This document shows positions 1 to 64,000 of a DNA stretch of 64,000 nucleotides, one piece after another. The DNA comes from Microbacterium sp. LWH13-1.2 (GTDB lineage: Bacteria; Actinomycetota; Actinomycetes; Actinomycetales; Microbacteriaceae): positions 744,001 through 808,000 of the forward strand of contig NZ_CP151635.1 of NCBI RefSeq assembly GCF_038397735.1. Reading direction: 5' to 3'. Under the pieces are notes generated by a model, which made no database searches, was not told the DNA's origin, and saw nothing but the letters and a program-made list of their open reading frames with translations. Every line of letters starts with the position of its first letter. The stretch's first letter is position 1. A program made the translations under genes and the position numbers.

Positions 1-23
1 ACCGAGGAGTCGGGTGTGCTCAC
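1..23 (-). CDS. 5' end of a divergent gene (possibly hemolysin III-like), cut by the window edge
   Basis: Only about seven codons are inside the window. Reading leftward from a GTG at 23-21 gives M-S-T-P-D-S-S. A TAGAGT box sits on the same strand at 30-35 with exactly six bases between it and the GTG, the arrangement seen at many leaderless genes in this window. In M. tuberculosis the gene next to the Z-prenyl synthase Rv1086 is the divergent hemolysin III-like Rv1085c, so that family is the likely identity. This is inference from synteny only. Confidence 0.4.
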
Positions 24-115
24 GCCCTCACTCTATGCGGGCCGCCATTCCACCAGGCGTACATATCCTGAGCGTCAGCCCACTCGCTCAGGCCTCGGCA
101 CGATAGCGTAGGGAG
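24..115. promoter_or_regulatory. Divergent promoter region between the left-edge gene and the Z-prenyl synthase
   Basis: Two back-to-back candidate -10 boxes are visible: TAGAGT (minus strand, 30-35) and TAGCGT (plus strand, 104-109), each six bases from its GTG start. Between them lies a perfect 8-bp inverted repeat, CCTGAGCG at 67-74 and CGCTCAGG at 85-92, with a 10-base spacer and no T-run. It is better placed as an operator than as a terminator. Confidence 0.45.
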
Positions 116-898
116 GTGATGTCACGTGATGGTCAGGGGCGGGGGCCGCTGTACCGGCTCTACACCAGCAGGCTGCGCCGCCACCTCGACCCGGCGTCCG
201 TTCCTCACCATGTCGCGATGATGATCGACGGGAATCGGCGATGGGCCCGACAGCTCGGATACGAGACCCCGGCAGAGGGACACCGAGCAGGTGCCGCCAA
301 AATGCGGGAGTTCCTCGGATGGTGCGACGAGCTCGGCGTGCGCGTCGTCTCGCTGTATCTGCTCTCCAGCGACAATCTGCTCAAACGCGACTCCGCAGAG
401 CTGGCAGACCTCATCGAGATCATCGCGGAGCTCGCTGAGGCGCTGTCGCAGGAGCCCAACTGGCGTGTCAAGCACGTCGGGCGATCCGATATTCTGCCGC
501 CGGAGCTCGCCAGGGTGCTCGACGACGCGCAGGAGCGCACGCGCGATCACACCGGACTCCATGTGAATCTCGCGGTCGGCTACGGCGGACGCAACGAGAT
601 CGTCGACGCGGTACGCAGCATCGTCACGTCGCATCAGGCCTCGGGCGGAACGATCGAGGATCTCGCCGCGCACCTCACGCCCGAGATGATCGGCGAGCAC
701 CTCTACACGGGCGGACAGCCTGATCCGGACCTCGTCATCCGCACGAGCGGTGAGCAGCGCCTGAGCGACTTCCTGCTCTGGCAGAGCGCCCACAGCGAGT
801 TCTACTTCGTCGAGGCTCTCGGTCCGGATCTCAGGCAGGTCGACTTCCTGCGAGCGATCCGCGACTTCGCCGACCGCGATCGGCGTTTCGGGCGCTGA
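116..898 (+). CDS. Z-isoprenyl diphosphate synthase (UppS family, short-chain type)
   Basis: A cis-prenyltransferase that condenses isopentenyl diphosphate with an allylic primer to build Z-prenyl diphosphates for cell-envelope carrier lipids. The signature around the catalytic Asp is MIDGNRRWA (D38), followed by LYLLSSDNLLKR near residues 80-91 and the C-terminal RTSGEQRLSDFLLWQ block. The sequence resembles the short-product (Z-farnesyl) enzyme Rv1086 more than long-chain UppS, and the neighbourhood matches Rv1086; product length is inference. GTG 116 is chosen because TAGCGT lies six bases upstream, implying a leaderless mRNA. GGGAGG at 111-116 could alternatively serve a start a few codons further in. 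Confidence 0.88.
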   Translation: MMSRDGQGRGPLYRLYTSRLRRHLDPASVPHHVAMMIDGNRRWARQLGYETPAEGHRAGAAKMREFLGWCDELGVRVVSLYLLSSDNLLKRDSAELADLIEIIAELAEALSQEPNWRVKHVGRSDILPPELARVLDDAQERTRDHTGLHVNLAVGYGGRNEIVDAVRSIVTSHQASGGTIEDLAAHLTPEMIGEHLYTGGQPDPDLVIRTSGEQRLSDFLLWQSAHSEFYFVEALGPDLRQVDFLRAIRDFADRDRRFGR

Positions 899-934
899 TC
901 CGAGGCCTCTGCACCGTCGTGCCAGAATTGGTCG

Positions 935-2053
935 GTGAGTGCTTTCGACGCCTACCTCGCCTCTTTCGAGGGTGAGCCGGGATATCTGAACTGGGCTGCC
1001 TTCGGGCCGCTGTCTCCTTCCGTCCGCGAGGAGGTGTTCGCCGACGCGGATCTGCTCGCGAGCGGTCGTCCCTCGTCGCTCGCGCTCGTGGCAGAGCGGG
1101 TCGGACAGGCACAGGATCTCGTCGCGGAGATGCTCGGGGCTGAGCCCGCGGATATCACCCTTCAGCCGTCCTCGACTCACGGCCTGATGCACGCCCTGTA
1201 CGGGTTGAGCGGATCGGTCATCGCGGGTGGCGCCGAGTTCCCGAGCGTCAGCCTCACCCTCGAGCGTGCTGCCGCGGCATCGCGCGGATCGCTCGACCCG
1301 CGTTGGCTCACGCCGGCGGACGGACGCATCACGCCGGATGCCGTCGCCGACGCGCTCGACGCGGATGTCTCCGCTCTGGTGCTGAGCCACGTGGATTTCC
1401 GCACCGGCTATCGCGCCGACCTCGCGGCGCTGCGAGAGCTGATCGGTCCCGACCGTCTGCTGATCGTCGACGCCGTGCAGTCCTTCGGTGTGCTGGACGT
1501 CGACTACTCCGCAGCCGATGTCGTGGTCGGCCACGGATACAAGTGGCTCCGCGCCGGGCGCGGCAGCGGTTTCGCGTGGTTCTCGCCCCGCGCGCGGGAG
1601 AGGATCGCGCCGCTGCTCAGCGGCATCACAGGCTCATCGTCCGCGGGCCTTCCCGTCGACGAGCTCCCGGCTCCGGCACCGACAGCACAGGCCTACACGG
1701 TCAGCGGCCCCGACACGCTCGCGGCCGGTCGGCTCGCGATCGGCCTTCGAGACATGCGCGACGCCGGCGTGGCGACGATCGAGGCACGTCTCGCCGAGCA
1801 GGTCGACGAGGTCCTCGAGATCGCCGACCGGCACGGCATCCCGGTGATCTCCCCCCGCGCGCGAGAGCACCGTGCCGGCATCGTGTCGCTGCTGCCCGCC
1901 GAGCCCGCGCATCTCGCCGCGGCGCTGGCGAACGCGGGTCTCGTGGTCACCGCGCGCGGCTCATCTATCCGGGTGGCGCCCCACGCAGGCACGGATGCCG
2001 CCACGCTGGCGATGCTCGACGAGGCGCTTCAGGGACACGGCACCACCCGTTAA
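935..2053 (+). CDS. Aminotransferase class V-fold PLP enzyme
   Basis: A 372-residue fold-type I PLP enzyme of the class V (cysteine desulfurase/kynureninase-like) group. Visible active-site elements are SHVDFRTG (about 151-158), the PLP-N1-binding Asp in IVDAVQSFG (D179) and the Schiff-base Lys in HGYKWLRAG (K203). It lacks the mobile-loop cysteine of true cysteine desulfurases, so sulfur transfer is unlikely; the substrate cannot be read from sequence. The start is GTG with CAGAAT at 923-928, six bases upstream, suggesting leaderless expression. It follows the prenyl synthase by 36 bases but probably has its own promoter. Confidence 0.8.
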   Translation: MSAFDAYLASFEGEPGYLNWAAFGPLSPSVREEVFADADLLASGRPSSLALVAERVGQAQDLVAEMLGAEPADITLQPSSTHGLMHALYGLSGSVIAGGAEFPSVSLTLERAAAASRGSLDPRWLTPADGRITPDAVADALDADVSALVLSHVDFRTGYRADLAALRELIGPDRLLIVDAVQSFGVLDVDYSAADVVVGHGYKWLRAGRGSGFAWFSPRARERIAPLLSGITGSSSAGLPVDELPAPAPTAQAYTVSGPDTLAAGRLAIGLRDMRDAGVATIEARLAEQVDEVLEIADRHGIPVISPRAREHRAGIVSLLPAEPAHLAAALANAGLVVTARGSSIRVAPHAGTDAATLAMLDEALQGHGTTR

Positions 2054-2223
2054 TCAACACGTAACGAAGTGGTGGCGTGTCGAGTCGCGTTAATGTCGGC
2101 ACCTGGTCGTAGCTTCTAGGCATCGGGCAAGGTGCCCGTCGGGTCGGCCTCAGGTTGACGACTCGTGACCCCCTGGTCGACTCGTTCGAAAAACCGGGAT
2201 TCTCCCCGGGTCGGGAGTGGGTC

Positions 2224-3606
2224 GTGACCTCACGTACAGCGCAGCAGTCCGCAAGCACCGCGCAGCAGTCCACCCGTAAGACGACGACGCGAGCGGCGTC
2301 CGCTGATCCTGATCAGGATCTCCGGACCTACGTGCTCGACACGTCCGTCCTGCTGAGCGATCCGCAGGCGTTCTTCCGGTTCGCCGAGCATTCGGTCGTG
2401 CTCCCGGTGGTCGTCATCACCGAGCTCGAGGGCAAGCGCCACGACCCGGAGATCGGCTACTTCGCCCGGCAGGCGCTGCGTCACCTCGACGACCTGCGCG
2501 TCGAGCACGGTCGACTGGACTTCCCGGTCGAGGTCGGAGAGGGCGGCACGCTTCGCGTCGAGCTCGCCAACACCGATGCCTCCGTGCTTCCGGCAGGTAT
2601 CCGGCTCAGCGACAACGACACCCGCATCCTCTCGGTCGCCATGCATCTGGCGCAGGACGGGCAGGACGTCACGATCGTCTCGAAGGACCTCCCGATGCGC
2701 GTGAAGGCCGCGTCCCTCGGTCTCCGTGCCGAGGAGTACCTGGCCGAGCAGGCGATCGACTCCGGCTGGACCGGCATCACGACCTTGAACCTCTCGGGCG
2801 ACGAGATCAGCGACCTCTATGAGAGCGAGGTCGGCATCAGCGAGGACGCCAGGGGGCTTCCGGTGAACACCGGCCTCATCATCCACTCCGAGCGCGGCTC
2901 CGCCCTGGGGCGGATGACCGGCGACGGCGAGTACAAGCTCGTACGAGGCGATCGCGACATCTTCGGCATGCACGGCCGCTCGGCCGAGCAGCGCATCGCG
3001 ATCGATCTGCTGACGGACCCCGACGTGGGCATCGTCTCTCTCGGCGGACGAGCGGGCACCGGCAAGTCGGCGCTCGCGCTGTGCGCCGGACTCGAGGCGG
3101 TGCTCGAACGGCAGCAGCAGAAGAAGATCATCGTCTTCCGCCCGCTGTTCGCGGTCGGCGGCCAGGAGCTCGGGTACCTTCCCGGAGACCAGGGCGAGAA
3201 GATGGGGCCCTGGGGGCAGGCCGTCTTCGACACCCTCGGCTCTGTGGTCTCGGGCAACGTCATGGAAGAGGTCGTCGAACGAGGCATCCTCGAAGTGCTG
3301 CCGCTGACGCACATCCGTGGCCGGTCGCTCCACGACGCTTTCGTGATCGTCGACGAGGCGCAGTCGCTCGAACGCAACGTACTGCTCACGGTCCTCAGCC
3401 GGATGGGACAGAACTCCCGGGTCGTGCTCACTCACGACGTCGGCCAGCGTGACAACCTGCGCGTCGGCCGCCACGATGGCATCGCCAGTGTGATCGAGAC
3501 GCTCAAGGGACACGACCTGTTCGCACACGTGACGCTGATGCGGTCCGAGCGCTCTGCGATCGCCGCCCTCGTCACCGAACTCCTGGAGGGTGGCGAACTC
3601 AGCTGA
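2224..3606 (+). CDS. phoH2: PIN domain-PhoH ATPase (PhoH2 type)
   Basis: A two-domain protein of 460 residues. The N-terminal PIN RNase domain begins at [12 protein letters not shown] (acidic D39); the C-terminal PhoH P-loop ATPase has Walker [10 protein letters not shown] at 274-282 and Walker B FVIVDEAQ at about 373-380. PIN-PhoH proteins of mycobacteria are described as RNA helicase/RNases. GTG 2224 is preferred because a GGGAG lies about 8 bases upstream; the frame is open to 2155 but the extra N-terminal sequence is not PIN-like. No small antitoxin-type ORF that I can recognise sits upstream. A strong hairpin follows the stop. Confidence 0.88.
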
Positions 3607-3615
3607 GCTCGCCCG

Positions 3616-3649
3616 GAAGCGGATGCCGTGGGTTCGCGGCATCCGCTTC
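3616..3649 (+). terminator. Hairpin terminator after phoH2
   Basis: A perfect 13-bp stem (3616-3628 with 3637-3649) and an 8-base loop directly follow the phoH2 stop. The U-tract is poor (TGTATGT), as for other hairpins here. The stem is built on GGATGCCG/CGGCATCC, the word that recurs in other terminators of this window. Confidence 0.75.
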
Positions 3650-3755
3650 TGTATGTCCGCGATATGCCGCGACATACCGCGGCGATCCGCACTCCCGATC
3701 GTCGGACCCGGGATTAGGCTCGTCGCATCAACCGCAGACGATGGAGTGATGCGCG

Positions 3756-5987
3756 ATGAGTGATGCGACGAAGACGGTCGAAGACGCCCAGCTGCCACCG
3801 GTGGCGGTGGATCAGAGACCTCGGTGGACGCCGCTCAAGATCGTCCTGTGGGCGGCGATAGCCCTGCTGGGCGGCATCGCCTGGACGATGCTCGCAATCG
3901 TCCGGGGAGAGACGGTGAACGCGATCTGGTTCGTCTTCGCCGCTGTGTGCACGTACCTCGTCTTCTACCGCTTCTATTCGAAGTTCATCGAGCGGAACCT
4001 CGTGAAGCCGAACGATCGGCGAGCGACCCCTGCCGAGTACAAGGCCGACGGCAAGGACTACGTCGCCACCGACCGCCGGGTGCTGTTCGGCCATCACTTC
4101 GCCGCCATCGCCGGAGCCGGCCCCCTCGTAGGACCTGTGCTGGCCGCGCAGATGGGCTACCTGCCCGGCACCATCTGGATCATCGTGGGTGTCGTTCTGG
4201 CCGGTGCCGTGCAGGACTACCTCGTGATGTTCTTCTCGATGCGACGAGGCGGACGCTCGCTGGGGCAGATGGCGCGTGACGAGCTCGGCCGATTCGGCGG
4301 CACGGCGGCCATCATCGCGACGCTCCTCATCATGATCATCATCACGGCGATCCTCGCGCTCGTGGTCGTGAACGCCCTCGGCGAGAGCCCCTGGGGCGTC
4401 TTCTCCGTGGCGATGACCATCCCGATCGCTCTCTTCATGGGTGCGTACCTCCGGTGGATCCGCCCCGGCAAGATCACCGAGGTGTCGCTCATCGGATTCG
4501 TGCTGCTGATGGCCGCCATCATCGGCGGCGGCATGGTCGCGGAGACCGACTGGGGTCAGGCGATCTTCACCCTCGACCGCACGACGATCGCATGGGGGAT
4601 CATCGTCTACGGCTTCATCGCCGCGGTGCTGCCGGTATGGATGCTGCTGGCTCCACGTGACTACCTCTCGACCTTCATGAAGATCGGTGTGATCGTCGCG
4701 CTCGCCGTCGCGATCCTGTTCGTGCGTCCTGAGATCACCGTTCCGGCGTTCAGCGAGTTCGCCGCAGGTGAGACCGGGCCCGTCTGGGCGGGAGCGCTGT
4801 TCCCGTTCCTCTTCGTCACGATCGCCTGTGGAGCGCTGAGCGGATTCCACGCACTCATCGCGTCGGGCACGACGCCGAAGATGATCGAGAAGGAGAAGCA
4901 GACCCGCTTCATCGGTTATGGCGGCATGCTCATGGAGTCTTTCGTGGCGATCATGGCTCTGGTCGCAGCCATCTCGATCGACCGCGGTCTGTACTTCGCG
5001 ATGAACTCGTCTCCGGCGGCCACTCTCGGCACGGTGGAGGGTGCTGTGCAGTTCGTCAACAGCCTCGGCTTGACCGGGGTGAACCTCACGCCCGAGATGC
5101 TCACGAGCACGGCGGAGGCGGTGGGTGAGGAATCGATCGTCTCACGCGCGGGCGGCGCGCCGACACTCGCTCTCGGCCTCGCGAACATCATGCAGCAGTG
5201 GATCGGCGGCACCGGGATGATGGCGTTCTGGTACCACTTCGCCATCATGTTCGAGGCGCTGTTCATCCTGACGGCGGTGGATGCGGGCACTCGGGTCGCG
5301 CGCTTCATGCTGCAGGACTCTGTGGGCAACGTCATCCCTCGTTTCAAGGACACATCGTGGCGAGTGGGGGCGTGGATCTGCACCGCGGTGATGGTCGCAG
5401 GATGGGGCGCGGTGCTGATCATGGGGGTGACAGATCCCCTCGGAGGCATCAACACCCTGTTCCCGCTGTTCGGCATCGCGAACCAACTGCTCGCAGCGAT
5501 CGCGCTCGCCGTGGTCCTTGTGATCGTGGCCCGCAGGCGCACCTTCAAGGTGCTGTGGGTCGTCGCACTGCCTCTGGCCTTCGTGACCGTCGTCACCGTC
5601 ACAGCCTCGTTGCAGAAGATCTTCTCGACCGTGCCCCAGGTGGGGTACTTCGCGAATCACGTCGCGTTCCGCGACGCGCTCGCGGCGGGGGAGACCTCGT
5701 TCGGAACCGCCACGAGCGTCGCAGCCATGGAGGCGGTCGTGCGCAACACCATGATCCAGGGGGTGCTGTCGGTGACCTTCCTGGTGCTCTCGGTGATCGT
5801 CATCACCATCTCGCTCATCAAGGTGATCCGGGCCGTGCGCCCCGGCCCTGTCGTCGATCACGAGGATCCTGAGGTGCCGTCGCGCCGCTTCGCGCCGGCC
5901 GGTCTCATCGCGTCGTCGGAAGAGCGCGCCGTCGAGAAGCAATGGGCTGCTCTGCCTGCATCCGCTCAACCGACGAGAGGGCACTGA
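3756..5987 (+). CDS. cstA: Carbon starvation protein CstA (pyruvate/peptide transporter)
   Basis: A polytopic membrane protein of 743 residues, the normal CstA length. The N-terminal CstA domain shows many hydrophobic helices and the conserved block FGHHFAAIAGAGPLVGPVLA at about 110-129. A CstA C-terminal region follows after residue 480, ending in a charged tail. Family members (CstA, BtsT/YjiY) import pyruvate or peptides when carbon is limiting. TAGGCT at 3715-3720 is a plausible -10 giving a leader of about 30 bases with GGAG before ATG 3756. Its stop overlaps the start of the YbdD-like gene, the usual cstA partner. Confidence 0.93.
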   Translation: MSDATKTVEDAQLPPVAVDQRPRWTPLKIVLWAAIALLGGIAWTMLAIVRGETVNAIWFVFAAVCTYLVFYRFYSKFIERNLVKPNDRRATPAEYKADGKDYVATDRRVLFGHHFAAIAGAGPLVGPVLAAQMGYLPGTIWIIVGVVLAGAVQDYLVMFFSMRRGGRSLGQMARDELGRFGGTAAIIATLLIMIIITAILALVVVNALGESPWGVFSVAMTIPIALFMGAYLRWIRPGKITEVSLIGFVLLMAAIIGGGMVAETDWGQAIFTLDRTTIAWGIIVYGFIAAVLPVWMLLAPRDYLSTFMKIGVIVALAVAILFVRPEITVPAFSEFAAGETGPVWAGALFPFLFVTIACGALSGFHALIASGTTPKMIEKEKQTRFIGYGGMLMESFVAIMALVAAISIDRGLYFAMNSSPAATLGTVEGAVQFVNSLGLTGVNLTPEMLTSTAEAVGEESIVSRAGGAPTLALGLANIMQQWIGGTGMMAFWYHFAIMFEALFILTAVDAGTRVARFMLQDSVGNVIPRFKDTSWRVGAWICTAVMVAGWGAVLIMGVTDPLGGINTLFPLFGIANQLLAAIALAVVLVIVARRRTFKVLWVVALPLAFVTVVTVTASLQKIFSTVPQVGYFANHVAFRDALAAGETSFGTATSVAAMEAVVRNTMIQGVLSVTFLVLSVIVITISLIKVIRAVRPGPVVDHEDPEVPSRRFAPAGLIASSEERAVEKQWAALPASAQPTRGH

Positions 5988-6193
5988 TGACCGCGGTCGT
6001 CACGGATGCCGCTCGACGGGTCTGGCAAGCGGTCGCCTGGTATGTGAATGGGGTGACCGGGCAATCCCGGTATACGGCGTACGTCACCCATGAGCGCGAG
6101 CGGCATCCGGACCGCGAGCCCCTCACGGAGCGCGAGTTCTGGCGAGCGCACTACGCCCAGCAGGACGCCGATCCGGGGGCGCGCTGCTGCTGA
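5987..6193 (+). CDS. YbdD/YjiX family small protein, CstA partner
   Basis: A 68-residue soluble protein. The start ATG overlaps the cstA stop (TGATG), so translation is coupled. The pattern Y-x9-H-x5-HPD, then a Y/F-rich EFW segment and a terminal R-C-C are typical of the YbdD (DUF466) family, which almost always accompanies CstA/BtsT transporters and is needed for their activity in enterobacteria. The reading frame is open upstream to 5942, but that part lies inside cstA. Confidence 0.88.
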   Translation: MTAVVTDAARRVWQAVAWYVNGVTGQSRYTAYVTHERERHPDREPLTEREFWRAHYAQQDADPGARCC

Positions 6194-6206
6194 GGGCCCG
6201 AAGACG

Positions 6207-6243
6207 ACGGATGCCGCAGGGACCGAGTCCCTGCGGCATCCGT
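6207..6243. terminator. Bidirectional hairpin terminator between ybdD and fumC
   Basis: A perfect 17-bp stem (6207-6223 paired with 6227-6243) closes a 3-base loop between convergent genes. It can serve both strands. There is no clear U-tract on either side. The stem again contains GGATGCCG/CGGCATCC. Confidence 0.85.
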
Positions 6244-6260
6244 GTGTCAGTGCCTGACGA

Positions 6261-7682
6261 TCAACCCGGGTGGGTCATCGACAGCAGGTCGAGCTTCTCG
6301 TCGAGCTGCGCGAGGGTCAGGTCGCCGCGCTCGACGTATCCGAGGTCGATGACCGCGTCGCGCACCGTGATGCCCTTCGCGACGGCGTGCTTGGCGATCT
6401 TCGCCGCAGCCTCGTATCCGATGAGCTTGTTCAGCGGGGTGACGATCGACGGGCTCATCCCGGCGAAGGCGGCAGCGCGCTCGAGATTGGCCTGCAGGCC
6501 ATCGACGGTCTTGTCGGCGAGCACGCGTGAGGCGTTCGCGAGCAGGCGGATCGACTCGAGCAGTGCGGTGCCCATGACCGGGATGGCGACGTTGAGCTCG
6601 AACGAACCGGAGGCACCGGCCCAGGCGACGGTCGCGTCATTGCCGATCACGCGCGCGCAGACCATGAGCACGGCCTCGGGGACGACCGGGTTGACCTTGC
6701 CGGGCATGATCGAGGATCCGGGCTGGAGGTCGGGGATGTGCAGCTCGCCGAGACCCGTGTTCGGGCCGGAACCCATCCAGCGGAGGTCGTTGTTGATCTT
6801 GGTCAGCGAGACGGCGATGGTGCGCAGCGCACCGGATGCCTCGACGAGGCCGTCGCGGTTGGCCTGCGCCTCGAAGTGGTCCTTCGCCTCGGTGATCGGC
6901 AGTTCGGTCTCTGCCGCGAGCAGCGCGATGACCTTCTGCGGGAAGCCGAGCGGCGTGTTGATGCCCGTGCCGGTGGCCGTCCCACCGAGGGGGACCTCGG
7001 AGACGCGGGGGAGCGCCGACTGCACGCGCTCGATGCCGAGGCGGATCTGACGGGCGTAGCCGCCGAACTCCTGGCCGAGGGTGACCGGGGTCGCATCCAT
7101 GAGGTGCGTGCGTCCGGACTTCACCGCGTCCTTCCACAGCGCAGCCTTCGCCTCGAGGGCGACGGCGAGGTGGTCGAGCGCCGGGATCAGGGTGTCGATC
7201 AGGGCCTGTGTGACGGCGATGTGCACGGAGGTCGGGAACACGTCGTTCGACGACTGCGAGGCGTTCACGTGATCGTTGGGGTGCACGTTCGCACCGAGGA
7301 TGCGGGTGGCGAGGGTCGCGAGGACCTCGTTCATGTTCATGTTCGACGACGTGCCGGAGCCCGTCTGATACGTGTCGACCGGGAACTCCCCGTCGTGTGC
7401 GCCCGAGGCGACCTGATCGGCGGCCTGGGCGATCGCGTCGGCGATGGCGCCGTCGAGGGTTCCCAGCTCCTTGTTCGCGAGCGCAGCTGCCTTCTTGATG
7501 CGCGCGAGAGCGGCGATCTGCGTCGACTCGAGGCCCTTGCCCGAGATCGGGAAGTTCTCTACAGCGCGCTGCGTCTGAGCGCCGTAGAGCGCGTTCACGG
7601 GAACCCGCACCTCGCCCATGGTGTCGTGCTCGATGCGGTAGCCCTGCGAGTTCTCGCCGCTGAGCTGGTCGGTGTCGGTCAT
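6261..7682 (-). CDS. fumC: Class II fumarate hydratase
   Basis: Interconverts fumarate and L-malate in the TCA cycle. It has 473 residues, in the family range. The signature [11 protein letters not shown] lies at about 322-332, the catalytic [10 protein letters not shown] region at 191-200 and the [14 protein letters not shown] substrate loop at 107-120. ATG 7682 is chosen over the much longer open frame because an AAGGAGGG box precedes it and homology begins there. The start overlaps the carbonic anhydrase stop (ATGA). It is last in the operon xseA-xseB-DUF4245-carbonic anhydrase-fumC; M. tuberculosis also has fum in this neighbourhood. Confidence 0.96.
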
Positions 7683-8368
7683 TCCGAACCCTCCTTGGTT
7701 GCGGGGCCGTGCCCCTCGGTGTCGATTCCGTCTGTGTCGATTCCGACCGTGATGATGGGCACCGCGGTGCCCTCGGCCAGACGGTAGTTGGCGCCGACGA
7801 TGCCCAGGCGGCCTTCGGCGACCGCGTGGGAGATCACTTCGGACGACTGCAGCAGATCGCTGACGGTGTTGCGCAGGTGCTCCTGGCCGACGAGGTCGGC
7901 GTCGATCTCGTCGACGGTGGTTCCGCCGTTCTCGACGAGCACCTTGCGGGCGGCGGGGACGATCGGCGCGATGAGCTTCCAGATGTGCGGAGGCAGGGGA
8001 GCGGCGTCGATCGCGGTCCCGTCGATGGCAGCGCGCACGGCACCGCACGAGTCGTGCGCGAGGACGACGATCAGGGGCACGTTCAGCACGGCGACCGCAT
8101 ACTCGAGGCTGGCCACGATCGACTCGCCGATCACCTGACCGGCGTTGCGGACGACGAAGAGGTCACCGAGGCCGAGATCGAAGATGATCTCCGCGGCGAG
8201 GCGCGAGTCCGAGCATCCGAACAGCGTCGCGACCGGATGCTGCGCGGCCGCCAGGTGCTTCCGTCGCGCGACGTCCTGGTTCGGGTGCCGAGGGGCGTCA
8301 TCGACGAATCGCTGGTTGCCTTCCTGCATCTGCTTCCAGGCGGCGGCGGGCGTGAGCGTATCTGTCAT
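7679..8368 (-). CDS. Beta-class carbonic anhydrase
   Basis: A zinc enzyme interconverting CO2 and bicarbonate, 229 residues. The zinc ligands are visible as C52-x-D54-x-R56 in GCSDSR and H105-x2-C108 in LAHDSCGA. The Asp-Arg dyad is intact, so it should be active. It starts five bases after the DUF4245 gene and overlaps fumC by four bases, so it is co-transcribed with them. Bicarbonate supply for anaplerosis fits a location next to a TCA gene, but that link is inference. Confidence 0.93.
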
Positions 8369-8373
8369 GAGGG

Positions 8374-9012
8374 CTACTCCGAGAGGTCGCGGATCTGCGG
8401 GACGAGGGATTCGGCGAGTTCAGCCGTGGAGTCGGCCGAACGCGAGCCGTAGAGCAGAAGGTAGTCGTCACCCGCCTGGGTGCCGATCGCGTAGGTGATG
8501 TTCTGCTTCGCACCGGCATCGCCCGGCTCGTAGACATCCCACTCGAGGCCGCCGATCGACGTCGTGTCCGTGGGCGCGATTCCGTTCAGGCGCTGCGGAG
8601 CCCACGATGAATCGGCGCCGAAGGCTTGCGCGAGCTTCACGAAGCCGCGCTCGTTCTCGGCAGCCGGGGCGAGCGTCACATCCCACACCGCGGTCGCGCC
8701 GCTCGTGAGGCCGGCCTCGTTCACGCGCCAGAAGTCGTCGAGATCGGGAACGATCACCGGGCTGTCGACGGTGGACTCCACGTCGGCGGCGATGCCGACC
8801 ATGTCGATGGTGGTGCTCGTCGCTGGTTCGCCGCGGGGCACGGCGAACACGATCACCGCGACGATGGCCAGGGTGGCGATCAGCGCGGCGATCAGGCTGC
8901 GCACCGTCTGGCTCGAGCGATAGGCCTTGCTCGATGCGGCCTTGCGGGCCGCCGTCTCAGCGGGGGTCTCGGGGCGGCCGAGCTCCGCGACGATGGGTGC
9001 GGGCTTGTTCAC
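8374..9012 (-). CDS. DUF4245 single-pass membrane protein
   Basis: A protein of 212 residues with a short basic cytoplasmic N-terminus, one transmembrane helix at about 37-58 and an extracytoplasmic DUF4245 domain containing the WxVYEPG-type block near the C-terminus. Function is unknown. The family sits beside xseAB, fumC or glpX in many actinobacteria (Rv1100 in M. tuberculosis). GTG 9012 overlaps the xseB stop (GTGA) and is preferred to the 27-codon upstream extension, which lies inside xseB. Confidence 0.85.
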
Positions 9013-9245
9013 GACTCGTCCTCGTCGGAGTCGTCGGCGGCGGCACGGGCCGCCTCGAGTCGACGCTTGGCGCCGAGCAGCCACTCCTCGCACCGCGCGG
9101 CGAGAGCCTCGCCGCGCTCCCAGAGGGCGAGCGACTGCTCGAGGGTCGGAGCGCCCTGTTCCAGCTCGGAGACGACCTTCACGAGCTCGTCGCGAGCGGC
9201 CTCGAACGACAGCGTGTCCACAGGGGTGTCGTTCAGCGCACTCAC
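9009..9245 (-). CDS. xseB: Exodeoxyribonuclease VII small subunit
   Basis: A 78-residue helical protein matching XseB in length and in its pattern [19 protein letters not shown] followed by a leucine-rich [14 protein letters not shown] helix. It pairs with XseA to degrade single-stranded DNA. The acidic tail (DDSDEDES) is common in actinobacterial versions. GTG 9245 has TAGGAT at 9252-9257 six bases upstream with GGAGG between, so it may be expressed from its own leaderless promoter as well as from the xseA transcript. Confidence 0.93.
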
Positions 9246-9276
9246 GCCTCCATCCTACGCGGTGCGCAGGGTGTGC

Positions 9277-10569
9277 TCATCCGGAGCGAGGCGCCGGTCC
9301 CTCCGCGATCTCACCTTCGGAACGCGCCGCGACCGACCCGCGGTCGACCGTGATCGTCAGGGCGCTGCCGGCCGGTGCATCCGCCGCATCGCGAAGGATC
9401 ACGCCGCCCTCGAGGTGGGCGATCGCGTAGCCGCGAGCGAGCGTGGCGGCGGGGGAGAGGGCACGAAGTGACGCGCGCAGCTCGCTGGTCGCCCGCCCTG
9501 CCGCATCGTGCTGGCGCGTGATCGTGTCGCGGCCGCGCGACAGCAGCAACCACACCTCGTGCGAGCGCGAGTCGATGATGGGGTCGGGTGAGCGCAGCGC
9601 GGGGCGGGAGCGCAGCTGCTCGAGCTGGGCGATGTCGTGAGACAGCCTCTGCGTGAGGCGTGAGGTCGCGCGAGACCGCAATTGCGCGATCAGCGCGCGT
9701 TGCTCGCTGACATCGGGAACGACGCGCTTCGCCGCGTCGGTCGGAGTCGAGGCGCGGAGGTCTGCGACGTCGTCGAGGAGCGGGCGGTCGTTCTCGTGTC
9801 CGATCGCGCTCACGACAGGGGTGGATGCTGCGGCCACTGCGCGGACGAGTCGCTCGTCGCTGAATCCGAGGAGGGTCTGCGGGTCTCCGCCGCCGCGGGC
9901 GATGACGATCACATCGACATCGGGGTCGGCGTCGAGTCGGGCGAGGGCTGCAAGGGTGTCGGGCACGCACCGGTCGCCCTGGACGGCGGCGTACTCGGTG
10001 CGGAAGCGGACCTGCGGCCAGCGCAGCTCCGCGTTGCGGTGCACGTCCTTCTCGGCATCGGAGCGCTCGCCCGTGATCAGACCGATCACGTGCGGGAGGA
10101 ACGGGAGGCGCTTCTTGCGGGAGGAGTCGAACAATCCCTCCTGGCGCAGCTGCAGTCGGAGCTTCTCGAGGCGCTCGAGCTGATCGCCGAGCCCGACGTG
10201 CTTCATCGCCGAGACGGTGAAGCTGAAGTCGCCGGCCTTGACGAAGTAGTCGGCTTTGACGGCTGCGACGACGTGGTCGCCCACGGCCAGATCGCCGGGG
10301 ATGCGGGGGCGGACGCTCGACCACACCCGGATCGAGATCTGGGCGTCCGAGCGGGTGTCCTTCAATCGGGCGAAGATGTTGCCACCGCGGACGTTCCAGG
10401 AGGTGATCTCCCCCTCGACCCAGACGGTGTTCCACCGGGCGATGAAGTCTCGGATCGTGCCGTTCAGACGGGCGACGGAGGTCGGGGCATCCGCGGACGA
10501 ATCGCGCGGAGCGACCGCATCGGCCGGGGGAGTCTCGCCCGGACGCGTCGAGGCTTCGAAGACCGTCAT
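9277..10569 (-). CDS. xseA: Exodeoxyribonuclease VII large subunit
   Basis: The catalytic subunit of ExoVII, which degrades single-stranded DNA to oligonucleotides. It has 430 residues. An N-terminal OB-fold (about 28-125, including VWVEGEITSWNVRGGNIFARLKD minus its ends) is followed by the catalytic domain with IVIARGGG and SAIGHENDRPLLD. A serine/alanine-rich C-terminal tail extends past the family core. It is first in the minus-strand operon and divergent from ispH. Confidence 0.95.
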   Translation of the reverse strand: MTVFEASTRPGETPPADAVAPRDSSADAPTSVARLNGTIRDFIARWNTVWVEGEITSWNVRGGNIFARLKDTRSDAQISIRVWSSVRPRIPGDLAVGDHVVAAVKADYFVKAGDFSFTVSAMKHVGLGDQLERLEKLRLQLRQEGLFDSSRKKRLPFLPHVIGLITGERSDAEKDVHRNAELRWPQVRFRTEYAAVQGDRCVPDTLAALARLDADPDVDVIVIARGGGDPQTLLGFSDERLVRAVAAASTPVVSAIGHENDRPLLDDVADLRASTPTDAAKRVVPDVSEQRALIAQLRSRATSRLTQRLSHDIAQLEQLRSRPALRSPDPIIDSRSHEVWLLLSRGRDTITRQHDAAGRATSELRASLRALSPAATLARGYAIAHLEGGVILRDAADAPAGSALTITVDRGSVAARSEGEIAEGPAPRSG

Positions 10570-10623
10570 CCGCTCAGTGCACCTTCCCGCTCCTGCTCAG
10601 GTTCTCGGCGGTAGAATTCCAGT

Positions 10624-11703
10624 GTGACCTCGACTGCCGTTCATCTGCCTCTGCCGCGCATCCCACGAGTACGTGGGGCGGCCGGGCGGCTTCAGGATAA
10701 CCCGGTGGCGGGGAACAAGCGCGTTCTGCTCGCCGCTCCGCGCGGATATTGCGCCGGCGTCGATCGCGCGGTCGTCGCGGTCGAGAAGGCGCTCGAGCGC
10801 TACGGCGCACCCGTCTACGTGCGCAAGCAGATCGTGCACAACATCCACGTGGTGTCCGAACTCGAAGAGAAGGGCGCGGTCTTCGTCGAGGAGGTCGACG
10901 AGGTGCCTGAGGGTGCTCACGTCGTCTTCAGCGCACACGGAGTCTCGCCCGCTGTCGTGGAGGCTGCCTCCGATCGCGGCCTGCACGCGATCGATGCGAC
11001 CTGCCCGCTCGTCACCAAGGTCCACCGCGAGGCCGTCCGCTTCGCTCGGGACGACTTCGAGATCCTGCTGATCGGCCACGAGGGGCACGAAGAGGTCGAG
11101 GGCACCGCCGGTGAGGCGCCCGATCACGTGACCATCGTCAACTCTCCCGCTGAGGCCGACACCGTGCAGGTGAAGGACCCGTCGAAGGTCGTCTGGCTCT
11201 CGCAGACCACTCTCTCGGTCGACGAGACCATGGAGACGGTCAACCGCCTGCGGACGCGCTTCCCGGAGATGCACAATCCTCCGTCCGACGACATCTGCTA
11301 CGCGACTCAGAACCGTCAGGTGGCGATCAAGAAGGTCGCGGCGAACGCCGATCTCGTGATCGTCGTGGGCTCGTCGAACTCCTCGAACTCCGTGCGCCTG
11401 GTTGAGGTCGCCCTGGAGTACGGCGCGAAGGCCGCCTACCGCGTGGACTACGCCGAAGAGGTCAAGCAGGAGTGGCTCGACGGCGTCGCCACCGTAGGCG
11501 TCACCAGCGGAGCGTCCGTTCCGGAGGTGCTCGTGCGGGAGGTGCTCGAGGCCCTCGACGGTGCGGGCTACCGCGACGTCGAAGAGGTCAAGACGGCAGA
11601 GGAGGACCTCATGTTCTCGCTGCCGAAGGAGCTCCGACACGATGCCTCGGGCCAGCGCGATGGTCGTGCGCTGGGGGGCCGCGCCTCCGGCGGAAACGCC
11701 TGA
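10624..11703 (+). CDS. ispH: 4-hydroxy-3-methylbut-2-enyl diphosphate reductase (IspH/LytB)
   Basis: The final MEP-pathway enzyme, an iron-sulfur reductase making IPP and DMAPP from HMBPP. The three cluster cysteines are present: C43 (GYCAGV), C127 (DATCPL) and C225 (DICYATQ), together with the HNIHVV, SAHGVSP and [10 protein letters not shown] motifs. It has 359 residues, slightly long because of a 30-residue N-terminal extension and a glycine-rich tail. GTG 10624 lies six bases after TAGAAT (10612-10617), so the mRNA is probably leaderless. IspH product feeds the prenyl synthase at 116. Confidence 0.96.
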
Positions 11704-11705
11704 CG

Positions 11706-12497
11706 ATGCCGACCGCGGAGGTCGCGCCGACGCTCATCGGATCGGTTCAGCGGGCTCTGCGGCTGGTCGATATCGTGGCGAACTCGGCCCGCCCCGTGCC
11801 CGTCAAGGGGCTCGCAGCGCTCACGGGTCTCACACTCGGCACCACCTACAACCTCGTTCGCACGCTGATCCACGAGGGATACCTTGCCAACGAGCCGGAC
11901 GGTCTCGTTCTGGGAGCCAGCTTCCCGGTTTTCCGGGCGGCTCCGGATGCCGGCGGAGTGCTCCTCGCGCGTGTGCGATCCGCGCTGCGCGAGGTCACGG
12001 AAGCAGTGGGAGAGACGGCGTATCTGTCTCGGTACCTCGATGGCGAGATGCACGTCGTCGACATCGTCGATGCGGCACGGACTCCGCGGATCGACCTGAC
12101 GGTGGCACTCGAATCGAGTGCGCACGCGACGGCGCTCGGCAAGCAGATCCTCACCGATCTCACCTGTGGCGAGCGTCTCGACTATCTGTCACGCCATCGC
12201 CTGGAGGAGCTCACGCCGCGCACCATCAGCGACCGAGGCGCACTGCTGGCGGAGCTGGAGAGGTCTCGGGGCTTCGCCCTCGACCGTGAGGAGTACGCGA
12301 TCGGCAACATGTGTGTGGCCGTTCCCGTGATCGCTCCGAACTTCGTGGCGTCGTTGGCGATCTCCCTCCCCTCCGACCGTGCACACGTCGACCGGGCTCT
12401 CGTCTCGAAGCTCGAGCAGAGCGCGTCGCGGTTGTCGCTGCAGCTGGGCGCGGATGTGCTGACGGATGGCGAGGCGGGTCTCCGAACGGCGCTGTGA
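11706..12497 (+). CDS. IclR-family transcriptional regulator
   Basis: A 263-residue protein with an N-terminal winged helix (about 10-70, SVQRALRLVDIVANSARPVP onward, with GLTLGTTYNLVRTLIHEGYL as recognition region) and a C-terminal IclR effector domain that contains GKQILTDLT and EEYAIGNMCVAVPV. IclR proteins usually sense small carboxylates or aromatics. It begins two bases after the ispH stop, so it may be expressed by read-through; a catabolic target gene is not evident next door. The longer open frame to 11472 lies inside ispH. Confidence 0.86.
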   Translation: MPTAEVAPTLIGSVQRALRLVDIVANSARPVPVKGLAALTGLTLGTTYNLVRTLIHEGYLANEPDGLVLGASFPVFRAAPDAGGVLLARVRSALREVTEAVGETAYLSRYLDGEMHVVDIVDAARTPRIDLTVALESSAHATALGKQILTDLTCGERLDYLSRHRLEELTPRTISDRGALLAELERSRGFALDREEYAIGNMCVAVPVIAPNFVASLAISLPSDRAHVDRALVSKLEQSASRLSLQLGADVLTDGEAGLRTAL

Positions 12498-12763
12498 CGA
12501 CGGCGCCCGATTGGTTCACTATCTGAAGAAATGCCACTAGCGAGTCGGCACGCGCTTTCCTAACATGTGAGTTGTAGTCGCATGTGCAAACGGCACTACA
12601 GGTGGTGGAACGTCCCCAGCGTTCCTCGACCCACTTGGATGACGAGCGTCCCCAGCGTTCCGAATCCGCGGCCCCGAGGAGTCCCCATTTCTCCGGGGCC
12701 GCCATCATGTTCGGGCGGCTCAGTCTGAGAGCCGCGCAGAGACGGTGCGGATAGCATGGCGGC
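12498..12763. repeat. Intergenic region with direct repeats and a strong hairpin
   Basis: This 266-base gap holds no convincing gene. It contains a 15-base direct repeat, CGTCCCCAGCGTTCC, at 12611-12625 and 12647-12661; GTCCCCA occurs a third time at 12681-12687. The first copy is also part of a 6-bp inverted repeat (12607-12612 with 12620-12625). A hairpin with an 8+4-bp stem lies at 12668-12702 and could end the IclR transcript, though it lacks a T-run. Confidence 0.5.
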
Positions 12764-13291
12764 ATGACCGACCAGCGGCCTCAGTACGGCGAAATCGCGA
12801 CCCTCGAAGAGCAGCGCAAGGCAGCAGGCCTGCCGCCGCTCGACGAGACGCCGCCCCCAGCCGCCGCAGCGCCGGTCCGCGAGGCCGCGCCCTCGGGTGC
12901 ACCGGCTCCTGTCCGGCCGCGTCCGGTCGACAGGTTCGTCACGATCGCGTTGCTCGCCTACGGACTCGTCAACGTCGTGGTGACCGGGATGTCGTACCTC
13001 GACTTCCCCACCGCGATGAACCGGATGATGAGCGTTCTCGGGGTCGATGGCGAGTTCACGAACTTCGCTCAGGGCAAGGTCTGGGGAACGGTCGCCGCGA
13101 TCGTGCTCGCCGCAGGGTGGTCGATCACCGCGTACTTCTCGATCCGTCGGCTCCGCAGCGGCAAGGCATCGTGGTGGGTACCGCTCGCAGGAGCCGCTGT
13201 GACGCTTCTTGCGGCGTCGATCTGCGCCGCCATCCCGCTGATGAACGACCCGGCTTTCATCGATTTCGTCGCCAAGACCGCCGGCCAGTAA
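12764..13291 (+). CDS. DUF6264-like membrane protein
   Basis: A protein of 175 residues. The N-terminal 55 residues are proline/alanine-rich and soluble, starting with a PQYGEIATLEEQR segment that I associate with the Microbacteriaceae DUF6264 family. Three hydrophobic helices follow at about 60-80, 105-125 and 138-158. Function is unknown. The start is ATG with TAGCAT at 12752-12757 six bases upstream (leaderless). It is monocistronic and converges on fba across a shared terminator. Confidence 0.75.
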   Translation: MTDQRPQYGEIATLEEQRKAAGLPPLDETPPPAAAAPVREAAPSGAPAPVRPRPVDRFVTIALLAYGLVNVVVTGMSYLDFPTAMNRMMSVLGVDGEFTNFAQGKVWGTVAAIVLAAGWSITAYFSIRRLRSGKASWWVPLAGAAVTLLAASICAAIPLMNDPAFIDFVAKTAGQ

Positions 13292-13306
13292 GCGGCCGAG
13301 ACGCAC

Positions 13307-13339
13307 AGATGCCCCCGACCTCAGCGGTCGGGGGCATCT
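13307..13339. terminator. Bidirectional hairpin terminator between the membrane gene and fba
   Basis: A perfect 14-bp stem (13307-13320 with 13326-13339) and a 5-base loop between convergent stops. It can act in both directions. The stem begins AGATGCCCCC. Confidence 0.85.
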
Positions 13340-13355
13340 CTCGGTCAGGGCTGAG

Positions 13356-14384
13356 TCAGCTCTTCGACTGTCCGTACGAGCCGAGCTGACGCGTCGACTC
13401 GACGACGCGGGCGGCCATCGCCGTCTCCGCGATCTTGCCCCAGGCGCGCGGGTCGTACTGCTTCTTGTTGCCGACCTCGCCGTCGACCTTGAGGACGCCG
13501 TCGTAGTTCTTGAACATGTAGTCGGCGATCGCACGGGTGTATGCGTACTGCGTGTCGGTGTCGATGTTCATCTTGATGACGCCGTTGGCGACCGCGAGGG
13601 CGATCTCTTCGTCGGTCGAGCCGGAGCCGCCGTGGAAGACGAGGTCGAGCGGCTTCGCGCCCGTGTTGTACTTCGCGGCGACCTGCTGCTGGATCTCGCC
13701 GAGGAGCTCCGGGCGCAGCTTGACGCCACCGGGCTTGTAGACACCGTGCACGTTGCCGAACGTGAGCGCGGCGATGTAGCGACCCTGCTCGCCGAGGCCG
13801 AGCGCCTGGACGGCCTGGTCGACGTCAGCGAACGTCGTGTAGAGGGCATCGTTGGATCCCTCGTGCGCGACGCCGTCCTCTTCGCCGCCGACGACGCCGA
13901 TCTCGACCTCGAGAATGGCGTTGATGTTCTTCATGCGGGGGAGGAGATCCTGAGCGATCTCGATGTTCTCTGCGAGCGGCACGGCCGAGCCGTCCCACAT
14001 GTGCGACTGGAAGATCGGGTTGCGTCCGGCCTTGACCTCTTCTTCAGAGGCCGCGATCAGCGGCTCGACGAAGCCGCCGAGGGCGTCCTTCGGGCAGTGG
14101 TCGGTGTGCAGCGCGACGGTGATCGGGTAGTTCTTGGCGACCTCGGTCGCGAAGCGTGCGAAGGCGAGTGCGCCGGTCGCGCGTGCCTTGACGGTGTGGC
14201 CGGCGAAGTAGTCCGCGCCACCGGTGGTGACCTGGATGATTCCGTCGGAACCTGCCTCGGTCAGGCCCTGGAGGACCGAGTTGATCGTCTGCGAGCTCGA
14301 GACGTTGAATGCGGGGTACGCGAAGCCGCCGGCCTTCGCGCGGTCGAGCATTTCGGCGTACTGATCCGGGGTGGCGACGGGCAT
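13356..14384 (-). CDS. fba: Class II fructose-bisphosphate aldolase
   Basis: A zinc-dependent aldolase of glycolysis and gluconeogenesis, 342 residues. ALHTDHCPKD holds the catalytic Asp and a zinc His (D95, H96), and GNVHGVYKPGG and FHGGSGSTDEEI hold the remaining metal and phosphate ligands. ATG 14384 is preceded by GGAG. A TAGAGT box at 14423-14428 on the minus strand is a plausible -10 with a leader of about 30 bases. It is divergent from glpX, so aldolase and fructose bisphosphatase, which act in sequence in gluconeogenesis, share one intergenic region. Confidence 0.96.
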   Translation of the reverse strand: MPVATPDQYAEMLDRAKAGGFAYPAFNVSSSQTINSVLQGLTEAGSDGIIQVTTGGADYFAGHTVKARATGALAFARFATEVAKNYPITVALHTDHCPKDALGGFVEPLIAASEEEVKAGRNPIFQSHMWDGSAVPLAENIEIAQDLLPRMKNINAILEVEIGVVGGEEDGVAHEGSNDALYTTFADVDQAVQALGLGEQGRYIAALTFGNVHGVYKPGGVKLRPELLGEIQQQVAAKYNTGAKPLDLVFHGGSGSTDEEIALAVANGVIKMNIDTDTQYAYTRAIADYMFKNYDGVLKVDGEVGNKKQYDPRAWGKIAETAMAARVVESTRQLGSYGQSKS

Positions 14385-14568
14385 GAGAACTCCTGCGATT
14401 TTGGGAAGCCGGGACAGCAGTCACTCTATCGGGGCTGGCTCTCGGTTTCCGGCGGGGAGGCGCGGTGAGCATCCCGCTCCTGCGCTCACGTTAAGAATCG
14501 CATTTCCTTCGGCCTCTGCTGCACGAAAACACTCCGATTGACAGCGTCTCGATGGCTAGGCTGACCGC

Positions 14569-15555
14569 ATGGTTAGTCTTACAGCGGATCTCAGCCCCCT
14601 TCGTCCCGATCGAAACCTCGCGATGGAGCTGGTGCGGGCCACTGAGGCAGCCGCGATCCGCGCCGTGCCGTTCATCGGTCGGGGTGCGAAGGAAGCGGCA
14701 GACGGCGCTGCGGTCGATGCGATGCGCGCGTTCCTCGGCACCGTCGCGTTCCAGGGACGTGTCGTGATCGGTGAAGGCGAGAAGGACAACGCGCCGATGC
14801 TGTTCAACGGTGAAGAGGTAGGCACCGGCACCGGGCCGCAGTGCGACATCGCCGTGGACCCCATCGACGGCACCTCGCTCACCGCGGCGGGCCGCCAGAA
14901 CGCTCTCTCCGTGATCGCCGTCTCCGACCGCGGGTCGATGCTCGACGCCTCCAGCGTGTTCTACATGGACAAGCTCGTGACCGGACCCGCGGGCGTCGGA
15001 GTGGTCGACATCCGCCTTCCGATCGGTGAGAACATCCGCAAGCTCGCCGGTGCACTCGGCAAGCCCGTCGACGAGATCGTCGTCTCGGTGCTCAATCGGC
15101 CTCGTCACGAGAAGCTGATCCAGGAGATCCGGGATGCCGGAGCGGGAACGCGTCTGATGAGCGACGGCGACGTCGCCGGCGGCATCAACGCCGCGCGTCA
15201 CGCCGCACGCACCGACATGTGCGTCGGCGTCGGAGGCAGCCCGGAGGGCATCGTCACGGCCTGTGCCATCAAGGCGCTCGGCGGTCACATTCAGGGGCGC
15301 CTCTGGCCGCGCGACGACGACGAGCGTCAGCGCGGTATCGACGCGGGGCTCGACATGGACAAGGTCTACGAGGCCGACGATCTGGTGCGAGGCGACAACA
15401 CGATCTTCGTCGCGACCGGTGTCACGGACGGGCAGCTCGTCGCCGGCGTGCGTCGTGAGGGCGGCTACATCTATACCGAGAGCGTCGTGCTGCGTGGTGC
15501 CTCGGGAACACTGCGCAGGATCGCCTCGGAGCACCTGGTCTCGAAGTGGCTCTGA
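14569..15555 (+). CDS. glpX: Class II fructose-1,6-bisphosphatase (GlpX)
   Basis: Hydrolyses fructose 1,6-bisphosphate to fructose 6-phosphate, the committed gluconeogenic step; GlpX is the usual actinobacterial form. It has 328 residues. Metal and phosphate-binding motifs VVIGEGEKDNAPM and DIAVDPIDGTSLTAAG and the GVGGSPEGIVTACAIK block are all present. ATG 14569 lies six bases after TAGGCT (14557-14562), suggesting a leaderless mRNA. A TTGACA at 14538-14543 is only 13 bases from that box, too close for a standard -35. Confidence 0.95.
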   Translation: MVSLTADLSPLRPDRNLAMELVRATEAAAIRAVPFIGRGAKEAADGAAVDAMRAFLGTVAFQGRVVIGEGEKDNAPMLFNGEEVGTGTGPQCDIAVDPIDGTSLTAAGRQNALSVIAVSDRGSMLDASSVFYMDKLVTGPAGVGVVDIRLPIGENIRKLAGALGKPVDEIVVSVLNRPRHEKLIQEIRDAGAGTRLMSDGDVAGGINAARHAARTDMCVGVGGSPEGIVTACAIKALGGHIQGRLWPRDDDERQRGIDAGLDMDKVYEADDLVRGDNTIFVATGVTDGQLVAGVRREGGYIYTESVVLRGASGTLRRIASEHLVSKWL

Positions 15556-15713
15556 CGCCGGTCGGGTGAGCGGCTGCGGGCCATCGTTACCGACCCGGTA
15601 CCGCTCTGCGGAGCGCTGGGCCGGGCATTCGCGCGTCGCCGTGTCACAATTGTCACTGGATTTGTCGCCGTCGACGGAGCCGCCAGGCACCGCAGGCACA
15701 GGAGGGCAGACCG

Positions 15714-16013
15714 ATGACAACGCAGCACACGAGTGGCTCCAAAGCCGCGCCGACCAAGATCGTCACGACGAGCACGGGCCGCATCATGCGTGTCAAGGTC
15801 GACGAGGCGGGTATGCCGATCGCATCCGGAGCGCCGGCTGTGCCGGTGGCGAAGGCGCCTGCTGTCGCGGACCCGGCTCGCCGCGCAGACGTGCTCTTCC
15901 GCAAGCGCCGCGACGAAGGGCACGAACTCAGCTCCTGGTGGATGATCGGCGCTTTCGTCGTGACGAGCGGCCTGGTCATCCTGCTGCTCAGCGGCGTGCC
16001 CGGTATCGCCTGA
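15714..16013 (+). CDS. Small hypothetical protein with one C-terminal transmembrane helix
   Basis: A 99-residue protein of unknown family. The first 70 residues are hydrophilic, with an alanine/proline-rich stretch and a basic cluster (RRADVLFRKRRDEG). Residues about 74-94 form a single hydrophobic helix close to the C-terminus, so it is probably tail-anchored. GGAGGG at 15701-15706 is a good ribosome site for ATG 15714. It converges on rmuC with two bases between the stop codons and no terminator. Confidence 0.65.
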   Translation: MTTQHTSGSKAAPTKIVTTSTGRIMRVKVDEAGMPIASGAPAVPVAKAPAVADPARRADVLFRKRRDEGHELSSWWMIGAFVVTSGLVILLLSGVPGIA

Positions 16014-16015
16014 GC

Positions 16016-17329
16016 TCAGCCTCTCAGCCTCTCGGTTCCATTCGATGCGGAGTTCGTAGGGTCCGCTGCGTCGTGACCGGTGAGGCGTGACCGGATCTCG
16101 CCGACGTCTGCCAGAAGCCCTGAGTCCTGCTGTTCGGCATTCTCGACGAGCTCCGTCTTTTCGACGAGCTCCTCGGCCGTGAACCTGCGCGCCTGAGCTG
16201 TGATCGTCGGGGGAGCGGAGTCGAGCGTCGTCGCGCTGATGCCGGGGAACTGCCGCGCCGTCACGAGCACTCTGCTCTCGAGCGATCCTGCGAAGCGGTT
16301 GTAGCTGTCGACGGTGCGTTCGAGCGCTCGACGGAGGTCATCGGCGTGGCCGGCGAGCACGCCCAGTCGGTCGTACAGCTGGGTGCCGAGGTTCAGAAGC
16401 GCCCGCGCCTCGGTGGAGACCTCTTGCTGCGTCCACGTGTAGGCGACGGTCTTCAGCACTGCCCACAGGTTCACGGGAGACGCGAGGGCGACCCGCTTGC
16501 TGAAGGCGTAATCGAGCAGGGTCGGATCCTCGTCGATGGCCGCGGCGAGCAGCGACTCGCTCGGCAGGAAGCAGATGACGAACTCGGGGCTCGCGTCGAG
16601 CCCCGACCAGTACGCCTTCTTGGCGAGCGCATCGATATGGGCACGCACCGCCTTGACGTGCTTCTGCATGTACAGCCGGCGCTGCGCTTCATGGGCGTCA
16701 CCGATCGGCAGCGCGGAGGCCTCGAGATAGGCGTCCAGCGGGACCTTCGCGTCGACCGCGATCGACGTGCCGCCCGCCAGCCGGATAACCATGTCGGGAC
16801 GGCCCTGGCCGCGGTCGGAGGAGATGGTCGACTGGAGATCGAAATCGACGTGCCTGGTCAGTCCCGCGGCCTCGACCACGCGGCGAAGCTGAGTCTCGCC
16901 CCACACGCCGCGCGTGGCGGTCGACTTGAGCGCGCCGGCGAGGGATTCCGTCGTCGCCCGCAGCGCTTCATCCGACTCCTGTGCGCGCCTCAGCTGCTCG
17001 GCGAGCGACCCGAACTGCGCATGGCGCTCCTGCTCGATCGCCGACACCTTCTGCTGCATCTGCTGCAGGCTCTCGCGCACCGGCGCGAGAGCCGTGAGCA
17101 CGGCGTTCTGCTGCTGCACCCGCTGGGCCTCGGCACGCTGCTCTATTCGGGCGTGCTCCACGGCATCCCGATACAGGTCGTACTGCCGATCGCGGTCGTC
17201 CCTCGCGGCGGCCAACTCGGCCTGCGCTCGGGCGAGATCGGCAGCGCCACGCGAGGCACGGAGGAACCATCCCACCGCAGCACCGGCCACCAGGGCGACC
17301 AGCAGCAGAACCATCGTCAGAGCATCCAT
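16016..17329 (-). CDS. rmuC: DNA recombination protein RmuC
   Basis: RmuC limits recombination at inverted repeats and carries a PD-(D/E)xK nuclease-like domain. This copy has 437 residues: an N-terminal membrane helix (about 4-24), a long coiled coil (30-125) rich in Gln/Glu/Arg, then the RmuC domain with TRGVWGETQLRRVVEAAGL, GRPDMVIRL and IAVDAKVPLDAYLEA. It lies 43 bases downstream of the exonuclease gene on the same strand, a natural DNA-repair pairing. Confidence 0.92.
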   Translation of the reverse strand: MDALTMVLLLVALVAGAAVGWFLRASRGAADLARAQAELAAARDDRDRQYDLYRDAVEHARIEQRAEAQRVQQQNAVLTALAPVRESLQQMQQKVSAIEQERHAQFGSLAEQLRRAQESDEALRATTESLAGALKSTATRGVWGETQLRRVVEAAGLTRHVDFDLQSTISSDRGQGRPDMVIRLAGGTSIAVDAKVPLDAYLEASALPIGDAHEAQRRLYMQKHVKAVRAHIDALAKKAYWSGLDASPEFVICFLPSESLLAAAIDEDPTLLDYAFSKRVALASPVNLWAVLKTVAYTWTQQEVSTEARALLNLGTQLYDRLGVLAGHADDLRRALERTVDSYNRFAGSLESRVLVTARQFPGISATTLDSAPPTITAQARRFTAEELVEKTELVENAEQQDSGLLADVGEIRSRLTGHDAADPTNSASNGTERLRG

Positions 17330-17372
17330 GGCTCCATGATGCGCTCGGCCTCGGACATTCGTCCGTTGCGAC

Positions 17373-17966
17373 TCAGGCGACAGCGCGCTCCGGGGCGGCG
17401 ATGACAGGTTCGGTCACACGCAGCCGTAGCGCTGCGGCCAGGGCGAACACGTCCGGGGCGTCGTGTCGTCGCGCGGCATCCATGATGATGTGGGCGCAGG
17501 CGAGGGCGTCTGCGAGCGCATCGTGGTGAGCGAAACCCGTGAAGCCCGCGGCCTCTGCGGCCTTCGGGAGACGGTAGGACTCGAGCTCGTAGGTCTTGCG
17601 CGCAACCTGCAGGCTGCACAGCGAGCGGTACGGCGGGCAGTCTCCGCCGGTGACCTCCGAAGCCCGGCGCAGGACGTTCAGGTCGAAACCCGCGTTGTGG
17701 GCGACCAGCACGTCGGCGCCGGCGAAGGCGCACAGACGATCGAACTGGTCTGCCCAGGCGGCGGCCGTGACGACATCCTGCGCGCGGATGCCGTGGATCT
17801 TGGTGTTCCACTCCTGGAACTCGTCGTGGCCGACGGGCGGACGGATCAGCCACCCTGCCGTGGCGACGACCTGGCCGTCGCGCACACGCACGAGCCCGAC
17901 GGAGCACGCGGAGGCAGGGCTGGAGTTCGCGGTTTCGAAGTCGATCGCGGTGAAGTCCAGTGGCAC
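17373..17966 (-). CDS. DEDDh 3'-5' exonuclease (DnaQ-like)
   Basis: A stand-alone exonuclease domain of 197 residues. The three Exo motifs are visible: IDFETANS near the start, HNAGFDLNVL in the middle and HHDALADALA (the DEDDh His-Asp) towards the end. Such proteins resemble the epsilon proofreading domain but need not belong to the replicase. GTG 17966 is preferred: the fold begins directly after it and GGGAGAG lies upstream; the longer frame runs into the methyltransferase promoter. It is divergent from the methyltransferase and upstream of rmuC. Confidence 0.85.
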   Translation of the reverse strand: MPLDFTAIDFETANSSPASACSVGLVRVRDGQVVATAGWLIRPPVGHDEFQEWNTKIHGIRAQDVVTAAAWADQFDRLCAFAGADVLVAHNAGFDLNVLRRASEVTGGDCPPYRSLCSLQVARKTYELESYRLPKAAEAAGFTGFAHHDALADALACAHIIMDAARRHDAPDVFALAAALRLRVTEPVIAAPERAVA

Positions 17967-18025
17967 GGTTCCACTCTCTCCCGGTGTCGATGACGCCCGA
18001 GGAGGACTCGCCGTAGGCTGGCGAT

Positions 18026-18775
18026 ATGAGTGCAGACAGGGCGACATCCTTCGGCGCGGAGGCCGCGAATTACGAGGCCGGAAGGCCGGAGTATCCGTTC
18101 GAGGCTGTCGCATGGATGCTCGAGCGGATGCCGGCCGATTCGCGCCGCATCGCCGACGTCGGCGCCGGCACCGGAAAGCTCACTCGGGTGCTCGGTCATG
18201 CGCCGGGTGCGGAGATCGTCGCCGTGGACCCGGATGCGGCGATGCTCGCCGCGCTGCGACAGAGCGTTCCGGGAGTGCCCACCTTCCAGGGGTCGGCGGA
18301 GCGGATGCCCCTGCCCGACGCGAGCCTCGACGCGGCGGTCCTCGGTCAGGCATGGCACTGGGTGGAGCCGATCGCCGCATCCGAGGAGCTGGGTCGGGTC
18401 GTCCGCAGCGGTGGAGTGCTGGGGCTCATCTGGAACATCCGCGACGAGCGCACAGAGTGGGTGCGGCGGCTCACCGACGTGATGCACAGCAGCCCGGCCG
18501 AGAACATGGTCAACGGTCCCGAATCCGAGGGCCCGCGCATCGCCGCGCCCTTCGGTCGGGTCGAGACGCAGCGCTGGGAGTGGAACCGTCCGATCACGCG
18601 CACTCAACTGCACCAGATGGCGCGCTCGCGCAGCTACCTGATCGCTGCGTCCGCTGACGAGCGTGCGCAGATCACACGCCAGATGGACGCGCTGTTCGAC
18701 GAGCTCGGGCTCGATGGGGACTCGACGATCGATCTTCCCTACGTCACGCACGTGTTCCGCGCTGCGCGCGATTGA
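18026..18775 (+). CDS. Class I SAM-dependent methyltransferase
   Basis: A 249-residue Rossmann methyltransferase of the Methyltransf_11 type. Motif I is IADVGAGTGKLTRVL (about 42-56), the motif II acidic residue lies in IVAVDPDAAML and the LDAAVLGQAWHWVE block is typical of UbiE-like small-molecule methyltransferases. Substrate unknown. The start is ATG with TAGGCT at 18014-18019 six bases upstream (leaderless). It stands alone between the divergent exonuclease and ychF. Confidence 0.85.
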   Translation: MSADRATSFGAEAANYEAGRPEYPFEAVAWMLERMPADSRRIADVGAGTGKLTRVLGHAPGAEIVAVDPDAAMLAALRQSVPGVPTFQGSAERMPLPDASLDAAVLGQAWHWVEPIAASEELGRVVRSGGVLGLIWNIRDERTEWVRRLTDVMHSSPAENMVNGPESEGPRIAAPFGRVETQRWEWNRPITRTQLHQMARSRSYLIAASADERAQITRQMDALFDELGLDGDSTIDLPYVTHVFRAARD

Positions 18776-18834
18776 ACGGCTGCTCCCGGCCTTCCGCAGG
18801 GGCGGAGCATCTGCGACAGGTAGACTCGACGCCC

Positions 18835-19908
18835 GTGGCTCTCACTATCGGAATCGTCGGCCTGCCCAATGTCGGCAAGTCCACCCTCTTCAACGCTCTG
18901 ACCAAGAACGACGTGCTCGCGGCGAACTACCCGTTCGCGACGATCGAGCCGAACGTCGGGGTGGTGAACCTGCCCGATCCGCGTCTCGACAAGCTCGCCG
19001 AGATCTTCGGCAGCGAGCGCATCCTCCCCGCCGCCGTGTCGTTCGTCGACATCGCCGGCATCGTGCGCGGCGCGAGCGAGGGGGAGGGCCTCGGCAACAA
19101 GTTCCTCGCGAACATCCGTGAGGCCGATGCCATCGCACAGGTCGTCCGCGGCTTCGCCGATGACGACGTCGTGCACGTCGACGGCGCCGTCAACCCGGCA
19201 TCCGACATGGAGACGATCAACGCGGAGCTGATGCTCGCAGACCTCGAGACAGTCGACAGGGCGATCACCCGTTACGAGAAGGAAGTACGCGGCAAGAAGA
19301 TCGAGCCGGTCGTGCTCGAGACCGCGACCGCGGCGAAGGATGCTCTGGAGCGCGGCGTGCTGCTGTCGGTCGCCGGCATCGACCTGACGCCGATCCGCGA
19401 GCTGGGCCTGCTCACGGCCAAGCCCGTCATCTTCGTCTTCAACGTCGACGAGGCTGTTCTCACGGACGACGCCCGCAAAGCGGAGCTCGCGGCACTCGTC
19501 GCCCCGGCCAAGGCGATCTTCCTCGACGCGAAGATCGAGTCCGAGCTGATCGACCTCGACCCCGAGGATGCCGCTGAGCTTCTCGCGTCGACGGGACAGG
19601 ACGAGTCGGGCCTCGACCAGCTCGCCCGCATCGGCTTCGACACGCTCGGTCTCCAGACATACCTCACCGCAGGCCCCAAGGAAGCCCGCGCCTGGACGAT
19701 CCCCAAGGGTTCGAAGGCTCCGCAGGCCGCCGGTGTCATCCACACCGACTTCGAGAAGGGCTTCATCAAGGCCGAGATCGTGTCTTTCGACGACCTGGTC
19801 GAGACCGGCTCGGTCGTCGAAGCCCGCTCCAAGGGCAAGGCACGCCTCGAGGGCAAGGACTACGTCATGAAGGACGGCGACGTCGTGGAGTTCCGCTTCA
19901 ACAACTGA
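18835..19908 (+). CDS. ychF: Redox-regulated ATPase YchF (OLA1/Obg family)
   Basis: An Obg-family P-loop protein of 357 residues that prefers ATP and associates with ribosomes. G1 is GLPNVGKS (9-16), G3 DIAGIVRGAS and the ATP-specific NVDE replaces NKxD; the C-terminal TGS-like domain ends in VEFRFNN. GTG 18835 is the family start and lies 8 bases after TAGACT (18821-18826). The last 39 bases including the stop are repeated almost exactly 0.8 kb downstream, and a 20-base core is repeated again 1.35 kb downstream. Confidence 0.96.
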   Translation: MALTIGIVGLPNVGKSTLFNALTKNDVLAANYPFATIEPNVGVVNLPDPRLDKLAEIFGSERILPAAVSFVDIAGIVRGASEGEGLGNKFLANIREADAIAQVVRGFADDDVVHVDGAVNPASDMETINAELMLADLETVDRAITRYEKEVRGKKIEPVVLETATAAKDALERGVLLSVAGIDLTPIRELGLLTAKPVIFVFNVDEAVLTDDARKAELAALVAPAKAIFLDAKIESELIDLDPEDAAELLASTGQDESGLDQLARIGFDTLGLQTYLTAGPKEARAWTIPKGSKAPQAAGVIHTDFEKGFIKAEIVSFDDLVETGSVVEARSKGKARLEGKDYVMKDGDVVEFRFNN

Positions 19909-19912
19909 GCGA
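19874..19912 (+). repeat. Copy 1 of the ychF-end repeat (inside ychF)
   Basis: The native ychF 3' end from ACGGCGACGTC to GAGCGA. Its core GGAGTTCCGCTTCAACAACT encodes E-F-R-F-N-N and the stop. Compared with copy 2 it differs at three of 39 positions; with copy 3 it shares all 20 core bases. It is the likely parental site of the repeat series. Confidence 0.85.
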
Positions 19913-20292
19913 TGGTTCCGGTGCGATGTACTGGGTCCTCTCCGATCCCACCTCACCGGCGGTGGTCGGGCGACGACAGTCGGAAACGCGTGTGGGGAGT
20001 TCTGTGATGACTGCCGACATGCGGTGGAAGAACGAGGCCGCGTTCGAATCGGACCTGTGCACGGCGGATGAGGATCGTCTCAGGGAGATCCTTCATTGGG
20101 CGGCCTCGGGCGAGGCTCGCACATCCAGCAACGGCAGGCACAACAGCCCAAGTACGCGTCGCGGTTGGAAAGCGCGCCGGCAGGCCGTCCAAGGCGAATG
20201 ATCAGACGTGGGATGGGCGTCTGATGTCCGCGCGAGACATCGCGGAGCTCCCCTTCGGAAACACATCTGACGGGCCCAAGTAAGCTCGCGCC
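19913..20292 (+). other. Segment A, left part: decayed or uncertain coding sequence
   Basis: Two overlapping plus-strand frames are plausible but neither is convincing alone. ATG 20007 with GGGGAG at 19994-19999 opens a 64-residue frame (to 20201) that looks protein-like at its beginning (helical, acidic). Another frame ending at 20283 looks protein-like at its end (KRAGRPSKANDQTW, DIAELPFGN). A single-base frameshift between about 20140 and 20180 would join the two good halves, so this may be a broken small gene. I recognise no family. Confidence 0.35.
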
Positions 20293-20379
20293 ATGATCCA
20301 GAGCAACAGAGCCTCGCTCAGCATCCGCAGCGATAGGTTGATCGATGATCGGGTCCGTCGGAAAGAAGGGCATTTCTGA
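20293..20379 (+). CDS. 28-residue leaderless ORF coupled to the next gene
   Basis: ATG 20293 follows TAAGCT (20281-20286) by six bases, the leaderless arrangement of this window. The peptide is basic (MIQSNRASLSIRSDRLIDD then RVRRKEGHF) and its stop overlaps the start of the 105-residue gene (TGATG), so it may couple translation of that gene. No family recognised. It could be a leader peptide rather than a functional product. Confidence 0.45.
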   Translation: MIQSNRASLSIRSDRLIDDRVRRKEGHF

Positions 20380-20696
20380 TGGCTAGGCGTGTCATGTTCG
20401 TTCAGCAAAAGTCTGGGTTCAACACCGATGCCGGGCCATGCTGGATTGGCTGGGTCGACTTCAACCGCTCATGGAAGACGGCACGGTTCCACGGTCGCGA
20501 GCTCCGCAGACTTCAGGGCCCCGACGCGAATTTCTACGACGTCGAAACCGACGAGTGGTTCTGGCTCTCGGGTCCGAAGCGAGACCAGACGGATGCGCGA
20601 TACAGGAACACCGACCCGCTCGTGGATCCGGACGCACTGGACCACTACCGCGCGTTTCTTGCCGGAGAGCCACTTCCCGGACGCGAGCAAGGATGA
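20379..20696 (+). CDS. Small conserved actinobacterial protein of unknown function (cargo of segment A)
   Basis: A protein of 105 residues rich in Trp, Arg and Asp, with blocks GPCWIGWVDFNRSWKTARFHG, less its ends, LRRLQGPDANFYDVETDEWFW and a terminal LPGREQG. I recall a sporadic actinobacterial small family with this pattern that is often mislabelled as 1-deoxyxylulose-5-phosphate synthase; it has no thiamine motif and cannot be that enzyme. GAAGG lies about 9 bases before ATG 20379. The stop codon abuts copy 2 of the ychF-end repeat, so the gene ends exactly at a repeat boundary. Confidence 0.72.
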   Translation: MARRVMFVQQKSGFNTDAGPCWIGWVDFNRSWKTARFHGRELRRLQGPDANFYDVETDEWFWLSGPKRDQTDARYRNTDPLVDPDALDHYRAFLAGEPLPGREQG

Positions 20697-20735
20697 ACGG
20701 CGACGTCGTGGAGTTCCGTTTCAATAACCGAGCGA
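20697..20735 (+). repeat. Copy 2 of the ychF-end repeat
   Basis: Thirty-nine bases matching the ychF end at 36 positions; the first 22 (ACGGCGACGTCGTGGAGTTC onward) are identical. The three substitutions all fall in the last half and remove the ychF stop codon (TGA to CGA). It begins on the base after the stop of the 105-residue gene and contains the stop codon of the minus-strand 131-residue gene. Confidence 0.85.
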
Positions 20736-21116
20736 ATCGGCGCGCGTGCGGGATGCGCGCTTGCGCTGATCGGCGACGTCGAGCGTCACCACGAACTCCA
20801 GCTTCTCTTCGATAGACGGATCGATTAACTCCTCGGAGTAGACCGTGATGATCTCGGCGTCATCGTGCGGATCGTTTCCGCTGACGGCATCGCCACTCGG
20901 GATGCGTTCGACTCTGACGCGCGAGCCATCCGCCCGGATGAATTCGATGTCGATGACCGTGCCTTCTACCTCAGAAACCGGCTCCTCGGCAGAATGAACG
21001 ACCTGGAAGAACTGCCCATCAGGGGTGGTGAGGTACGTCCACTGCACACGCTGATACCGCGTGACCTCGGGCCCACAGCAACTGTGCTCTCCGCCGGCGT
21101 CGATGATGATCTGCAT
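20721..21116 (-). CDS. Hypothetical 131-residue protein (cargo of segment B)
   Basis: An acidic protein with no transmembrane helix or signal peptide and no family that I recognise. It has an adjacent cysteine pair (GGEHSCCGPE, about 8-17) and a beta-rich middle section (VQWTYLTTPDGQFFQVVHSA). ATG 21116 follows TAACGT (minus strand, 21123-21128) by six bases, which supports a real, leaderless gene. Its last codons and TGA stop are provided by copy 2 of the ychF-end repeat read in reverse, so the gene and the repeat overlap physically. Confidence 0.6.
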   Translation of the reverse strand: MQIIIDAGGEHSCCGPEVTRYQRVQWTYLTTPDGQFFQVVHSAEEPVSEVEGTVIDIEFIRADGSRVRVERIPSGDAVSGNDPHDDAEIITVYSEELIDPSIEEKLEFVVTLDVADQRKRASRTRADSLGY

Positions 21117-21246
21117 CCGCTCACGTTACCGGGCGATGCCTGGGGCGTCGCCCACGTCGTTTTCCCCGAGGAAGCGTCGAGCCGACGGCGAGGTCACGGT
21201 GAGGGGACCGGCGCACCCAGGCGTCGATCTGCGGCGCAGACCGGGC

Positions 21247-21273
21247 GGAGTTCCGCTTCAACAACTAGAGCGA
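21247..21273 (+). repeat. Copy 3 of the ychF-end repeat
   Basis: GGAGTTCCGCTTCAACAACT (21247-21266) is identical to the core in ychF, again reading E-F-R-F-N-N followed by a stop (TAG), then GAGCGA after one extra base. Sequence to its left does not match ychF, so the repeat here is limited to the core. Copies 2 and 3 share GAGCGAATC, which copy 1 lacks. It lies about 20 bases from the stop of the convergent hydrolase gene. Confidence 0.8.
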
Positions 21274-21292
21274 ATCAGCGTGACCAGCCGGC

Positions 21293-22072
21293 CTAGCCAC
21301 GACGCTCGACGTCGCGGCGCAAGACCTCGGGCCACGCTTCGACGTCTTGAGGCGTACGGGCGACCGTCAGGGTCGCGTGCGGGAGCAGCTGGGCGAGGTG
21401 CTCCGCGGTCGACAGCGGGTGGCCCGGATCATCCACCCACGCCAAGATCGTCGTCGGCACACTGATTCGCGCGATGAGGTCAGGGACGGGCAGGTCGCTG
21501 AGCCCTGCACCGCGAAGGACTGACGGCAGAAGAGCATCGGCGATGTCGGGCCAGGTCTCCGGTGCGGCGACAGTGGCAGGGGGCGGTGTCGACCCGCGCG
21601 TTCCGGCGAGGAATGCCTCCACACCGTCGGATTCGATGAGCGCCGCGGCTGCTCGGTAGATGTCGGCTTGATCGAGTCTGGTCTCCCACGCCGTGGGCGG
21701 CACCATGAGTGTCAGCCCGGAGAAGCGGTCCGGATCGATCGTCGCCGCGTGCAGGAGCGTCGCGGTGCCCATCGACGGTCCCACGCCGTGGACGCGCTCG
21801 CCGGGGAACCACTGATCGAGTACTCGCAGAAGATCGTCGGCGAGATTCTCCCAGCGATAGTCCTCGGGGGCCTTCCTCCCGGTCGACCGACCGTGGCCGC
21901 GTGCGTCGTAGCGCAGCAGACGAGTGCCGCTGAGCCCTCGGCCGAGGTCGAGATTGAGCACCCGGTCGCGGGCGCGGCTAGATGTGAGGCCATGCAGCTG
22001 GACAACCGGGTGTCCGCCTTCATCGCTCAAGGACACAGCCAGCTCGGCTCCGGGCACCTCGAAAGTGGGCAT
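21293..22072 (-). CDS. Alpha/beta hydrolase
   Basis: A 259-residue alpha/beta-hydrolase fold protein. The oxyanion-hole motif is QLHGLTSS (about 25-32), the strand-turn RYDARGHGRST precedes it in the fold order of esterases and haloperoxidases, and the nucleophile elbow is GPSMG with Ser. Asp and His are probably provided by AWVDDPGHPLS. Substrate unknown. The gene converges on the ychF-end repeat array and has a GAGG ribosome site before ATG 22072. Confidence 0.82.
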   Translation of the reverse strand: MPTFEVPGAELAVSLSDEGGHPVVQLHGLTSSRARDRVLNLDLGRGLSGTRLLRYDARGHGRSTGRKAPEDYRWENLADDLLRVLDQWFPGERVHGVGPSMGTATLLHAATIDPDRFSGLTLMVPPTAWETRLDQADIYRAAAALIESDGVEAFLAGTRGSTPPPATVAAPETWPDIADALLPSVLRGAGLSDLPVPDLIARISVPTTILAWVDDPGHPLSTAEHLAQLLPHATLTVARTPQDVEAWPEVLRRDVERRG

Positions 22073-22156
22073 CAGGCTCCTCGATCGGTGACTGACCGCA
22101 TCGGGTCGGGCAGTCGTGGAGTTTTCAGGTTATCCGGGGCCGATAAGGTGCTACCC

Positions 22157-23923
22157 ATGCGACTGACCAACGTCACGCACCTCCGCCTCCCGTTCGGACG
22201 GCTCTGGGGGTACGACGTGAGCGCGTCTGCGCTCGGGCGGCGCCTCCCCGTGTCGTTCGATCAGCGACTCCATGTCGGTGCGGGCGATCGACCCGGCTCG
22301 TGGATGGCATTGTCCTTCCGGTTGCCTGCACAGACTCGTCGTGAGTCGATCGCCGATGCCTGGTTGGCTGTCGTCGCTCGCCATGGCACGCTGCGATCCG
22401 CATTCGCGCTCGGCGCGGATGGCGAACCGGAGCTTCACGAGATCGAGGTCGGCCCCGGAAGCTGGGTCGAACACGAGGTGGGCCCCGGCCAGGCGGTCAA
22501 CGACGCGTTGCGGGACATCCTCGATGCCGCGTGTTCGCCGTACCGACGTCCTTCGCATCGGCTGTGCGTGTTGGAGACTGCTGCGGGGCTCACGGTCGTG
22601 ATCGCGGCTGATCATGCGCACGTCGACATGTGGTCGATGCTGGTGATCGCGCGCGACCTGCTGTCTGCGCTCGATGCGGGAAGGGCCGGCGCGAAGCCGA
22701 TGCCCGGACCGGCGCCCGCCTTCGTCGAACACACGCAAGCGCTGCTGGATCGGGATGCTGCGCCGGATCGCATACGTCGGCGATGGGAGGCCATCATCGC
22801 GGACAGCGGCGGTGTCATGCCGCAGTTCCCGTTGTCACTGGGGTCTCCCGAGCCGCATCGTGAGCGCGTGGAAGTGCGCGATGTGTTCGACGTCGACGAT
22901 GCCGCGGCGTTCGCTGCACAAGCCCGCGACGACGGCGTCTCGACCCTCGCGCGCGCAGTCGTCGCGATGACTGCGGTGACCCGCGAGCTGGCAGGCACGG
23001 CGCTGCGAGCCGTCTTTCCCGTGCACAGCCGCTTCGAGGACAACTGGCACGACTCGGTCGGCTGGTTCATCACCAACTCCGTCCTCGAATCGGAGCTCGC
23101 CGAACCGCACGCGGCGGCGGCAGCGGTGAAGGAGGCGGTGCAGCTCGGAGGGTGGCCGCTCGCAGACGTGCTCGCTCCGTGGGGCGGGATGCCCGTGGCC
23201 CCCGGAATGTTCGCGATCTCGTGGCTGGACCTGCGCAGGCTCCCCGTGCGGATCGATTCCGTCGGGCTCGACGCGCAATACGTCAGCGCGGCGACCGACA
23301 CCGACGGTGTCATGCTGTGGTTCATCCTGGACGAGTCCGGTCTGCACCTGAGATGCCGTTATCCCGACACCGCCGAGGCTCGCGCCAACGTCGGTGGCTG
23401 GCTCGATCTGCTCGTCGCCAGGTTGCAGGCGGACGCGCGGTCCTCGGTGCGCGGGCGATTGCAGGCGGCGGGCCGCACCTTCCGGCTCGAGCGCGCGAGC
23501 CGCGATGACATCGAGGCCATCGCAGCGCTGCTGTCCGACGATCAATTCGGTCCGGACCGGGAGGGCGTCGAGCTCGAACGGTACGAGGCGGGCTTCAGCG
23601 CGGTCGCTCGCGATGCATCCAACTATCTGGGGGTCGTCCGCGACAGCGCCGACCACATCGTCGCCACCATGCAGCTGACCGTCATCCCGGGGTTGTCCCG
23701 CGGTGGTTCGACCCGACTGCAGATCGAGGGGTTGCGAGTCGCGCCAGCGGAACGATCACAGGGCCTGGGCGCGGCGATGCTCGAGTGGGCACACGACTTC
23801 GGGCGTGCACGGGGAGCGCGACTGTCACAGATCACCACCGACGAAGCGCGGGATCGGACTCGCGCCTTCTACACCCGACTCGGGTATGAGACTGCCCATG
23901 TCGGGTTGAAGCGGCACCTCTAG
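22157..23923 (+). CDS. Condensation-domain/GNAT acetyltransferase fusion
   Basis: A 588-residue protein with two acyltransferase folds. Residues 1 to about 430 resemble a stand-alone NRPS condensation/PapA-type domain, with the active-site-like segment AADHAHVDMWS in place of HHxxxDG and a later FPVHSRF and WFITNSV region. Residues about 445-588 form a GNAT domain with LRVAPAERSQGLGAAMLEWA (acetyl-CoA loop) and RAFYTRLGYE. No carrier protein or adenylation domain is nearby, so the acyl donor is probably CoA-linked. ATG 22157 is chosen because homology starts there and TAAGGT lies 7 bases upstream; the open frame continues to 21668 only as antisense of the hydrolase gene. Confidence 0.75.
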   Translation: MRLTNVTHLRLPFGRLWGYDVSASALGRRLPVSFDQRLHVGAGDRPGSWMALSFRLPAQTRRESIADAWLAVVARHGTLRSAFALGADGEPELHEIEVGPGSWVEHEVGPGQAVNDALRDILDAACSPYRRPSHRLCVLETAAGLTVVIAADHAHVDMWSMLVIARDLLSALDAGRAGAKPMPGPAPAFVEHTQALLDRDAAPDRIRRRWEAIIADSGGVMPQFPLSLGSPEPHRERVEVRDVFDVDDAAAFAAQARDDGVSTLARAVVAMTAVTRELAGTALRAVFPVHSRFEDNWHDSVGWFITNSVLESELAEPHAAAAAVKEAVQLGGWPLADVLAPWGGMPVAPGMFAISWLDLRRLPVRIDSVGLDAQYVSAATDTDGVMLWFILDESGLHLRCRYPDTAEARANVGGWLDLLVARLQADARSSVRGRLQAAGRTFRLERASRDDIEAIAALLSDDQFGPDREGVELERYEAGFSAVARDASNYLGVVRDSADHIVATMQLTVIPGLSRGGSTRLQIEGLRVAPAERSQGLGAAMLEWAHDFGRARGARLSQITTDEARDRTRAFYTRLGYETAHVGLKRHL

Positions 23924-24019
23924 CGATGTACGGGGTGCCTGCCTGCCCGCGGCAGCGCGTCGAGCGCGACGACCGATCGACGGCTCAATCCCCGGACCGC
24001 GGCCTGACATACTGGTGCC

Positions 24020-24358
24020 GTGGACGGCCGTGGAACTCGCCTCAGAGCCGGCAGGGAGGTCATCCCCGCCGTCGCAGTACTGCTCGTCACCTGGCTTCTG
24101 TTGTGGTGGGCTCAGAGCATCCCCACGATCTGCGCCCTGGCGCACCCGTGCCCTGCTCCGGATGTCAGGGTCGCGCCCGCCCTTCTCTTCGGCGGGCTGA
24201 TGCTCATCCCGGTGGTCGCGATCGTGCCGGCCTCCGGCTTCGGTCGGCGCGGCCACACCCGGTTGCTCATCGCGAGCTACATCGTTCTGGTCGCGCTCGC
24301 GCTCGTCGGCCTGCTGGCTGTCCTGTTCTCCGGCGGCTTCGGCTTTCCCCTGTTGTAG
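24020..24358 (+). CDS. Small membrane protein, three transmembrane helices
   Basis: A 112-residue protein with hydrophobic segments at about 14-31, 51-68 and 81-108 and a short basic N-terminus. It has two cysteines in a probable external loop (TICALAHPCPAP). No family recognised. GTG 24020 lies six bases after CATACT (24008-24013), consistent with a leaderless mRNA. It stands alone between the fusion gene and the hydrolase pair. Confidence 0.6.
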   Translation: MDGRGTRLRAGREVIPAVAVLLVTWLLLWWAQSIPTICALAHPCPAPDVRVAPALLFGGLMLIPVVAIVPASGFGRRGHTRLLIASYIVLVALALVGLLAVLFSGGFGFPLL

Positions 24359-24449
24359 GCCTCCGGCGCGGAGCGCGACAGTCTCGATGAGATGCGCTCG
24401 ACTACGCTGGAACACGATCCCTGAACGCTGAACGAGGAGCCGCGCGCGC

Positions 24450-25010
24450 ATGACCGACACCCAGATCTTCGAGCCAGAAGGCCGCGCCATCCCCTTCGTG
24501 GATGAGGGCGACGGGCCGGTCAAGCTCGTGCTGATCCAGGAGCAGGGGCTCGCGGCCGATGTTCTGGGCGTCGCCGCGCACTACCTCGCCGAGGAAGCGG
24601 GCTTCCATGTGCTGCGCATCGGCCATCGTGCCGGCGAGGCGACGCTCGACGAGCGCGTCGAAGACGTCGTCGCTGTGATCGACCACGTCGGTATCGAAGA
24701 CACCTGGGTCGGGGGCCACGGATTCGGTGGCACCATCGCTCGGGCGCTGGTCGCCGCACACGCCGACCGCGCGAACGGACTCCTGCTGCTGGGCGTCGAG
24801 GACGTCGACATCGAGGTGGCCCCCGCGATCCCCGTGCTGATCGTGCAGGGAACCGAGGACACCGACACTCCCGCCGCGAACGCCGAGGCACTGCAGTCCA
24901 CGATCCCCGACCGCTCGAGCATCAAGACGATCGCCGGCGATCACCTGTTCCCGATGCATCACCCGATCGAGACCGGCGTGATCATCGAGGAATACCTGGA
25001 CTGGGACTGA
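24450..25010 (+). CDS. Alpha/beta-hydrolase-like protein lacking the nucleophile serine
   Basis: A 186-residue protein with the alpha/beta-hydrolase pattern, but the nucleophile elbow reads GHGFG (89-93) instead of GHSFG, so residue 91 is Gly. The Asp loop (QGTEDTDTP) and His (GDHLFPMHH) remain. The usual Ser-based chemistry should be lost, making this a pseudoenzyme, a binding protein or an enzyme with other chemistry. It is also short for the family. TACGCT at 24404-24409 is a possible -10 with a leader containing GAGGAG. The cysteine hydrolase gene starts five bases later. Confidence 0.72.
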
Positions 25011-25015
25011 CCCCG

Positions 25016-25552
25016 ATGGCCTCGGGCGAGCGCACCGTCGTCCTCGCGATCGACCTGCAGGCCGGGGTGATGCCCGGATGCCACGACGAGCACGGCGTGC
25101 TCTCGCGCGCTGCGGCGCTGGTCGATCGCGCTCGGGCTGCTGACGTTCCCGTGGTCTGGGTGCATCACGACCCCGTCGGGGTGGGCACACCCGAGTGGGA
25201 GCTCGCGGCGCCGATGAACCGAGCCGAGGGGGAGCCGCTGGTGCGCAAGAGCTACCGCGACTCCTTCGCCGACACGACGCTGAGGGAGACCCTCGACGAG
25301 CTCGGTGCGACGCACCTGGTGATCACCGGGGCGCAGTCGGATTTCTGCGTGCGCACCACGATGCAGCGTGCTGCGGCGGAGGGCTACGACGTCACGCTCG
25401 TGAGCGACGCGCACACCACCGTCGACACCGAGTGGGACGACGTGCCGATCACGGGGGAGCAGATCGTCGCACACACGAACATGTACTTCTCAGGACTGCG
25501 GTACCCGGGCCAGCGGTTCGCGATCGCCACGCACGACGAGGTCGCGCTCTGA
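25016..25552 (+). CDS. Isochorismatase-like cysteine hydrolase
   Basis: A 178-residue member of the isochorismatase/nicotinamidase superfamily. The catalytic triad is visible: D13 (AIDLQAG), K78 ([10 protein letters not shown]) and C111 ([11 protein letters not shown]). Close relatives hydrolyse nicotinamide, N-carbamoyl compounds or isochorismate; the substrate cannot be assigned. It directly follows the nucleophile-less hydrolase gene, so the two are probably co-transcribed and may act together. Confidence 0.85.
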
Positions 25553-25579
25553 GGACGGGTCGCGCTCTATCCTGATCCC

Positions 25580-25840
25580 GTGACCCAGTACGCCGCACCG
25601 GCCAAGACGAATGTGCTCGCCCTCGTCGGCTTCATCGCCGCATTCATGATCCCGCTCGCGGGCGTGATCCTGTCCGTGTTCGCCCGGCGTCAGCTCGATG
25701 CGCCGGGCAACGCCGAATCCGGCCGCGGACTCGCCCGCTGGGCGATGGTGATCGGCGTCCTCGGCACGCTCGCTCAGATCGGCTTCTTCATCATCTGGTT
25801 CTCGCTGTTCTTCCGTGCGGTCGGCGCAATGGCTTCCTGA
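25580..25840 (+). CDS. DUF4190-like small membrane protein
   Basis: An 86-residue protein with two hydrophobic helices (about 11-33 and 53-80) separated by a polar loop RRQLDAPGNAESGRGLARWA, which is typical of DUF4190/SdpI-like small membrane proteins of actinobacteria. GTG 25580 lies six bases after TATCCT (25568-25573), pointing to leaderless expression. Function unknown. Confidence 0.7.
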   Translation: MTQYAAPAKTNVLALVGFIAAFMIPLAGVILSVFARRQLDAPGNAESGRGLARWAMVIGVLGTLAQIGFFIIWFSLFFRAVGAMAS

Positions 25841-25852
25841 CAGACTGGTCTG

Positions 25853-27517
25853 ATGACCGCAACGCTCGTCGCCCAGAATCTGGCAGGTGGCTACGGTCAC
25901 CGCATCCTCTTCGAGGGCCTCGACCTGACCGTCGCTCCCGGAGACGTCATCGGGGTCGTCGGTGCGAACGGCGCGGGCAAGTCCACGCTGCTCCGAATCC
26001 TCGCGGGGGTTCTCGCTCCCGCTGACGGCACGGTGTCTCTCGCTCCGACCGACGCCTTCGTCGGCTGGCTGCCGCAGGAGCACGAGCGCGTCGAGGATGA
26101 GACGGTCGCCGAGTACATCGCGCGCCGCACGGGGTGCGCTGCGGCCACGCGAGAGATGGATGCCGCCGCTGCCGCGCTGGGAGACCCTTCCCTCGCACCC
26201 GCGGGAACGGATCCCGCGGACACATACTCGCAGGCCCTCGACCGGTGGCTCGCCAGCGGCGCGGCCGACCTCGATGAGCGCATCCCCGCAGTGCTGGCGG
26301 ACCTCGGCCTCCCGAACGGCGGACGCGTGGCCGAGAACGCCCTCATGACGGGACTGTCCGGAGGTCAGGCCGCACGCGTCGGGCTGGCCGCCCTGCTGCT
26401 GTCGCGCTTCGACATCGTCTTCCTCGACGAGCCGACGAACGACCTCGACCTCGACGGCCTCGATCGGCTGGAGGCTTTCGTTCGCGGACTCCGCGGTGGC
26501 GTCGTGCTGGTCAGTCACGACCGGGAGTTCCTTGCGCGAAGCGTCACCCGGGTTCTCGAGCTCGATCTCGCGCAGAACTCCTATCGCGTCTATGGCGGCG
26601 GGTACGACGCGTACATCGAGGAACGCGCGGTCGTCCGCCGTCACCTGCGGGAGAAGTACGACGAGTTCGCCGACAAGAAGGCGGATCTCGTCGCCCGTGC
26701 CCGCACGCAACGGGAGTGGTCGAGCCAGGGCGTGCGCAACGCGATGAAGAAGTCTCCGGACAACGACAAGATCAAGCGCAAGGCGTCGACGGAGTCCAGC
26801 GAGAAGCAGGCACAGAAGGTGCGTCAGATGGAGAGCCGGATCGCACGCCTCGACGAGGTCGAGGAGCCTCGAAAGGAGTGGCAGCTCGAGTTCACGATCG
26901 GGTCTGCGCCTCGCTCGAGCACCGTCGTGTCGACGTTGAACTCCGCGGTCTTCCGGCAGGGCGAATTCACGCTCGGTCCGCTGTCGCTGCAGGTCGACGC
27001 AGGCGATCGCATCGGCATCACCGGCCCGAACGGAGCGGGGAAGTCCACTCTGCTGCGCGCGCTCCTCGGGCGACAGGCGCCCGTCGAGGGTACCTCGACG
27101 CTCGGAGGCAGCGTGCTGATCGGAGAGATCGACCAGGCGCGCTCGCTCCTGGTCGGTGAGACTGCGCTCGCCGATGCGTTCGAGGCGCTCGTACCCGAGA
27201 TGGCGTCGGCCGAGGTGCGGACTCTGCTGGCCAAGTTCGGTCTCAGGGCCGACCACGTGACGCGGCCGGTGGACGATCTCTCACCGGGGGAGCGCACGAG
27301 GGCGGCACTCGCCCTGCTGCAGGCGCGCGGGATCAACCTTCTGGTGCTCGACGAGCCCACCAACCACCTAGATCTTCCCGCGATCGAACAGCTCGAGCAG
27401 GCCCTCGAGGCCTATACGGGCACGCTTCTGCTCGTCACGCACGACCGTCGGATGCTGGAGGCGGTGCAGACGAACCGCCACTGGAGCGTCGAGAACGGAC
27501 AGGTCGAAGAACGCTGA
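25853..27517 (+). CDS. ABC-F family ATP-binding protein
   Basis: A soluble protein of 554 residues with two ABC domains and no membrane segment, as in ribosome-associated ABC-F translation factors and antibiotic-resistance proteins. The first Walker A is GANGAGKST (about 37-45) with signature LSGGQAARVG and FLDEPTNDLD; the second is GPNGAGKST with LSPGERTRA and VLDEPTNHLD. The linker between them is long and charged (KKSPDNDKIKRKASTESSEK). Whether it is a housekeeping EttA-like factor or confers macrolide/lincosamide-type protection cannot be told. CAGACT at 25841-25846 lies six bases before ATG 25853. Confidence 0.92.
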   Translation: MTATLVAQNLAGGYGHRILFEGLDLTVAPGDVIGVVGANGAGKSTLLRILAGVLAPADGTVSLAPTDAFVGWLPQEHERVEDETVAEYIARRTGCAAATREMDAAAAALGDPSLAPAGTDPADTYSQALDRWLASGAADLDERIPAVLADLGLPNGGRVAENALMTGLSGGQAARVGLAALLLSRFDIVFLDEPTNDLDLDGLDRLEAFVRGLRGGVVLVSHDREFLARSVTRVLELDLAQNSYRVYGGGYDAYIEERAVVRRHLREKYDEFADKKADLVARARTQREWSSQGVRNAMKKSPDNDKIKRKASTESSEKQAQKVRQMESRIARLDEVEEPRKEWQLEFTIGSAPRSSTVVSTLNSAVFRQGEFTLGPLSLQVDAGDRIGITGPNGAGKSTLLRALLGRQAPVEGTSTLGGSVLIGEIDQARSLLVGETALADAFEALVPEMASAEVRTLLAKFGLRADHVTRPVDDLSPGERTRAALALLQARGINLLVLDEPTNHLDLPAIEQLEQALEAYTGTLLLVTHDRRMLEAVQTNRHWSVENGQVEER

Positions 27518-27536
27518 GTCTCGGTGCCTCGGAAGC

Positions 27537-27881
27537 TCAGCGACCCTGACGCTTCTTGTACGGCTTGGGCTGCCCCTTGACGATGGGCGCGCGTCCCTTG
27601 CCCTTGGACGCCTTGGCCTTCCCGCCCGCCGGAGCCGCGGTCTTCGGTGCGGGCGGGGGAGCAGCCGCGACAGTGGCCTGAGCCTCGACGAGGAACAGTT
27701 CTCCGACGCTCGTCAGGCGAGGTGTGCCCTCGCGGTTGATGAGCGTGTGGCCCACCTCTGCTTCGAGCTTGTCGAGCGAGGTGTAGAGCGACGCCAGCGG
27801 GATGCCCAGCTCCTTCGCGGCTCGGGGGAAGTGCAACGTCTCGGCGAGGACGACGTAGCGACGGAGCAGTGCCAACTTCAT
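27537..27881 (-). CDS. Minimal LysR-type HTH protein with a Lys/Ala/Pro-rich tail
   Basis: A 114-residue protein. Residues 1-62 are a LysR-type winged helix-turn-helix (LRRYVVLAETLHFPRAAKEL then ASLYTSLDKLEAEVGHTLINR). The effector-binding domain is absent; instead residues about 72-114 are low-complexity and strongly basic (AAAPPPAPKTAAPAGGKAKA, then KGKGRAPIVKGQPKPYKKRQ). This looks like a sequence-specific head on a histone H1-like DNA-binding tail. It is either a degenerate LysR or a nucleoid-type protein. AAGGA precedes ATG 27881. Confidence 0.78.
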   Translation of the reverse strand: MKLALLRRYVVLAETLHFPRAAKELGIPLASLYTSLDKLEAEVGHTLINREGTPRLTSVGELFLVEAQATVAAAPPPAPKTAAPAGGKAKASKGKGRAPIVKGQPKPYKKRQGR

Positions 27882-27967
27882 GCGCGTGAACGGTCCTTCT
27901 CGAACCGCGACGATCGCGGCTCTGGTTCTAACCTACGCGAGCCGGGGGCGCACACACCCCGGACGCA

Positions 27968-28000
27968 CGGATGCCGCGGCTCGATGAGCCGCGGCATCCG
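27968..28000 (-). terminator. Hairpin terminator after the HesB-like gene
   Basis: A perfect 15-bp stem (27968-27982 with 27986-28000) and a 3-base loop, 12 bases downstream of the HesB-like stop on the minus strand. The U-tract is absent. It is another GGATGCCG/CGGCATCC stem. Confidence 0.75.
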
Positions 28001-28011
28001 GGGAGTCTTCG

Positions 28012-28311
28012 TCAGGCGACCTTCGGGAGAACGGCGAAGGACACCGAGCCCTCGTCGTCGACCCCGGCATCGAGGACCTTGTCGTCGAGCGCGGCGGCGG
28101 CCGTCTCATCGAGGAACAGACGGGTGCCTGAGACCTCGACGACCTGATCCTCAGGCTCGGGATCGGGCGTCACCAGGACGGCGAGACGCGCACCGCCGTC
28201 CGGCCCGGGCGCGGGCGTGGAGTGAATGCGGAGCCCTGCGTCGGTGGCATCGGTCTGACGGCTGACGAGGGTGTTCACGATTGCGGTGGCGTTATCGGTG
28301 AGGGTGAGCAC
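28012..28311 (-). CDS. HesB/IscA-like protein without cysteines
   Basis: A 99-residue protein with the HesB/IscA fold pattern (LTDNATAIVNTLV, then GLRIHS, VVEVSGTRLFLD and a final VLDAGVDDEGSVSFAV), but none of the three cysteines that bind iron-sulfur clusters in A-type carriers. It therefore cannot be a conventional cluster carrier. Similar cysteine-less proteins are common in Microbacteriaceae in my recollection. GTG 28311 follows AAGGAGA; the frame extends to 28374 without homology. Confidence 0.7.
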   Translation of the reverse strand: MLTLTDNATAIVNTLVSRQTDATDAGLRIHSTPAPGPDGGARLAVLVTPDPEPEDQVVEVSGTRLFLDETAAAALDDKVLDAGVDDEGSVSFAVLPKVA

Positions 28312-28387
28312 GAGACTCTCCTTCCGGTTGCGGACACGACGCGGGTGCGGCGTGTCCGGGCCACGATTCCCCACCCGGTGACGCGTT

Positions 28388-28927
28388 TCAACCCGGCGCG
28401 CCCGGTTCGGAGGGGTCTCCCACCTGATGCAGAGGTTTTCTCAGGAAGACCTGTTCCGTCCCGTCGCCATCGGGCACTCGCACGGTCTCTCGGTAGCCGC
28501 ACGCTTCGTAGAGGCGGATGTTCGCCTCGCTCAGGCTGCCTGTGAAGAGTTCTGCCTCCGCCGCCGTGGACGAGCGCTCCGCCGCGTCGAGGAGAGTTCG
28601 GCCGATGCCCTCGCCCTGCATGTCAGGCGCGATCGCGATGCGACCGATGAGCAGTACGCCGTCGTCCTCGACATACCGGATCGCGCCCACCATACGTCCG
28701 TCGACGCGGGCGGTCAGACCGCTGCCTGCGCGAAGCTCCGCCTCGACCTCGGCGAGCGTCTGCGTCAGCGGCGGCATGTCGGCACTGCCATAGATCTGCG
28801 CCTCCGAGACGAAGGCCGCTCGTTGCAGGGTGAGCACCTCACCGGCATCTGCTTCGGTCATCGGCGCGATAGCCAACTCTGGGTCGTCGCCGCCGGTCTG
28901 GTCACGGGATGTCTCTGGTTCGTTCAC
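28388..28927 (-). CDS. GNAT family N-acetyltransferase
   Basis: A 179-residue GNAT protein. The acetyl-CoA-binding motif A is IGRIAIAPDMQGEGIGRTLL, motif B is SEANIRLYEACGYRE, both canonical. The substrate is unknown. GTG 28927 is preferred, since the fold starts about 15 residues further on; the open frame reaches 28963. The upstream base pattern is GATCGT followed by six bases, so it may be leaderless. Confidence 0.85.
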   Translation of the reverse strand: MNEPETSRDQTGGDDPELAIAPMTEADAGEVLTLQRAAFVSEAQIYGSADMPPLTQTLAEVEAELRAGSGLTARVDGRMVGAIRYVEDDGVLLIGRIAIAPDMQGEGIGRTLLDAAERSSTAAEAELFTGSLSEANIRLYEACGYRETVRVPDGDGTEQVFLRKPLHQVGDPSEPGAPG

Positions 28928-29023
28928 TGCGCCACGATCAGCCCTGCACCGGGGGACTGTCAACCCCCTCGAACATGAGGGCCTCGGAGGCTACCGTCGC
29001 AGACCACACCCGAGGAGGATTTC

Positions 29024-29566
29024 ATGGCGGAGAACACCAAGTCCAAGACAGGCAGCACGTCCACGCGTGGAGCGAAGACGACCAGGCGACAGAACGCCGA
29101 GAAGGGCTTCACGGCCACTTCGACGCTGGCCGCCAACCTGCAGCTCGTGCTCGTCGACCTGATCGAGCTCTCATTGCAGGGCAAGCAGGCTCATTGGAAC
29201 GTCGTCGGACGCAACTTCCGCGACACCCACCGTCAGCTCGACGAGATCATCGATGCGGCGCGCACTTTCAGCGACACGGTCGCCGAGCGCATGCGGGCGC
29301 TGCACGCCGTTCCCGACGGCCGCACCGACACGATCGCCGAGACGACATCGCTTCCCGCGTTCCCCATGGGTGAGGTGTCGACCACCGACACGATCGACCT
29401 CATCACCGCGCGCCTCGAAGCCGCGATCGGCACCGTCCGAGACGTCCACGATGCCGTCGATGAGGAGGACCCGACCTCTGCGGACATCCTGCACGCCGTC
29501 CTCGAGAGCCTCGAGCAGTTCGCCTGGATGGTCAGCGCCGAGAACCGGACCCCCGCCGGGCGCTGA
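29024..29566 (+). CDS. dps: Dps-family DNA-binding ferritin
   Basis: A miniferritin that stores iron oxidised by hydrogen peroxide and protects DNA. It has 180 residues: a lysine/arginine/threonine-rich N-terminal tail (1-28) for DNA contact, then the ferritin four-helix domain with the ferroxidase pattern GKQAHWNVVG and DEIIDAARTFSDTVAERM. GAGGAGG stands eight to nine bases before ATG 29024. TACCGT at about 28988 is a possible -10. Confidence 0.93.
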   Translation: MAENTKSKTGSTSTRGAKTTRRQNAEKGFTATSTLAANLQLVLVDLIELSLQGKQAHWNVVGRNFRDTHRQLDEIIDAARTFSDTVAERMRALHAVPDGRTDTIAETTSLPAFPMGEVSTTDTIDLITARLEAAIGTVRDVHDAVDEEDPTSADILHAVLESLEQFAWMVSAENRTPAGR

Positions 29567-29584
29567 GCGCTCGGGGGCTGTCTC

Positions 29585-30115
29585 TCAGCTCCGGTCGTCC
29601 GCCCCGCCCCGCTCGCCCTCGCGACGAACGAGGCGAGGGAGGACGATCCAGAGAAGGAGAACGCCCACCAGGGACGCGACGAGAGCGATGAGGCCCGCAG
29701 CGCGATTCACTGTGAAGTCGATGATGAGGGTCGTGACACCGATCGTGAGGGCGGCGATCGCCACGAGATCGATCTTCACGATGCGCGCGGCCACCCGCAC
29801 GAGCTCGGGTTTGCGGCGCCGGCCGAACAGCGCCCTGTGCATACCGACCGGGGCGAGTGCCAGAATGGTGGCCACCGCGGCCAGGGCCACGAGCACCACA
29901 TACACGTCCCGCTGGAACTCGTCCATGTCCTCGAACCGGGGGGTGAACGCGACGGCGAGGAGGAAACCAGTGAGGATCTGCGTTCCGGTCTGCATCACCC
30001 GCAGCTCTTGGAGCAGCTCTTCCCAGTTGCGGTCGGCGCGTTCGTTGCGGGTCTCATCGCGTCCGTCGATCAGGTCATCGCGTTCGGCGGCGGGCAGCGG
30101 CGCTTCGGGTTCCAT
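29585..30115 (-). CDS. DUF6328 family membrane protein
   Basis: A 176-residue protein. The N-terminal block RNWEELLQELRVMQTGTQIL is characteristic of DUF6328; four hydrophobic helices follow at about 42-58, 68-88, 110-128 and 135-155. Function unknown. ATG 30115 is chosen since the family begins a few residues later; the open frame to 30268 overlaps the divergent small gene. GAGACT lies six bases upstream, a possible leaderless -10. It converges on dps. Confidence 0.78.
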   Translation of the reverse strand: MEPEAPLPAAERDDLIDGRDETRNERADRNWEELLQELRVMQTGTQILTGFLLAVAFTPRFEDMDEFQRDVYVVLVALAAVATILALAPVGMHRALFGRRRKPELVRVAARIVKIDLVAIAALTIGVTTLIIDFTVNRAAGLIALVASLVGVLLLWIVLPRLVRREGERGGADDRS

Positions 30116-30184
30116 GTGGTCAGTCTCGCGGGGGAGGCAGGATGCTGTCCAGGCTCTTGCACGACGAGCGATGAGGAGGCTCGG

Positions 30185-30406
30185 ATGACGATTCCACCCA
30201 TCCGCGAATGGTGGTCGGAGCTGTCCCTCGACGCGCAGGTCGAGGTGCTCGGCGACACCGCACCTCACCTCGGCGAGAAGGCTCGCGAGGAGATCCGCAC
30301 CATCACGGGAGCCGTGGTCGGGATGGCCGAGAGACTGTCCGACGATGACCTCGCCTTTGCGCGCCAGGAGGCTCGGGCGGAGGTCGATGCGGCGGGCGAT
30401 GATTGA
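30185..30406 (+). CDS. Small acidic hypothetical protein
   Basis: A 73-residue, probably all-helical protein (EWWSELSLDAQVEVLGDTAP, then EEIRTITGAVVGMAERLSDD). No family recognised. GAGGAGG lies eight bases before ATG 30185, a strong ribosome site, and the composition is protein-like, so I take it as real. It converges on the acyltransferase gene with 12 bases between stops. Confidence 0.6.
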   Translation: MTIPPIREWWSELSLDAQVEVLGDTAPHLGEKAREEIRTITGAVVGMAERLSDDDLAFARQEARAEVDAAGDD

Positions 30407-30418
30407 TCCGGGCCGCGC

Positions 30419-31000
30419 TCAGCTGCCGCTCGACGGGTGCTCTTCCCGCAGGCGCGGTTCCGTGCGGCGCTCGGGGCGCACCCCCGCCTTGTCTGCGTAG
30501 AAGGCACGGATCCGGTCCATGTCGGCGGGAATGTCGCCGGTCAGGTCGATCGTGGGTCCGAGGCCGGTCGTCATGGTGGTGCGATCGACGAACCCGAGCG
30601 TGATCGGCATCCCCGTCTCGCGGGCGATGCGGTAGAAGCCCGACTTCCAGTACTCGTTGCCACCGCGGGTGCCGTCGGGGGTGATGACCAGGCCGAACAC
30701 GCTTCCTGAGTGGACCTGTGCGACCACATCGGTGACGACGCGGGCCGGGTCTGCTCGGTCGACGGGGATGCCCCCGAGGTGGCGCATGACCGGGCCCCGC
30801 CATCCCTTGAAGAGGCTGCTCTTGCCGAGCCAGTGCACCTCGATGTCCAGACGCCAGGCGATGGCGAGCATCAGCACGAAGTCCCAATTGGAGGTGTGCG
30901 GCGCGCCGATCAGGATCGTCGGGCGCGTCGGCGTGCCCTCAGCGGTGAGGGTCCAGCGGCTGAGCGTCCAGTACAGGCGGGCGATGAGTCGTTTGAGCAC
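30419..31000 (-). CDS. PlsC-like 1-acylglycerol-3-phosphate acyltransferase
   Basis: A 193-residue acyltransferase of the LPLAT superfamily. The catalytic HX4D is HTSNWD (H35-D40) and the acceptor motif is PDGTRGGNEYWKSGF instead of the classical EGTR. It probably acylates a lysophospholipid or related lipid at the membrane. GTG 31000 follows TACGGT (minus strand, 31007-31012) by six bases, suggesting a leaderless mRNA. Confidence 0.85.
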   Translation of the reverse strand: MLKRLIARLYWTLSRWTLTAEGTPTRPTILIGAPHTSNWDFVLMLAIAWRLDIEVHWLGKSSLFKGWRGPVMRHLGGIPVDRADPARVVTDVVAQVHSGSVFGLVITPDGTRGGNEYWKSGFYRIARETGMPITLGFVDRTTMTTGLGPTIDLTGDIPADMDRIRAFYADKAGVRPERRTEPRLREEHPSSGS

Positions 31001-31081
31001 TCGTCAACCGTAGGGGAGCGCGGCTGTCCATCCGCTGTCGATTTCGGCGCCACCCGGTCGGAGCAGGCGTAGCATCTAATG

Positions 31082-31225
31082 ATGGCCAAGACACAGGACT
31101 CCGTCGAGCAGGACGCTCCCAGCGCGCTCCAGCCGCTTCCGGACGCTCTGAACCTGCTCGAGAACGACTCCGCCGGGTATTGCAGCGGCGGCGTCTGCCA
31201 CTTCCCCGCGCCGAAGACGCAGTAG
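31082..31225 (+). CDS. 47-residue peptide with a C-x4-C motif near its C-terminus
   Basis: An overlooked-size gene. ATG 31082 lies six bases after TAGCAT (31070-31075), the leaderless layout of this window. The product begins MAKTQDSVEQDAPSALQPLP, has an amphipathic NLLENDS segment and ends YCSGGVCHFPAPKTQ, with two cysteines four residues apart and no signal peptide. This head-plus-cysteine-tail shape recalls metal-binding or ribosomally made precursor peptides, but no maturase is adjacent. It lies between the divergent acyltransferase and the convergent MFS gene. Confidence 0.62.
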   Translation: MAKTQDSVEQDAPSALQPLPDALNLLENDSAGYCSGGVCHFPAPKTQ

Positions 31226-31251
31226 CCAGTCAGACGCCGCCGCGGCGGTGA

Positions 31252-32730
31252 TCAGTGTCCGCCGTGCACTCCGCCGGCGATGTCATCTGCGGGCTTGCGC
31301 ACGAAGGCGCTGAGCGCAACGGCGGCGAGCGAGATGATCGCGGCGATCAGGAACGCCATGCGCGCACCCGGTGCGCCGGCAGCTGCTGTCTCCAGTCCTT
31401 CTGCCTCGCCGGCGTGCAGGATCGCCGAGTAGGTCACGGTGAGTACGGCCACGCCGGCCGCTCCGCCGACCTGCTGGAGCGTGTTGAGCACCGCCGATCC
31501 GTGCGAGTACAGCGATCGCTGAAGGGATCCGAGCGAGGCGGAGAACAGCGGCGTGAACGACATCGCCAGTCCGACCGACATCGCGGCCTGCACGATGATC
31601 AGCACCCACCACACGGTGTGCTCGCCCACGGTCGAGTAGTAGAACAGCGCCGCCGACACGAGGATCGTTCCGGGGATGAGAAGCGGGCGGGTGCCGCGTG
31701 CGTCGTACACCCGGCCCATGATCGGGCCCAGCAGACCCATCAGCACGGAGCCGGGCAGCAGGATGAGGCCGGACTCGAGGGCGTTGAGGCCGGCGACGTT
31801 CTGCAGGTACTGAGGGAGGAGCGTCAGCGTGCCGAACATCGACAGCGCGAGGATCGTCATGATGACGACCGAGAACGTGAAGTTCACGGAGCGGAACACG
31901 CGCAGGTCGAGCAGTGCGTCGTCGATGCGCTGCAGGACGAGTTGACGCCACACGAACAGCGCAAGCGCGACGGCGCCCACGACGAGCGCGACGATGCCTG
32001 CGGTCTCGCCGGACCCGCCCTCGCCGCCGAACTGGCTGAGGCCGAAGACGATGCCACCGAATCCGAGGGCTGCGAGCGGGATGGAGAGCACGTCGAGAGG
32101 GACCTTGCGGGTCTCGCCGAGGTTCGTCATCCACTTGGCGCCGATGAGAAGAGAGACGAGCGCGATCGGAAGGATGATCGCGAACAGCGCGCGCCAGTTG
32201 AGCGTTTCGAGGACGGCACCGGCGAGCGTCGGGCCGATCGCGGGAGCCAGCGAGATGACGAGACCGACACGGCCCATCATCCGGCCGCGGGACTGAGGCG
32301 GCACCACGTTCATGATCGTCGTCATGAGCAGCGGCATCATGATTCCGGTGCCTGCGGCCTGGATGACGCGACCGGCGAGCAGCACCTCGAAGCCGGGAGC
32401 GATCAGCGCGACCAGTGTTCCGAGTGAGAACGAGATCATCGCGGCGATGAAGACCTGGCGCGTCGTGAAGCGCTGCAGGATGAAACCGGTTGTCGGGATG
32501 ACCACGGCCATGGTGAGCATGAACGCGCTCGTCAGCCACTGCCCGAGTTCGGGCGGGATTCCGAGATCCGCGTTCAGGTGCGGGATCGCGATTCCCATCG
32601 TCGTCTCGTTGAGGATGGCGACGAACGCAGCGACGAGAAGGAGCCAGATCACACGCATGTCGCTGCGAGAGATCTCCCCTCCTGACGACGCAGGGGGCGT
32701 GGTGATCGAACCGGTGTCGACGGCAGACAT
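31252..32730 (-). CDS. MFS transporter, DHA2 (14-helix drug:H+ antiporter) type
   Basis: A 492-residue transporter with about 14 hydrophobic helices. Helix 1 starts at about 25 (VIWLLLVAAFVAILNETTMG, the DHA2 motif D1-like region), motif C-like GPTLAGAVLETLNWRALF follows, then GRMMGRVG. EmrB/LmrA-type pumps export hydrophobic drugs. AGGAGG precedes ATG 32730. No TetR or MarR regulator is adjacent. Confidence 0.9.
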   Translation of the reverse strand: MSAVDTGSITTPPASSGGEISRSDMRVIWLLLVAAFVAILNETTMGIAIPHLNADLGIPPELGQWLTSAFMLTMAVVIPTTGFILQRFTTRQVFIAAMISFSLGTLVALIAPGFEVLLAGRVIQAAGTGIMMPLLMTTIMNVVPPQSRGRMMGRVGLVISLAPAIGPTLAGAVLETLNWRALFAIILPIALVSLLIGAKWMTNLGETRKVPLDVLSIPLAALGFGGIVFGLSQFGGEGGSGETAGIVALVVGAVALALFVWRQLVLQRIDDALLDLRVFRSVNFTFSVVIMTILALSMFGTLTLLPQYLQNVAGLNALESGLILLPGSVLMGLLGPIMGRVYDARGTRPLLIPGTILVSAALFYYSTVGEHTVWWVLIIVQAAMSVGLAMSFTPLFSASLGSLQRSLYSHGSAVLNTLQQVGGAAGVAVLTVTYSAILHAGEAEGLETAAAGAPGARMAFLIAAIISLAAVALSAFVRKPADDIAGGVHGGH

Positions 32731-32899
32731 ACGGCCTCCTAGGCACTGAAGAGGGGGGAGATCGCGCGAGTGCGCGGGGACCACTCAGCGTAACCACAGG
32801 TTCGGACATTTCATTCCGGATCCGCTCGGATCCGCTCTCAGCGGAGCTGGGGGCTGCCGCGAGCGGCCCGGCGTCCGCCACCCTGACTACGCTGGCGAC

Positions 32900-34945
32900 A
32901 TGAGCATGGGTGGCGGACGCGGCGGATTCCGCGGCGTGGACGAGAGCGCACAGCGTCGACTCAATGCCGAGGCGCCGCGGATCAGCGGACTCGGAGCGAG
33001 GGTCATCACCCTGTTCCGGCCGTACCGGTGGCGCATCTTCTGGACGGGCGTGCTGGTCGTCATCGGCGCCGGCATCGCGGTCATCCCGCCGCTGATCGTG
33101 CAGCGCATCTTCGATGATGCGCTGTTCCCCGTCGACGGCGGCGGTCCGCAGCTGCAGCTGCTCATCTGGCTCGTGTCGGCGATGGTCGGCCTGTTCCTCG
33201 TCTCCGCAGTTCTCGGCGTCGCCCAGACGTGGCTCACCTCGACGGTCGGCAACAGCGTCACCGGCGATCTGCGAGTACGGCTCTTCGAGCACCTGCAGGC
33301 GATGGAGCTCGGGTTCTTCACCCGCACGAAGACCGGGGTGATCCAGTCGAGGCTGCAGAACGACGTCGGCGGCGTCTCCGGCGTGCTGACGAACACGGTC
33401 ACGAGCATCCTGGGCAACGTCGTCACGGTGATCGCCTCGCTGGTCGCGATGATCCTGATCGATTGGCGTCTGACCCTGATCGCTGTCGTGCTGATGCCGT
33501 TCCTGATCATCGTGCAGCGACGCGTCGGCCAGGTCCGCGCGCGCATCGCCGGGGAGACGCAGGAGTCGCTGTCGGAGCTCACCTCGATCACGCAGGAGAC
33601 GCTGAGCGTGTCGGGGATGCTGCTGTCCAAGGCGTTCAACAGGCAGCGCACCGAATCCCAGCGCTACCAGGCGGAGAACCGCAACCAGGTGAAGCTGCAG
33701 GTTCGGAGGGCGATGAGCGGCCAGGGCTTCTTCGCCGTCGTCCAGGTGCTCATGGCGAGCGTGCCGGCTGTCATCTATCTCGTCTCGGGATACCTGATCG
33801 CGGGCGGTACCGGCGCGATCACCGCCGGTACCGTCGTCGCGTTCACGACGGTCCAGGCGCGTCTGCTCCAGCCGCTGATGGGCCTCATGCGGGTCTCGTT
33901 GGATCTGCAGACCTCGTCCGCGCTGTTCGCGCGCATCTTCGAGTACCTCGACCTCGTCCCCGAGATCCGGGACGCACCGGATGCGATCACCGTCGCCGAG
34001 GCGCCGGGGCCGCGCGGGCGGATCGAGTTCGACGACGTCGTCTTCCGCTATCCCGATGCCGCGCCGGACGCGCGCCCCACGCTCCAGGGTGTCTCGTTCG
34101 TCGCGGAACCGGGGAAGCACGTCGCGTTCGTGGGTCCTTCGGGGGCGGGCAAGACGACCGTGCTCTACCTCGCTCCGCGCCTGTACGAGGCTCACGGCGG
34201 GGCCGTGCTGTTCGCGGGGGCCGATGTCCGCACGCTCACGCAGGAGTCGATCATCGATCAGGTCGGGATCGTGTCGCAGGAGACCTATCTGTTCCACGCG
34301 ACGATCCGCGAGAACCTCCTGTACGCGAAGCCGGGTGCGACGGAGGACGAGGTGATCGCCGCGTGCGTCGCGGCGAACATCCACCACATCATCGCCGGAT
34401 TCGAAGACGGCTACGACACGGTCGTCGGAGAGCGCGGCTACCGGCTCTCGGGCGGCGAGAAGCAGCGCATCGCGATCGCCCGCGTGCTGCTCAAGGACCC
34501 GCCGGTGCTGCTGCTCGACGAGGCCACCTCGGCTCTCGACACCGTCTCCGAGCGCGTCGTTCAGGAGGCACTGGACGAGGCAGCCAAGGGACGCACGACC
34601 CTGACGATCGCGCACCGGCTGTCGACGGTGATCGGTGCGGACGTCATCCACGTGCTCGAGGCGGGGCGGATCGTCGAGTCCGGCACCCATGCCGAGCTCA
34701 TCGCTCGTGGCGGGCTCTACGCCGAGCTCGCCGCGCAGCAGGTCGCGGCGTCTCGGGTGATCGAGACCGAGACCGTCATCGAGGAGGCCGTGGCCGGGGG
34801 AGTGAGTGCGGCGCTCGCCGACCGGCGGGCCGACCGTGCGCCGGAGGACTCCGCCGGAGCGGATGCGGTCGCGACCCTCACGGCGTCGGTGCCGCTGCTC
34901 GACGCTCCGCGCGCCGACGAGAGGGTATACCCGGCAGAGGGCTGA
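32900..34945 (+). CDS. ABC exporter half-transporter (membrane domain fused to ATPase)
   Basis: A 681-residue half-transporter. Six membrane helices lie between about 35 and 320; the nucleotide-binding domain from about 370 has Walker A VGPSGAGKTT, signature LSGGEKQRIAIARVLLKD and Walker B LLLLDEATSALD. The C-terminal 60 residues are a low-complexity acidic/alanine tail. It should homodimerise to export lipids, peptides or drugs. ATG 32900 lies six bases after TACGCT (32888-32893), a leaderless layout. Confidence 0.92.
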   Translation: MSMGGGRGGFRGVDESAQRRLNAEAPRISGLGARVITLFRPYRWRIFWTGVLVVIGAGIAVIPPLIVQRIFDDALFPVDGGGPQLQLLIWLVSAMVGLFLVSAVLGVAQTWLTSTVGNSVTGDLRVRLFEHLQAMELGFFTRTKTGVIQSRLQNDVGGVSGVLTNTVTSILGNVVTVIASLVAMILIDWRLTLIAVVLMPFLIIVQRRVGQVRARIAGETQESLSELTSITQETLSVSGMLLSKAFNRQRTESQRYQAENRNQVKLQVRRAMSGQGFFAVVQVLMASVPAVIYLVSGYLIAGGTGAITAGTVVAFTTVQARLLQPLMGLMRVSLDLQTSSALFARIFEYLDLVPEIRDAPDAITVAEAPGPRGRIEFDDVVFRYPDAAPDARPTLQGVSFVAEPGKHVAFVGPSGAGKTTVLYLAPRLYEAHGGAVLFAGADVRTLTQESIIDQVGIVSQETYLFHATIRENLLYAKPGATEDEVIAACVAANIHHIIAGFEDGYDTVVGERGYRLSGGEKQRIAIARVLLKDPPVLLLDEATSALDTVSERVVQEALDEAAKGRTTLTIAHRLSTVIGADVIHVLEAGRIVESGTHAELIARGGLYAELAAQQVAASRVIETETVIEEAVAGGVSAALADRRADRAPEDSAGADAVATLTASVPLLDAPRADERVYPAEG

Positions 34946-34971
34946 GCCGCTGTCAGGGCACCGAGCTGGTG

Positions 34972-35745
34972 TCAGTGCGCGGAGAGGCCACCGTCGATGA
35001 ACAGCGACTGACCGGTGACGTAGCTCGATCCCGCACCAGCCAGGAAGACGGCGGCTGCCGCGAAATCCGAAGGCAGGCCGTTGCGACCGATCATCGTTCG
35101 GGCGGCAAGGGCGGCGATCTGGGCGGGGTCCTCCTGCAGTCGGGCGTTCAGCGGCGTGAGCACGAACCCGGGGACGAGCGTGTTGCTCGTGACGCCGGTG
35201 CCGCCCCAGGCCTCGGCCTCGGACCGCATCAGCGACTCCACCGCACCCTTGGACACGCCATAGATCCCGCTGCCGACGAAGGCACGGTGCGCCTGCTGAG
35301 AGCTGATGTGGATCAGCCGACCGTATCCGCGCTCGGCCATACCCACGCCGTAACGCTGCCCGAGCAGGAACGGCGCGAGGGCGTTCACGGTCATCGTCGC
35401 GTCCCAGTCGTGCTCGGTGATCTCGGCGAAGGGCGGACGGATGTTGACGCCGGCGGAGTTCACCAGGATGTCCGGCTCTCCGAAGGGCACGGCGGCAGCT
35501 TCCGCCACGGCACGGATCCCCTCGCGGGTGCTGAGATCGCCGACGACGCCTACCGCACGGCATCCGGCATCCGCGAGCTCGGCGACGGTCTCTTCGACTC
35601 TGGTCTCGCCGCGAGCGACGATCACGGTCGAGGCGCCCGCCTTCGCGAGTGCCGTGGCGATACCGCGGCCGATGCCGGAGCTGCCTCCGGTCACGACCGC
35701 CGTGCGGCCGTCGAGCGAGAAGAGGTCGGCGAGATAGCCGTTCAT
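34972..35745 (-). CDS. SDR-family oxidoreductase
   Basis: A 257-residue classical short-chain dehydrogenase. The NAD(P)-binding loop is TGGSSGIG (19-26), NSAG is present, and the catalytic Ser and YxxxK are seen in HISSQQ and YGVSK. The C-terminal SSYVTGQSLFIDGGLSAH is typical. VARGET after strand 2 suggests NADPH preference (Arg), which is inference. It follows the glycosyltransferase by 20 bases and is probably its operon partner. ATG 35745 is the family start; the longer frame is antisense-like overlap with the glycosyltransferase. Confidence 0.9.
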   Translation of the reverse strand: MNGYLADLFSLDGRTAVVTGGSSGIGRGIATALAKAGASTVIVARGETRVEETVAELADAGCRAVGVVGDLSTREGIRAVAEAAAVPFGEPDILVNSAGVNIRPPFAEITEHDWDATMTVNALAPFLLGQRYGVGMAERGYGRLIHISSQQAHRAFVGSGIYGVSKGAVESLMRSEAEAWGGTGVTSNTLVPGFVLTPLNARLQEDPAQIAALAARTMIGRNGLPSDFAAAAVFLAGAGSSYVTGQSLFIDGGLSAH

Positions 35746-35765
35746 GTGTCTCCTGGGGAGTGCGC

Positions 35766-36713
35766 TCACCACGCCAGGGCAGCGGTGAGAGCTGGGTCGG
35801 GGCGGGCATCGGCGTACTCGGGCAGCGCCTGGATCTCGGCGGCGAACGAGGCCACGTCCTCGGCGTAGCGCGGATCGGCGTGCGTGGCGGCGATCTCGAG
35901 GAGCGGCGGCAGATCCATCGCCAGGATCAGTTCGAGGCGTGCGGTGACGGCGGCATGCGCACCGGCGTCGCGCAGCACGCGGATGCCTCCCCGGAGGGCC
36001 TGGAGATAGTCGCGGAGCACCGGCAGCTGCGCGCGGCCCTGGGTGATCGAGGTGCCGTCCGCTCGCAGCCGCCACCGGACCACCGTGTCGGGGATCACGT
36101 CGAAGGCCCGTGCACTGGTGTACATCTGCTGCGCGACCACCTGATCCTCGTAGGCGACCCCTTCGGGGAACCGCAGATCGCTCCAGAGGTCGGTGCGGCT
36201 GACCTTCGACCACGCGACGATGTTGGCGCTCGCGCGGGGGTGATCGATGATCGTGGTCCCGAGCCTTGCCGGGGAGGTGGCGGCCTCGACCCAGGGCTGC
36301 ACGCGCCCAGGGACGTAGCGTTCTCCGTCGAAGCGCGAGCGCACATAGGCACCGGCGACGAAGTCGCTCCCCGTCTCGGTGAGGGTTCCGATGAGACGCT
36401 CGAGCGCGGTGGGGGTCAGTTCGTCGTCGCCGTCGAGGAAGCCGACCAGAGGGGTGTCGACGAGATCCACCCCCACGTTCCGTGCAGCACCGAGGCCGCG
36501 CGACGCCTCATGTCGCACCGCACGGAAGCGCGGATCGGATGCCGCGGCCGCGGCGAAGATCTCGGCTGTATCGTCGGTCGAGCCGTCGTCGATGAGGATC
36601 GCATGCCACCGATTCTCGGTCTGCGCACGCACCGAATCGAGTGCGGCCGGGGCGAATCCGGCGATGTCGCGGCCGGGGACGATCAGGGTCACGATCGGGG
36701 CGGATGCGGTCAC
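35766..36713 (-). CDS. Family 2 glycosyltransferase
   Basis: A 315-residue GT-A enzyme. The nucleotide-sugar motifs are LIDDGSTDDT (about 40-49) and the DxD-type GFLDGDDEL (91-99), followed by a variable acceptor domain with a VAYEDQVVAQQMY block. It probably transfers a sugar to a surface polymer or lipid; no neighbouring polysaccharide genes refine this. GTG 36713 follows TAGACT (minus strand, 36720-36725) by six bases, a leaderless layout. The SDR gene follows. Confidence 0.9.
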   Translation of the reverse strand: MTASAPIVTLIVPGRDIAGFAPAALDSVRAQTENRWHAILIDDGSTDDTAEIFAAAAASDPRFRAVRHEASRGLGAARNVGVDLVDTPLVGFLDGDDELTPTALERLIGTLTETGSDFVAGAYVRSRFDGERYVPGRVQPWVEAATSPARLGTTIIDHPRASANIVAWSKVSRTDLWSDLRFPEGVAYEDQVVAQQMYTSARAFDVIPDTVVRWRLRADGTSITQGRAQLPVLRDYLQALRGGIRVLRDAGAHAAVTARLELILAMDLPPLLEIAATHADPRYAEDVASFAAEIQALPEYADARPDPALTAALAW

Positions 36714-36765
36714 CAGGCGAGTCTATGGCCGCGTGCGGAAGTCGCGCTCTCGGGCGTCTCGCCTC

Positions 36766-37905
36766 TCAGACGCCGACGACGGCACGCACGGACGCCGCCA
36801 CGAGAGCTGCGAGCCGGTCCGGCAGATCGTCGGGCAGCGGGGCGTGGCCGAAGGTGAACCGCACAGAGCTCTGCGCGACGGAGGGGGCGATGCCGCAGGA
36901 GAGCAGCACGTGCGACGGGTCGTCGCTCCCGGCGGCGCACGCCGAACCGCTCGACGACACCACGCCCCTGCGCTCCAGCTCGAGCAGCACGGCCTCGCCG
37001 CTCATTCCCGCGAACGTGAAGCTCGCGGTTCCCGGGAGGCGCCGGATCGGATCTCCCGTGAGCGCCGCCTGGGGGACGGCTGCGAGCACGGCGGATACGA
37101 AACGCTGCGTCGCCGCTCCGACGACCGAGTTGACGGTGTCGCGTTCCGCCTCGGCGAGCTCCAGCGCCACGGCGAGGCCGACCGCTCCGGCGACGTTCTC
37201 CGTCCCCGATCGACGTCCTCTCTCCTGACCGCCCCCGTGCAGGAGAGGTTCGAGGGGGACCCGGCCGCGCACGGCGAGGGCGCCGATCCCCTTGGGCGCT
37301 CCGAGCTTGTGCCCGGCGATCGCGATCGCATCCGCCCCGAGTCCGGCGAGCGGCAGCCACCCCGCGGACTGCACCGCGTCGACGTGCAGCGGCACGCCGG
37401 CCGCGCGGGTCACCTCCGCGAGCGAGGGCATGTCCTGGACCGTGCCGATCTCGTTGTTGGCATGTCCGAGGGCGACCAGCGCGGTGTCGCGGCGCACCAC
37501 CGCTCGCAGGGATGCATCGGAGACCCGGCCGTGCGTGTCGACGGCCGCCGCCGTGACCTCCACGCCGTGGAAGCGTCGCAAGTAGTCCGCGGACTCCAGG
37601 ATCGACTCGTGCTCGATCGGCGAGATCACCAGATGACGGCGGCCGTCCGCGAGGGCGGCGAGCACGATCCCTTTGACCGCGAGGTTGTTCGCCTCGGTGC
37701 CGCCTGCGGTGAACACGACATCGCCGGTGCGCATCCCCAGGACACGCGCGATCCGCGATCTCGCATCGTCGAGTGCGCTCGCCGCAGCCTCGCCGTAGGT
37801 GTGGTGGCTGGAGGGATTGCCGAACGCGCCGGTGAGATACGGATGCATCGCGTCGAGCACCTCCGGTCGTACCGGAGAAGTCGCAGCATGGTCGAGGTAG
37901 AGCAT
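36766..37905 (-). CDS. nifS: Cysteine desulfurase (NifS-like) of the NAD operon
   Basis: A 379-residue PLP enzyme that takes sulfur from cysteine. The PLP Lys is K200 in AGHKLGAPKG and the persulfide Cys is C323 in SSGSACAAGS; HVDAVQSAG carries the PLP-ring Asp. It is last in the operon nrtR-nadA-nadB-nadC-nifS, where such an enzyme is thought to build the [4Fe-4S] cluster of NadA. It begins five bases after nadC. Confidence 0.93.
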   Translation of the reverse strand: MLYLDHAATSPVRPEVLDAMHPYLTGAFGNPSSHHTYGEAAASALDDARSRIARVLGMRTGDVVFTAGGTEANNLAVKGIVLAALADGRRHLVISPIEHESILESADYLRRFHGVEVTAAAVDTHGRVSDASLRAVVRRDTALVALGHANNEIGTVQDMPSLAEVTRAAGVPLHVDAVQSAGWLPLAGLGADAIAIAGHKLGAPKGIGALAVRGRVPLEPLLHGGGQERGRRSGTENVAGAVGLAVALELAEAERDTVNSVVGAATQRFVSAVLAAVPQAALTGDPIRRLPGTASFTFAGMSGEAVLLELERRGVVSSSGSACAAGSDDPSHVLLSCGIAPSVAQSSVRFTFGHAPLPDDLPDRLAALVAASVRAVVGV

Positions 37906-37910
37906 CGGGG

Positions 37911-38762
37911 TCAGTCGATCCGCACGTCCAGGCCGAGATCGAGAGCGCGCGCCGAATGGGTGAGCGCGCCGACCGAGATCACGTCGACTCCGGTCCTGGC
38001 GATGTCGCCGACCGTGTCGAGGCTCACGCCACCGGAGGCCTCGACCTGTGCACGGTCGCCGATCAACCCCACACCCGCCCGGAGATCCTCGAATGAGAAG
38101 TTGTCGAGCAGCACGGTGTGCGCTCCGCCGTCGAGCACGGCCGGGATCTGATCGAGCCGGTCGACCTCGACGACCACGTGGGTCGTATGGGGCAGGCGGG
38201 AGAGCGCCTGGCGCAGGGCCGTGGCGAGGTCGACACCCGAGCGCTGCAGCACGGCGAGATGGTTGTCCTTGGCCATCACTGCGTCCGACAGCGAGTAGCG
38301 GTGATTGTGCCCCCGGCCGGAGATCACGGCGTGACGCTCGAAGGCGCGCAGGCCCGGGGTGGTCTTGCGGGTGTCGGCGATGCGAGCCGAGGTACCCTCG
38401 ATCGCCCGCACATAGGCATCGGTCAGGGTCGCGATGCCGCTCATCCGCTGTGCGAAGTTCAGGGCGATGCGCTCCGCGGTGAGGATGCCGCGGGCCGAAC
38501 CCGAGACCGAGGCCAGCACGTCGCCGGGCGCGAAGCGATCGCCGTCGCCGACGTGCACGTCGATCGTGATCGACGGATCCGTGAGAGCGAAGGCAGCTGC
38601 GAAGACCTCGCCGCCGCTGAATATCCCGGCTTCCCTGGCGACCAGATCAGCGGTGGCGGTGGCGTCTGAGGGAAGCAGTGTCGTGCTGGTGAGATCGCCC
38701 CACGGTGCGTCCTCCTCGAGGGCTGCGCCGACGACGCGGGCGATGAGTGCGTGAGTGAGCAT
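37911..38762 (-). CDS. nadC: Nicotinate-nucleotide diphosphorylase (quinolinate phosphoribosyltransferase)
   Basis: Converts quinolinate and PRPP to nicotinate mononucleotide. It has 283 residues. NFAQRMSGIATLT, RIADTRKTTPGLR and the VEVDRLDQI / LLDNFS strands are the conserved NadC blocks. The start overlaps the nadB stop by one base (TGATG), indicating coupled translation. Confidence 0.96.
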   Translation of the reverse strand: MLTHALIARVVGAALEEDAPWGDLTSTTLLPSDATATADLVAREAGIFSGGEVFAAAFALTDPSITIDVHVGDGDRFAPGDVLASVSGSARGILTAERIALNFAQRMSGIATLTDAYVRAIEGTSARIADTRKTTPGLRAFERHAVISGRGHNHRYSLSDAVMAKDNHLAVLQRSGVDLATALRQALSRLPHTTHVVVEVDRLDQIPAVLDGGAHTVLLDNFSFEDLRAGVGLIGDRAQVEASGGVSLDTVGDIARTGVDVISVGALTHSARALDLGLDVRID

Positions 38763-40270
38763 CAGACGGTCTCCAGGAGGTGCGAGGCGAAGGGTTCGCG
38801 GTAGTGGGCGCCGACCGATTCGGTACGGGCGAGCGCAGCGGATGCCGTGGCCTCGGCGAGCAGGAGCAGATTCGCGTCCTCGCGTTCCGCGACCGTGGCG
38901 GGTGCCGGTGTGGTGGACCGCCAGCGGATGACGGCGTCGAGAGCGCGCTCGAGCCCCTCGTCCGTGCGGAGGAGCCCGACGTCATCCCACATCAGCCGCT
39001 GCAGGGCGGAGCGACTGAACGGGCTGCTGTCCGGGTGCGGTCGATCGCCGGCGGCACCGGCGATCGTGACGCTGCGAGTGTCCGCGGGCAGGGGAGCGGG
39101 GGACGGCTTCCCGGGCATGCCCACAGCAGCGGCCGCGCGTGCGCCGAACACGGCGCCCTCCAGCAGCGAGTTGGAGGCGAGGCGGTTCGCCCCGTGCACG
39201 CCGGTGCGGGCGACCTCGCCGACGGCGAAGAGTCCGGGGATCGACGTGCGCCCGTCGAGGTCGGTGACGACTCCGCCCATCAGGTAGTGCGCGGCCGGGG
39301 TCACCGGGATGGGGTGCGTCGCCCAGTCGAACCCGCGCTCGCGTGTCACCCTGTCGATCGTCGGGAAGCGGTGCGCCAGCACGCGTGCGCCCAGCATTGT
39401 GGCGTCGAGACGAACCGGGGAACCCTGAGCTGCGGCCTGTCGCGCGATCGCCCGGGACACGACGTCGCGGGGAGCCAGCTCGCCGTCGGGGTGGGTGTCG
39501 AACACGAATCGTCGACCGTCGACATCGATGAGTGTCGCGCCCTCGCCGCGCACCGCCTCGGAGACCAGGAACGCCGGTCCCTCGGCGAGGATCGTCGGAT
39601 GGAACTGCATGAACTCGAGATCCGCGACCGCCGCGCCGGCGCGCAGGGCCGCCGCGATCCCGTCGCCCGTGGTTCCCACCGGATTCGTCGTGTGCGCGTA
39701 GAGGTGGCCGGCGCCGCCGGTGGCGAGGATCACCGCGTCGGCCTCGAGGTCGGAGAGGGCGCCGTCGACGAGCACGCGGATGCCGCGCGCGACGCCGTCG
39801 TCGATCACGAGGTCGACGAGGAACGCGGCCTCGACGACGGTGATGTCCGCGCGCCGGGTGGCGGCGACCAGGGCACTCGCGATCGCGGCGCCGGTCGCAT
39901 CCCCGCCGGCATGCACGATGCGGGCATGGGTGTGCGCGGCCTCGCGCCCGAGCAGCAGGTCGCCGTCAGGGCCGCGGTCGAAGGCGACTCCTCGCGCGAT
40001 CAGCTCGGCGATCCGCTCGGCGGCGTCCCGGACGAGCACATCGACCGCAGCCGCGTCGGACAGCCCCGCACCCGCATCGATCGTGTCTGCGGCGTGCTGG
40101 GCCGCCGAGTCCGCCGGGCCGTAGATTCCGGCGACTCCGCCCTGCGCGAATCCGGTGCATCCGTCGCCGAGCGCACCCTTCGTGACGACCGTGACCGCGT
40201 GCCCCGCCTCGTGGGCATGCAGCGCGGCGGTGAGGCCGGCGATTCCCGATCCGACGACGACGACGTTCAT
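38762..40270 (-). CDS. nadB: L-aspartate oxidase
   Basis: A flavoenzyme oxidising aspartate to iminoaspartate, the first step of de novo NAD synthesis. It has 502 residues. The FAD-binding GSGIAGL is at 8-14, TKGALGDGCTGFAQGGVAG matches the succinate dehydrogenase/NadB family and HYLMGGVVTDLDGRTSIPGL is the conserved late block. ATG 40270 overlaps the nadA stop (ATGA). The longer open frame upstream is a shadow inside nadA. Confidence 0.95.
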   Translation of the reverse strand: MNVVVVGSGIAGLTAALHAHEAGHAVTVVTKGALGDGCTGFAQGGVAGIYGPADSAAQHAADTIDAGAGLSDAAAVDVLVRDAAERIAELIARGVAFDRGPDGDLLLGREAAHTHARIVHAGGDATGAAIASALVAATRRADITVVEAAFLVDLVIDDGVARGIRVLVDGALSDLEADAVILATGGAGHLYAHTTNPVGTTGDGIAAALRAGAAVADLEFMQFHPTILAEGPAFLVSEAVRGEGATLIDVDGRRFVFDTHPDGELAPRDVVSRAIARQAAAQGSPVRLDATMLGARVLAHRFPTIDRVTRERGFDWATHPIPVTPAAHYLMGGVVTDLDGRTSIPGLFAVGEVARTGVHGANRLASNSLLEGAVFGARAAAAVGMPGKPSPAPLPADTRSVTIAGAAGDRPHPDSSPFSRSALQRLMWDDVGLLRTDEGLERALDAVIRWRSTTPAPATVAEREDANLLLLAEATASAALARTESVGAHYREPFASHLLETV

Positions 40271-41604
40271 CGCGCGCTCGCCACCACCGGCGGCTTCGCC
40301 GCCAGCATCCGCTCCAGGGCGATCCGCGCGGGGTCGGCCACGTCTGCCGTCACCGTGATCCGGTTGGGAGTGCGGCCCGCCACGAGCTCCTCCAGCACCC
40401 ACGCCAGGTATCCGGGGTGGATGCGGTACATCGTCGAGCACGGGCACACCACGGGGTCGAGGCAGAAGATCTCGTGCTGGGGGAACTGCGCGGCCAGCCG
40501 GCGTACGAGGTTGATCTCGGTGCCGATCGCGAAGGTCGTGGGCTCTGTCGCGGCGGCGATCGCCCGGCGGATGTAATCGGTGGAGCCTGCCTCGTCGGCA
40601 GCGTCCACGACGTCCATCGGGCATTCCGGGTGCACGATGACGCGCACGTCGGGGTGCTCCGCCCTCGCCTGGTCGATCTGGGCCACCGTGAAGCGTCGGT
40701 GCACCGAGCAGAAGCCGTGCCACAGGATGACGCGCGAGTCGACCAGTTCGGATGCCGTGGAGCCGCCGAGCGCCTTGCGCGGGTTCCACATCGGCATCTG
40801 CTCGAGCGGCACGCCCATCGCCTTCGCGGTGTTGCGGCCCAGGTGCTGATCGGGGAAGAACAGCACCCGCCTGCCGCGCTCGAACGCCCACTCGAGCACG
40901 GTCTGCGCGTTCGAGGAGGTGCACACGATCCCGCCGTGCCTGCCGACGAAGCCCTTGATCGCGGCAGAGGAGTTCATGTACGTGACGGGGACCACCGGCA
41001 CTCGGCCGTTCTCGTCCTGAGCGTCGAGATCGCCGAGGACCTCGGCGAGCTGCTCCCAGCAGTCCTCGACCTGATCGATGTCGGCCATGTCGGCCATCGA
41101 GCATCCGGCAGCGAGGTTCGGCAGGATGACCGCCTGGTCGGGGCCGGAGAGCAGGTCGGCGGTCTCGGCCATGAAGTGCACGCCGCAGAAGACGATGGCC
41201 TCGGCATCCGGTCGCTCCTTCGCCGCGGTCGCGAGCTGGAAAGAGTCGCCCACGTAGTCGGCGTGACGCACGACCTCCTCGCGCTGATAGAAGTGGCCGA
41301 GCACGACGGCCCGGTCGCCGAGGGTGGCCTTCGCCGCTCGGATGCGCTCGTCGAGCTCGCCTTCGCTCGCCTCGCGATACGCAGCTGGGAGCTCGCCTTG
41401 GCGCGGTGCCCCCGTCGGGATGACGTCGCCCATCGACGACCCGGGTCCGTAGCCGGGGCGCGTGTCGAAGTCCCAGGGGCCGGCCGCGAGATCGGTCGTG
41501 CAGGTCGCGTCGGTCGAGGCACCCGCCACGATCGACTGGATCGCGTGGTCGACGGAGGCGTCGAGGGGCTGGACTGCCGGGGTCGGAACGAAGGTGATGC
41601 TCAT
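40267..41604 (-). CDS. nadA: Quinolinate synthase
   Basis: An iron-sulfur enzyme condensing iminoaspartate with dihydroxyacetone phosphate. It has 445 residues, long-form as in actinobacteria. Candidate cluster cysteines are in VFCGVHFMAETA, GIVCTSSNAQT and LDPVVCPCSTMYR; HPECPMDVV is also conserved. ATG 41604 overlaps the nrtR stop (ATGA). The adjacent NifS probably supplies sulfur for its cluster. Confidence 0.95.
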   Translation of the reverse strand: MSITFVPTPAVQPLDASVDHAIQSIVAGASTDATCTTDLAAGPWDFDTRPGYGPGSSMGDVIPTGAPRQGELPAAYREASEGELDERIRAAKATLGDRAVVLGHFYQREEVVRHADYVGDSFQLATAAKERPDAEAIVFCGVHFMAETADLLSGPDQAVILPNLAAGCSMADMADIDQVEDCWEQLAEVLGDLDAQDENGRVPVVPVTYMNSSAAIKGFVGRHGGIVCTSSNAQTVLEWAFERGRRVLFFPDQHLGRNTAKAMGVPLEQMPMWNPRKALGGSTASELVDSRVILWHGFCSVHRRFTVAQIDQARAEHPDVRVIVHPECPMDVVDAADEAGSTDYIRRAIAAATEPTTFAIGTEINLVRRLAAQFPQHEIFCLDPVVCPCSTMYRIHPGYLAWVLEELVAGRTPNRITVTADVADPARIALERMLAAKPPVVASAR

Positions 41605-42317
41605 CGGGTGCTCGTTTCCTCGGGGCCGAGGGGGCCGTGATCGGCCAGCTCGACGTCGGTGTTGTAGCGGTACAGGCGGGCGGGGCGGTGACTGCCGGTG
41701 CGGAACTGGTCGGTGGGGAGGAGGTTGCCGGCGGACTCGACCTGTCGGCGGAAGTTGGCCGGGTCGAGATGCTTGCCGAGGATCGCCTCGTAGGCCTCTC
41801 GAAGGTCGGCCAGAGTGAACTCGGCCGGCAGGAAGCCGTGTGCGACGCGGCTGTAGCCGACCTTGCTGCGCAGGCGCCAGAGCGCGTAGTCGACGATCTT
41901 GCGGTGATCGAAGGCGAGCGGCGGCAGGTCGTCGAGATCGAACCAGCGCACGTTCTCGGGAGCGAGACCGGATGCCCGATGCGCGGCGCTCTGCGCGTCG
42001 ACCTCGTCCTGCCGGAGCAGCGCCCAGTAGACGATCGACACGACGCGGGTGGGGGAGCGGTCGACGGCTCCGAAGGCGTAGAGCTGCTCGAGGTAGCTGG
42101 GAGTGAGGCCCGTGGTCTCGGCGAGTGTGCGGGCGGCGGCGTCGACCGGCGATTCGGCCGGAGTCAGCCAACCACCCGGAAGCGCCCACTGATCGGCGAA
42201 CGGCTCGCGGGTGCGCAGGACCAGCGGAAGCGCGAGCACAGCAGCGCCGTCCTCGGTGCGACGCAGCGTGAGGATCACCGTCGACACGGCGACGTCGATG
42301 CCCCTGGTTTGAGTCAT
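41601..42317 (-). CDS. nrtR: NrtR, Nudix-related transcriptional regulator of NAD genes
   Basis: A 238-residue protein with an N-terminal Nudix-like domain (about 8-145) and a C-terminal winged helix (about 150-238, AEFTLADLREAYEAILGKHL then FRRQVES). In NrtR proteins the Nudix domain senses ADP-ribose and the HTH represses NAD genes. The Nudix box is degenerate (GGWLTPAESPVDAAARTLAE then TTGL), so it probably does not hydrolyse. Heading the nadABC operon makes the role near-certain. ATG 42317 is preferred; ATG 42353 in frame is possible and would add 12 residues. Confidence 0.9.
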   Translation of the reverse strand: MTQTRGIDVAVSTVILTLRRTEDGAAVLALPLVLRTREPFADQWALPGGWLTPAESPVDAAARTLAETTGLTPSYLEQLYAFGAVDRSPTRVVSIVYWALLRQDEVDAQSAAHRASGLAPENVRWFDLDDLPPLAFDHRKIVDYALWRLRSKVGYSRVAHGFLPAEFTLADLREAYEAILGKHLDPANFRRQVESAGNLLPTDQFRTGSHRPARLYRYNTDVELADHGPLGPEETSTR

Positions 42318-42340
42318 GTGTACCTTAACCTCCGAGATCG

Positions 42341-42370
42341 ATCTTAGTGTCATCGCGACTCTTAGTGCGC
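42341..42370. promoter_or_regulatory. Candidate NrtR operator and nrtR promoter
   Basis: Two CTTAGTG words (42343-42349 and 42361-42367) are spaced 18 bases apart start to start; read on the minus strand they give CACTAAG and overlap a possible -10 TAAGAT (42341-42346). Repeats over the operon's own promoter suit autorepression. I cannot match them with certainty to a published NrtR motif. Confidence 0.45.
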
Positions 42371-42443
42371 GTGTGTGACGGACCGGACCCTGAGGCCGAA
42401 ACGTTATATACCAGCGTTCTGGCCTCTTGTCGCCCGGATGGCT

Positions 42444-42485
42444 ATTTGTTAGGTTACTGTCCTAACAAATCCCTTTCATAGGGAT
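42444..42485 (+). promoter_or_regulatory. Palindromic operator upstream of the first ABC importer operon
   Basis: ATTTGTTAGG (42444-42453) and CCTAACAAAT (42461-42470) form a perfect 10-bp inverted repeat around a 7-base centre. A second inverted repeat, ATCCCT and AGGGAT (42469-42474, 42480-42485), follows immediately. The stretch is unusually AT-rich for this genome and lies about 80-120 bases before the substrate-binding protein gene, where a promoter is expected. A dimeric repressor or activator site is likely. Confidence 0.6.
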
Positions 42486-42563
42486 CTGTCGCGAGTTCCA
42501 CTCTGGAGCTCGGCTCCATCCCGGAGATCCCTCCTGCAGTGCAGCACCGAGAGGAAATACAGA

Positions 42564-44255
42564 ATGATCCGTAACGGAAGGCGCAAGATCGCGCTCACCG
42601 CTGTGGCGGGGGCATCCGTCCTCGCCCTGGGTTTGACGGCCTGTGGCGCAGGCGGCGGCAATGAGGGGAGCGGTGGCGATGGCGACCGGGCTCTTCGCGT
42701 GTGGGCCGGCAGCCAGACCCCCATCACCGCGAACTACAACCCGTTCGCCCCGACCGTGCTCCATGGTGCGCTGGGCCCCATCTACGAGCCGCTGTTCTTC
42801 TTCAACAAGACGGCGGACTCCGAGCCCGTCGGTCTTATCGGCGACTCCTACGAATACAACGAGGACGGCACGGTGATCACGATCGCCATCAAGCCCGACC
42901 TCAAGTGGAGCGACGGCGAGCCCCTCACGGCTGCCGATGTGGCGTTCTCCTTCACCTACGAGGCGAACAACCCCGAGGGCAACGGCCTCGTCTCGGCCGA
43001 GGCGACCGATGACACCACGGTCGTCCTCACCTACACCACCGCGCAGTACACGACCGAGTTCCAGCGACTCGGCTCGACCTACATCCTGCCTGAGCACGTG
43101 TGGTCCGAGGTCACGGACTTCGCGAACTTCGCCAACGAAGACCCGGTCGGTTCGGGCGCCTACGTCGTCGACAAGACGACGAGCGAGTCGTACACGCTCG
43201 TCGCCAACGAGAACTTCCGCGACGCCGACGAGCTCGGAGTCAAGAAGGTCCAGTACATCGCCGTCGACAACAACCAGACCGCACAGGATCTGCTCGCTGC
43301 CGGCAAGCTCGACTGGACGGGCATGTTCATCCCGAACCCGGATGACGTCACGGGCAACGGCGCGATCGACTGGATCAACACGCCGCAGGACCCGACGGTG
43401 CTGTACACCTGCTCGAACGCCGAGCTCGGTTGCTCCGGTCCGCAGACCGATGTCGCCGTGCGTCAGGCGCTGAACGTCGCGATCGACCGCGCCGCGATCA
43501 AGGACAAGGCATTCGTCGGTCTGACGGGCGACATCTCGCCGACGTTCGCTCTGCTTCCGCGTGACGAGAAGTGGGTGGCCGATCCCGCCAACGAGGTCAG
43601 CCCGCAGGAGGCGAACGCCGCAGAGGCGGGCGAGATCCTCGAGGCCGCCGGTTACACCAAGGACGGCGACTTCTACTCCAAGGACGGGAAGCCGCTCGAG
43701 CTCAGCCTGATCTCGGTCGACGGCTGGACCGACTACAACGACGCCGCGAAGCTGATCGCAGAGCAGGCTGAGGCGGCCGGCATCAAGGTCACCGCGTCGA
43801 CCGTGCAGTGGCAGGAATTCTCCGACGCCCGTCAGGGCGGGGACTTCCAGCTGATCGTCGGCGGTGTCATCGGCACGTCGGTGGCCGACCCGTTCCAGAT
43901 CTACCGCGACTGGTTCGGCGGCACGACCGTCGGCTCCACCGCAGCCGTGGGCTCTGAGGTCCCTGCCGGACGCTGGAACTTCAGCCGCTACAGCAACCCC
44001 GTCGTCGACGAGGCGGTCCAGGCCGCGATCAGCACGAACGACGAGGCAGAGAAGAAGGAGCTGTACGGCACGATCCAGACCGAGATCGTCCGCGACCTGC
44101 CCTACATCCCGCTCGTGATCAATGCGACCCAGACCTTCTACAACACGAAGGACTTCACGGGTTGGCCGACGGAGGAGGACCTCTACGCCTTCCCGCCGTC
44201 CTGGGGCGCGATCGCGGCAGGTTACGTCCTGACGCAGCTCGAGCCGGCGAACTAA
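42564..44255 (+). CDS. ABC importer substrate-binding lipoprotein (family 5)
   Basis: A lipoprotein of 563 residues. The signal peptide ends in the lipobox LTAC with the lipidated Cys at 27, then a Gly/Ser-rich spacer. The body is a family 5 (DppA/OppA/nickel/oligosaccharide) binding protein with the conserved YEPLFFF, LKWSDGEPLTAADVAFSF and AVRQALNVAIDRAAI blocks. Ligand uncertain: peptide or oligosaccharide. GAGGAAA precedes ATG 42564. It heads a five-gene operon encoding two permeases and two ATPases. Confidence 0.92.
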   Translation: MIRNGRRKIALTAVAGASVLALGLTACGAGGGNEGSGGDGDRALRVWAGSQTPITANYNPFAPTVLHGALGPIYEPLFFFNKTADSEPVGLIGDSYEYNEDGTVITIAIKPDLKWSDGEPLTAADVAFSFTYEANNPEGNGLVSAEATDDTTVVLTYTTAQYTTEFQRLGSTYILPEHVWSEVTDFANFANEDPVGSGAYVVDKTTSESYTLVANENFRDADELGVKKVQYIAVDNNQTAQDLLAAGKLDWTGMFIPNPDDVTGNGAIDWINTPQDPTVLYTCSNAELGCSGPQTDVAVRQALNVAIDRAAIKDKAFVGLTGDISPTFALLPRDEKWVADPANEVSPQEANAAEAGEILEAAGYTKDGDFYSKDGKPLELSLISVDGWTDYNDAAKLIAEQAEAAGIKVTASTVQWQEFSDARQGGDFQLIVGGVIGTSVADPFQIYRDWFGGTTVGSTAAVGSEVPAGRWNFSRYSNPVVDEAVQAAISTNDEAEKKELYGTIQTEIVRDLPYIPLVINATQTFYNTKDFTGWPTEEDLYAFPPSWGAIAAGYVLTQLEPAN

Positions 44256-44294
44256 GAACATGAGGTCGGGGGAGCAGGAAGCACGGTCAGTGAC

Positions 44295-45290
44295 ATGAAG
44301 TTCTATGCACGAAGAATCGGGTTCTATGCGTTCACGCTGTGGGCCGCGATCTCACTCAACTTCCTGCTTCCCCGGCTCATGCCGGGGAACCCGGCGGACA
44401 TCATGATCGCCAAGATGCAGCGCGCGGGTGGCGAGGTCTCCGAGACCACGATCCGCAACATCAAGCTGCTGCTCGGCGGTGATGACTCCTCCCTCTGGGA
44501 TCAGTACATCGCGTACTGGGGGCGCATGTTCCAAGGCGACCTGGGCATCTCCGTCACCAAGTTCCCCGCCCCGGTGAGCGAGCTGATCGGGCAGGCGCTG
44601 CCGTGGACGCTCATCCTCGTCGGTACGGTGACCGTGATCTCCTTCATCCTCGGCGTCGTGCTCGGCGCCTGGGCCGGATGGAAGCGCGGTACTTGGGTCG
44701 ATCACCTGATCCCGGCCACCACCGTGCTGCAGTCCATCCCCTACTTCTGGATGGCGCTGCTCCTCGTCTCGGTGTTCGCGGTCGGACTCGGCTGGTTCCC
44801 GATCTTCGGCGGTTACGACGTCTTCGACTTCCCCGACGGCCCAGAGCCGACCTGGGCGTTCTTCGTGGATGCGCTCTCGCATGCGATCCTTCCCGCGGTG
44901 ACCATCGTGATCTCGTCGGTGGGCGGCTGGATGTTCGGGATGCGCAACATGATGGTGCAGACCATGGCCGAGGACTACGTGCTGACGGCTGAGGCGAAGG
45001 GGCTCCGTCCGCGTCGCATCATGACGACATACGCCGCCCGCAATGCCGCGATCCCGTCGATCGCGGGGTTCTCGATCACCCTGGGGTTCGTGGTCGCCGG
45101 CTCCATCGTCATGGAGCAGGTGTTCACCTACCCGGGCATCGGCAAGCTGATGTTCCAGGCGGTGACGAACAACGACTACGCGCTCATGCAGGGGCTCTTC
45201 CTCGTCATCACCATCACGGTGCTCGCCGCCAACTTCATCATGGACCTCGTCTATGGCTTCATCGACCCGAGGGCGCGCCAGAATGTCTGA
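44295..45290 (+). CDS. ABC importer permease (DppB type)
   Basis: A 331-residue inner-membrane permease with six predicted helices. It has the N-terminal FYAFTLWAAISLNFLLPRLMP pattern, trimmed at its start, the PGNPADI motif, and the EAA loop (AEAKGLRPRRIMTTYAARNA) that docks on the ATPase. It follows the binding-protein gene by 39 bases and its stop lies inside the start of the next gene. Confidence 0.92.
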   Translation: MKFYARRIGFYAFTLWAAISLNFLLPRLMPGNPADIMIAKMQRAGGEVSETTIRNIKLLLGGDDSSLWDQYIAYWGRMFQGDLGISVTKFPAPVSELIGQALPWTLILVGTVTVISFILGVVLGAWAGWKRGTWVDHLIPATTVLQSIPYFWMALLLVSVFAVGLGWFPIFGGYDVFDFPDGPEPTWAFFVDALSHAILPAVTIVISSVGGWMFGMRNMMVQTMAEDYVLTAEAKGLRPRRIMTTYAARNAAIPSIAGFSITLGFVVAGSIVMEQVFTYPGIGKLMFQAVTNNDYALMQGLFLVITITVLAANFIMDLVYGFIDPRARQNV

Positions 45291-46263
45291 CACCGAGAAC
45301 ACAGTGCTGATCACGAAGGATCAGCCCATGACCCAGCCCGCGAGCACGATCTCGCTGGCCACGCAGCGGGGACGCAAGCGCCGCACCATCCTCCCCACCT
45401 CCTCGTCGAAGTTCATCATCGGCGCGAGCATCGTGATCGCGATCGTGCTGTTCGCGATCATCGCGCCGATCTTCTCGCAGGACCCGCGGAGCACCGACAA
45501 TCCGGCCCTGTTGCCGCCATCGCCCGAGCACTGGCTCGGCACCACCAAGCTCGGGAACGACATGTTCGCCCAGCTCGCGATCGGCGCGCAGGGCTCGCTC
45601 CTGGTCGGTGTGGTCGCCGGTGGCATCGCCATCATCCTGTCGCTCCTCTTCGGTGTCCTCGCCGGCTACCTCGGCGGCTGGCGCGAGGACACCCTCGCGC
45701 TGCTGACCAACGTGATGATCGTGATCCCCGGCCTGCCGCTGGTGATGGTGATCTCGTCCTTCGTCCCGCAGCGCAGCTGGCAGCTCGTGGCGTTCGTGCT
45801 GGGCATCACCTCCTGGGCCGGTGCGGCCTACGTGCTGCGGCTGCAGACACGATCGCTGCGCACCCGCGACTACGTCTACGCGTCCAAGGTCGCGGGGGAG
45901 CGATCCTTCCGCGTCATCCTGGTCGAGATCATGCCGAACCTGCTGCCGCTGCTCACGGCGCAGTTCCTCTTCGCGATCATCTTCGCGATCCTCGGAGAGG
46001 CCGGTCTCTCCTACCTGGGCCTCGGCCCGAACTCCTCGATCACCTGGGGCACCATCCTCAACGACGCGCAGTCGGGCCAGGCGCTCGGGCGAGGGGCCTG
46101 GTGGTGGTTCGTGCCGCCGGGAATCATGATCGCCATGCTCGGCGCGGGGCTCTCCCTGATCAACTTCGCGATCGACGAGGTCATCAACCCCAAGCTGCGC
46201 AATGCGCCGGACGCCGCTCGGCGTGTGCGCAAGGCCGCCAAGACGAAGGGGGTCGCCGCATGA
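45283..46263 (+). CDS. ABC importer permease (DppC type)
   Basis: A 326-residue permease, partner of the preceding gene. A long cytoplasmic N-terminus (1-45) precedes six helices, and the EAA loop reads SKVAGERSFRVILVEIMPNL. ATG 45283 overlaps the previous stop; the alternative ATG 45253 is inside that gene. The stop overlaps the next start (ATGA). Confidence 0.92.
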   Translation: MSDTENTVLITKDQPMTQPASTISLATQRGRKRRTILPTSSSKFIIGASIVIAIVLFAIIAPIFSQDPRSTDNPALLPPSPEHWLGTTKLGNDMFAQLAIGAQGSLLVGVVAGGIAIILSLLFGVLAGYLGGWREDTLALLTNVMIVIPGLPLVMVISSFVPQRSWQLVAFVLGITSWAGAAYVLRLQTRSLRTRDYVYASKVAGERSFRVILVEIMPNLLPLLTAQFLFAIIFAILGEAGLSYLGLGPNSSITWGTILNDAQSGQALGRGAWWWFVPPGIMIAMLGAGLSLINFAIDEVINPKLRNAPDAARRVRKAAKTKGVAA

Positions 46264-47123
46264 GCGCTCCGGATGCCGTGCTCACCGCACGAGACGTGTC
46301 GATCGAGTACGAGGTGGACCCGCCTGTGAAGGCCGTCCGCAATGTGTCCCTCACCCTCAACCGAGGCGAGATCCTCGGGCTGGCCGGCGAATCGGGCTGC
46401 GGCAAGACCACCCTCGCCTACGGCATGAACCGGCTGCTCAAGGCGCCAGCGCTCATGACGAGCGGCGAGATCGTGTTCCACGACCGCGACGGGCACGACA
46501 TCGACATCGTCGCGCTCGACGGCGACGGTCTGCGCGCGTTCCGCTGGGACAAGATCTCGATGGTGTTCCAGGGGGCGATGAACTCGCTCAACCCGGTGAT
46601 CAGCGTCAGGGCGCAGATCTTCGACATCTTCGACACGCATCGTCCCGGAATGTCCAAGAAGGACAAGCAGGCTCGGGCCGAAGAGCTGCTGACTCTGGTC
46701 GGGGTCGACCCGTCGAGGCTCACGAGCTTCCCGCATGAGCTCTCCGGCGGCATGCGTCAGCGCATGATGATCGCCATGGCGCTCGCGCTGGACCCGCAGG
46801 TCATGATCATGGACGAGCCCACCACCGCGCTCGACGTCGTGGTGCAGCGCGGGATCATCCGCGAGATCATGCGGCTGCGCGAGCGGCTCGGGTTCGCAGT
46901 GATCTTCATCACGCACGACCTGCCGATGCTGATCGAGATCAGCGACCGGATCGCCGTGATGCTGCAGGGCCAGATCGTGGAGGAGGGCACAGCGGAGGAG
47001 ATCTACCGCACGCCTCAGCACGAGTACACGAAGAAGCTGCTGTCGAGCTTCCCGAGTCTGACCGGCGAGCGCGGCGACTTCGTCCGCACCGGCAACCAGC
47101 CCAGTCAGGAGGAGATCCGATGA
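46260..47123 (+). CDS. ABC importer ATP-binding protein (DppD type)
   Basis: A 287-residue ATPase subunit. Walker A is GESGCGKTT, the Q-loop region MVFQGAMNSLNPV, signature LSGGMRQRMMIAMALA and Walker B VMIMDEPTTALD. The C-terminal HEYTKKLLSSFPSL is the oligopeptide-transporter extension. Overlapping start and stop codons couple it to both neighbours. Confidence 0.93.
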   Translation: MSAPDAVLTARDVSIEYEVDPPVKAVRNVSLTLNRGEILGLAGESGCGKTTLAYGMNRLLKAPALMTSGEIVFHDRDGHDIDIVALDGDGLRAFRWDKISMVFQGAMNSLNPVISVRAQIFDIFDTHRPGMSKKDKQARAEELLTLVGVDPSRLTSFPHELSGGMRQRMMIAMALALDPQVMIMDEPTTALDVVVQRGIIREIMRLRERLGFAVIFITHDLPMLIEISDRIAVMLQGQIVEEGTAEEIYRTPQHEYTKKLLSSFPSLTGERGDFVRTGNQPSQEEIR

Positions 47124-47956
47124 GTGCTCCCACCCTCGAAGCCCGCAACCTGGTGAAGGACTTCACCCTGCGATCAGGCCTCAAGACGTCCATCCTGCAT
47201 GCGGTCAAGGACGTCTCGTTCACGATCGAAGCGGGCAAGACGGTCGCCCTCGTCGGCGAATCAGGGTCGGGCAAGTCGACGATCGCCCGGATGCTGATGA
47301 AGCTCGAGACACCGACGAGCGGGCAGATCCTGCTCGACGGGAAGGACTCGGGGATGCGGGGCCGCGCGGTCGAGGAGTACCGATCGCAGGTGCAGATGGT
47401 GTTTCAGGATCCGTTCGCCTCGCTGAACCCGTTCCACACGATCATCCACCACCTGGAGCGACCGATCAGGCTCCACCACCCCAAGCTCTCGGGCGCCGAG
47501 GTGCGGGCGCGCGCGATACAGCTGCTCGAGCGCGTGCGACTGTCCCCGGGCGAGACATTCGCCGAACGGCGACCGCATGAGCTGTCCGGTGGTCAGCGGC
47601 AGAGAGTGGCCATCGCGCGGGCGCTCGCCCCGGGAGCGCGGTTCATCGTCGCAGATGAGCCCGTCTCGATGCTCGATGTCTCGATCCGGCTCGGGGTGCT
47701 CAACCTGCTGGCCGATCTGCAGCGGGAGGAGAATCTCGGCGTGCTCTACATCACGCACGATCTCGCGACGGCCCGGCACTTCAGCGACGAGATCATGGTC
47801 CTCTACAAGGGCGACGTCGTCGAGCGGGGGCCTGCAGACGACGTCATCCTCAATCCGCAGCATGAGTACACGAAGACACTGCTGGGCGCGGCGCCGGAGC
47901 CTGAGAACCTCGGTCGCCTCCGCGACGAGGTGCGGGCCGAACTCGCCGGCCGCTGA
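47120..47956 (+). CDS. ABC importer ATP-binding protein (DppF type)
   Basis: A 278-residue ATPase subunit, partner of the preceding one. Walker A is GESGSGKST, Q-loop QMVFQDPFASLNPF, signature LSGGQRQRVAIARALAPG and Walker B FIVADEPVSMLD (Val in place of Thr and Met for Ala, as in some DppF). It is the last gene of the operon and is followed by a long hairpin. Confidence 0.93.
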   Translation: MSAPTLEARNLVKDFTLRSGLKTSILHAVKDVSFTIEAGKTVALVGESGSGKSTIARMLMKLETPTSGQILLDGKDSGMRGRAVEEYRSQVQMVFQDPFASLNPFHTIIHHLERPIRLHHPKLSGAEVRARAIQLLERVRLSPGETFAERRPHELSGGQRQRVAIARALAPGARFIVADEPVSMLDVSIRLGVLNLLADLQREENLGVLYITHDLATARHFSDEIMVLYKGDVVERGPADDVILNPQHEYTKTLLGAAPEPENLGRLRDEVRAELAGR

Positions 47957-47960
47957 GCAT

Positions 47961-48024
47961 CCCTCCGGTCGCGCTTCCGCTCGACCGCGACGCATGGCGC
48001 GCGGAGCGAAGCGCGACCGGAGGA
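47961..48024 (+). terminator. Long hairpin after the first ABC importer operon
   Basis: CCTCCGGTCGCGCTT (from 47962) and its complement ending at 48023 form a stem of about 20 bp with one bulged base and a GC-rich loop of about 20 bases. It separates the importer operon from the glycine-riboswitch promoter. No T-run follows. Confidence 0.65.
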
Positions 48025-48051
48025 TCGCCCGTCTCTGCGGGGGTGACCCGC

Positions 48052-48057
48052 TAGACT
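48052..48057 (+). promoter_or_regulatory. -10 box of the glycine riboswitch-gcv transcript
   Basis: TAGACT, about 7 bases before a likely start near 48064, some 25-30 bases ahead of the first aptamer. No consensus -35 is obvious. Confidence 0.55.
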
Positions 48058-48088
48058 GAACGCACAAGTGAAGACAGGCCGAATGACC

Positions 48089-48280
48089 CACGCGGGAGAG
48101 CCCCGGCGAACGCAGCCGGGCACCGAAGGAGCAAGCCTCCCCGCCAATCTCTCAGGTACGCGTACCGCGCGGTTCCGGCCACTCTGAAAAGCGAGATCGA
48201 GCGATGCTGTAGCGCTCGGCTCCGCCGACGGTGAAAGCCCAGTCCCTGGGCGAAGCTCTCAGGCCCATGACAGAGGGGGA
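48089..48280 (+). ncRNA. Tandem glycine riboswitch
   Basis: Two glycine aptamers in series joined by a short A-rich linker (GAAAA, 48186-48190). Aptamer I has GGGAGAG (48094-48100), ACCGAAGGAGCAA (48122-48134) and TCTCTCAGGTA. Aptamer II has ACGGTGAAAGCCC (48228-48240) and GCTCTCAGGCCCATGACAGA leading to a G-run (48255-48279). These are the diagnostic gcvT-element motifs. It directly precedes gcvT, so it should turn glycine cleavage on when glycine is abundant. Confidence 0.93.
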
Positions 48281-48334
48281 GTTCCGAGGAACGGCGACGC
48301 CGCTGTTCCGCCCGACCCAGCCCGGGAGAACTCC

Positions 48335-49519
48335 ATGTCCGACCCTCGCTACACCCCGCTCCGCGAACGCCACGAGGCGCTCGGCGCCTCGTTCACCGAC
48401 TTCGGCGGCTGGCAGATGCCGGTGCGCTACACCTCCGACCTCGCCGAGCACCACGCCGTGCGTCAGGCCGCCGGGATCTTCGACATCTCGCACATGGCGG
48501 AGTTCATGATCGCCGGAGACTTCGCAGGGGCCTTCCTCGACTACTCTCTCGCCGGTCGTCTGTCGGCGATGTCCGTCGGCAAGGCGAAGTACTCGCTGAT
48601 GCTGGCCGACGACGGCGGGATCATCGACGACGTCATCGTCTACCGCCTCGCCGAGGATCGGTTCCTGGTGATCGCGAACGCCGGGAACCGCGGATTCGTC
48701 GACGCGGCGTTCGCCTCGCGGATCCGTTCGTTCCCCTCGCGGATCGAGCGTGAACGCCCGACGCTCGCCGCGGGCGAGGAGCGCACCTTCGAGGGCTTCC
48801 TCGGAGATCGCGGAGTCGACGTCGAGGACGTTTCCGACGAGTACGCGCTGCTCGCCGTCCAGGGCCCGGCATCCGAGGCCATCCTCGCCACGACTGCGGG
48901 CATCACCGACGTCGGTACGCCCTGGGCCGAGCAGAAGTACTACGCCTGGGCCGACGCCTCGTTCCTCGGCGGTCCGCTGCTCCTCGCCCGCACCGGCTAC
49001 ACGGGGGAGGACGGCTTCGAGCTTCTCGTACGCGTCGCCGACGCCCCGGCGCTCTGGGACGCGCTCGTCGATGCCGGCCAGGCGCACGGTCTCGTCCCCG
49101 CCGGTCTCGCCGCGCGCGACACGCTTCGGCTCGAGGCGGGAATGCCCCTCTACGGCCATGAGCTCTCCCGCGAGACGAAGCCGTCGCAGGCAGGTCTCGG
49201 CCGGGTCGTCGTGTCCGACAAGGAGAGCTTCATCGGCAAGGGTGCGGTGGATGCCGCATCCGATGCCCCGGTGCTCGTGGGCCTCGTCGCTGAAGGCAAG
49301 CGCGCCGGCCGTGCCGGATACCCCGTCGTCGATCAGGACGGCGGTGTGCTCGGCGAGATCACCAGCGGTGCACTCAGCCCGACGCTCGGCCACCCGATCG
49401 CCATGGCCTACGTCGAGCCGTCTTCCGCTGCGGAGGGAACCGCAGTATTCCTTGATGTGCGGGGGACCAGGATCCCCGCGACCGTGACCGCCCTGCCTTT
49501 CTACCGGAGGACCAAATGA
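48335..49519 (+). CDS. gcvT: Glycine cleavage system T protein (aminomethyltransferase)
   Basis: Transfers the methylene group from lipoylated GcvH to tetrahydrofolate, releasing ammonia. It has 394 residues. The N-terminal [20 protein letters not shown] and HMAEFMIAG regions and the [18 protein letters not shown] block of the folate pocket are intact. GGGAG lies about 7 bases before ATG 48335, in a region that can pair with the riboswitch tail. The stop overlaps the gcvH start (ATGA). Confidence 0.96.
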
Positions 49520-49893
49520 CCGACCTCAACGCCCTCAGCTACACCGACGAGCACGAGTGGATCGCCGCTGACGGCGACACCGTGACGATCGGCATCACCG
49601 ACTACGCGGCCGACAAGCTCGGCGACGTCGTGTTCGTCGAGCTCCCCGCCGTCGGCACCGAGATCGCCGCAGGCTCCGTCGTCGGCGAGATCGAGTCGAC
49701 CAAGTCGGTCGGCGAGCTCTATGCACCCGTCACCGGCACGGTCGTCGAGATCAACGACACCGTGGTCGACGATCCCTCGCTCGTGAACGCCGAGCCGTTC
49801 GCCGGAGGCTGGCTCATCAAGGTCGCCGTGGCCGCGGGGGCGCTCGAGGGTCTGATGGACCGCGACGCGTACGTCGCTCTGACGGAGGGCTGA
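49516..49893 (+). CDS. gcvH: Glycine cleavage system H protein
   Basis: The lipoyl carrier shuttling intermediates between P, T and L proteins. It has 125 residues. The lipoylated Lys is K63 in the conserved [20 protein letters not shown] near the N-terminus is typical. Translation is coupled to gcvT by an ATGA overlap. Confidence 0.97.
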
Positions 49894-49900
49894 TCGACCA

Positions 49901-52786
49901 GTGGTCTCCTTCGCCGATCGTCACATCGGAACCACCGAATCCACGCAGCGCCAGATGCTCGACGCGCTGGGTGTCGAGTCCGCGCTCGAGGACTGGAGCC
50001 CGGTCGAGGCGCTGATGCGCCAGGCGGTGCCGTCCTCGATCTTCACCGCAGCCTCCACGGACTCGGTCATCCCTCGCGCGGCGAGCGAGACCGAGGCGCT
50101 CGCCGAGCTGCGGGCCATCGCCGCTCGCAACACGGTGAACCGGCCGATGATCGGCCTCGGGTACTACGGCACGATCACCCCGCAGGTGATCCAGCGCAAC
50201 GTCCTCGAGAACCCCTCCTGGTACACGGCCTACACGCCCTACCAGCCGGAGATTTCGCAGGGGCGGCTCGAGGCGCTGATCAACTTCCAGACGATGGTGG
50301 CCGAGCTCACCGGACTCACCACGGCCAATGCGTCGATGCTCGACGAGTCGACCGCGGTCGTCGAGGGGATGCTGTTGGCGCGCCGCGCGTCGAAGAAGCC
50401 GTCGAACGTGTTCGCCGTCGACGCCGACGCCTTCCCGCAGACGAAGGCGCTGCTCGAGACCCGCGCCGACGCGGTGGGCATCGAGCTCGTGACGGTCGAC
50501 TTCGCCGCAGGGGAAGAGCTCCCCGCAGAGCTGTTCGGTGTCTTCGTGCAGTATCCGGGCGCATCCGGTCGAGTGTGGAACCCCAGCGCCGTGATCGATG
50601 CCGCGCACCTCGCCGGCGGACTCGCCGTAGTCGCGGCCGATCTGCTCGCGCTCACCCTGATCGCTTCGCCCGGTTCGCTCGGTGCGGATGTCGCGGTCGG
50701 CACCACCCAGCGCTTCGGCGTGCCCATCGGCTTCGGAGGACCGCACGCCGGCTACATGGCCGTGCGCGCAGGGCTCGAGCGACAGCTGCCCGGACGCCTC
50801 GTCGGCGTCTCGGTCGATGCGGACGGCAAGCCGGCGTACCGGCTGTCCCTGCAGACGCGCGAGCAGCACATCCGCCGGGAGAAGGCGACCAGCAACATCT
50901 GCACCGCCCAGGTGCTGCTCGCGGTGATGGCGTCGATGTACGCGGTCTACCACGGTCCGGATGGACTCAAGGCGATCGCCCGGGAGGTCGCGGCCAAGAC
51001 CGCGATGCTGCGCGACTGGCTCGCCGATGCGGGCGCCGACGTCGTGCACGACTCGTTCTTCGACACACTCCAGGTGCGAGTCCCTGGCCGCGCGGCCGAA
51101 TACGCGGAGCAGGCTCATCACGGCTTCGGCATCCTGCTGCACGCCGCCGACGCCGACACGATCGGCATCTCGGTCGACGAGACCACCACGGTCGGCGAGC
51201 TCCACCAGGTCGCCCGTGTGTTCGGCGGGGCGCAGGAGCGCGCCTTCGGGTTCTACGGCTCGGGGTCGCACGGCTCACTTCCCGCTGATCTGCTCCGTCA
51301 GGACGAGTACCTCACGCACCCTGTGTTCCACGCGCACCGCAGCGAGACCGCCATGATGCGCTACCTGAAGAGCCTCGCCGATCGCGACTACGCGCTCGAC
51401 CGCGGAATGATCCCGCTCGGCTCCTGCACGATGAAGCTCAACGCCGCCACCGAGATGGCATCGATCACGTGGCCCGAGTTCGCGGGCATCCACCCGTTCG
51501 CACCGGCATCCGACGTCGAGGGCTACCTCGACATGATCACTCAGCTCGAGGCGTGGCTTGCCGAGGTCACCGGGTACGACGCCGTGTCGCTGCAGCCGAA
51601 CGCGGGTTCGCAGGGCGAGCTCGCAGGGCTCCTCGCGATCCGCGGCTACCACCTGGCGAACGGCGACACCCAGCGCACGGTGTGTCTGATCCCGTCCTCC
51701 GCACACGGGACGAACGCCGCTTCGGCGGTGCTCGCCGGAATGAAGGTCGTCGTCGTCGCCTGCGACGAGCTCGGAAACGTCGATCTCGACGACCTGCGGG
51801 CGAAGATCGCGGCGCACGCCGACGAGCTCTCCGCGCTCATGATCACCTACCCGTCGACCCACGGTGTCTACGAGCAGGACGTGGTGGAGATCACGACCGC
51901 CGTGCACGACGCCGGTGGACAGGTGTACGTCGACGGCGCGAACCTCAACGCGCTGCTCGGCTACGCCCGCTTCGGCGATCTGGGCGGCGACGTCTCGCAC
52001 CTCAACCTGCACAAGACGTTCGCGATCCCGCACGGCGGCGGCGGCCCCGGTGTGGGCCCTGTCGCGGCCAAGGCGCACCTCGCGCCGTACCTGCCGTCGC
52101 ACCCGCTCGCGCAGCGGGCGGAGCACGCGGGCGGATTCGTCTTCGAGGGCGGCGCCGTCTCGGCGGCTCCCTACGGCTCGGCGGGCATCCTCCCGATCTC
52201 CTGGTCGTACGTGCGGATGATGGGGGCCGACGGTCTGCGCCATGCGACGGCCGCAGCGGTGCTCTCGGCGAACTACATCGCCGCGCGTCTCGGCGAGCAC
52301 TACCCGGTGCTGTACGCGGGCGAGAACGGCCGCGTCGCCCACGAGTGCATCCTCGACCTGCGTCCGCTGAAGGAGGCGACAGGGATCACGGTCGACGATG
52401 TCGCCAAGCGCCTCATCGACTACGGCTTCCACGCTCCGACCATGTCGTTCCCCGTCGCGGGCACGCTGATGGTCGAGCCGACGGAGTCGGAGGATCTCGG
52501 CGAGATCGAGCGCTTCATCGAGGCCATGATCATGATCAAGGCCGAGGCGGACGCGGTGGCGGCAGGCCGCTGGCCCGCGGACGACAACCCGCTGGTCCAC
52601 GCGCCGCACACCGCGGTCTCGCTGATCGCGGGGGAGTGGAACCACGCGTACACCCGCGAGGACGCCGCCTACCCGGTGCACGCTCTGGTCGCCGGCAAGT
52701 ACTGGCCGCCGGTGCGCCGCATCGACCAGGCGTACGGCGATCGCAACCTCGTCTGCGCCTGCCCGCCGATCGAGGCCTTCGCCTGA
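49901..52786 (+). CDS. gcvP: Glycine dehydrogenase (decarboxylating), P protein
   Basis: The PLP decarboxylase of the glycine cleavage system, single-chain form of 961 residues. The N-terminal half has [12 protein letters not shown]; the C-terminal half has the PLP Lys (about K705) in [20 protein letters not shown]. The start is GTG, seven bases after the gcvH stop. Lipoamide dehydrogenase (L protein) is not in the window and must be encoded elsewhere. Confidence 0.97.
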
Positions 52787-52803
52787 GACGAGCACGCATC
52801 TGA

Positions 52804-52847
52804 GCAGACGGTGCAGCGCTCCAACAGTGGTGCGCGGCACCGTCTGC
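52804..52847 (+). terminator. Hairpin terminator after gcvP
   Basis: GCAGACGGTGC (52804-52814) pairs with GCACCGTCTGC (52837-52847), 11 bp around a 22-base loop, about 18 bases after the gcvP stop; CGTCTTGTG follows. Confidence 0.65.
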
Positions 52848-52861
52848 CGTCTTGTGACGTT

Positions 52862-53005
52862 TCGAGAGTGTTACGGATGGTCACCACTCAGTAACAGTTC
52901 GTTAGCTGAGAGCGGCTGTTGACGAAGGGGCGGGTTACGCTCAGGTATCCCTGCGTGCTCGCTCGTCAGCGCGCAGACTCGGCATTGTCCACAGGAGGAC
53001 GAAAA
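52862..53005 (+). promoter_or_regulatory. Promoter region of the second ABC importer operon
   Basis: An inverted repeat TGTTAC (52869-52874) and GTAACA (52891-52896) with a 16-base centre lies upstream of a TTGACG (52919-52924). Candidate -10 boxes are TACGCT (52936-52941) and TATCCC (52946-52951), neither at ideal spacing. A strong AGGAGG at 52993-52998 serves GTG 53006. Confidence 0.4.
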
Positions 53006-54649
53006 GTGAAAAGAAACAGGATTGCCCTCGCGGGCAGCGCTCTGCTCGTGATCGGCGCCTTGGCGCTGGCCGGTTGTGCAGGCGGGAACGACTCGGGGGA
53101 CGAAGGTTCCCAGGGTTCGACGTCGGCCATCATCTCGGCGAACGGCAGTGAGCCGGAGAACGCCCTGATCCCGACGAACACCAACGAGGTCGGCGGTGGC
53201 AAGATCCTCGACTCGATCTTCGCCGGTCTCGCCTTCTACGATGGCGAGGGCGCTCTCGTCAACGACATGGCGGAGTCGATCACGGTCGACGCACCCAACA
53301 AGGTCACTGTGAAGCTGAAGGAGGGCCACAAGTTCACCAACGGTGAGGATGTCGTCGCTCACAACTTCATCGACGCGTGGAACTACGGCGCGCAGCTCTC
53401 CAACGCGCAGCTGAACCAGTCCTGGTTCGCCGACATCGTTGGCTTCAACCCGGACGCCGATTCCGAGCTCACCGGCCTCACCGAGGTCGACGACCAGACC
53501 TTCACCATCGACCTGAGCAGCGATGTCGCATCCGACTTCGTGACCCGTCTGGGCTACTCGGCGTTCTACCCGCTGCCCGACGTGGCATTCGAGGACATGG
53601 ACGCCTTCGGTGAGAACCCGATCGGCAACGGCCCGTACATGCTCGCCGAGGACGGTGCCTGGCAGCACGATGTCCAGATCGACATGGTGAAGAACGAGGA
53701 CTACAAGGGCGAGCGCGTCGCGCAGAACGGCGGCCTCACCCTGAAGTTCTACACGGCTCCTGAGGGCGCTTACGCCGACCTGCTCGGTGGCAACATCGAC
53801 GTCATCGACCAGATCCCCGAGGCTTCCCTCGCGGTCTTCGAGGACGAGCTCGGCGAGCGGGCGACCAACCAGCCCGCCGCGATCTTCCAGTCGTTCACCA
53901 TCGGTGGCCAGCTCGCCCACTTCTCTGGCGAAGAGGGCACCCTGCGTCGCCAGGCCATCTCGCTGGCGATCAACCGCGACGAGATCACCAGCAAGATCTT
54001 CGCCGACACCCGTACCCCTGCGAGCGACTTCACCACGCCCGTCATCGACGGCTGGAGCGACAGCGTCCCCGGGGCCGACGTCCTGAAGTTCGACCCGGAG
54101 AAGGCCAAGGAGCTGTGGGCCGAGGCTGACGCCATCTCCCCGTGGTCCGGCACCTTCCAGATCGCCTACAACTCCGATGGCGGACACCAGGTGTGGGTCG
54201 ACGCGGTCTCGAACTCGCTGAAGAACACGCTCGGCATCGAGGCGTCGGGTGCACCGTACGTCGACCTCGCCACGCTCCGCGCAGCGGTCAACGCTCGTGA
54301 CGACGCCGGCAAGCGCACGATCCAGACGGCGAACCGTTCCGGATGGCAGGGCGACTACCCCGCCGTCTACAACTTCCTGCAGCCGCTGTACGGCACGGAC
54401 GCATCGTCGAACGACGGTGACTACTCCAACCCCGAGGTCGACGCACTGCTCGCAGAGGGCGCAGCGGCGACGAGCCCTGACGACGCCAACGCGGCGTACG
54501 AGAAGGTCCAGGAGATCCTCTTCAATGACCTCCCCGTCATTCCGCTCTGGTACCAGAACTCCATCGGCGGCTTCGGCGACTCGGTCGACAACGTCACCGT
54601 CGGCTGGAACTCTGTTCCGCTCTACTACGAGATCACCAAGGCCGAGTAG
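53006..54649 (+). CDS. Oligopeptide ABC importer substrate-binding lipoprotein (OppA/DppA type)
   Basis: A 547-residue family 5 binding protein. The signal peptide ends in the lipobox LAGC with Cys 24, followed by a Gly/Ser/Asp linker. It has the OppA-like features GHKFTNGEDVVAHNFIDAWN, NGPYML and AISLAINRDEI; the overall pattern is closer to peptide OppA than the protein at 42564. GTG 53006 is chosen for its AGGAGG and the signal peptide; the frame is open to 52919. It heads the operon with two permeases and a fused double ATPase. Confidence 0.92.
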   Translation: MKRNRIALAGSALLVIGALALAGCAGGNDSGDEGSQGSTSAIISANGSEPENALIPTNTNEVGGGKILDSIFAGLAFYDGEGALVNDMAESITVDAPNKVTVKLKEGHKFTNGEDVVAHNFIDAWNYGAQLSNAQLNQSWFADIVGFNPDADSELTGLTEVDDQTFTIDLSSDVASDFVTRLGYSAFYPLPDVAFEDMDAFGENPIGNGPYMLAEDGAWQHDVQIDMVKNEDYKGERVAQNGGLTLKFYTAPEGAYADLLGGNIDVIDQIPEASLAVFEDELGERATNQPAAIFQSFTIGGQLAHFSGEEGTLRRQAISLAINRDEITSKIFADTRTPASDFTTPVIDGWSDSVPGADVLKFDPEKAKELWAEADAISPWSGTFQIAYNSDGGHQVWVDAVSNSLKNTLGIEASGAPYVDLATLRAAVNARDDAGKRTIQTANRSGWQGDYPAVYNFLQPLYGTDASSNDGDYSNPEVDALLAEGAAATSPDDANAAYEKVQEILFNDLPVIPLWYQNSIGGFGDSVDNVTVGWNSVPLYYEITKAE

Positions 54650-54743
54650 GTCCTCGGGGTGAACGGCAGCGAGGCGGTGGCGGCGACGTCACCGCCTCGC
54701 GTCGTGCACTCCGGTTGACTCCGACTCCACGAAAGGAGCAAGG

Positions 54744-55673
54744 ATGCTCGCCTATACCCTGCGGCGACTTCTTCAGCTGATCCCGGTCTTCTTCGGTGCG
54801 ACGCTTCTCATCTACGCGCTCGTCTTCCTCATGCCGGGCGACCCGATCGCGGCGCTCTTCGGTGACAAACCGCCGAGCCCGCAGCTGCTCGCCACGATCC
54901 GAGCGCAGTACCACCTGGACGAACCGTTCCTGGTCCAGTACTTCTACTACATCACCGGCGTCTTCAAGGGCGACATGGGAACGACGTTCTCCGGTGAGTC
55001 CGTGAGCACCGTGCTCGCGCGCACCCTTCCGATCACGGGGCGCCTGGCCATCATGGCGATCGCGATCGAGTTCACACTCGCGATCATCGTCGGAACGCTT
55101 TCCGCGCTCCGCAAGGGAAAGTTCTTCGATCACGCATCGCTGATCGTCTCGCTCGTGTTCCTCTCGATGCCGATCTTCGTCGTCGCCTTCCTCGCGCAGT
55201 ACTTCCTCGCCATCAAGCTGGGCTGGTTCCGTCCGACGGTCGGTGGTCAGAACGACTGGGGAGATCTGTGGCTGCCCGCCATCGTGCTGGGGCTGAGCCT
55301 GTATGCGACGAGCATGCGTCTGATGCGAGGCTCCGTGCTCGACACGCTCAACCAGGACTGGGTGCGCACGGCCTACGGCAAGGGGCTGTCACGCAACCGC
55401 GTGATCCCCGTGCACGTGCTGCGCAACTCCCTGATCCCGGTGATCACCAACTCGGCGACGAACTTCGGTGTGCTCCTCGTCGGAGCGACCGTGACGGAGT
55501 ACATCTTCAACATTCCCGGCGTGGGGCAGACCCTGTTCCAGGCGACGTTGAGGCACGAAGGACCGACTATCGTGTCGTTCGTGACGGTGTTCGTCATCAT
55601 CTACGTTCTCGTCAACCTGCTCGTGGACCTGCTCTACGGGCTGCTCGACCCGAGGATTCGCTATGTCAAGTGA
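54744..55673 (+). CDS. Oligopeptide ABC importer permease (OppB type)
   Basis: A 309-residue permease with six helices. LAYTLRRLLQLIPVFFGATL at the N-terminus and the MPGDPIAALFG motif are standard for OppB. The EAA loop is TAYGKGLSRNRVIPVHVLRN. AAAGGAG precedes ATG 54744; the stop overlaps the next gene by 11 bases. Confidence 0.93.
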   Translation: MLAYTLRRLLQLIPVFFGATLLIYALVFLMPGDPIAALFGDKPPSPQLLATIRAQYHLDEPFLVQYFYYITGVFKGDMGTTFSGESVSTVLARTLPITGRLAIMAIAIEFTLAIIVGTLSALRKGKFFDHASLIVSLVFLSMPIFVVAFLAQYFLAIKLGWFRPTVGGQNDWGDLWLPAIVLGLSLYATSMRLMRGSVLDTLNQDWVRTAYGKGLSRNRVIPVHVLRNSLIPVITNSATNFGVLLVGATVTEYIFNIPGVGQTLFQATLRHEGPTIVSFVTVFVIIYVLVNLLVDLLYGLLDPRIRYVK

Positions 55674-56604
55674 CCGTTCCACCCACTACGTCGCACCGAT
55701 GGTGGCCGAACAGCCGCCGACGGATGCCATCAACGTCAAAGGTAAGCCCGCCAGCCTCTGGCGGGATGCGTGGACCGATCTGCGCCGCCGCCCGTCGTTC
55801 TGGATCTCTCTCGGAATCGTCGCGCTCATCCTGCTGATGGCCCTGTGGCCGACGCTCTTCACGCAGACGCCTCCGAACAACCAGTGCGAGCTCGCGAACT
55901 CCAACGCGGGACCGGCTGCCGGACACCCTCTCGGGTTCACGTTCCAGGGCTGCGACATCTGGTCGCGCATCGTCTGGGGCTCGCGCACGTCCATCAGCGT
56001 CGGCCTGCTGGCCACCATCATCAGCTCGACTCTCGGACTGATCATGGGCGCATTCGCCGGCTATTACGGCGGATGGCTCGACGCGGTGCTCTCCCGCATC
56101 GGAGACATCTTCTTCTCGATCCCCTACATCCTCGCGGCTGTCGTCGTGATGACGGTGTTCGCGCAGTACCGCAACGTCTTCACGCTCGCTCTCGCGATCG
56201 GCGGGTTCGCCTGGGCTGCCACGGCGCGCGTCGTGAGGGCGGAAGTGCTCAGAGTGAAGCAGGCGGACTTCGTGATGGCCTCGGCCGCGCTCGGCAAGGG
56301 GCGCTTCGGCACCCTCCTGGCGCACGTGATCCCGAACGCCTTCGCTCCGCTGCTCGTGCTGGCGACGCTGGCTCTGGCCGGCGGTATCGTCGCCGAGGCG
56401 ACACTGAGCTTCCTCGGTGTCGGGCTCGGCAGCGACGTCATGTCATGGGGCAACGACATCAGCCAGGCTCAGCGCTCCCTGCGCGTCGCGCCGATGGCGC
56501 TGATCTATCCGTCGATCGCGCTCACCATCACGGTGCTCGCGTTCATCCTCCTGGGCGAGCTCATCCGAGACGCCCTCGACCCGAGGGCGAGGGCACGCCG
56601 ATGA
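55663..56604 (+). CDS. Oligopeptide ABC importer permease (OppC type)
   Basis: A 313-residue permease. A cytoplasmic N-terminus (SLWRDAWTDLRRRPSFW) leads into the first helix, then a periplasmic loop with two cysteines (NNQCELANSN, FQGCDIW), and five further helices with the EAA loop MASAALGKGRFGTLLAHVIP. It overlaps both neighbours (11 bases upstream, ATGA downstream). Confidence 0.92.
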   Translation: MSSDRSTHYVAPMVAEQPPTDAINVKGKPASLWRDAWTDLRRRPSFWISLGIVALILLMALWPTLFTQTPPNNQCELANSNAGPAAGHPLGFTFQGCDIWSRIVWGSRTSISVGLLATIISSTLGLIMGAFAGYYGGWLDAVLSRIGDIFFSIPYILAAVVVMTVFAQYRNVFTLALAIGGFAWAATARVVRAEVLRVKQADFVMASAALGKGRFGTLLAHVIPNAFAPLLVLATLALAGGIVAEATLSFLGVGLGSDVMSWGNDISQAQRSLRVAPMALIYPSIALTITVLAFILLGELIRDALDPRARARR

Positions 56605-58265
56605 ACGAATCGACAGCTCCGCTGCTGAGCGTTCGCGATCTCACGGTCGCGTTCGACACGCAGAACGGCACACGACAGGTCCTGCATGGCATCAGCTTCG
56701 ATGTCATGGCGGGAGAGACGGTGGCGATCGTCGGCGAGTCCGGTTCGGGCAAGTCGACGGCTGCGACGTCGATCATCAAGCTCCTCGCTGGCACCGGGCG
56801 GATCACCTCCGGCAGCATCGCCCTGGAGGGGCAGGAGCTCACCACTCTCTCCGAGCGGGAGATGGAGAGGGTGCGCGGCAAGGCGATCGGCTACGTCCCG
56901 CAGGACCCGATGTCGAACCTGAATCCGGTCTGGAGCATCGGCTTCCAGGTGGAGGAGGCGGTGCGTGCGAATGGTCTCGCCCAGGGCCGTGCCGCGGTCC
57001 GTGCACGCGCGATCGAGGTGCTCCAGCAGGCGGGGCTCGCAGACGCCGCCAAGCGGCTGCGTCAGTTCCCCCATCAGTTCTCCGGGGGAATGCGTCAGCG
57101 TGCGCTCATCGGCATCGGATTGGCTGCGGACCCGCGGCTCCTGATCGCGGATGAGCCGACGTCGGCGCTCGATGTCACCGTGCAGCGCGTGATCCTCGAC
57201 CACATGGCGAGCCTGACGCGCGATCGCGGCACCTCGATGCTGCTGATCACCCACGACCTCGGTCTCGCGGCCGAGCGCGCGGAGCGGCTGATCGTGATGC
57301 AGAACGGCTCGATCGTGGAGTCGGGACCGAGCAAGGAGATCCTGCAGAACCCGCAGCATCCCTACACGAAGCGTCTGGTCGCCGCAGCGCCGAGCGTGGC
57401 ATCGCAGCGCATCCAGGCCGTGGTCGAGGACCGCGGTGTGGAGACGCTCGACGACCTCGCCGACATCCCGCCCACCGTGCGGGTGGCGGGTCTCACGAAG
57501 GACTACCGCATCCGCCAGGGTGGGTTCCGCAGCGAGATGTTCCGTGCCGTCGATGATGTGTCGTTCGAGATCCCGCGGGGAAAGACGCTGGCTCTGGTCG
57601 GTGAGTCCGGTTCGGGCAAGTCGACCGTCGCGAAGATGGTCCTCAAGCTCGAGGACCCCACGTCGGGGACGATCGAGATCGACGGCATGGACGTGTCCGG
57701 GTTCTCCCGTGCACAGTCGTTCGGCCTTCGTCGTCGCATGCAGCCGGTGTTCCAGGATCCGTATGGTTCCCTGGATCCGCTGCGCAACCTCGAGAACACG
57801 ATCGCGGAACCCCTCGAGATTCACGGGGTGGGCGACCGCACGTCTCGTCGTGAGCGTGTGCGCGAGCTGCTCGATCAGGTGTCACTGCCGCAGGATCTGG
57901 CTACTCGCTATCCGAGCGAGCTGTCGGGCGGACAGCGTCAGCGCGTCGCGATCGCGCGCGCTCTGGCGCTGAAGCCCGACATCGTCGTTCTCGACGAGGC
58001 GGTCTCGGCTCTGGACGTGCTCGTCCAGGCCCAGATTCTCAAGCTGCTGGCCGACCTGCAGACCGAGCTGGGGCTCACCTACCTGTTCATCACGCACGAT
58101 CTCGCGGTGGTGCGTGTCTCGAGCGACCTGGTCTGCGTCATGGAGCGCGGCCGGATCGTCGAGCAGGGCACGGTCGACGAGACATTCGCGAACCCGAAGC
58201 AGGAGTACACGAGTCGCCTGCTCGAGGCGATCCCCGGTGCCTCGATCCCTCTGGGTGGCCTCTGA
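56601..58265 (+). CDS. Fused OppD-OppF ATPase of the oligopeptide importer
   Basis: A 554-residue protein with two complete ABC ATPase domains. Domain 1 has Walker A GESGSGKST (about 42-50), LSEREMERVRG, signature FSGGMRQRALIGIG and LLIADEPTSALD; domain 2 has GESGSGKST, MQPVFQDPYGSLDPL, signature LSGGQRQRVAIARALALK and VVLDEAVSALD. The usual separate OppD and OppF subunits are one chain here, unlike the first importer operon of this window. ATG 56601 overlaps the permease stop (ATGA). Confidence 0.94.
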   Translation: MNESTAPLLSVRDLTVAFDTQNGTRQVLHGISFDVMAGETVAIVGESGSGKSTAATSIIKLLAGTGRITSGSIALEGQELTTLSEREMERVRGKAIGYVPQDPMSNLNPVWSIGFQVEEAVRANGLAQGRAAVRARAIEVLQQAGLADAAKRLRQFPHQFSGGMRQRALIGIGLAADPRLLIADEPTSALDVTVQRVILDHMASLTRDRGTSMLLITHDLGLAAERAERLIVMQNGSIVESGPSKEILQNPQHPYTKRLVAAAPSVASQRIQAVVEDRGVETLDDLADIPPTVRVAGLTKDYRIRQGGFRSEMFRAVDDVSFEIPRGKTLALVGESGSGKSTVAKMVLKLEDPTSGTIEIDGMDVSGFSRAQSFGLRRRMQPVFQDPYGSLDPLRNLENTIAEPLEIHGVGDRTSRRERVRELLDQVSLPQDLATRYPSELSGGQRQRVAIARALALKPDIVVLDEAVSALDVLVQAQILKLLADLQTELGLTYLFITHDLAVVRVSSDLVCVMERGRIVEQGTVDETFANPKQEYTSRLLEAIPGASIPLGGL

Positions 58266-58267
58266 TC

Positions 58268-58834
58268 GTGGCGACGCCGAAATCTCCCGAGGGCGAGCGG
58301 ACTCTCCGCTCGCCCTCGGGCTCGATCGTGATGATCGTGAGCCTCCTGCTGGCTCTGTTCCTGCTCGGAGATGCCGTCGTGCGGGGAGGATGGGCGCAGA
58401 CGCTGCTGCTCGCTCCGTGGGTGCTTCTCGGACTGTGGGTCGTCTACGAGATCAGCTACGTCTCGATGGTTCGTATCAGCGACAGCGGGGCGCTCGTGCA
58501 GAACATGCTGCGACGAACCGAGTTCGGCTGGCACCGGGTTCGAGACATCGATCTCCAATGGCAGCTGAAGTTCTCCTTCGACGACGGCACGGAGCTCACC
58601 TGCTGGAGCGGACCGGCACACGCGCGGCCCAAACGCAGCAAGATGCGGGACGAGGAGACCAGCGTCTCGACATCGCTGCGCGACTTCACTGACGTTCATG
58701 ACCGCTGGCAGGCGGCGGCAGGACATGGCGCGAGTGCGCCGATTCTCCGTTCCTGGGACACCAGGGCCCTGCTGGCGCTCGTGGTGATCGTGGTCTGGGC
58801 GGCCGCCGCCGTCTTCTTCAGCCAGATGGGGTGA
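58268..58834 (+). CDS. PH-domain-like membrane protein
   Basis: A 188-residue protein. Two adjacent helices (about 20-35 and 42-60) precede a beta-rich domain (YVSMVRISDSGALVQNMLRR to WSGPAHARPK) resembling bacterial PH domains of the actinobacterial type, and a last helix lies at 166-185. Function unknown. GTG 58268 is two bases after the ATPase stop, so it is co-transcribed, although it has no obvious transport role. Confidence 0.72.
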   Translation: MATPKSPEGERTLRSPSGSIVMIVSLLLALFLLGDAVVRGGWAQTLLLAPWVLLGLWVVYEISYVSMVRISDSGALVQNMLRRTEFGWHRVRDIDLQWQLKFSFDDGTELTCWSGPAHARPKRSKMRDEETSVSTSLRDFTDVHDRWQAAAGHGASAPILRSWDTRALLALVVIVVWAAAAVFFSQMG

Positions 58835-58927
58835 GCGTTCCCGAGAGAATTCTGCCGCTCGTGCACCGTGCCCCCTGCCCTCGTGCAGAGAGAGCAGGGG
58901 GGACGGTGGTCACACCTGGACGCTGGC

Positions 58928-59146
58928 TCAGGAATACGAGAACCAGAGGCCCGGCTGGTTTGCGCGATGAACGCACGCACCGACCTTGTAACCCTCCTGC
59001 ATGAAGATCCGGCGCTCGGCCTGGCAGTACGTCATGTCGGTGAACGGACCGAACCAGGCAGCTGCTTGCGCTGCAGCGGCTCCGCCGAACACCATTCCTG
59101 CGACGAGGACGACGCCTGCGGCTGTTGCGGACAGTTTCTTCTTCAT
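58928..59146 (-). CDS. Small secreted peptide, C-x16-C family (member 1)
   Basis: A 72-residue precursor with a clear Sec signal peptide (KKK start, hydrophobic core, cleavage near AQA at 28) and a mature part of about 44 residues. The mature part starts AAWFGPF, has two cysteines 16 residues apart (YCQAERR and GACVHR) and ends GLWFSYS. No family that I can name. It has a near-consensus promoter of its own. It is paralogous to the neighbouring frameshifted gene. Confidence 0.78.
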   Translation of the reverse strand: MKKKLSATAAGVVLVAGMVFGGAAAAQAAAWFGPFTDMTYCQAERRIFMQEGYKVGACVHRANQPGLWFSYS

Positions 59147-59193
59147 CTGGATCCCCCCGGATTTGTCTTCCCCACGTCGTCGTGGGTAGCCCG

Positions 59194-59222
59194 ATCCTAA
59201 AATGAGCGCCCCTGCCTGTCAA
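59194..59222 (-). promoter_or_regulatory. Consensus promoter of secreted peptide 1
   Basis: On the minus strand TTGACA (59217-59222) and TAGGAT (59194-59199) are separated by exactly 17 bases. It is the best housekeeping-sigma promoter in the window. The predicted transcript would begin near 59187 with a small hairpin (CCCACG and CGTGGG, 59171-59186). Confidence 0.8.
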
Positions 59223-59226
59223 CGCG

Positions 59227-59261
59227 CGGGCGGGCGAGAGGGTGATCCCCTCGCCCGCCCG
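59227..59261 (-). terminator. Hairpin terminator between the two secreted-peptide genes
   Basis: A 12-bp GC stem (59227-59238 with 59250-59261) extended by 3 bp after one bulged A, with a 4-base loop. It lies 14 bases past the stop of the frameshifted peptide gene on the minus strand. No T-run. Confidence 0.75.
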
Positions 59262-59275
59262 GCTCACGGTGCCGC

Positions 59276-59487
59276 TCAGTAGGTCTGGAAGTACCAACCC
59301 CCGGTGCCGGGGATGCAGGGGGCTGCTTTCCCGCCGCCTCGGACATAGTCGGTTCGATCGGCGTTGCATTGCGCCGCTGACGAGTACGGCCCGAAAACGC
59401 TGGCCGACGCCGGCGTGACGCTGAGCAGCGTGACTGCTGCTGCGATCGCGATGGTGGCCCCGCCTTGGTCAGTGTGTTCATCTTCAT
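59276..59487 (-). pseudogene. Small secreted peptide, C-x16-C family (member 2), frameshifted
   Basis: AGGAGG and ATG 59487 open the frame MKMNTLTKAG, but the protein-like continuation (ATIAIAAAVTLLSVTPASA, then SVFGPY) is in another frame. One added base in the C4 run at 59458-59461 would join them into a 70-residue precursor with a perfect signal peptide. The mature part parallels member 1: FGPY for FGPF, cysteines 16 apart (QCNADRT, APCIPG) and a final GGWYFQTY. It is either a homopolymer sequencing error or a recent inactivation. Confidence 0.7.
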
Positions 59488-59574
59488 GGCACTTTCCTCC
59501 TGATTCGCGTGGATGGAGGCCCATGCTAAACACTGCCGATGAAGACGGGCGGAGGCGGTCCCAGTTCTCGCGAT

Positions 59575-60360
59575 TCAGCCGGGCAGCCCGAAGAGCATCG
59601 GCCACGCGTTCGCCGCCCACGGGTAGCCGACGAACACGGTCGCGTCGATCAGGAAGTGCGCCACGAGGAACGGCATGAGCCGACCACTGCGCTGGAACAG
59701 CCAGCCGAACAGCAGGCCCATCGCGAGGTTTCCGATGAAGGCGCCGGGGCCCTGATAGAGGTGGTAGCTCGCGCGAAGCAGCGAGGTCGTCAGGATGATG
59801 GCCCACGGACCCCAACCGAGCTGCTTCAGACGGGCGAACAGATATCCCAGCACCACGAACTCCTCCTGCAGCGACGCGCGGGCTGCCGCGAGCAGGAGGA
59901 TCGGCACGGTCCACCAGTGGGAGCCCTGGCCCGAGGGGTCGACCGCGACGAAGATCCCCATGGCCCTTCCGGCCAGATAGAGCCCGATGCCCGGGATGCC
60001 GATCGCCGCGACGAGCAGAACGCCCCGCCCGATGTCGGGTGCCGTCTTCGTGCCGTCGAGACCGAGTCTTCCCAGATGCGGCCTCGAGGGCTGCCAGAGC
60101 AGATAGCAGACCAGCAGAACCGGGACGATCGAGAACCCGATCGACAGGACCTGATAGATCAGGTCGAAGATCTCCCTATCGCTCCGCGAAGGATTGAGGG
60201 TGGCGGTCTGATCGGCGAGCGGCACGTCGGCGGTGAGCAGGTCCGCCAGCTCGACGATCGCGTAGACCGCTGACTTGCCGAGACCGAGGGCCAGCACGAT
60301 CGCGATCTCCCACCACAGACGACTGCGAGAGGGGGCGGGGGAGAGGTCGACATCGGTCAC
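59575..60360 (-). CDS. CPBP family intramembrane endopeptidase
   Basis: A 261-residue polytopic protein with about eight helices. The CPBP (Abi/Rce1-like) motifs are visible: LQEEFVVLGYLFARLKQLG (glutamate pair with an Arg), SLLRASYHLYQG and FLVAHFLIDATVF (His). Family members cleave CAAX-like or bacteriocin-related substrates within the membrane. GTG 60360 is preferred as TACGAT (minus strand, 60368-60373) lies 7 bases upstream; the open frame to 60444 overlaps the typA promoter. It lies next to secreted-peptide genes, but nothing proves a link. Confidence 0.82.
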   Translation of the reverse strand: MTDVDLSPAPSRSRLWWEIAIVLALGLGKSAVYAIVELADLLTADVPLADQTATLNPSRSDREIFDLIYQVLSIGFSIVPVLLVCYLLWQPSRPHLGRLGLDGTKTAPDIGRGVLLVAAIGIPGIGLYLAGRAMGIFVAVDPSGQGSHWWTVPILLLAAARASLQEEFVVLGYLFARLKQLGWGPWAIILTTSLLRASYHLYQGPGAFIGNLAMGLLFGWLFQRSGRLMPFLVAHFLIDATVFVGYPWAANAWPMLFGLPG

Positions 60361-60460
60361 GCACACGATCGTACTTCGGCGTTCAGGAACGACTCGCCCG
60401 AATACGATAGTCTGGAACGTCGGCTTCTCGGCAAAACCCCACACTCTTTAGGACATATGC

Positions 60461-62374
60461 ATGGCGCACGCCCTTCGCTCTGACCTCCGCAACGTCGCAA
60501 TCGTCGCGCACGTCGACCACGGCAAGACCACTCTCGTCGACGCCATGCTGCGTCAGACGGGCTCGTTCGGCGAACACGCCCACGTCGATGAGCGTGCCAT
60601 GGACTCGAACGACCTCGAGCGTGAAAAGGGCATCACGATCCTCGCCAAGAACACGGCGATCACCTACAAGGGAAAGCACGCTCAGGGCAAGGAGATCACG
60701 ATCAACGTGATCGACACCCCCGGCCACGCCGACTTCGGCGGTGAGGTCGAGCGCGGCCTGTCGATGGTCGACGGTGTCGTCCTGCTCGTCGACGCGAGCG
60801 AGGGCCCGCTTCCGCAGACCCGGTTCGTGCTGCGCAAGGCTCTCGAGTCGAAGCTGCCCGTCATCCTCCTGGTCAACAAGACCGACCGTCCCGATGCTCG
60901 CATCGCCGAGGTCGAGGAGGAAGCTCACGACCTGCTTCTGGGCCTCGCATCCGACCTCGTCGACGACGTGCCCGACCTCGACGTCGACGCGCTGCTCGAC
61001 GTGCCGGTGGTCTACGCATCCGGTCGTGCGGGCGCGGCATCGCAGAACCGTCCCGCCGACGGTTCGCTGCCCGACAACGACGACCTCGAGCCGCTCTTCG
61101 AGGCCATCCTCGAACACGTCCCCGCTCCGGCGTACGACGACGAGGCTCCTCTCCAGGCCTGGGTCACCAACCTCGACTCCAGCCCCTTCCTCGGCCGCCT
61201 CGCGCTGCTGCGCGTGTTCAACGGCACGCTCAAGAAGGGCCAGACCGTCGCCTGGGTCCGTTCAGACGGCACGCACCAGAACGCACGCATCACCGAGCTG
61301 CTCAAGACCCGTGCGCTCGAGCGCTACCCCGCCGAGTCGGCAGGCCCCGGCGACATCGTCGCCATCGCAGGCTTCGAGAACATCACGATCGGCGAGACCA
61401 TCGCCGACCCGGAGGATGTCCGCCCTCTCCCCGCGATCACCGTCGACGACCCCGCCATCTCGATGACGATCGGCACCAACACCTCGCCGCTCATGGGCAA
61501 GGTCAAGGGTCACAAGCTCACCGCTCGCATGGTCAAGGACCGTCTCGACAAAGAGCTGATCGGTAACGTCTCGCTCAAGGTCGTCGACATCGGGCGTCCC
61601 GACGCATGGGAGGTGCAGGGCCGCGGCGAGCTGGCTCTGGCGATCCTCGTCGAGAACATGCGCCGTGAGGGCTTCGAGCTCACCGTCGGCAAGCCGCAGG
61701 TGGTCACGAAGAAGATCGACGGCAAGACCTACGAGCCCTTCGAGCACCTCACGATCGACACGCCGGAGGAGCACCTCGGCGCGATCACGCAGCTTCTCGC
61801 GAACCGCAAGGGCCGCATGGAGAACATGACCAACCACGGCACCGGCTGGGTGCGCATGGAGTTCATCGTCCCCTCGCGCGGTCTGATCGGCTTCCGCAGC
61901 GAGTTCCTCACCACGACCCGCGGCACGGGTATCGCCAACGCGATCTCACACGGGTACGAGCCGTGGGCGGGATCCATCACGACCCGTCAGAACGGTTCGA
62001 TCGTCGCCGACCGCCAGGGTGTCGTCACCCCGTTCGCGATGATCGCCCTGCAGGAGCGCATGTCCTTCTTCGTGCAGCCCACGCAGGAGGTCTACGAGGG
62101 CATGGTCATCGGCGAGAACTCCCGCGCCGACGACATGGACGTCAACATCACCAAGGAGAAGAAGCTCACCAACATGCGTGCGGCGAGCTCCGACACCTTC
62201 GAGTCGATGACTCCTCCGCGCCAGCTGACGCTCGAGGAGAGCCTCGAGTTCGCTCGTGACGACGAATGCGTCGAGGTCACGCCCGAGGTCGTCCGCATCC
62301 GCAAGGTGAACCTCGACGCCAACACCCGTGCGCGTGAGACCGCTCGCCTGAAGCGCCAGGACGCCAACGTCTGA
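60461..62374 (+). CDS. typA: Translational GTPase TypA/BipA
   Basis: A ribosome-binding GTPase involved in stress adaptation and large-subunit assembly, 637 residues. G1 is AHVDHGKTT (about 15-23), G3 DTPGHADFGGE and G4 NKTD; EF-G-like domains and the TypA-specific C-terminal domain (TNMRAASSD) follow. A candidate -10 TACGAT lies at 60403-60408, giving a leader of about 45 bases with AGGA before ATG 60461. It is divergent from the CPBP protease. Confidence 0.97.
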   Translation: MAHALRSDLRNVAIVAHVDHGKTTLVDAMLRQTGSFGEHAHVDERAMDSNDLEREKGITILAKNTAITYKGKHAQGKEITINVIDTPGHADFGGEVERGLSMVDGVVLLVDASEGPLPQTRFVLRKALESKLPVILLVNKTDRPDARIAEVEEEAHDLLLGLASDLVDDVPDLDVDALLDVPVVYASGRAGAASQNRPADGSLPDNDDLEPLFEAILEHVPAPAYDDEAPLQAWVTNLDSSPFLGRLALLRVFNGTLKKGQTVAWVRSDGTHQNARITELLKTRALERYPAESAGPGDIVAIAGFENITIGETIADPEDVRPLPAITVDDPAISMTIGTNTSPLMGKVKGHKLTARMVKDRLDKELIGNVSLKVVDIGRPDAWEVQGRGELALAILVENMRREGFELTVGKPQVVTKKIDGKTYEPFEHLTIDTPEEHLGAITQLLANRKGRMENMTNHGTGWVRMEFIVPSRGLIGFRSEFLTTTRGTGIANAISHGYEPWAGSITTRQNGSIVADRQGVVTPFAMIALQERMSFFVQPTQEVYEGMVIGENSRADDMDVNITKEKKLTNMRAASSDTFESMTPPRQLTLEESLEFARDDECVEVTPEVVRIRKVNLDANTRARETARLKRQDANV

Positions 62375-62387
62375 GAATCGTCTAAGA

Positions 62388-62431
62388 AAAGGGGCCCTGC
62401 ATCGCCGGAAACGGCGGTGCAGGGTCCCTTT
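62388..62431 (+). terminator. Hairpin terminator after typA
   Basis: A 20-bp stem (62388-62407 with 62412-62431), with two G-U pairs, capped by a GAAA loop; CTCACG follows. It is the longest stem among the terminators here. Confidence 0.88.
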
Positions 62432-62538
62432 CTCACGAAACGTCCAGGTGCTCCGTTGCAGAATCGTTACCTTGCGCCTGGGACGATCTCCCGATGAGTG
62501 TCCTGTGACGGGCGTACGACGACCCGAAAGTCGAACCC

Positions 62539-63423
62539 ATGCTTCACACCTCCCGTGCGCTTCGGCGCGCCCACGCGGCGGCGTCCGCCCGCAACGCGAT
62601 CACGGCACGTCGCCCCAAGCTGATTCTCGGAACGATCACCGGCGGGATGCTCGGCCTCGCCTTGACCGTCGGCATGGTGTCGGCACCCGCGGCTGGTGCC
62701 GAGGTGCCGGACGCCGTCGCCGGCGTCACGTCCTTCGTCACCGGCGAGACCGAGCAGCCGGCGAAGAGCGCCGACGACTCAGCCCTGACGATGGTCGCCG
62801 CTCAGGACGCCATTGCTGCGGCCGAGGCGCTGAACGCCGAGGTCGCGGCATCGGGCCTCGACCTCGGCGCGGCACCCTCCGCGGTCGATACCTCCGACGT
62901 GACCGCCTGGGTCGATCAGCTCGCCGACCGCGACGACTTCTCGAACAGGCAGCTCACGAGCCTCACTGCGTATGCGGTCACCGGCACGGACGAGATCGTC
63001 GCTGAGACCGCCGCCCTGCAGGAATCCTACGTAGCGGCTCAGCAGGCCAAAGCCGCTGCGGATGCGGCTGCCGTGCAGGCGGCCGCTGAAGCCGCCGCAC
63101 TCGCTCAGACGAACACCGTCGATGGCGCGAAGGCCGCGGCGCGCGACATCGCGTCAAGTCAGTACGGGTGGGGCGACGACCAGTTCTCCTGCCTGGATTC
63201 GCTGTGGACCAAGGAATCCGGGTGGAACTACCAGGCGTACAACGCCTCGGGCGGCGCGACGGGGATTCCGCAGGCTCTGCCCGGAAGCAAGATGGCGTCT
63301 GCCGGATCCGACTGGCAGACGAATGCGGCCACGCAGATCCGCTGGGGTCTCGGATACATCTCATCCGTGTACGGCACCCCCTGCAGCGCGTGGGGGCACT
63401 CCCAGTCCGTGAACTGGTACTGA
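62539..63423 (+). CDS. Secreted transglycosylase-like cell-wall protein
   Basis: A 294-residue secreted protein. An Arg-rich N-terminus precedes a hydrophobic segment (about 29-52, ending SAPAAGA) that serves as signal peptide or anchor. Residues about 150-200 form an alanine-rich coiled coil. The C-terminal 90 residues (QFSCLDSLWTKESGWNYQAY to SAWGHSQSVNWY) resemble the lysozyme-like/SLT domain of actinobacterial wall hydrolases, with Glu in TKESGWN as the probable catalytic acid and two cysteines that may form a disulfide. The ATG start is moderately certain. Confidence 0.8.
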   Translation: MLHTSRALRRAHAAASARNAITARRPKLILGTITGGMLGLALTVGMVSAPAAGAEVPDAVAGVTSFVTGETEQPAKSADDSALTMVAAQDAIAAAEALNAEVAASGLDLGAAPSAVDTSDVTAWVDQLADRDDFSNRQLTSLTAYAVTGTDEIVAETAALQESYVAAQQAKAAADAAAVQAAAEAAALAQTNTVDGAKAAARDIASSQYGWGDDQFSCLDSLWTKESGWNYQAYNASGGATGIPQALPGSKMASAGSDWQTNAATQIRWGLGYISSVYGTPCSAWGHSQSVNWY

Positions 63424-63450
63424 GCCGCCGCCACCCGACCGGCACCACCG

Positions 63451-63483
63451 AGACCCACCCCGCATGCGTGCGGCGGTGGGTCT
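63451..63483 (+). terminator. Hairpin terminator after the transglycosylase-like gene
   Basis: AGACCCACC (63451-63459) plus CCGCA pair with TGCGG and GGTGGGTCT (63469-63483) with one bulged C, 14 bp in all, followed by TGGCGTT. Confidence 0.75.
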
Positions 63484-63594
63484 TGGCGTTCAGGGCGCAG
63501 CCTGACACCGGCGCTCTGCGCTCTAGGCAGGGCGAGGCATTGCCACTACGGTGAGCGGTGACGGCTGGGGGGTCGTGGACTCGGAGGAGAACGC

Positions 63595-64000
63595 ATGGAC
63601 GTCGCGGCACTGACAGACATCCCGCAGCAGGTGTCGACCGGCGCCCTGCCGGGGTGGGACCGCGTCGACGAGCTCGTGCGCGAAGCCCACCGCCGCTATG
63701 CGGACGACCGCACGGGTGCAGTCGCCGATTACATCCCCGTGCTCGCGGAGGCCGACCCCGAGCTGTTCGGTCTCGCGGTCATCGAGGTCGATGGCGGCCT
63801 GCATGACGCCGGAGACGCGCTGCATCCGTTCTCGATCCAGTCGATCTCGAAGATGTTCGTGTATGCGCTGGCCATCCAGGAGCACGGCCACGAGCGCGTG
63901 CGCGAGATCGTCGGTGTCAACAACACAGGTCTCGCCTTCAACTCGCTGATGGCTCTGGAGCTCAACAGCGGGCACCCCATGAACCCGATGGTCAACGCCG
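63595..64000 (+). CDS. glsA: Glutaminase A, N-terminal part (cut by the window edge)
   Basis: About 135 codons of a beta-lactamase-fold glutaminase that hydrolyses glutamine to glutamate and ammonia. The catalytic serine motif SxxK is S83-I-S-K86 in FSIQSISKMF, and NNTGLAFNSLMALELNSGHP and MNPMVNA are conserved glutaminase blocks. GGAGGAG precedes ATG 63595. The remaining half lies outside the window. Confidence 0.9.
   Translation, partial: MDVAALTDIPQQVSTGALPGWDRVDELVREAHRRYADDRTGAVADYIPVLAEADPELFGLAVIEVDGGLHDAGDALHPFSIQSISKMFVYALAIQEHGHERVREIVGVNNTGLAFNSLMALELNSGHPMNPMVNA

Follow-up and report, generated by a model that had tools for sequence, protein, structure and literature searches.

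Elements of the SCC/SCCmec group are inserted by large serine recombinases (LSRs) at the 3′ end of rlmH. They are bounded by direct repeats, form tandem composite islands, and include some members without a recombinase of their own. Integrons hold rows of small, site-bounded cassettes carrying toxin-antitoxin, GNAT, hydrolase, and orphan genes, and in this case the recombinase is encoded outside the cassette.

At ychF itself, two reports describe the pneumococcal prophage PPH005, which inserts beside the gene and alters its expression; it sits between dnaN and ychF, upstream of the latter, and has a 14-bp core (PMC6375853, PMC8637289). The prophage differs from the arrays considered below in lying upstream of ychF rather than at its 3′ end, and in a core that is unrelated to the ychF end. 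PAISt of Streptomyces turgidiscabies is reported as an actinobacterial island at the 3′ end of a gene that excises in modules; its target, however, is bacA and not ychF, the repeated site is an 8-bp palindrome, TTCATGAA, and the island is large (PMC4057263). Attachment at the 3′ end of ychF is not described in the titles and abstract openings of PMC papers on ychF and integrases, a search that papers using other gene names would escape.

In many actinobacteria, small foreign cassettes have docked in succession at the 3′ end of ychF. The window analysed here, a stretch of 64,000 nucleotides, corresponds to C1:744001-808000 in a Microbacterium genome of 3.77 Mb that consists of a single contig. 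The initial annotation had noted that the end of ychF recurs downstream of the gene, and this observation is confirmed: the identity of 36 out of 39 positions between 19874-19912 and 20697-20735 was reproduced, and GGAGTTCCGCTTCAACAACT stands exactly at 21247-21266. The repeat had been taken for the last 39 bases of ychF; it is indeed a repeat of the gene end, but it extends 4 nt beyond the stop codon (19906-19908). Similarly, three copies had been described as bounding two segments. The three clear copies stand, but a fourth, decayed copy (20242-20270) had been missed. In the alignment of the window with its relative G162 (L070), this copy coincides with the intact copy that ends the 357-bp cassette of G162. 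Its recognition rests on alignment with relatives because its score in an ungapped weight matrix is low (-9.0). With the decayed copy included, the window therefore holds four copies and three cassettes (Table 1).

Table 1. The ychF array and its surroundings (coordinates are positions in the window; G162 and G053 are relatives of the host).
Feature	Position	Strand	Remarks
ychF	18835..19908	+	357 aa, GTG start; 19885-19908 (last 24 nt, beginning with the core) is the B′ half of the docking site
Repeat copy 1 (ychF's own end)	19869..19912	+	
Cassette 1	19885..20241	+	~357 bp; identity to the 357-bp cassette of G162 in 326/359 alignment columns
Small ORF in cassette 1	20007-20201		Pfam scan covered 19926-20198
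Decayed repeat copy at right end of cassette 1	20242..20270	+	From alignment with relatives
Cassette 2	20242..20707	+	~466 bp; opens with a truncated gene start (from 20293)
105-aa gene in cassette 2, function unknown	20379..20696	+	126 proteins at E ≤ 0.001
Repeat copy 2	20692..20735	+	39/44 identical; left flank ychF-like
Cassette 3	20708..21244	+	~537 bp
131-aa orphan gene in cassette 3	20721..21116	-	5 proteins at E ≤ 0.001
Repeat copy 3	21245..21268	+	Exact 20-nt core at 21247-21266; left flank degenerate
Chromosomal flank	21269..23923	.	Outside the array; colinear with DNA 3′ of ychF in G053 and with the flanks of relatives

The three cassette ORFs of the window that were scanned gave no Pfam match. 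The truncated gene start that opens cassette 2 exists in a longer version (169 aa) in cassettes of G050 and G166. With up to two mismatches allowed, a 19-mer of the core occurs at only three places in the 3.77-Mb genome, all of them in the window and on one strand, and the same 19-mer read backwards has no match in that genome. The copies in the window are partly decayed. Neither the window nor any of the arrays read contained a recombinase gene, and the host genome (3.77 Mb) has no LSR of the ychF-end family at E 1e-30; its other recombinase-domain matches are more than 0.4 Mb distant.

The history of insertion can be followed in relatives. The flank beyond the array is 83-93% identical over 2.2-2.7 kb between the window and G053, G051, G052, G162, and G205. 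In G053 the site is empty: ychF continues straight into the sequence that lies beyond copy 3 in the window (83% identity over 2.68 kb). In G205 the same flank comes after two different cassettes, of 897 and 2584 bp, while G162 has its 357-bp cassette in this place; in G162, G051, and G052, the window flank begins about 440-500 bp past the last copy. Direct repeats of the ychF end bound the inserts, as is the case in integration at the 3′ end of a gene.

The initial annotation had read the repeats as the outcome of serial site-specific insertion at the ychF end, and had proposed looking for an empty site, for other cargo in the same place, and for an integrase in larger versions. All three were found, the last in the form of LSR elements at the ychF terminus in many actinobacteria, and this reading is supported. 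Two alternatives that had been raised with it were a single three-copy arrangement shared by all relatives and a shared RNA structure; the arrangements of relatives differ, and the copies mark insertion junctions. Conversely, the suggestion that a conserved gene block ends here does not hold, since colinearity with relatives resumes 3-31 nt past the core of the last copy.

Arrays of this type are found repeatedly in the genus. Sixty regions from 58 congeners were compared, two of the sequences being the two inverted ychF copies of G057. Because multi-copy genomes were picked on purpose, alongside 15 taken as single-copy, this set gives no prevalence; 11 of the regions were extended. Up to 11-13 copies stand in one row: G045 has 11 copies over 18 kb at the first cut and 13 by matrix, and G008 has 10 copies over 12 kb. 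The first cut yielded 105 cassettes in 44 of the 60 sequences, with a median length of 1104 bp and a range of 302-4258 bp, gaps of at least 7 kb (e.g., the 19.5-kb gap of G021) being excluded. The copies are unidirectional. A weight matrix found 122 sites on the ychF strand and one on the opposite strand at a score of 12 (106 of the 122 had served to train it), and a plain pattern gave 127 matches on one strand and none on the other, with ychF's own ends included. In the Microbacteriaceae family, about 73 of 398 genomes drawn evenly have at least two same-strand matches by hand count, a few of these having matches far apart or on separate contigs; the backward-read control matched once in each of four genomes.

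Several cassettes recur as units. An 814-bp cassette is common to G045 and G108, which belong to two species; the two versions are 97.7% identical and have different neighbours, and the homology starts and stops at the core. The cassette has no match among plasmids. G040 carries a tandem pair of identical 1253-bp cassettes. A HigBA-like unit (the toxin and antitoxin names are taken from plasmid annotation) is represented by 15 ORFs across 10 arrays. When matrix-found copies are counted, 14 of its 17 occurrences begin exactly at a copy, and they occupy ordinal positions 1-7. The three that do not are found in G008 (a partial match), L058, and L065. A plasmid search with the HigBA cassette of G040 returned 20 records that match in part, including one from Nocardia farcinica. 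The latter match is a four-copy array downstream of ychF in a record of 2.66 Mb, and here too the HigBA-like unit starts at a copy, a place included in the count above.

When homologous segments are compared between arrays, 142 of 208 starts fall within 40 bp of a copy, against 12.0 expected, although many of these pairs come from one HigBA family. Ends do so in 16 of 208 cases, against 15.5 expected, which is the chance level. With matrix sites, the figures are 78 of 105 for starts (11.9 expected) and 13 of 105 for ends (15.2 expected). The right ends are therefore not common to arrays as the left ends are, and this could reflect composite cassettes, decay, or an origin of the segments as remnants of larger elements.

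The cargo is diverse. The scan covered 139 cassette ORFs out of 204 that had been selected by codon bias, some of which are surely spurious. Matches at E ≤ 1e-4 belonged to 109 Pfam families, and the 25 shown include HTH antitoxin types, GNAT, hydrolases, glyoxalase, AAA, DUF4262, and Barstar. The PADLOC profiles matched by the cargo include AbiEi/AbiEii, as well as type II and type IV restriction enzymes.

Recombinases are encoded by larger elements at the same site. A scan of viral contigs for the ychF end returned 10 contigs, and in four of them (L095, L097, L098, and L101) an LSR is separated by tens of bp from a copy whose left flank is foreign. The Resolvase and Recombinase domains were confirmed in L097, L098, and L101, L095 and others being assigned by homology only; the LSRs are 35-47% identical to each other. 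A profile built from six ychF-end LSRs found 58 loci, with L153 and L154 representing the same contig. Actinobacterial records account for 57 of the loci, and the remaining one is a distant match in an alphaproteobacterial MAG. At 33 of the 58 loci the LSR is no more than 52 bp from the ychF end or a copy: at 20 it lies within 43 bp of an attR-type copy, and at 13 it starts 5-52 bp past the matched ychF end. The hosts at these junctions include Nocardia, Gordonia, Actinomyces, Rothia, Brevibacterium, Mycolicibacterium, and Cellulomonas. The LSR is at neither junction in the other 25 loci, with ychF within about 11 kb in nine of these. The nearest solved relatives of the ychF LSRs are an integrase (9iu2) and the TP901-1 integrase. 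Within the genus, 89 of 366 genomes have an LSR relative at E ≤ 1e-30, and two (L116 and L117) of the best 30 LSR loci are at the ychF end. Related LSRs are also encoded by the phages SuMoo, Percival, Caron, UtzChips, LastHope, and prophiGD54-2, but in none of them does a ychF-end copy lie less than 1.5 kb from int. The LSRs at ychF do not form one clade, and a single origin for them finds no support in the tree.

In three contigs, L094, L096, and L103, a tyrosine integrase stands beside the copy in place of an LSR. On the phage contigs L094 and L096, the gene for a 250-aa enzyme lies 60 bp from a long ychF-end copy; L103 has a 61% relative near such a copy. An integrase motif scan of the 60 congener loci, which included a tyrosine-recombinase box, gave nothing convincing; the LSR subfamily escapes this motif. 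A tblastn search of the arrays with the ychF-end integrases, in which L095 was counted solely as a target, gave one match, a fragment of an LSR gene in G267 located ~11 kb downstream of ychF and ~3 kb past the last copy.

The junctions of intact elements share an 11-bp core, GTSGAGTTCCG. Their attL consists of ychF up to and including this core, followed by element sequence (ten loci, with attR available for part of them), and their attR consists of a P half, the core, and the native ychF end. At its left end an intact element gives YchF a tail of its own, and the native ychF end (B′) comes to lie beyond the element on the far right. The YchF tails in LSR loci, which include FRSGLTSGGKK, FRTGLTSKK, FRFGSTSTSKG, and FRHS, are foreign in 28 of 30 cases and native (FRFNV) in two; in the congener regions, the tail is FNN or FNV in 55 of 60. 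A viral scan for the P half plus core returned seven matches, of which one is real and lies on a contig found previously.

The cassettes are built differently. At the left they have the core and B′, which encode the native YchF tail and stop codon, and at the right a P half-site and the core; with the native ychF end at the left, they do not correspond to the product of a single attB × attP reaction with P and P′ halves. The left halves of 106 array copies comprise 66 of P type, 21 that are ychF-like, and 19 others, and all three later copies of the window have non-P-type left halves (ychF-like or other). P-type copies have an inverted core, CGGAAC-8nt-GTTCCG, and the conservation of copies ceases ~22 nt to the right of the core start. 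Judged by eye, the consensus of the array sites is unlike the R′/R″ boxes of attC. In a matrix made from the 106 cassette left halves, the attR left halves of LSR elements score at least 5 in 25 of 26 cases (mean 14.6; the near-duplicates L154, L207, L208, and L213 are excluded), compared with rates of 0.58% for shuffles and 0.19% for genomic 25-mers; the mean for the left halves of ychF itself is 8.6. The right ends of cassettes therefore bear the half-site of the ychF LSRs, and the left ends bear ychF's half. An excised cassette would then carry P|B′.

On the strength of these sites, we favour, at a probability of about 0.6, a model in which cassettes with a P|B′ site are inserted at the B|B′ site of ychF by trans-acting LSRs, with B|B′ being regenerated in the process. 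A free cassette would carry the mixed P|B′ site, an LSR supplied in trans would join this site to B|B′ at ychF, and the insertion would leave B|B′ at ychF intact, so that the array could grow again beside the gene. Going by the larger elements at ychF, their LSR is probably the enzyme that docks the cassettes. The cassette model is supported by the unidirectional copies, the empty site, the alternative cargo, and the 814-bp and tandem 1253-bp units, as well as by the HigBA-like starts at copies, the LSRs at 33 of 58 junctions, and the matching half-site. Canonical LSRs join attP to attB, and P|B′ is no canonical substrate with attB. For the model to work, the LSR would have to be permissive or be assisted by a directionality factor, or a tyrosine integrase would have to act on the ychF-like copies, among them copy 2 of the window. 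Other observations also count against it: the chance-level right ends, a window genome that lacks the LSR, the two of 30 genus loci at the ychF end, the ychF LSRs not being one clade, the 40 of 106 left halves that are not P-type, the average of 8.6 for ychF left halves, and the zero of six named phages.

Some of the same observations would be expected if the segments were remnants of prophages, satellites, and islands with LSRs or tyrosine integrases, each of which integrated once at ychF, lost all but the stretch beside attR, and was never mobile as a small unit. Full elements do use the ychF site, the right boundaries of shared segments lie away from copies, the LSR gene fragment of G267 persists ~3 kb past the last copy, and the window copies are decayed. 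Such a history is nevertheless unlikely, since one HigBA unit has an identical native-B′ start in 14 of 17 places, whereas in 28 of 30 loci of LSR elements this position is taken by a foreign tail, and since the 814-bp unit has both ends at the core in two species and another unit is duplicated exactly in tandem. It is less probable still that a tyrosine integrase, and not an LSR, builds the arrays, or at any rate the ones whose left flanks are ychF-like, as in window copy 2. The integrases of L094/L096 and L103 near ychF-end copies, the 21 of 106 copies with a ychF-like left half, and the inverted CGGAAC-8nt-GTTCCG core of P-type copies, a shape also known for tyrosine recombinases, would fit such an enzyme. 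However, 66 of the 106 left halves are P-type, the matrix of all 106 fits the sites of LSR elements, and far fewer tyrosine integrase loci were seen at ychF, having been met incidentally rather than by systematic search.

Tandem duplication, gene conversion, or a shared RNA or terminator element, without any site-specific insertion, would account for direct repeats, which are able to recombine with each other. This is the most improbable of the explanations, and very much so, given the variation in cargo between arrays (109 Pfam families matched by 139 ORFs), the left halves that are foreign to ychF in most copies, the existence of an empty site, the recombinase genes that adjoin the same junction type, and the end of conservation ~22 nt to the right of the core start. 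The junction evidence disfavours the RNA or terminator reading in particular.

To return to the cassette model, it is tempting to speculate that ychF serves as an integron-like capture platform that runs on serine recombinases. Insertion of P|B′ would recreate both B|B′ and the native YchF tail, stacking behind the intact gene would be unlimited, and any ychF-specific phage or satellite recombinase at hand might serve; this extension is possible, but we hold it only tentatively. If docking at ychF is as proposed, the ychF end would be a hotspot of acquisition across many actinobacterial families, with a recognisable site, and reading the DNA downstream of ychF would be a way to find defence, toxin-antitoxin, and orphan genes. 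Docking of this kind would also mean that there are serine integrases with a conserved actinobacterial genomic target, which would be useful as integration tools. The rebuilding of attB from P|B′ by a serine recombinase would be a second cassette system beside integrons. Mobile elements at this site rewrite the C-terminal tail of a universal GTPase, YchF.

Among known serine integrases of phages and satellites, those such as TP901-1 and A118, both solved relatives, share the Resolvase and Recombinase domains and an attB that lies within a protein gene or at its end; here, in contrast, the target is the ychF end, the YchF tail is rewritten, and the half-site is common to small cassettes. The arrays resemble integrons in their small site-bounded cassettes, in the kinds of cargo, and in lacking a recombinase within the cassettes. 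They differ in having a gene end, that of ychF, within the site, and their likely enzyme belongs to the serine recombinases. Neither an integron integrase nor attI was recognised beside the arrays; the motif scan of 60 loci used a tyrosine-recombinase box that is general and not specific to IntI. With SCC the ychF system shares the 3′ end of a conserved gene as its target, LSR elements, direct repeats, tandem inserts, and members without a recombinase. SCC is defined by the rlmH 3′ end together with ccr genes, whereas the target here is ychF, in another phylum, and the cassettes are far smaller (median 1.1 kb in the sample). Moreover, no ccr pair was seen, the LSR gene being single, and the right end of the cassettes is common to LSR elements of phages and satellites. 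The ychF system thus works like SCC combined with integron cassettes, and falls within the definition of neither.

Large serine recombinase (LSR) elements alter the protein encoded by the gene at whose end they sit. At these elements, the native FRFNV tail of YchF is replaced by a foreign one, and a non-native tail was found in 28 of the 30 LSR-element loci (ychF ends of L145-L201). The foreign tails often end in lysine (e.g., RSGLTSGGKK, RTGLTSKK, and RFGSTSTSKG) or in HS. The element in L145, which carries terminase, portal, and capsid genes, is a candidate capsid-forming phage satellite, judging by its gene content.

YchF also ends in HS in Nocardia farcinica NCTC11134 (L288), where four ychF-end copies form an array downstream of the gene; its first cassette, approximately 5.3 kb past ychF, is HigBA-like. 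In a congener genome (G057:C80; L077 and L078), two ychF ends in inverted orientation are separated by about 43 kb, and their 3-kb flanks are identical; the arrangement is either a duplication in inverted form or a fault of the assembly.

The 105-aa protein of cassette 2 in the window had no match in a Pfam scan, and 126 relatives, many at 60-80% identity, were recovered from named actinobacteria and metagenomes. By sequence, it is a member of a conserved family of unknown function.

Coordinates of ychF-associated features
Feature	Location	Source
105-aa gene, cassette 2	20379-20696 (+)	window
LSR element at ychF, roughly 10 kb	L145:10001-20358	Mycobacterium MAG
250-aa tyrosine integrase adjoining long ychF-end copy	L094:8563-9398; also L096, L103	phage contigs
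ychF-end copy flanked by both tyrosine and serine integrases	L101:1386-4007	viral contig

The long ychF-end copy on L094, L096, and L103 is probably attP. Since a tyrosine integrase adjoins it, the same gene end has been settled by two unrelated enzyme classes, and both flank a single copy on L101.
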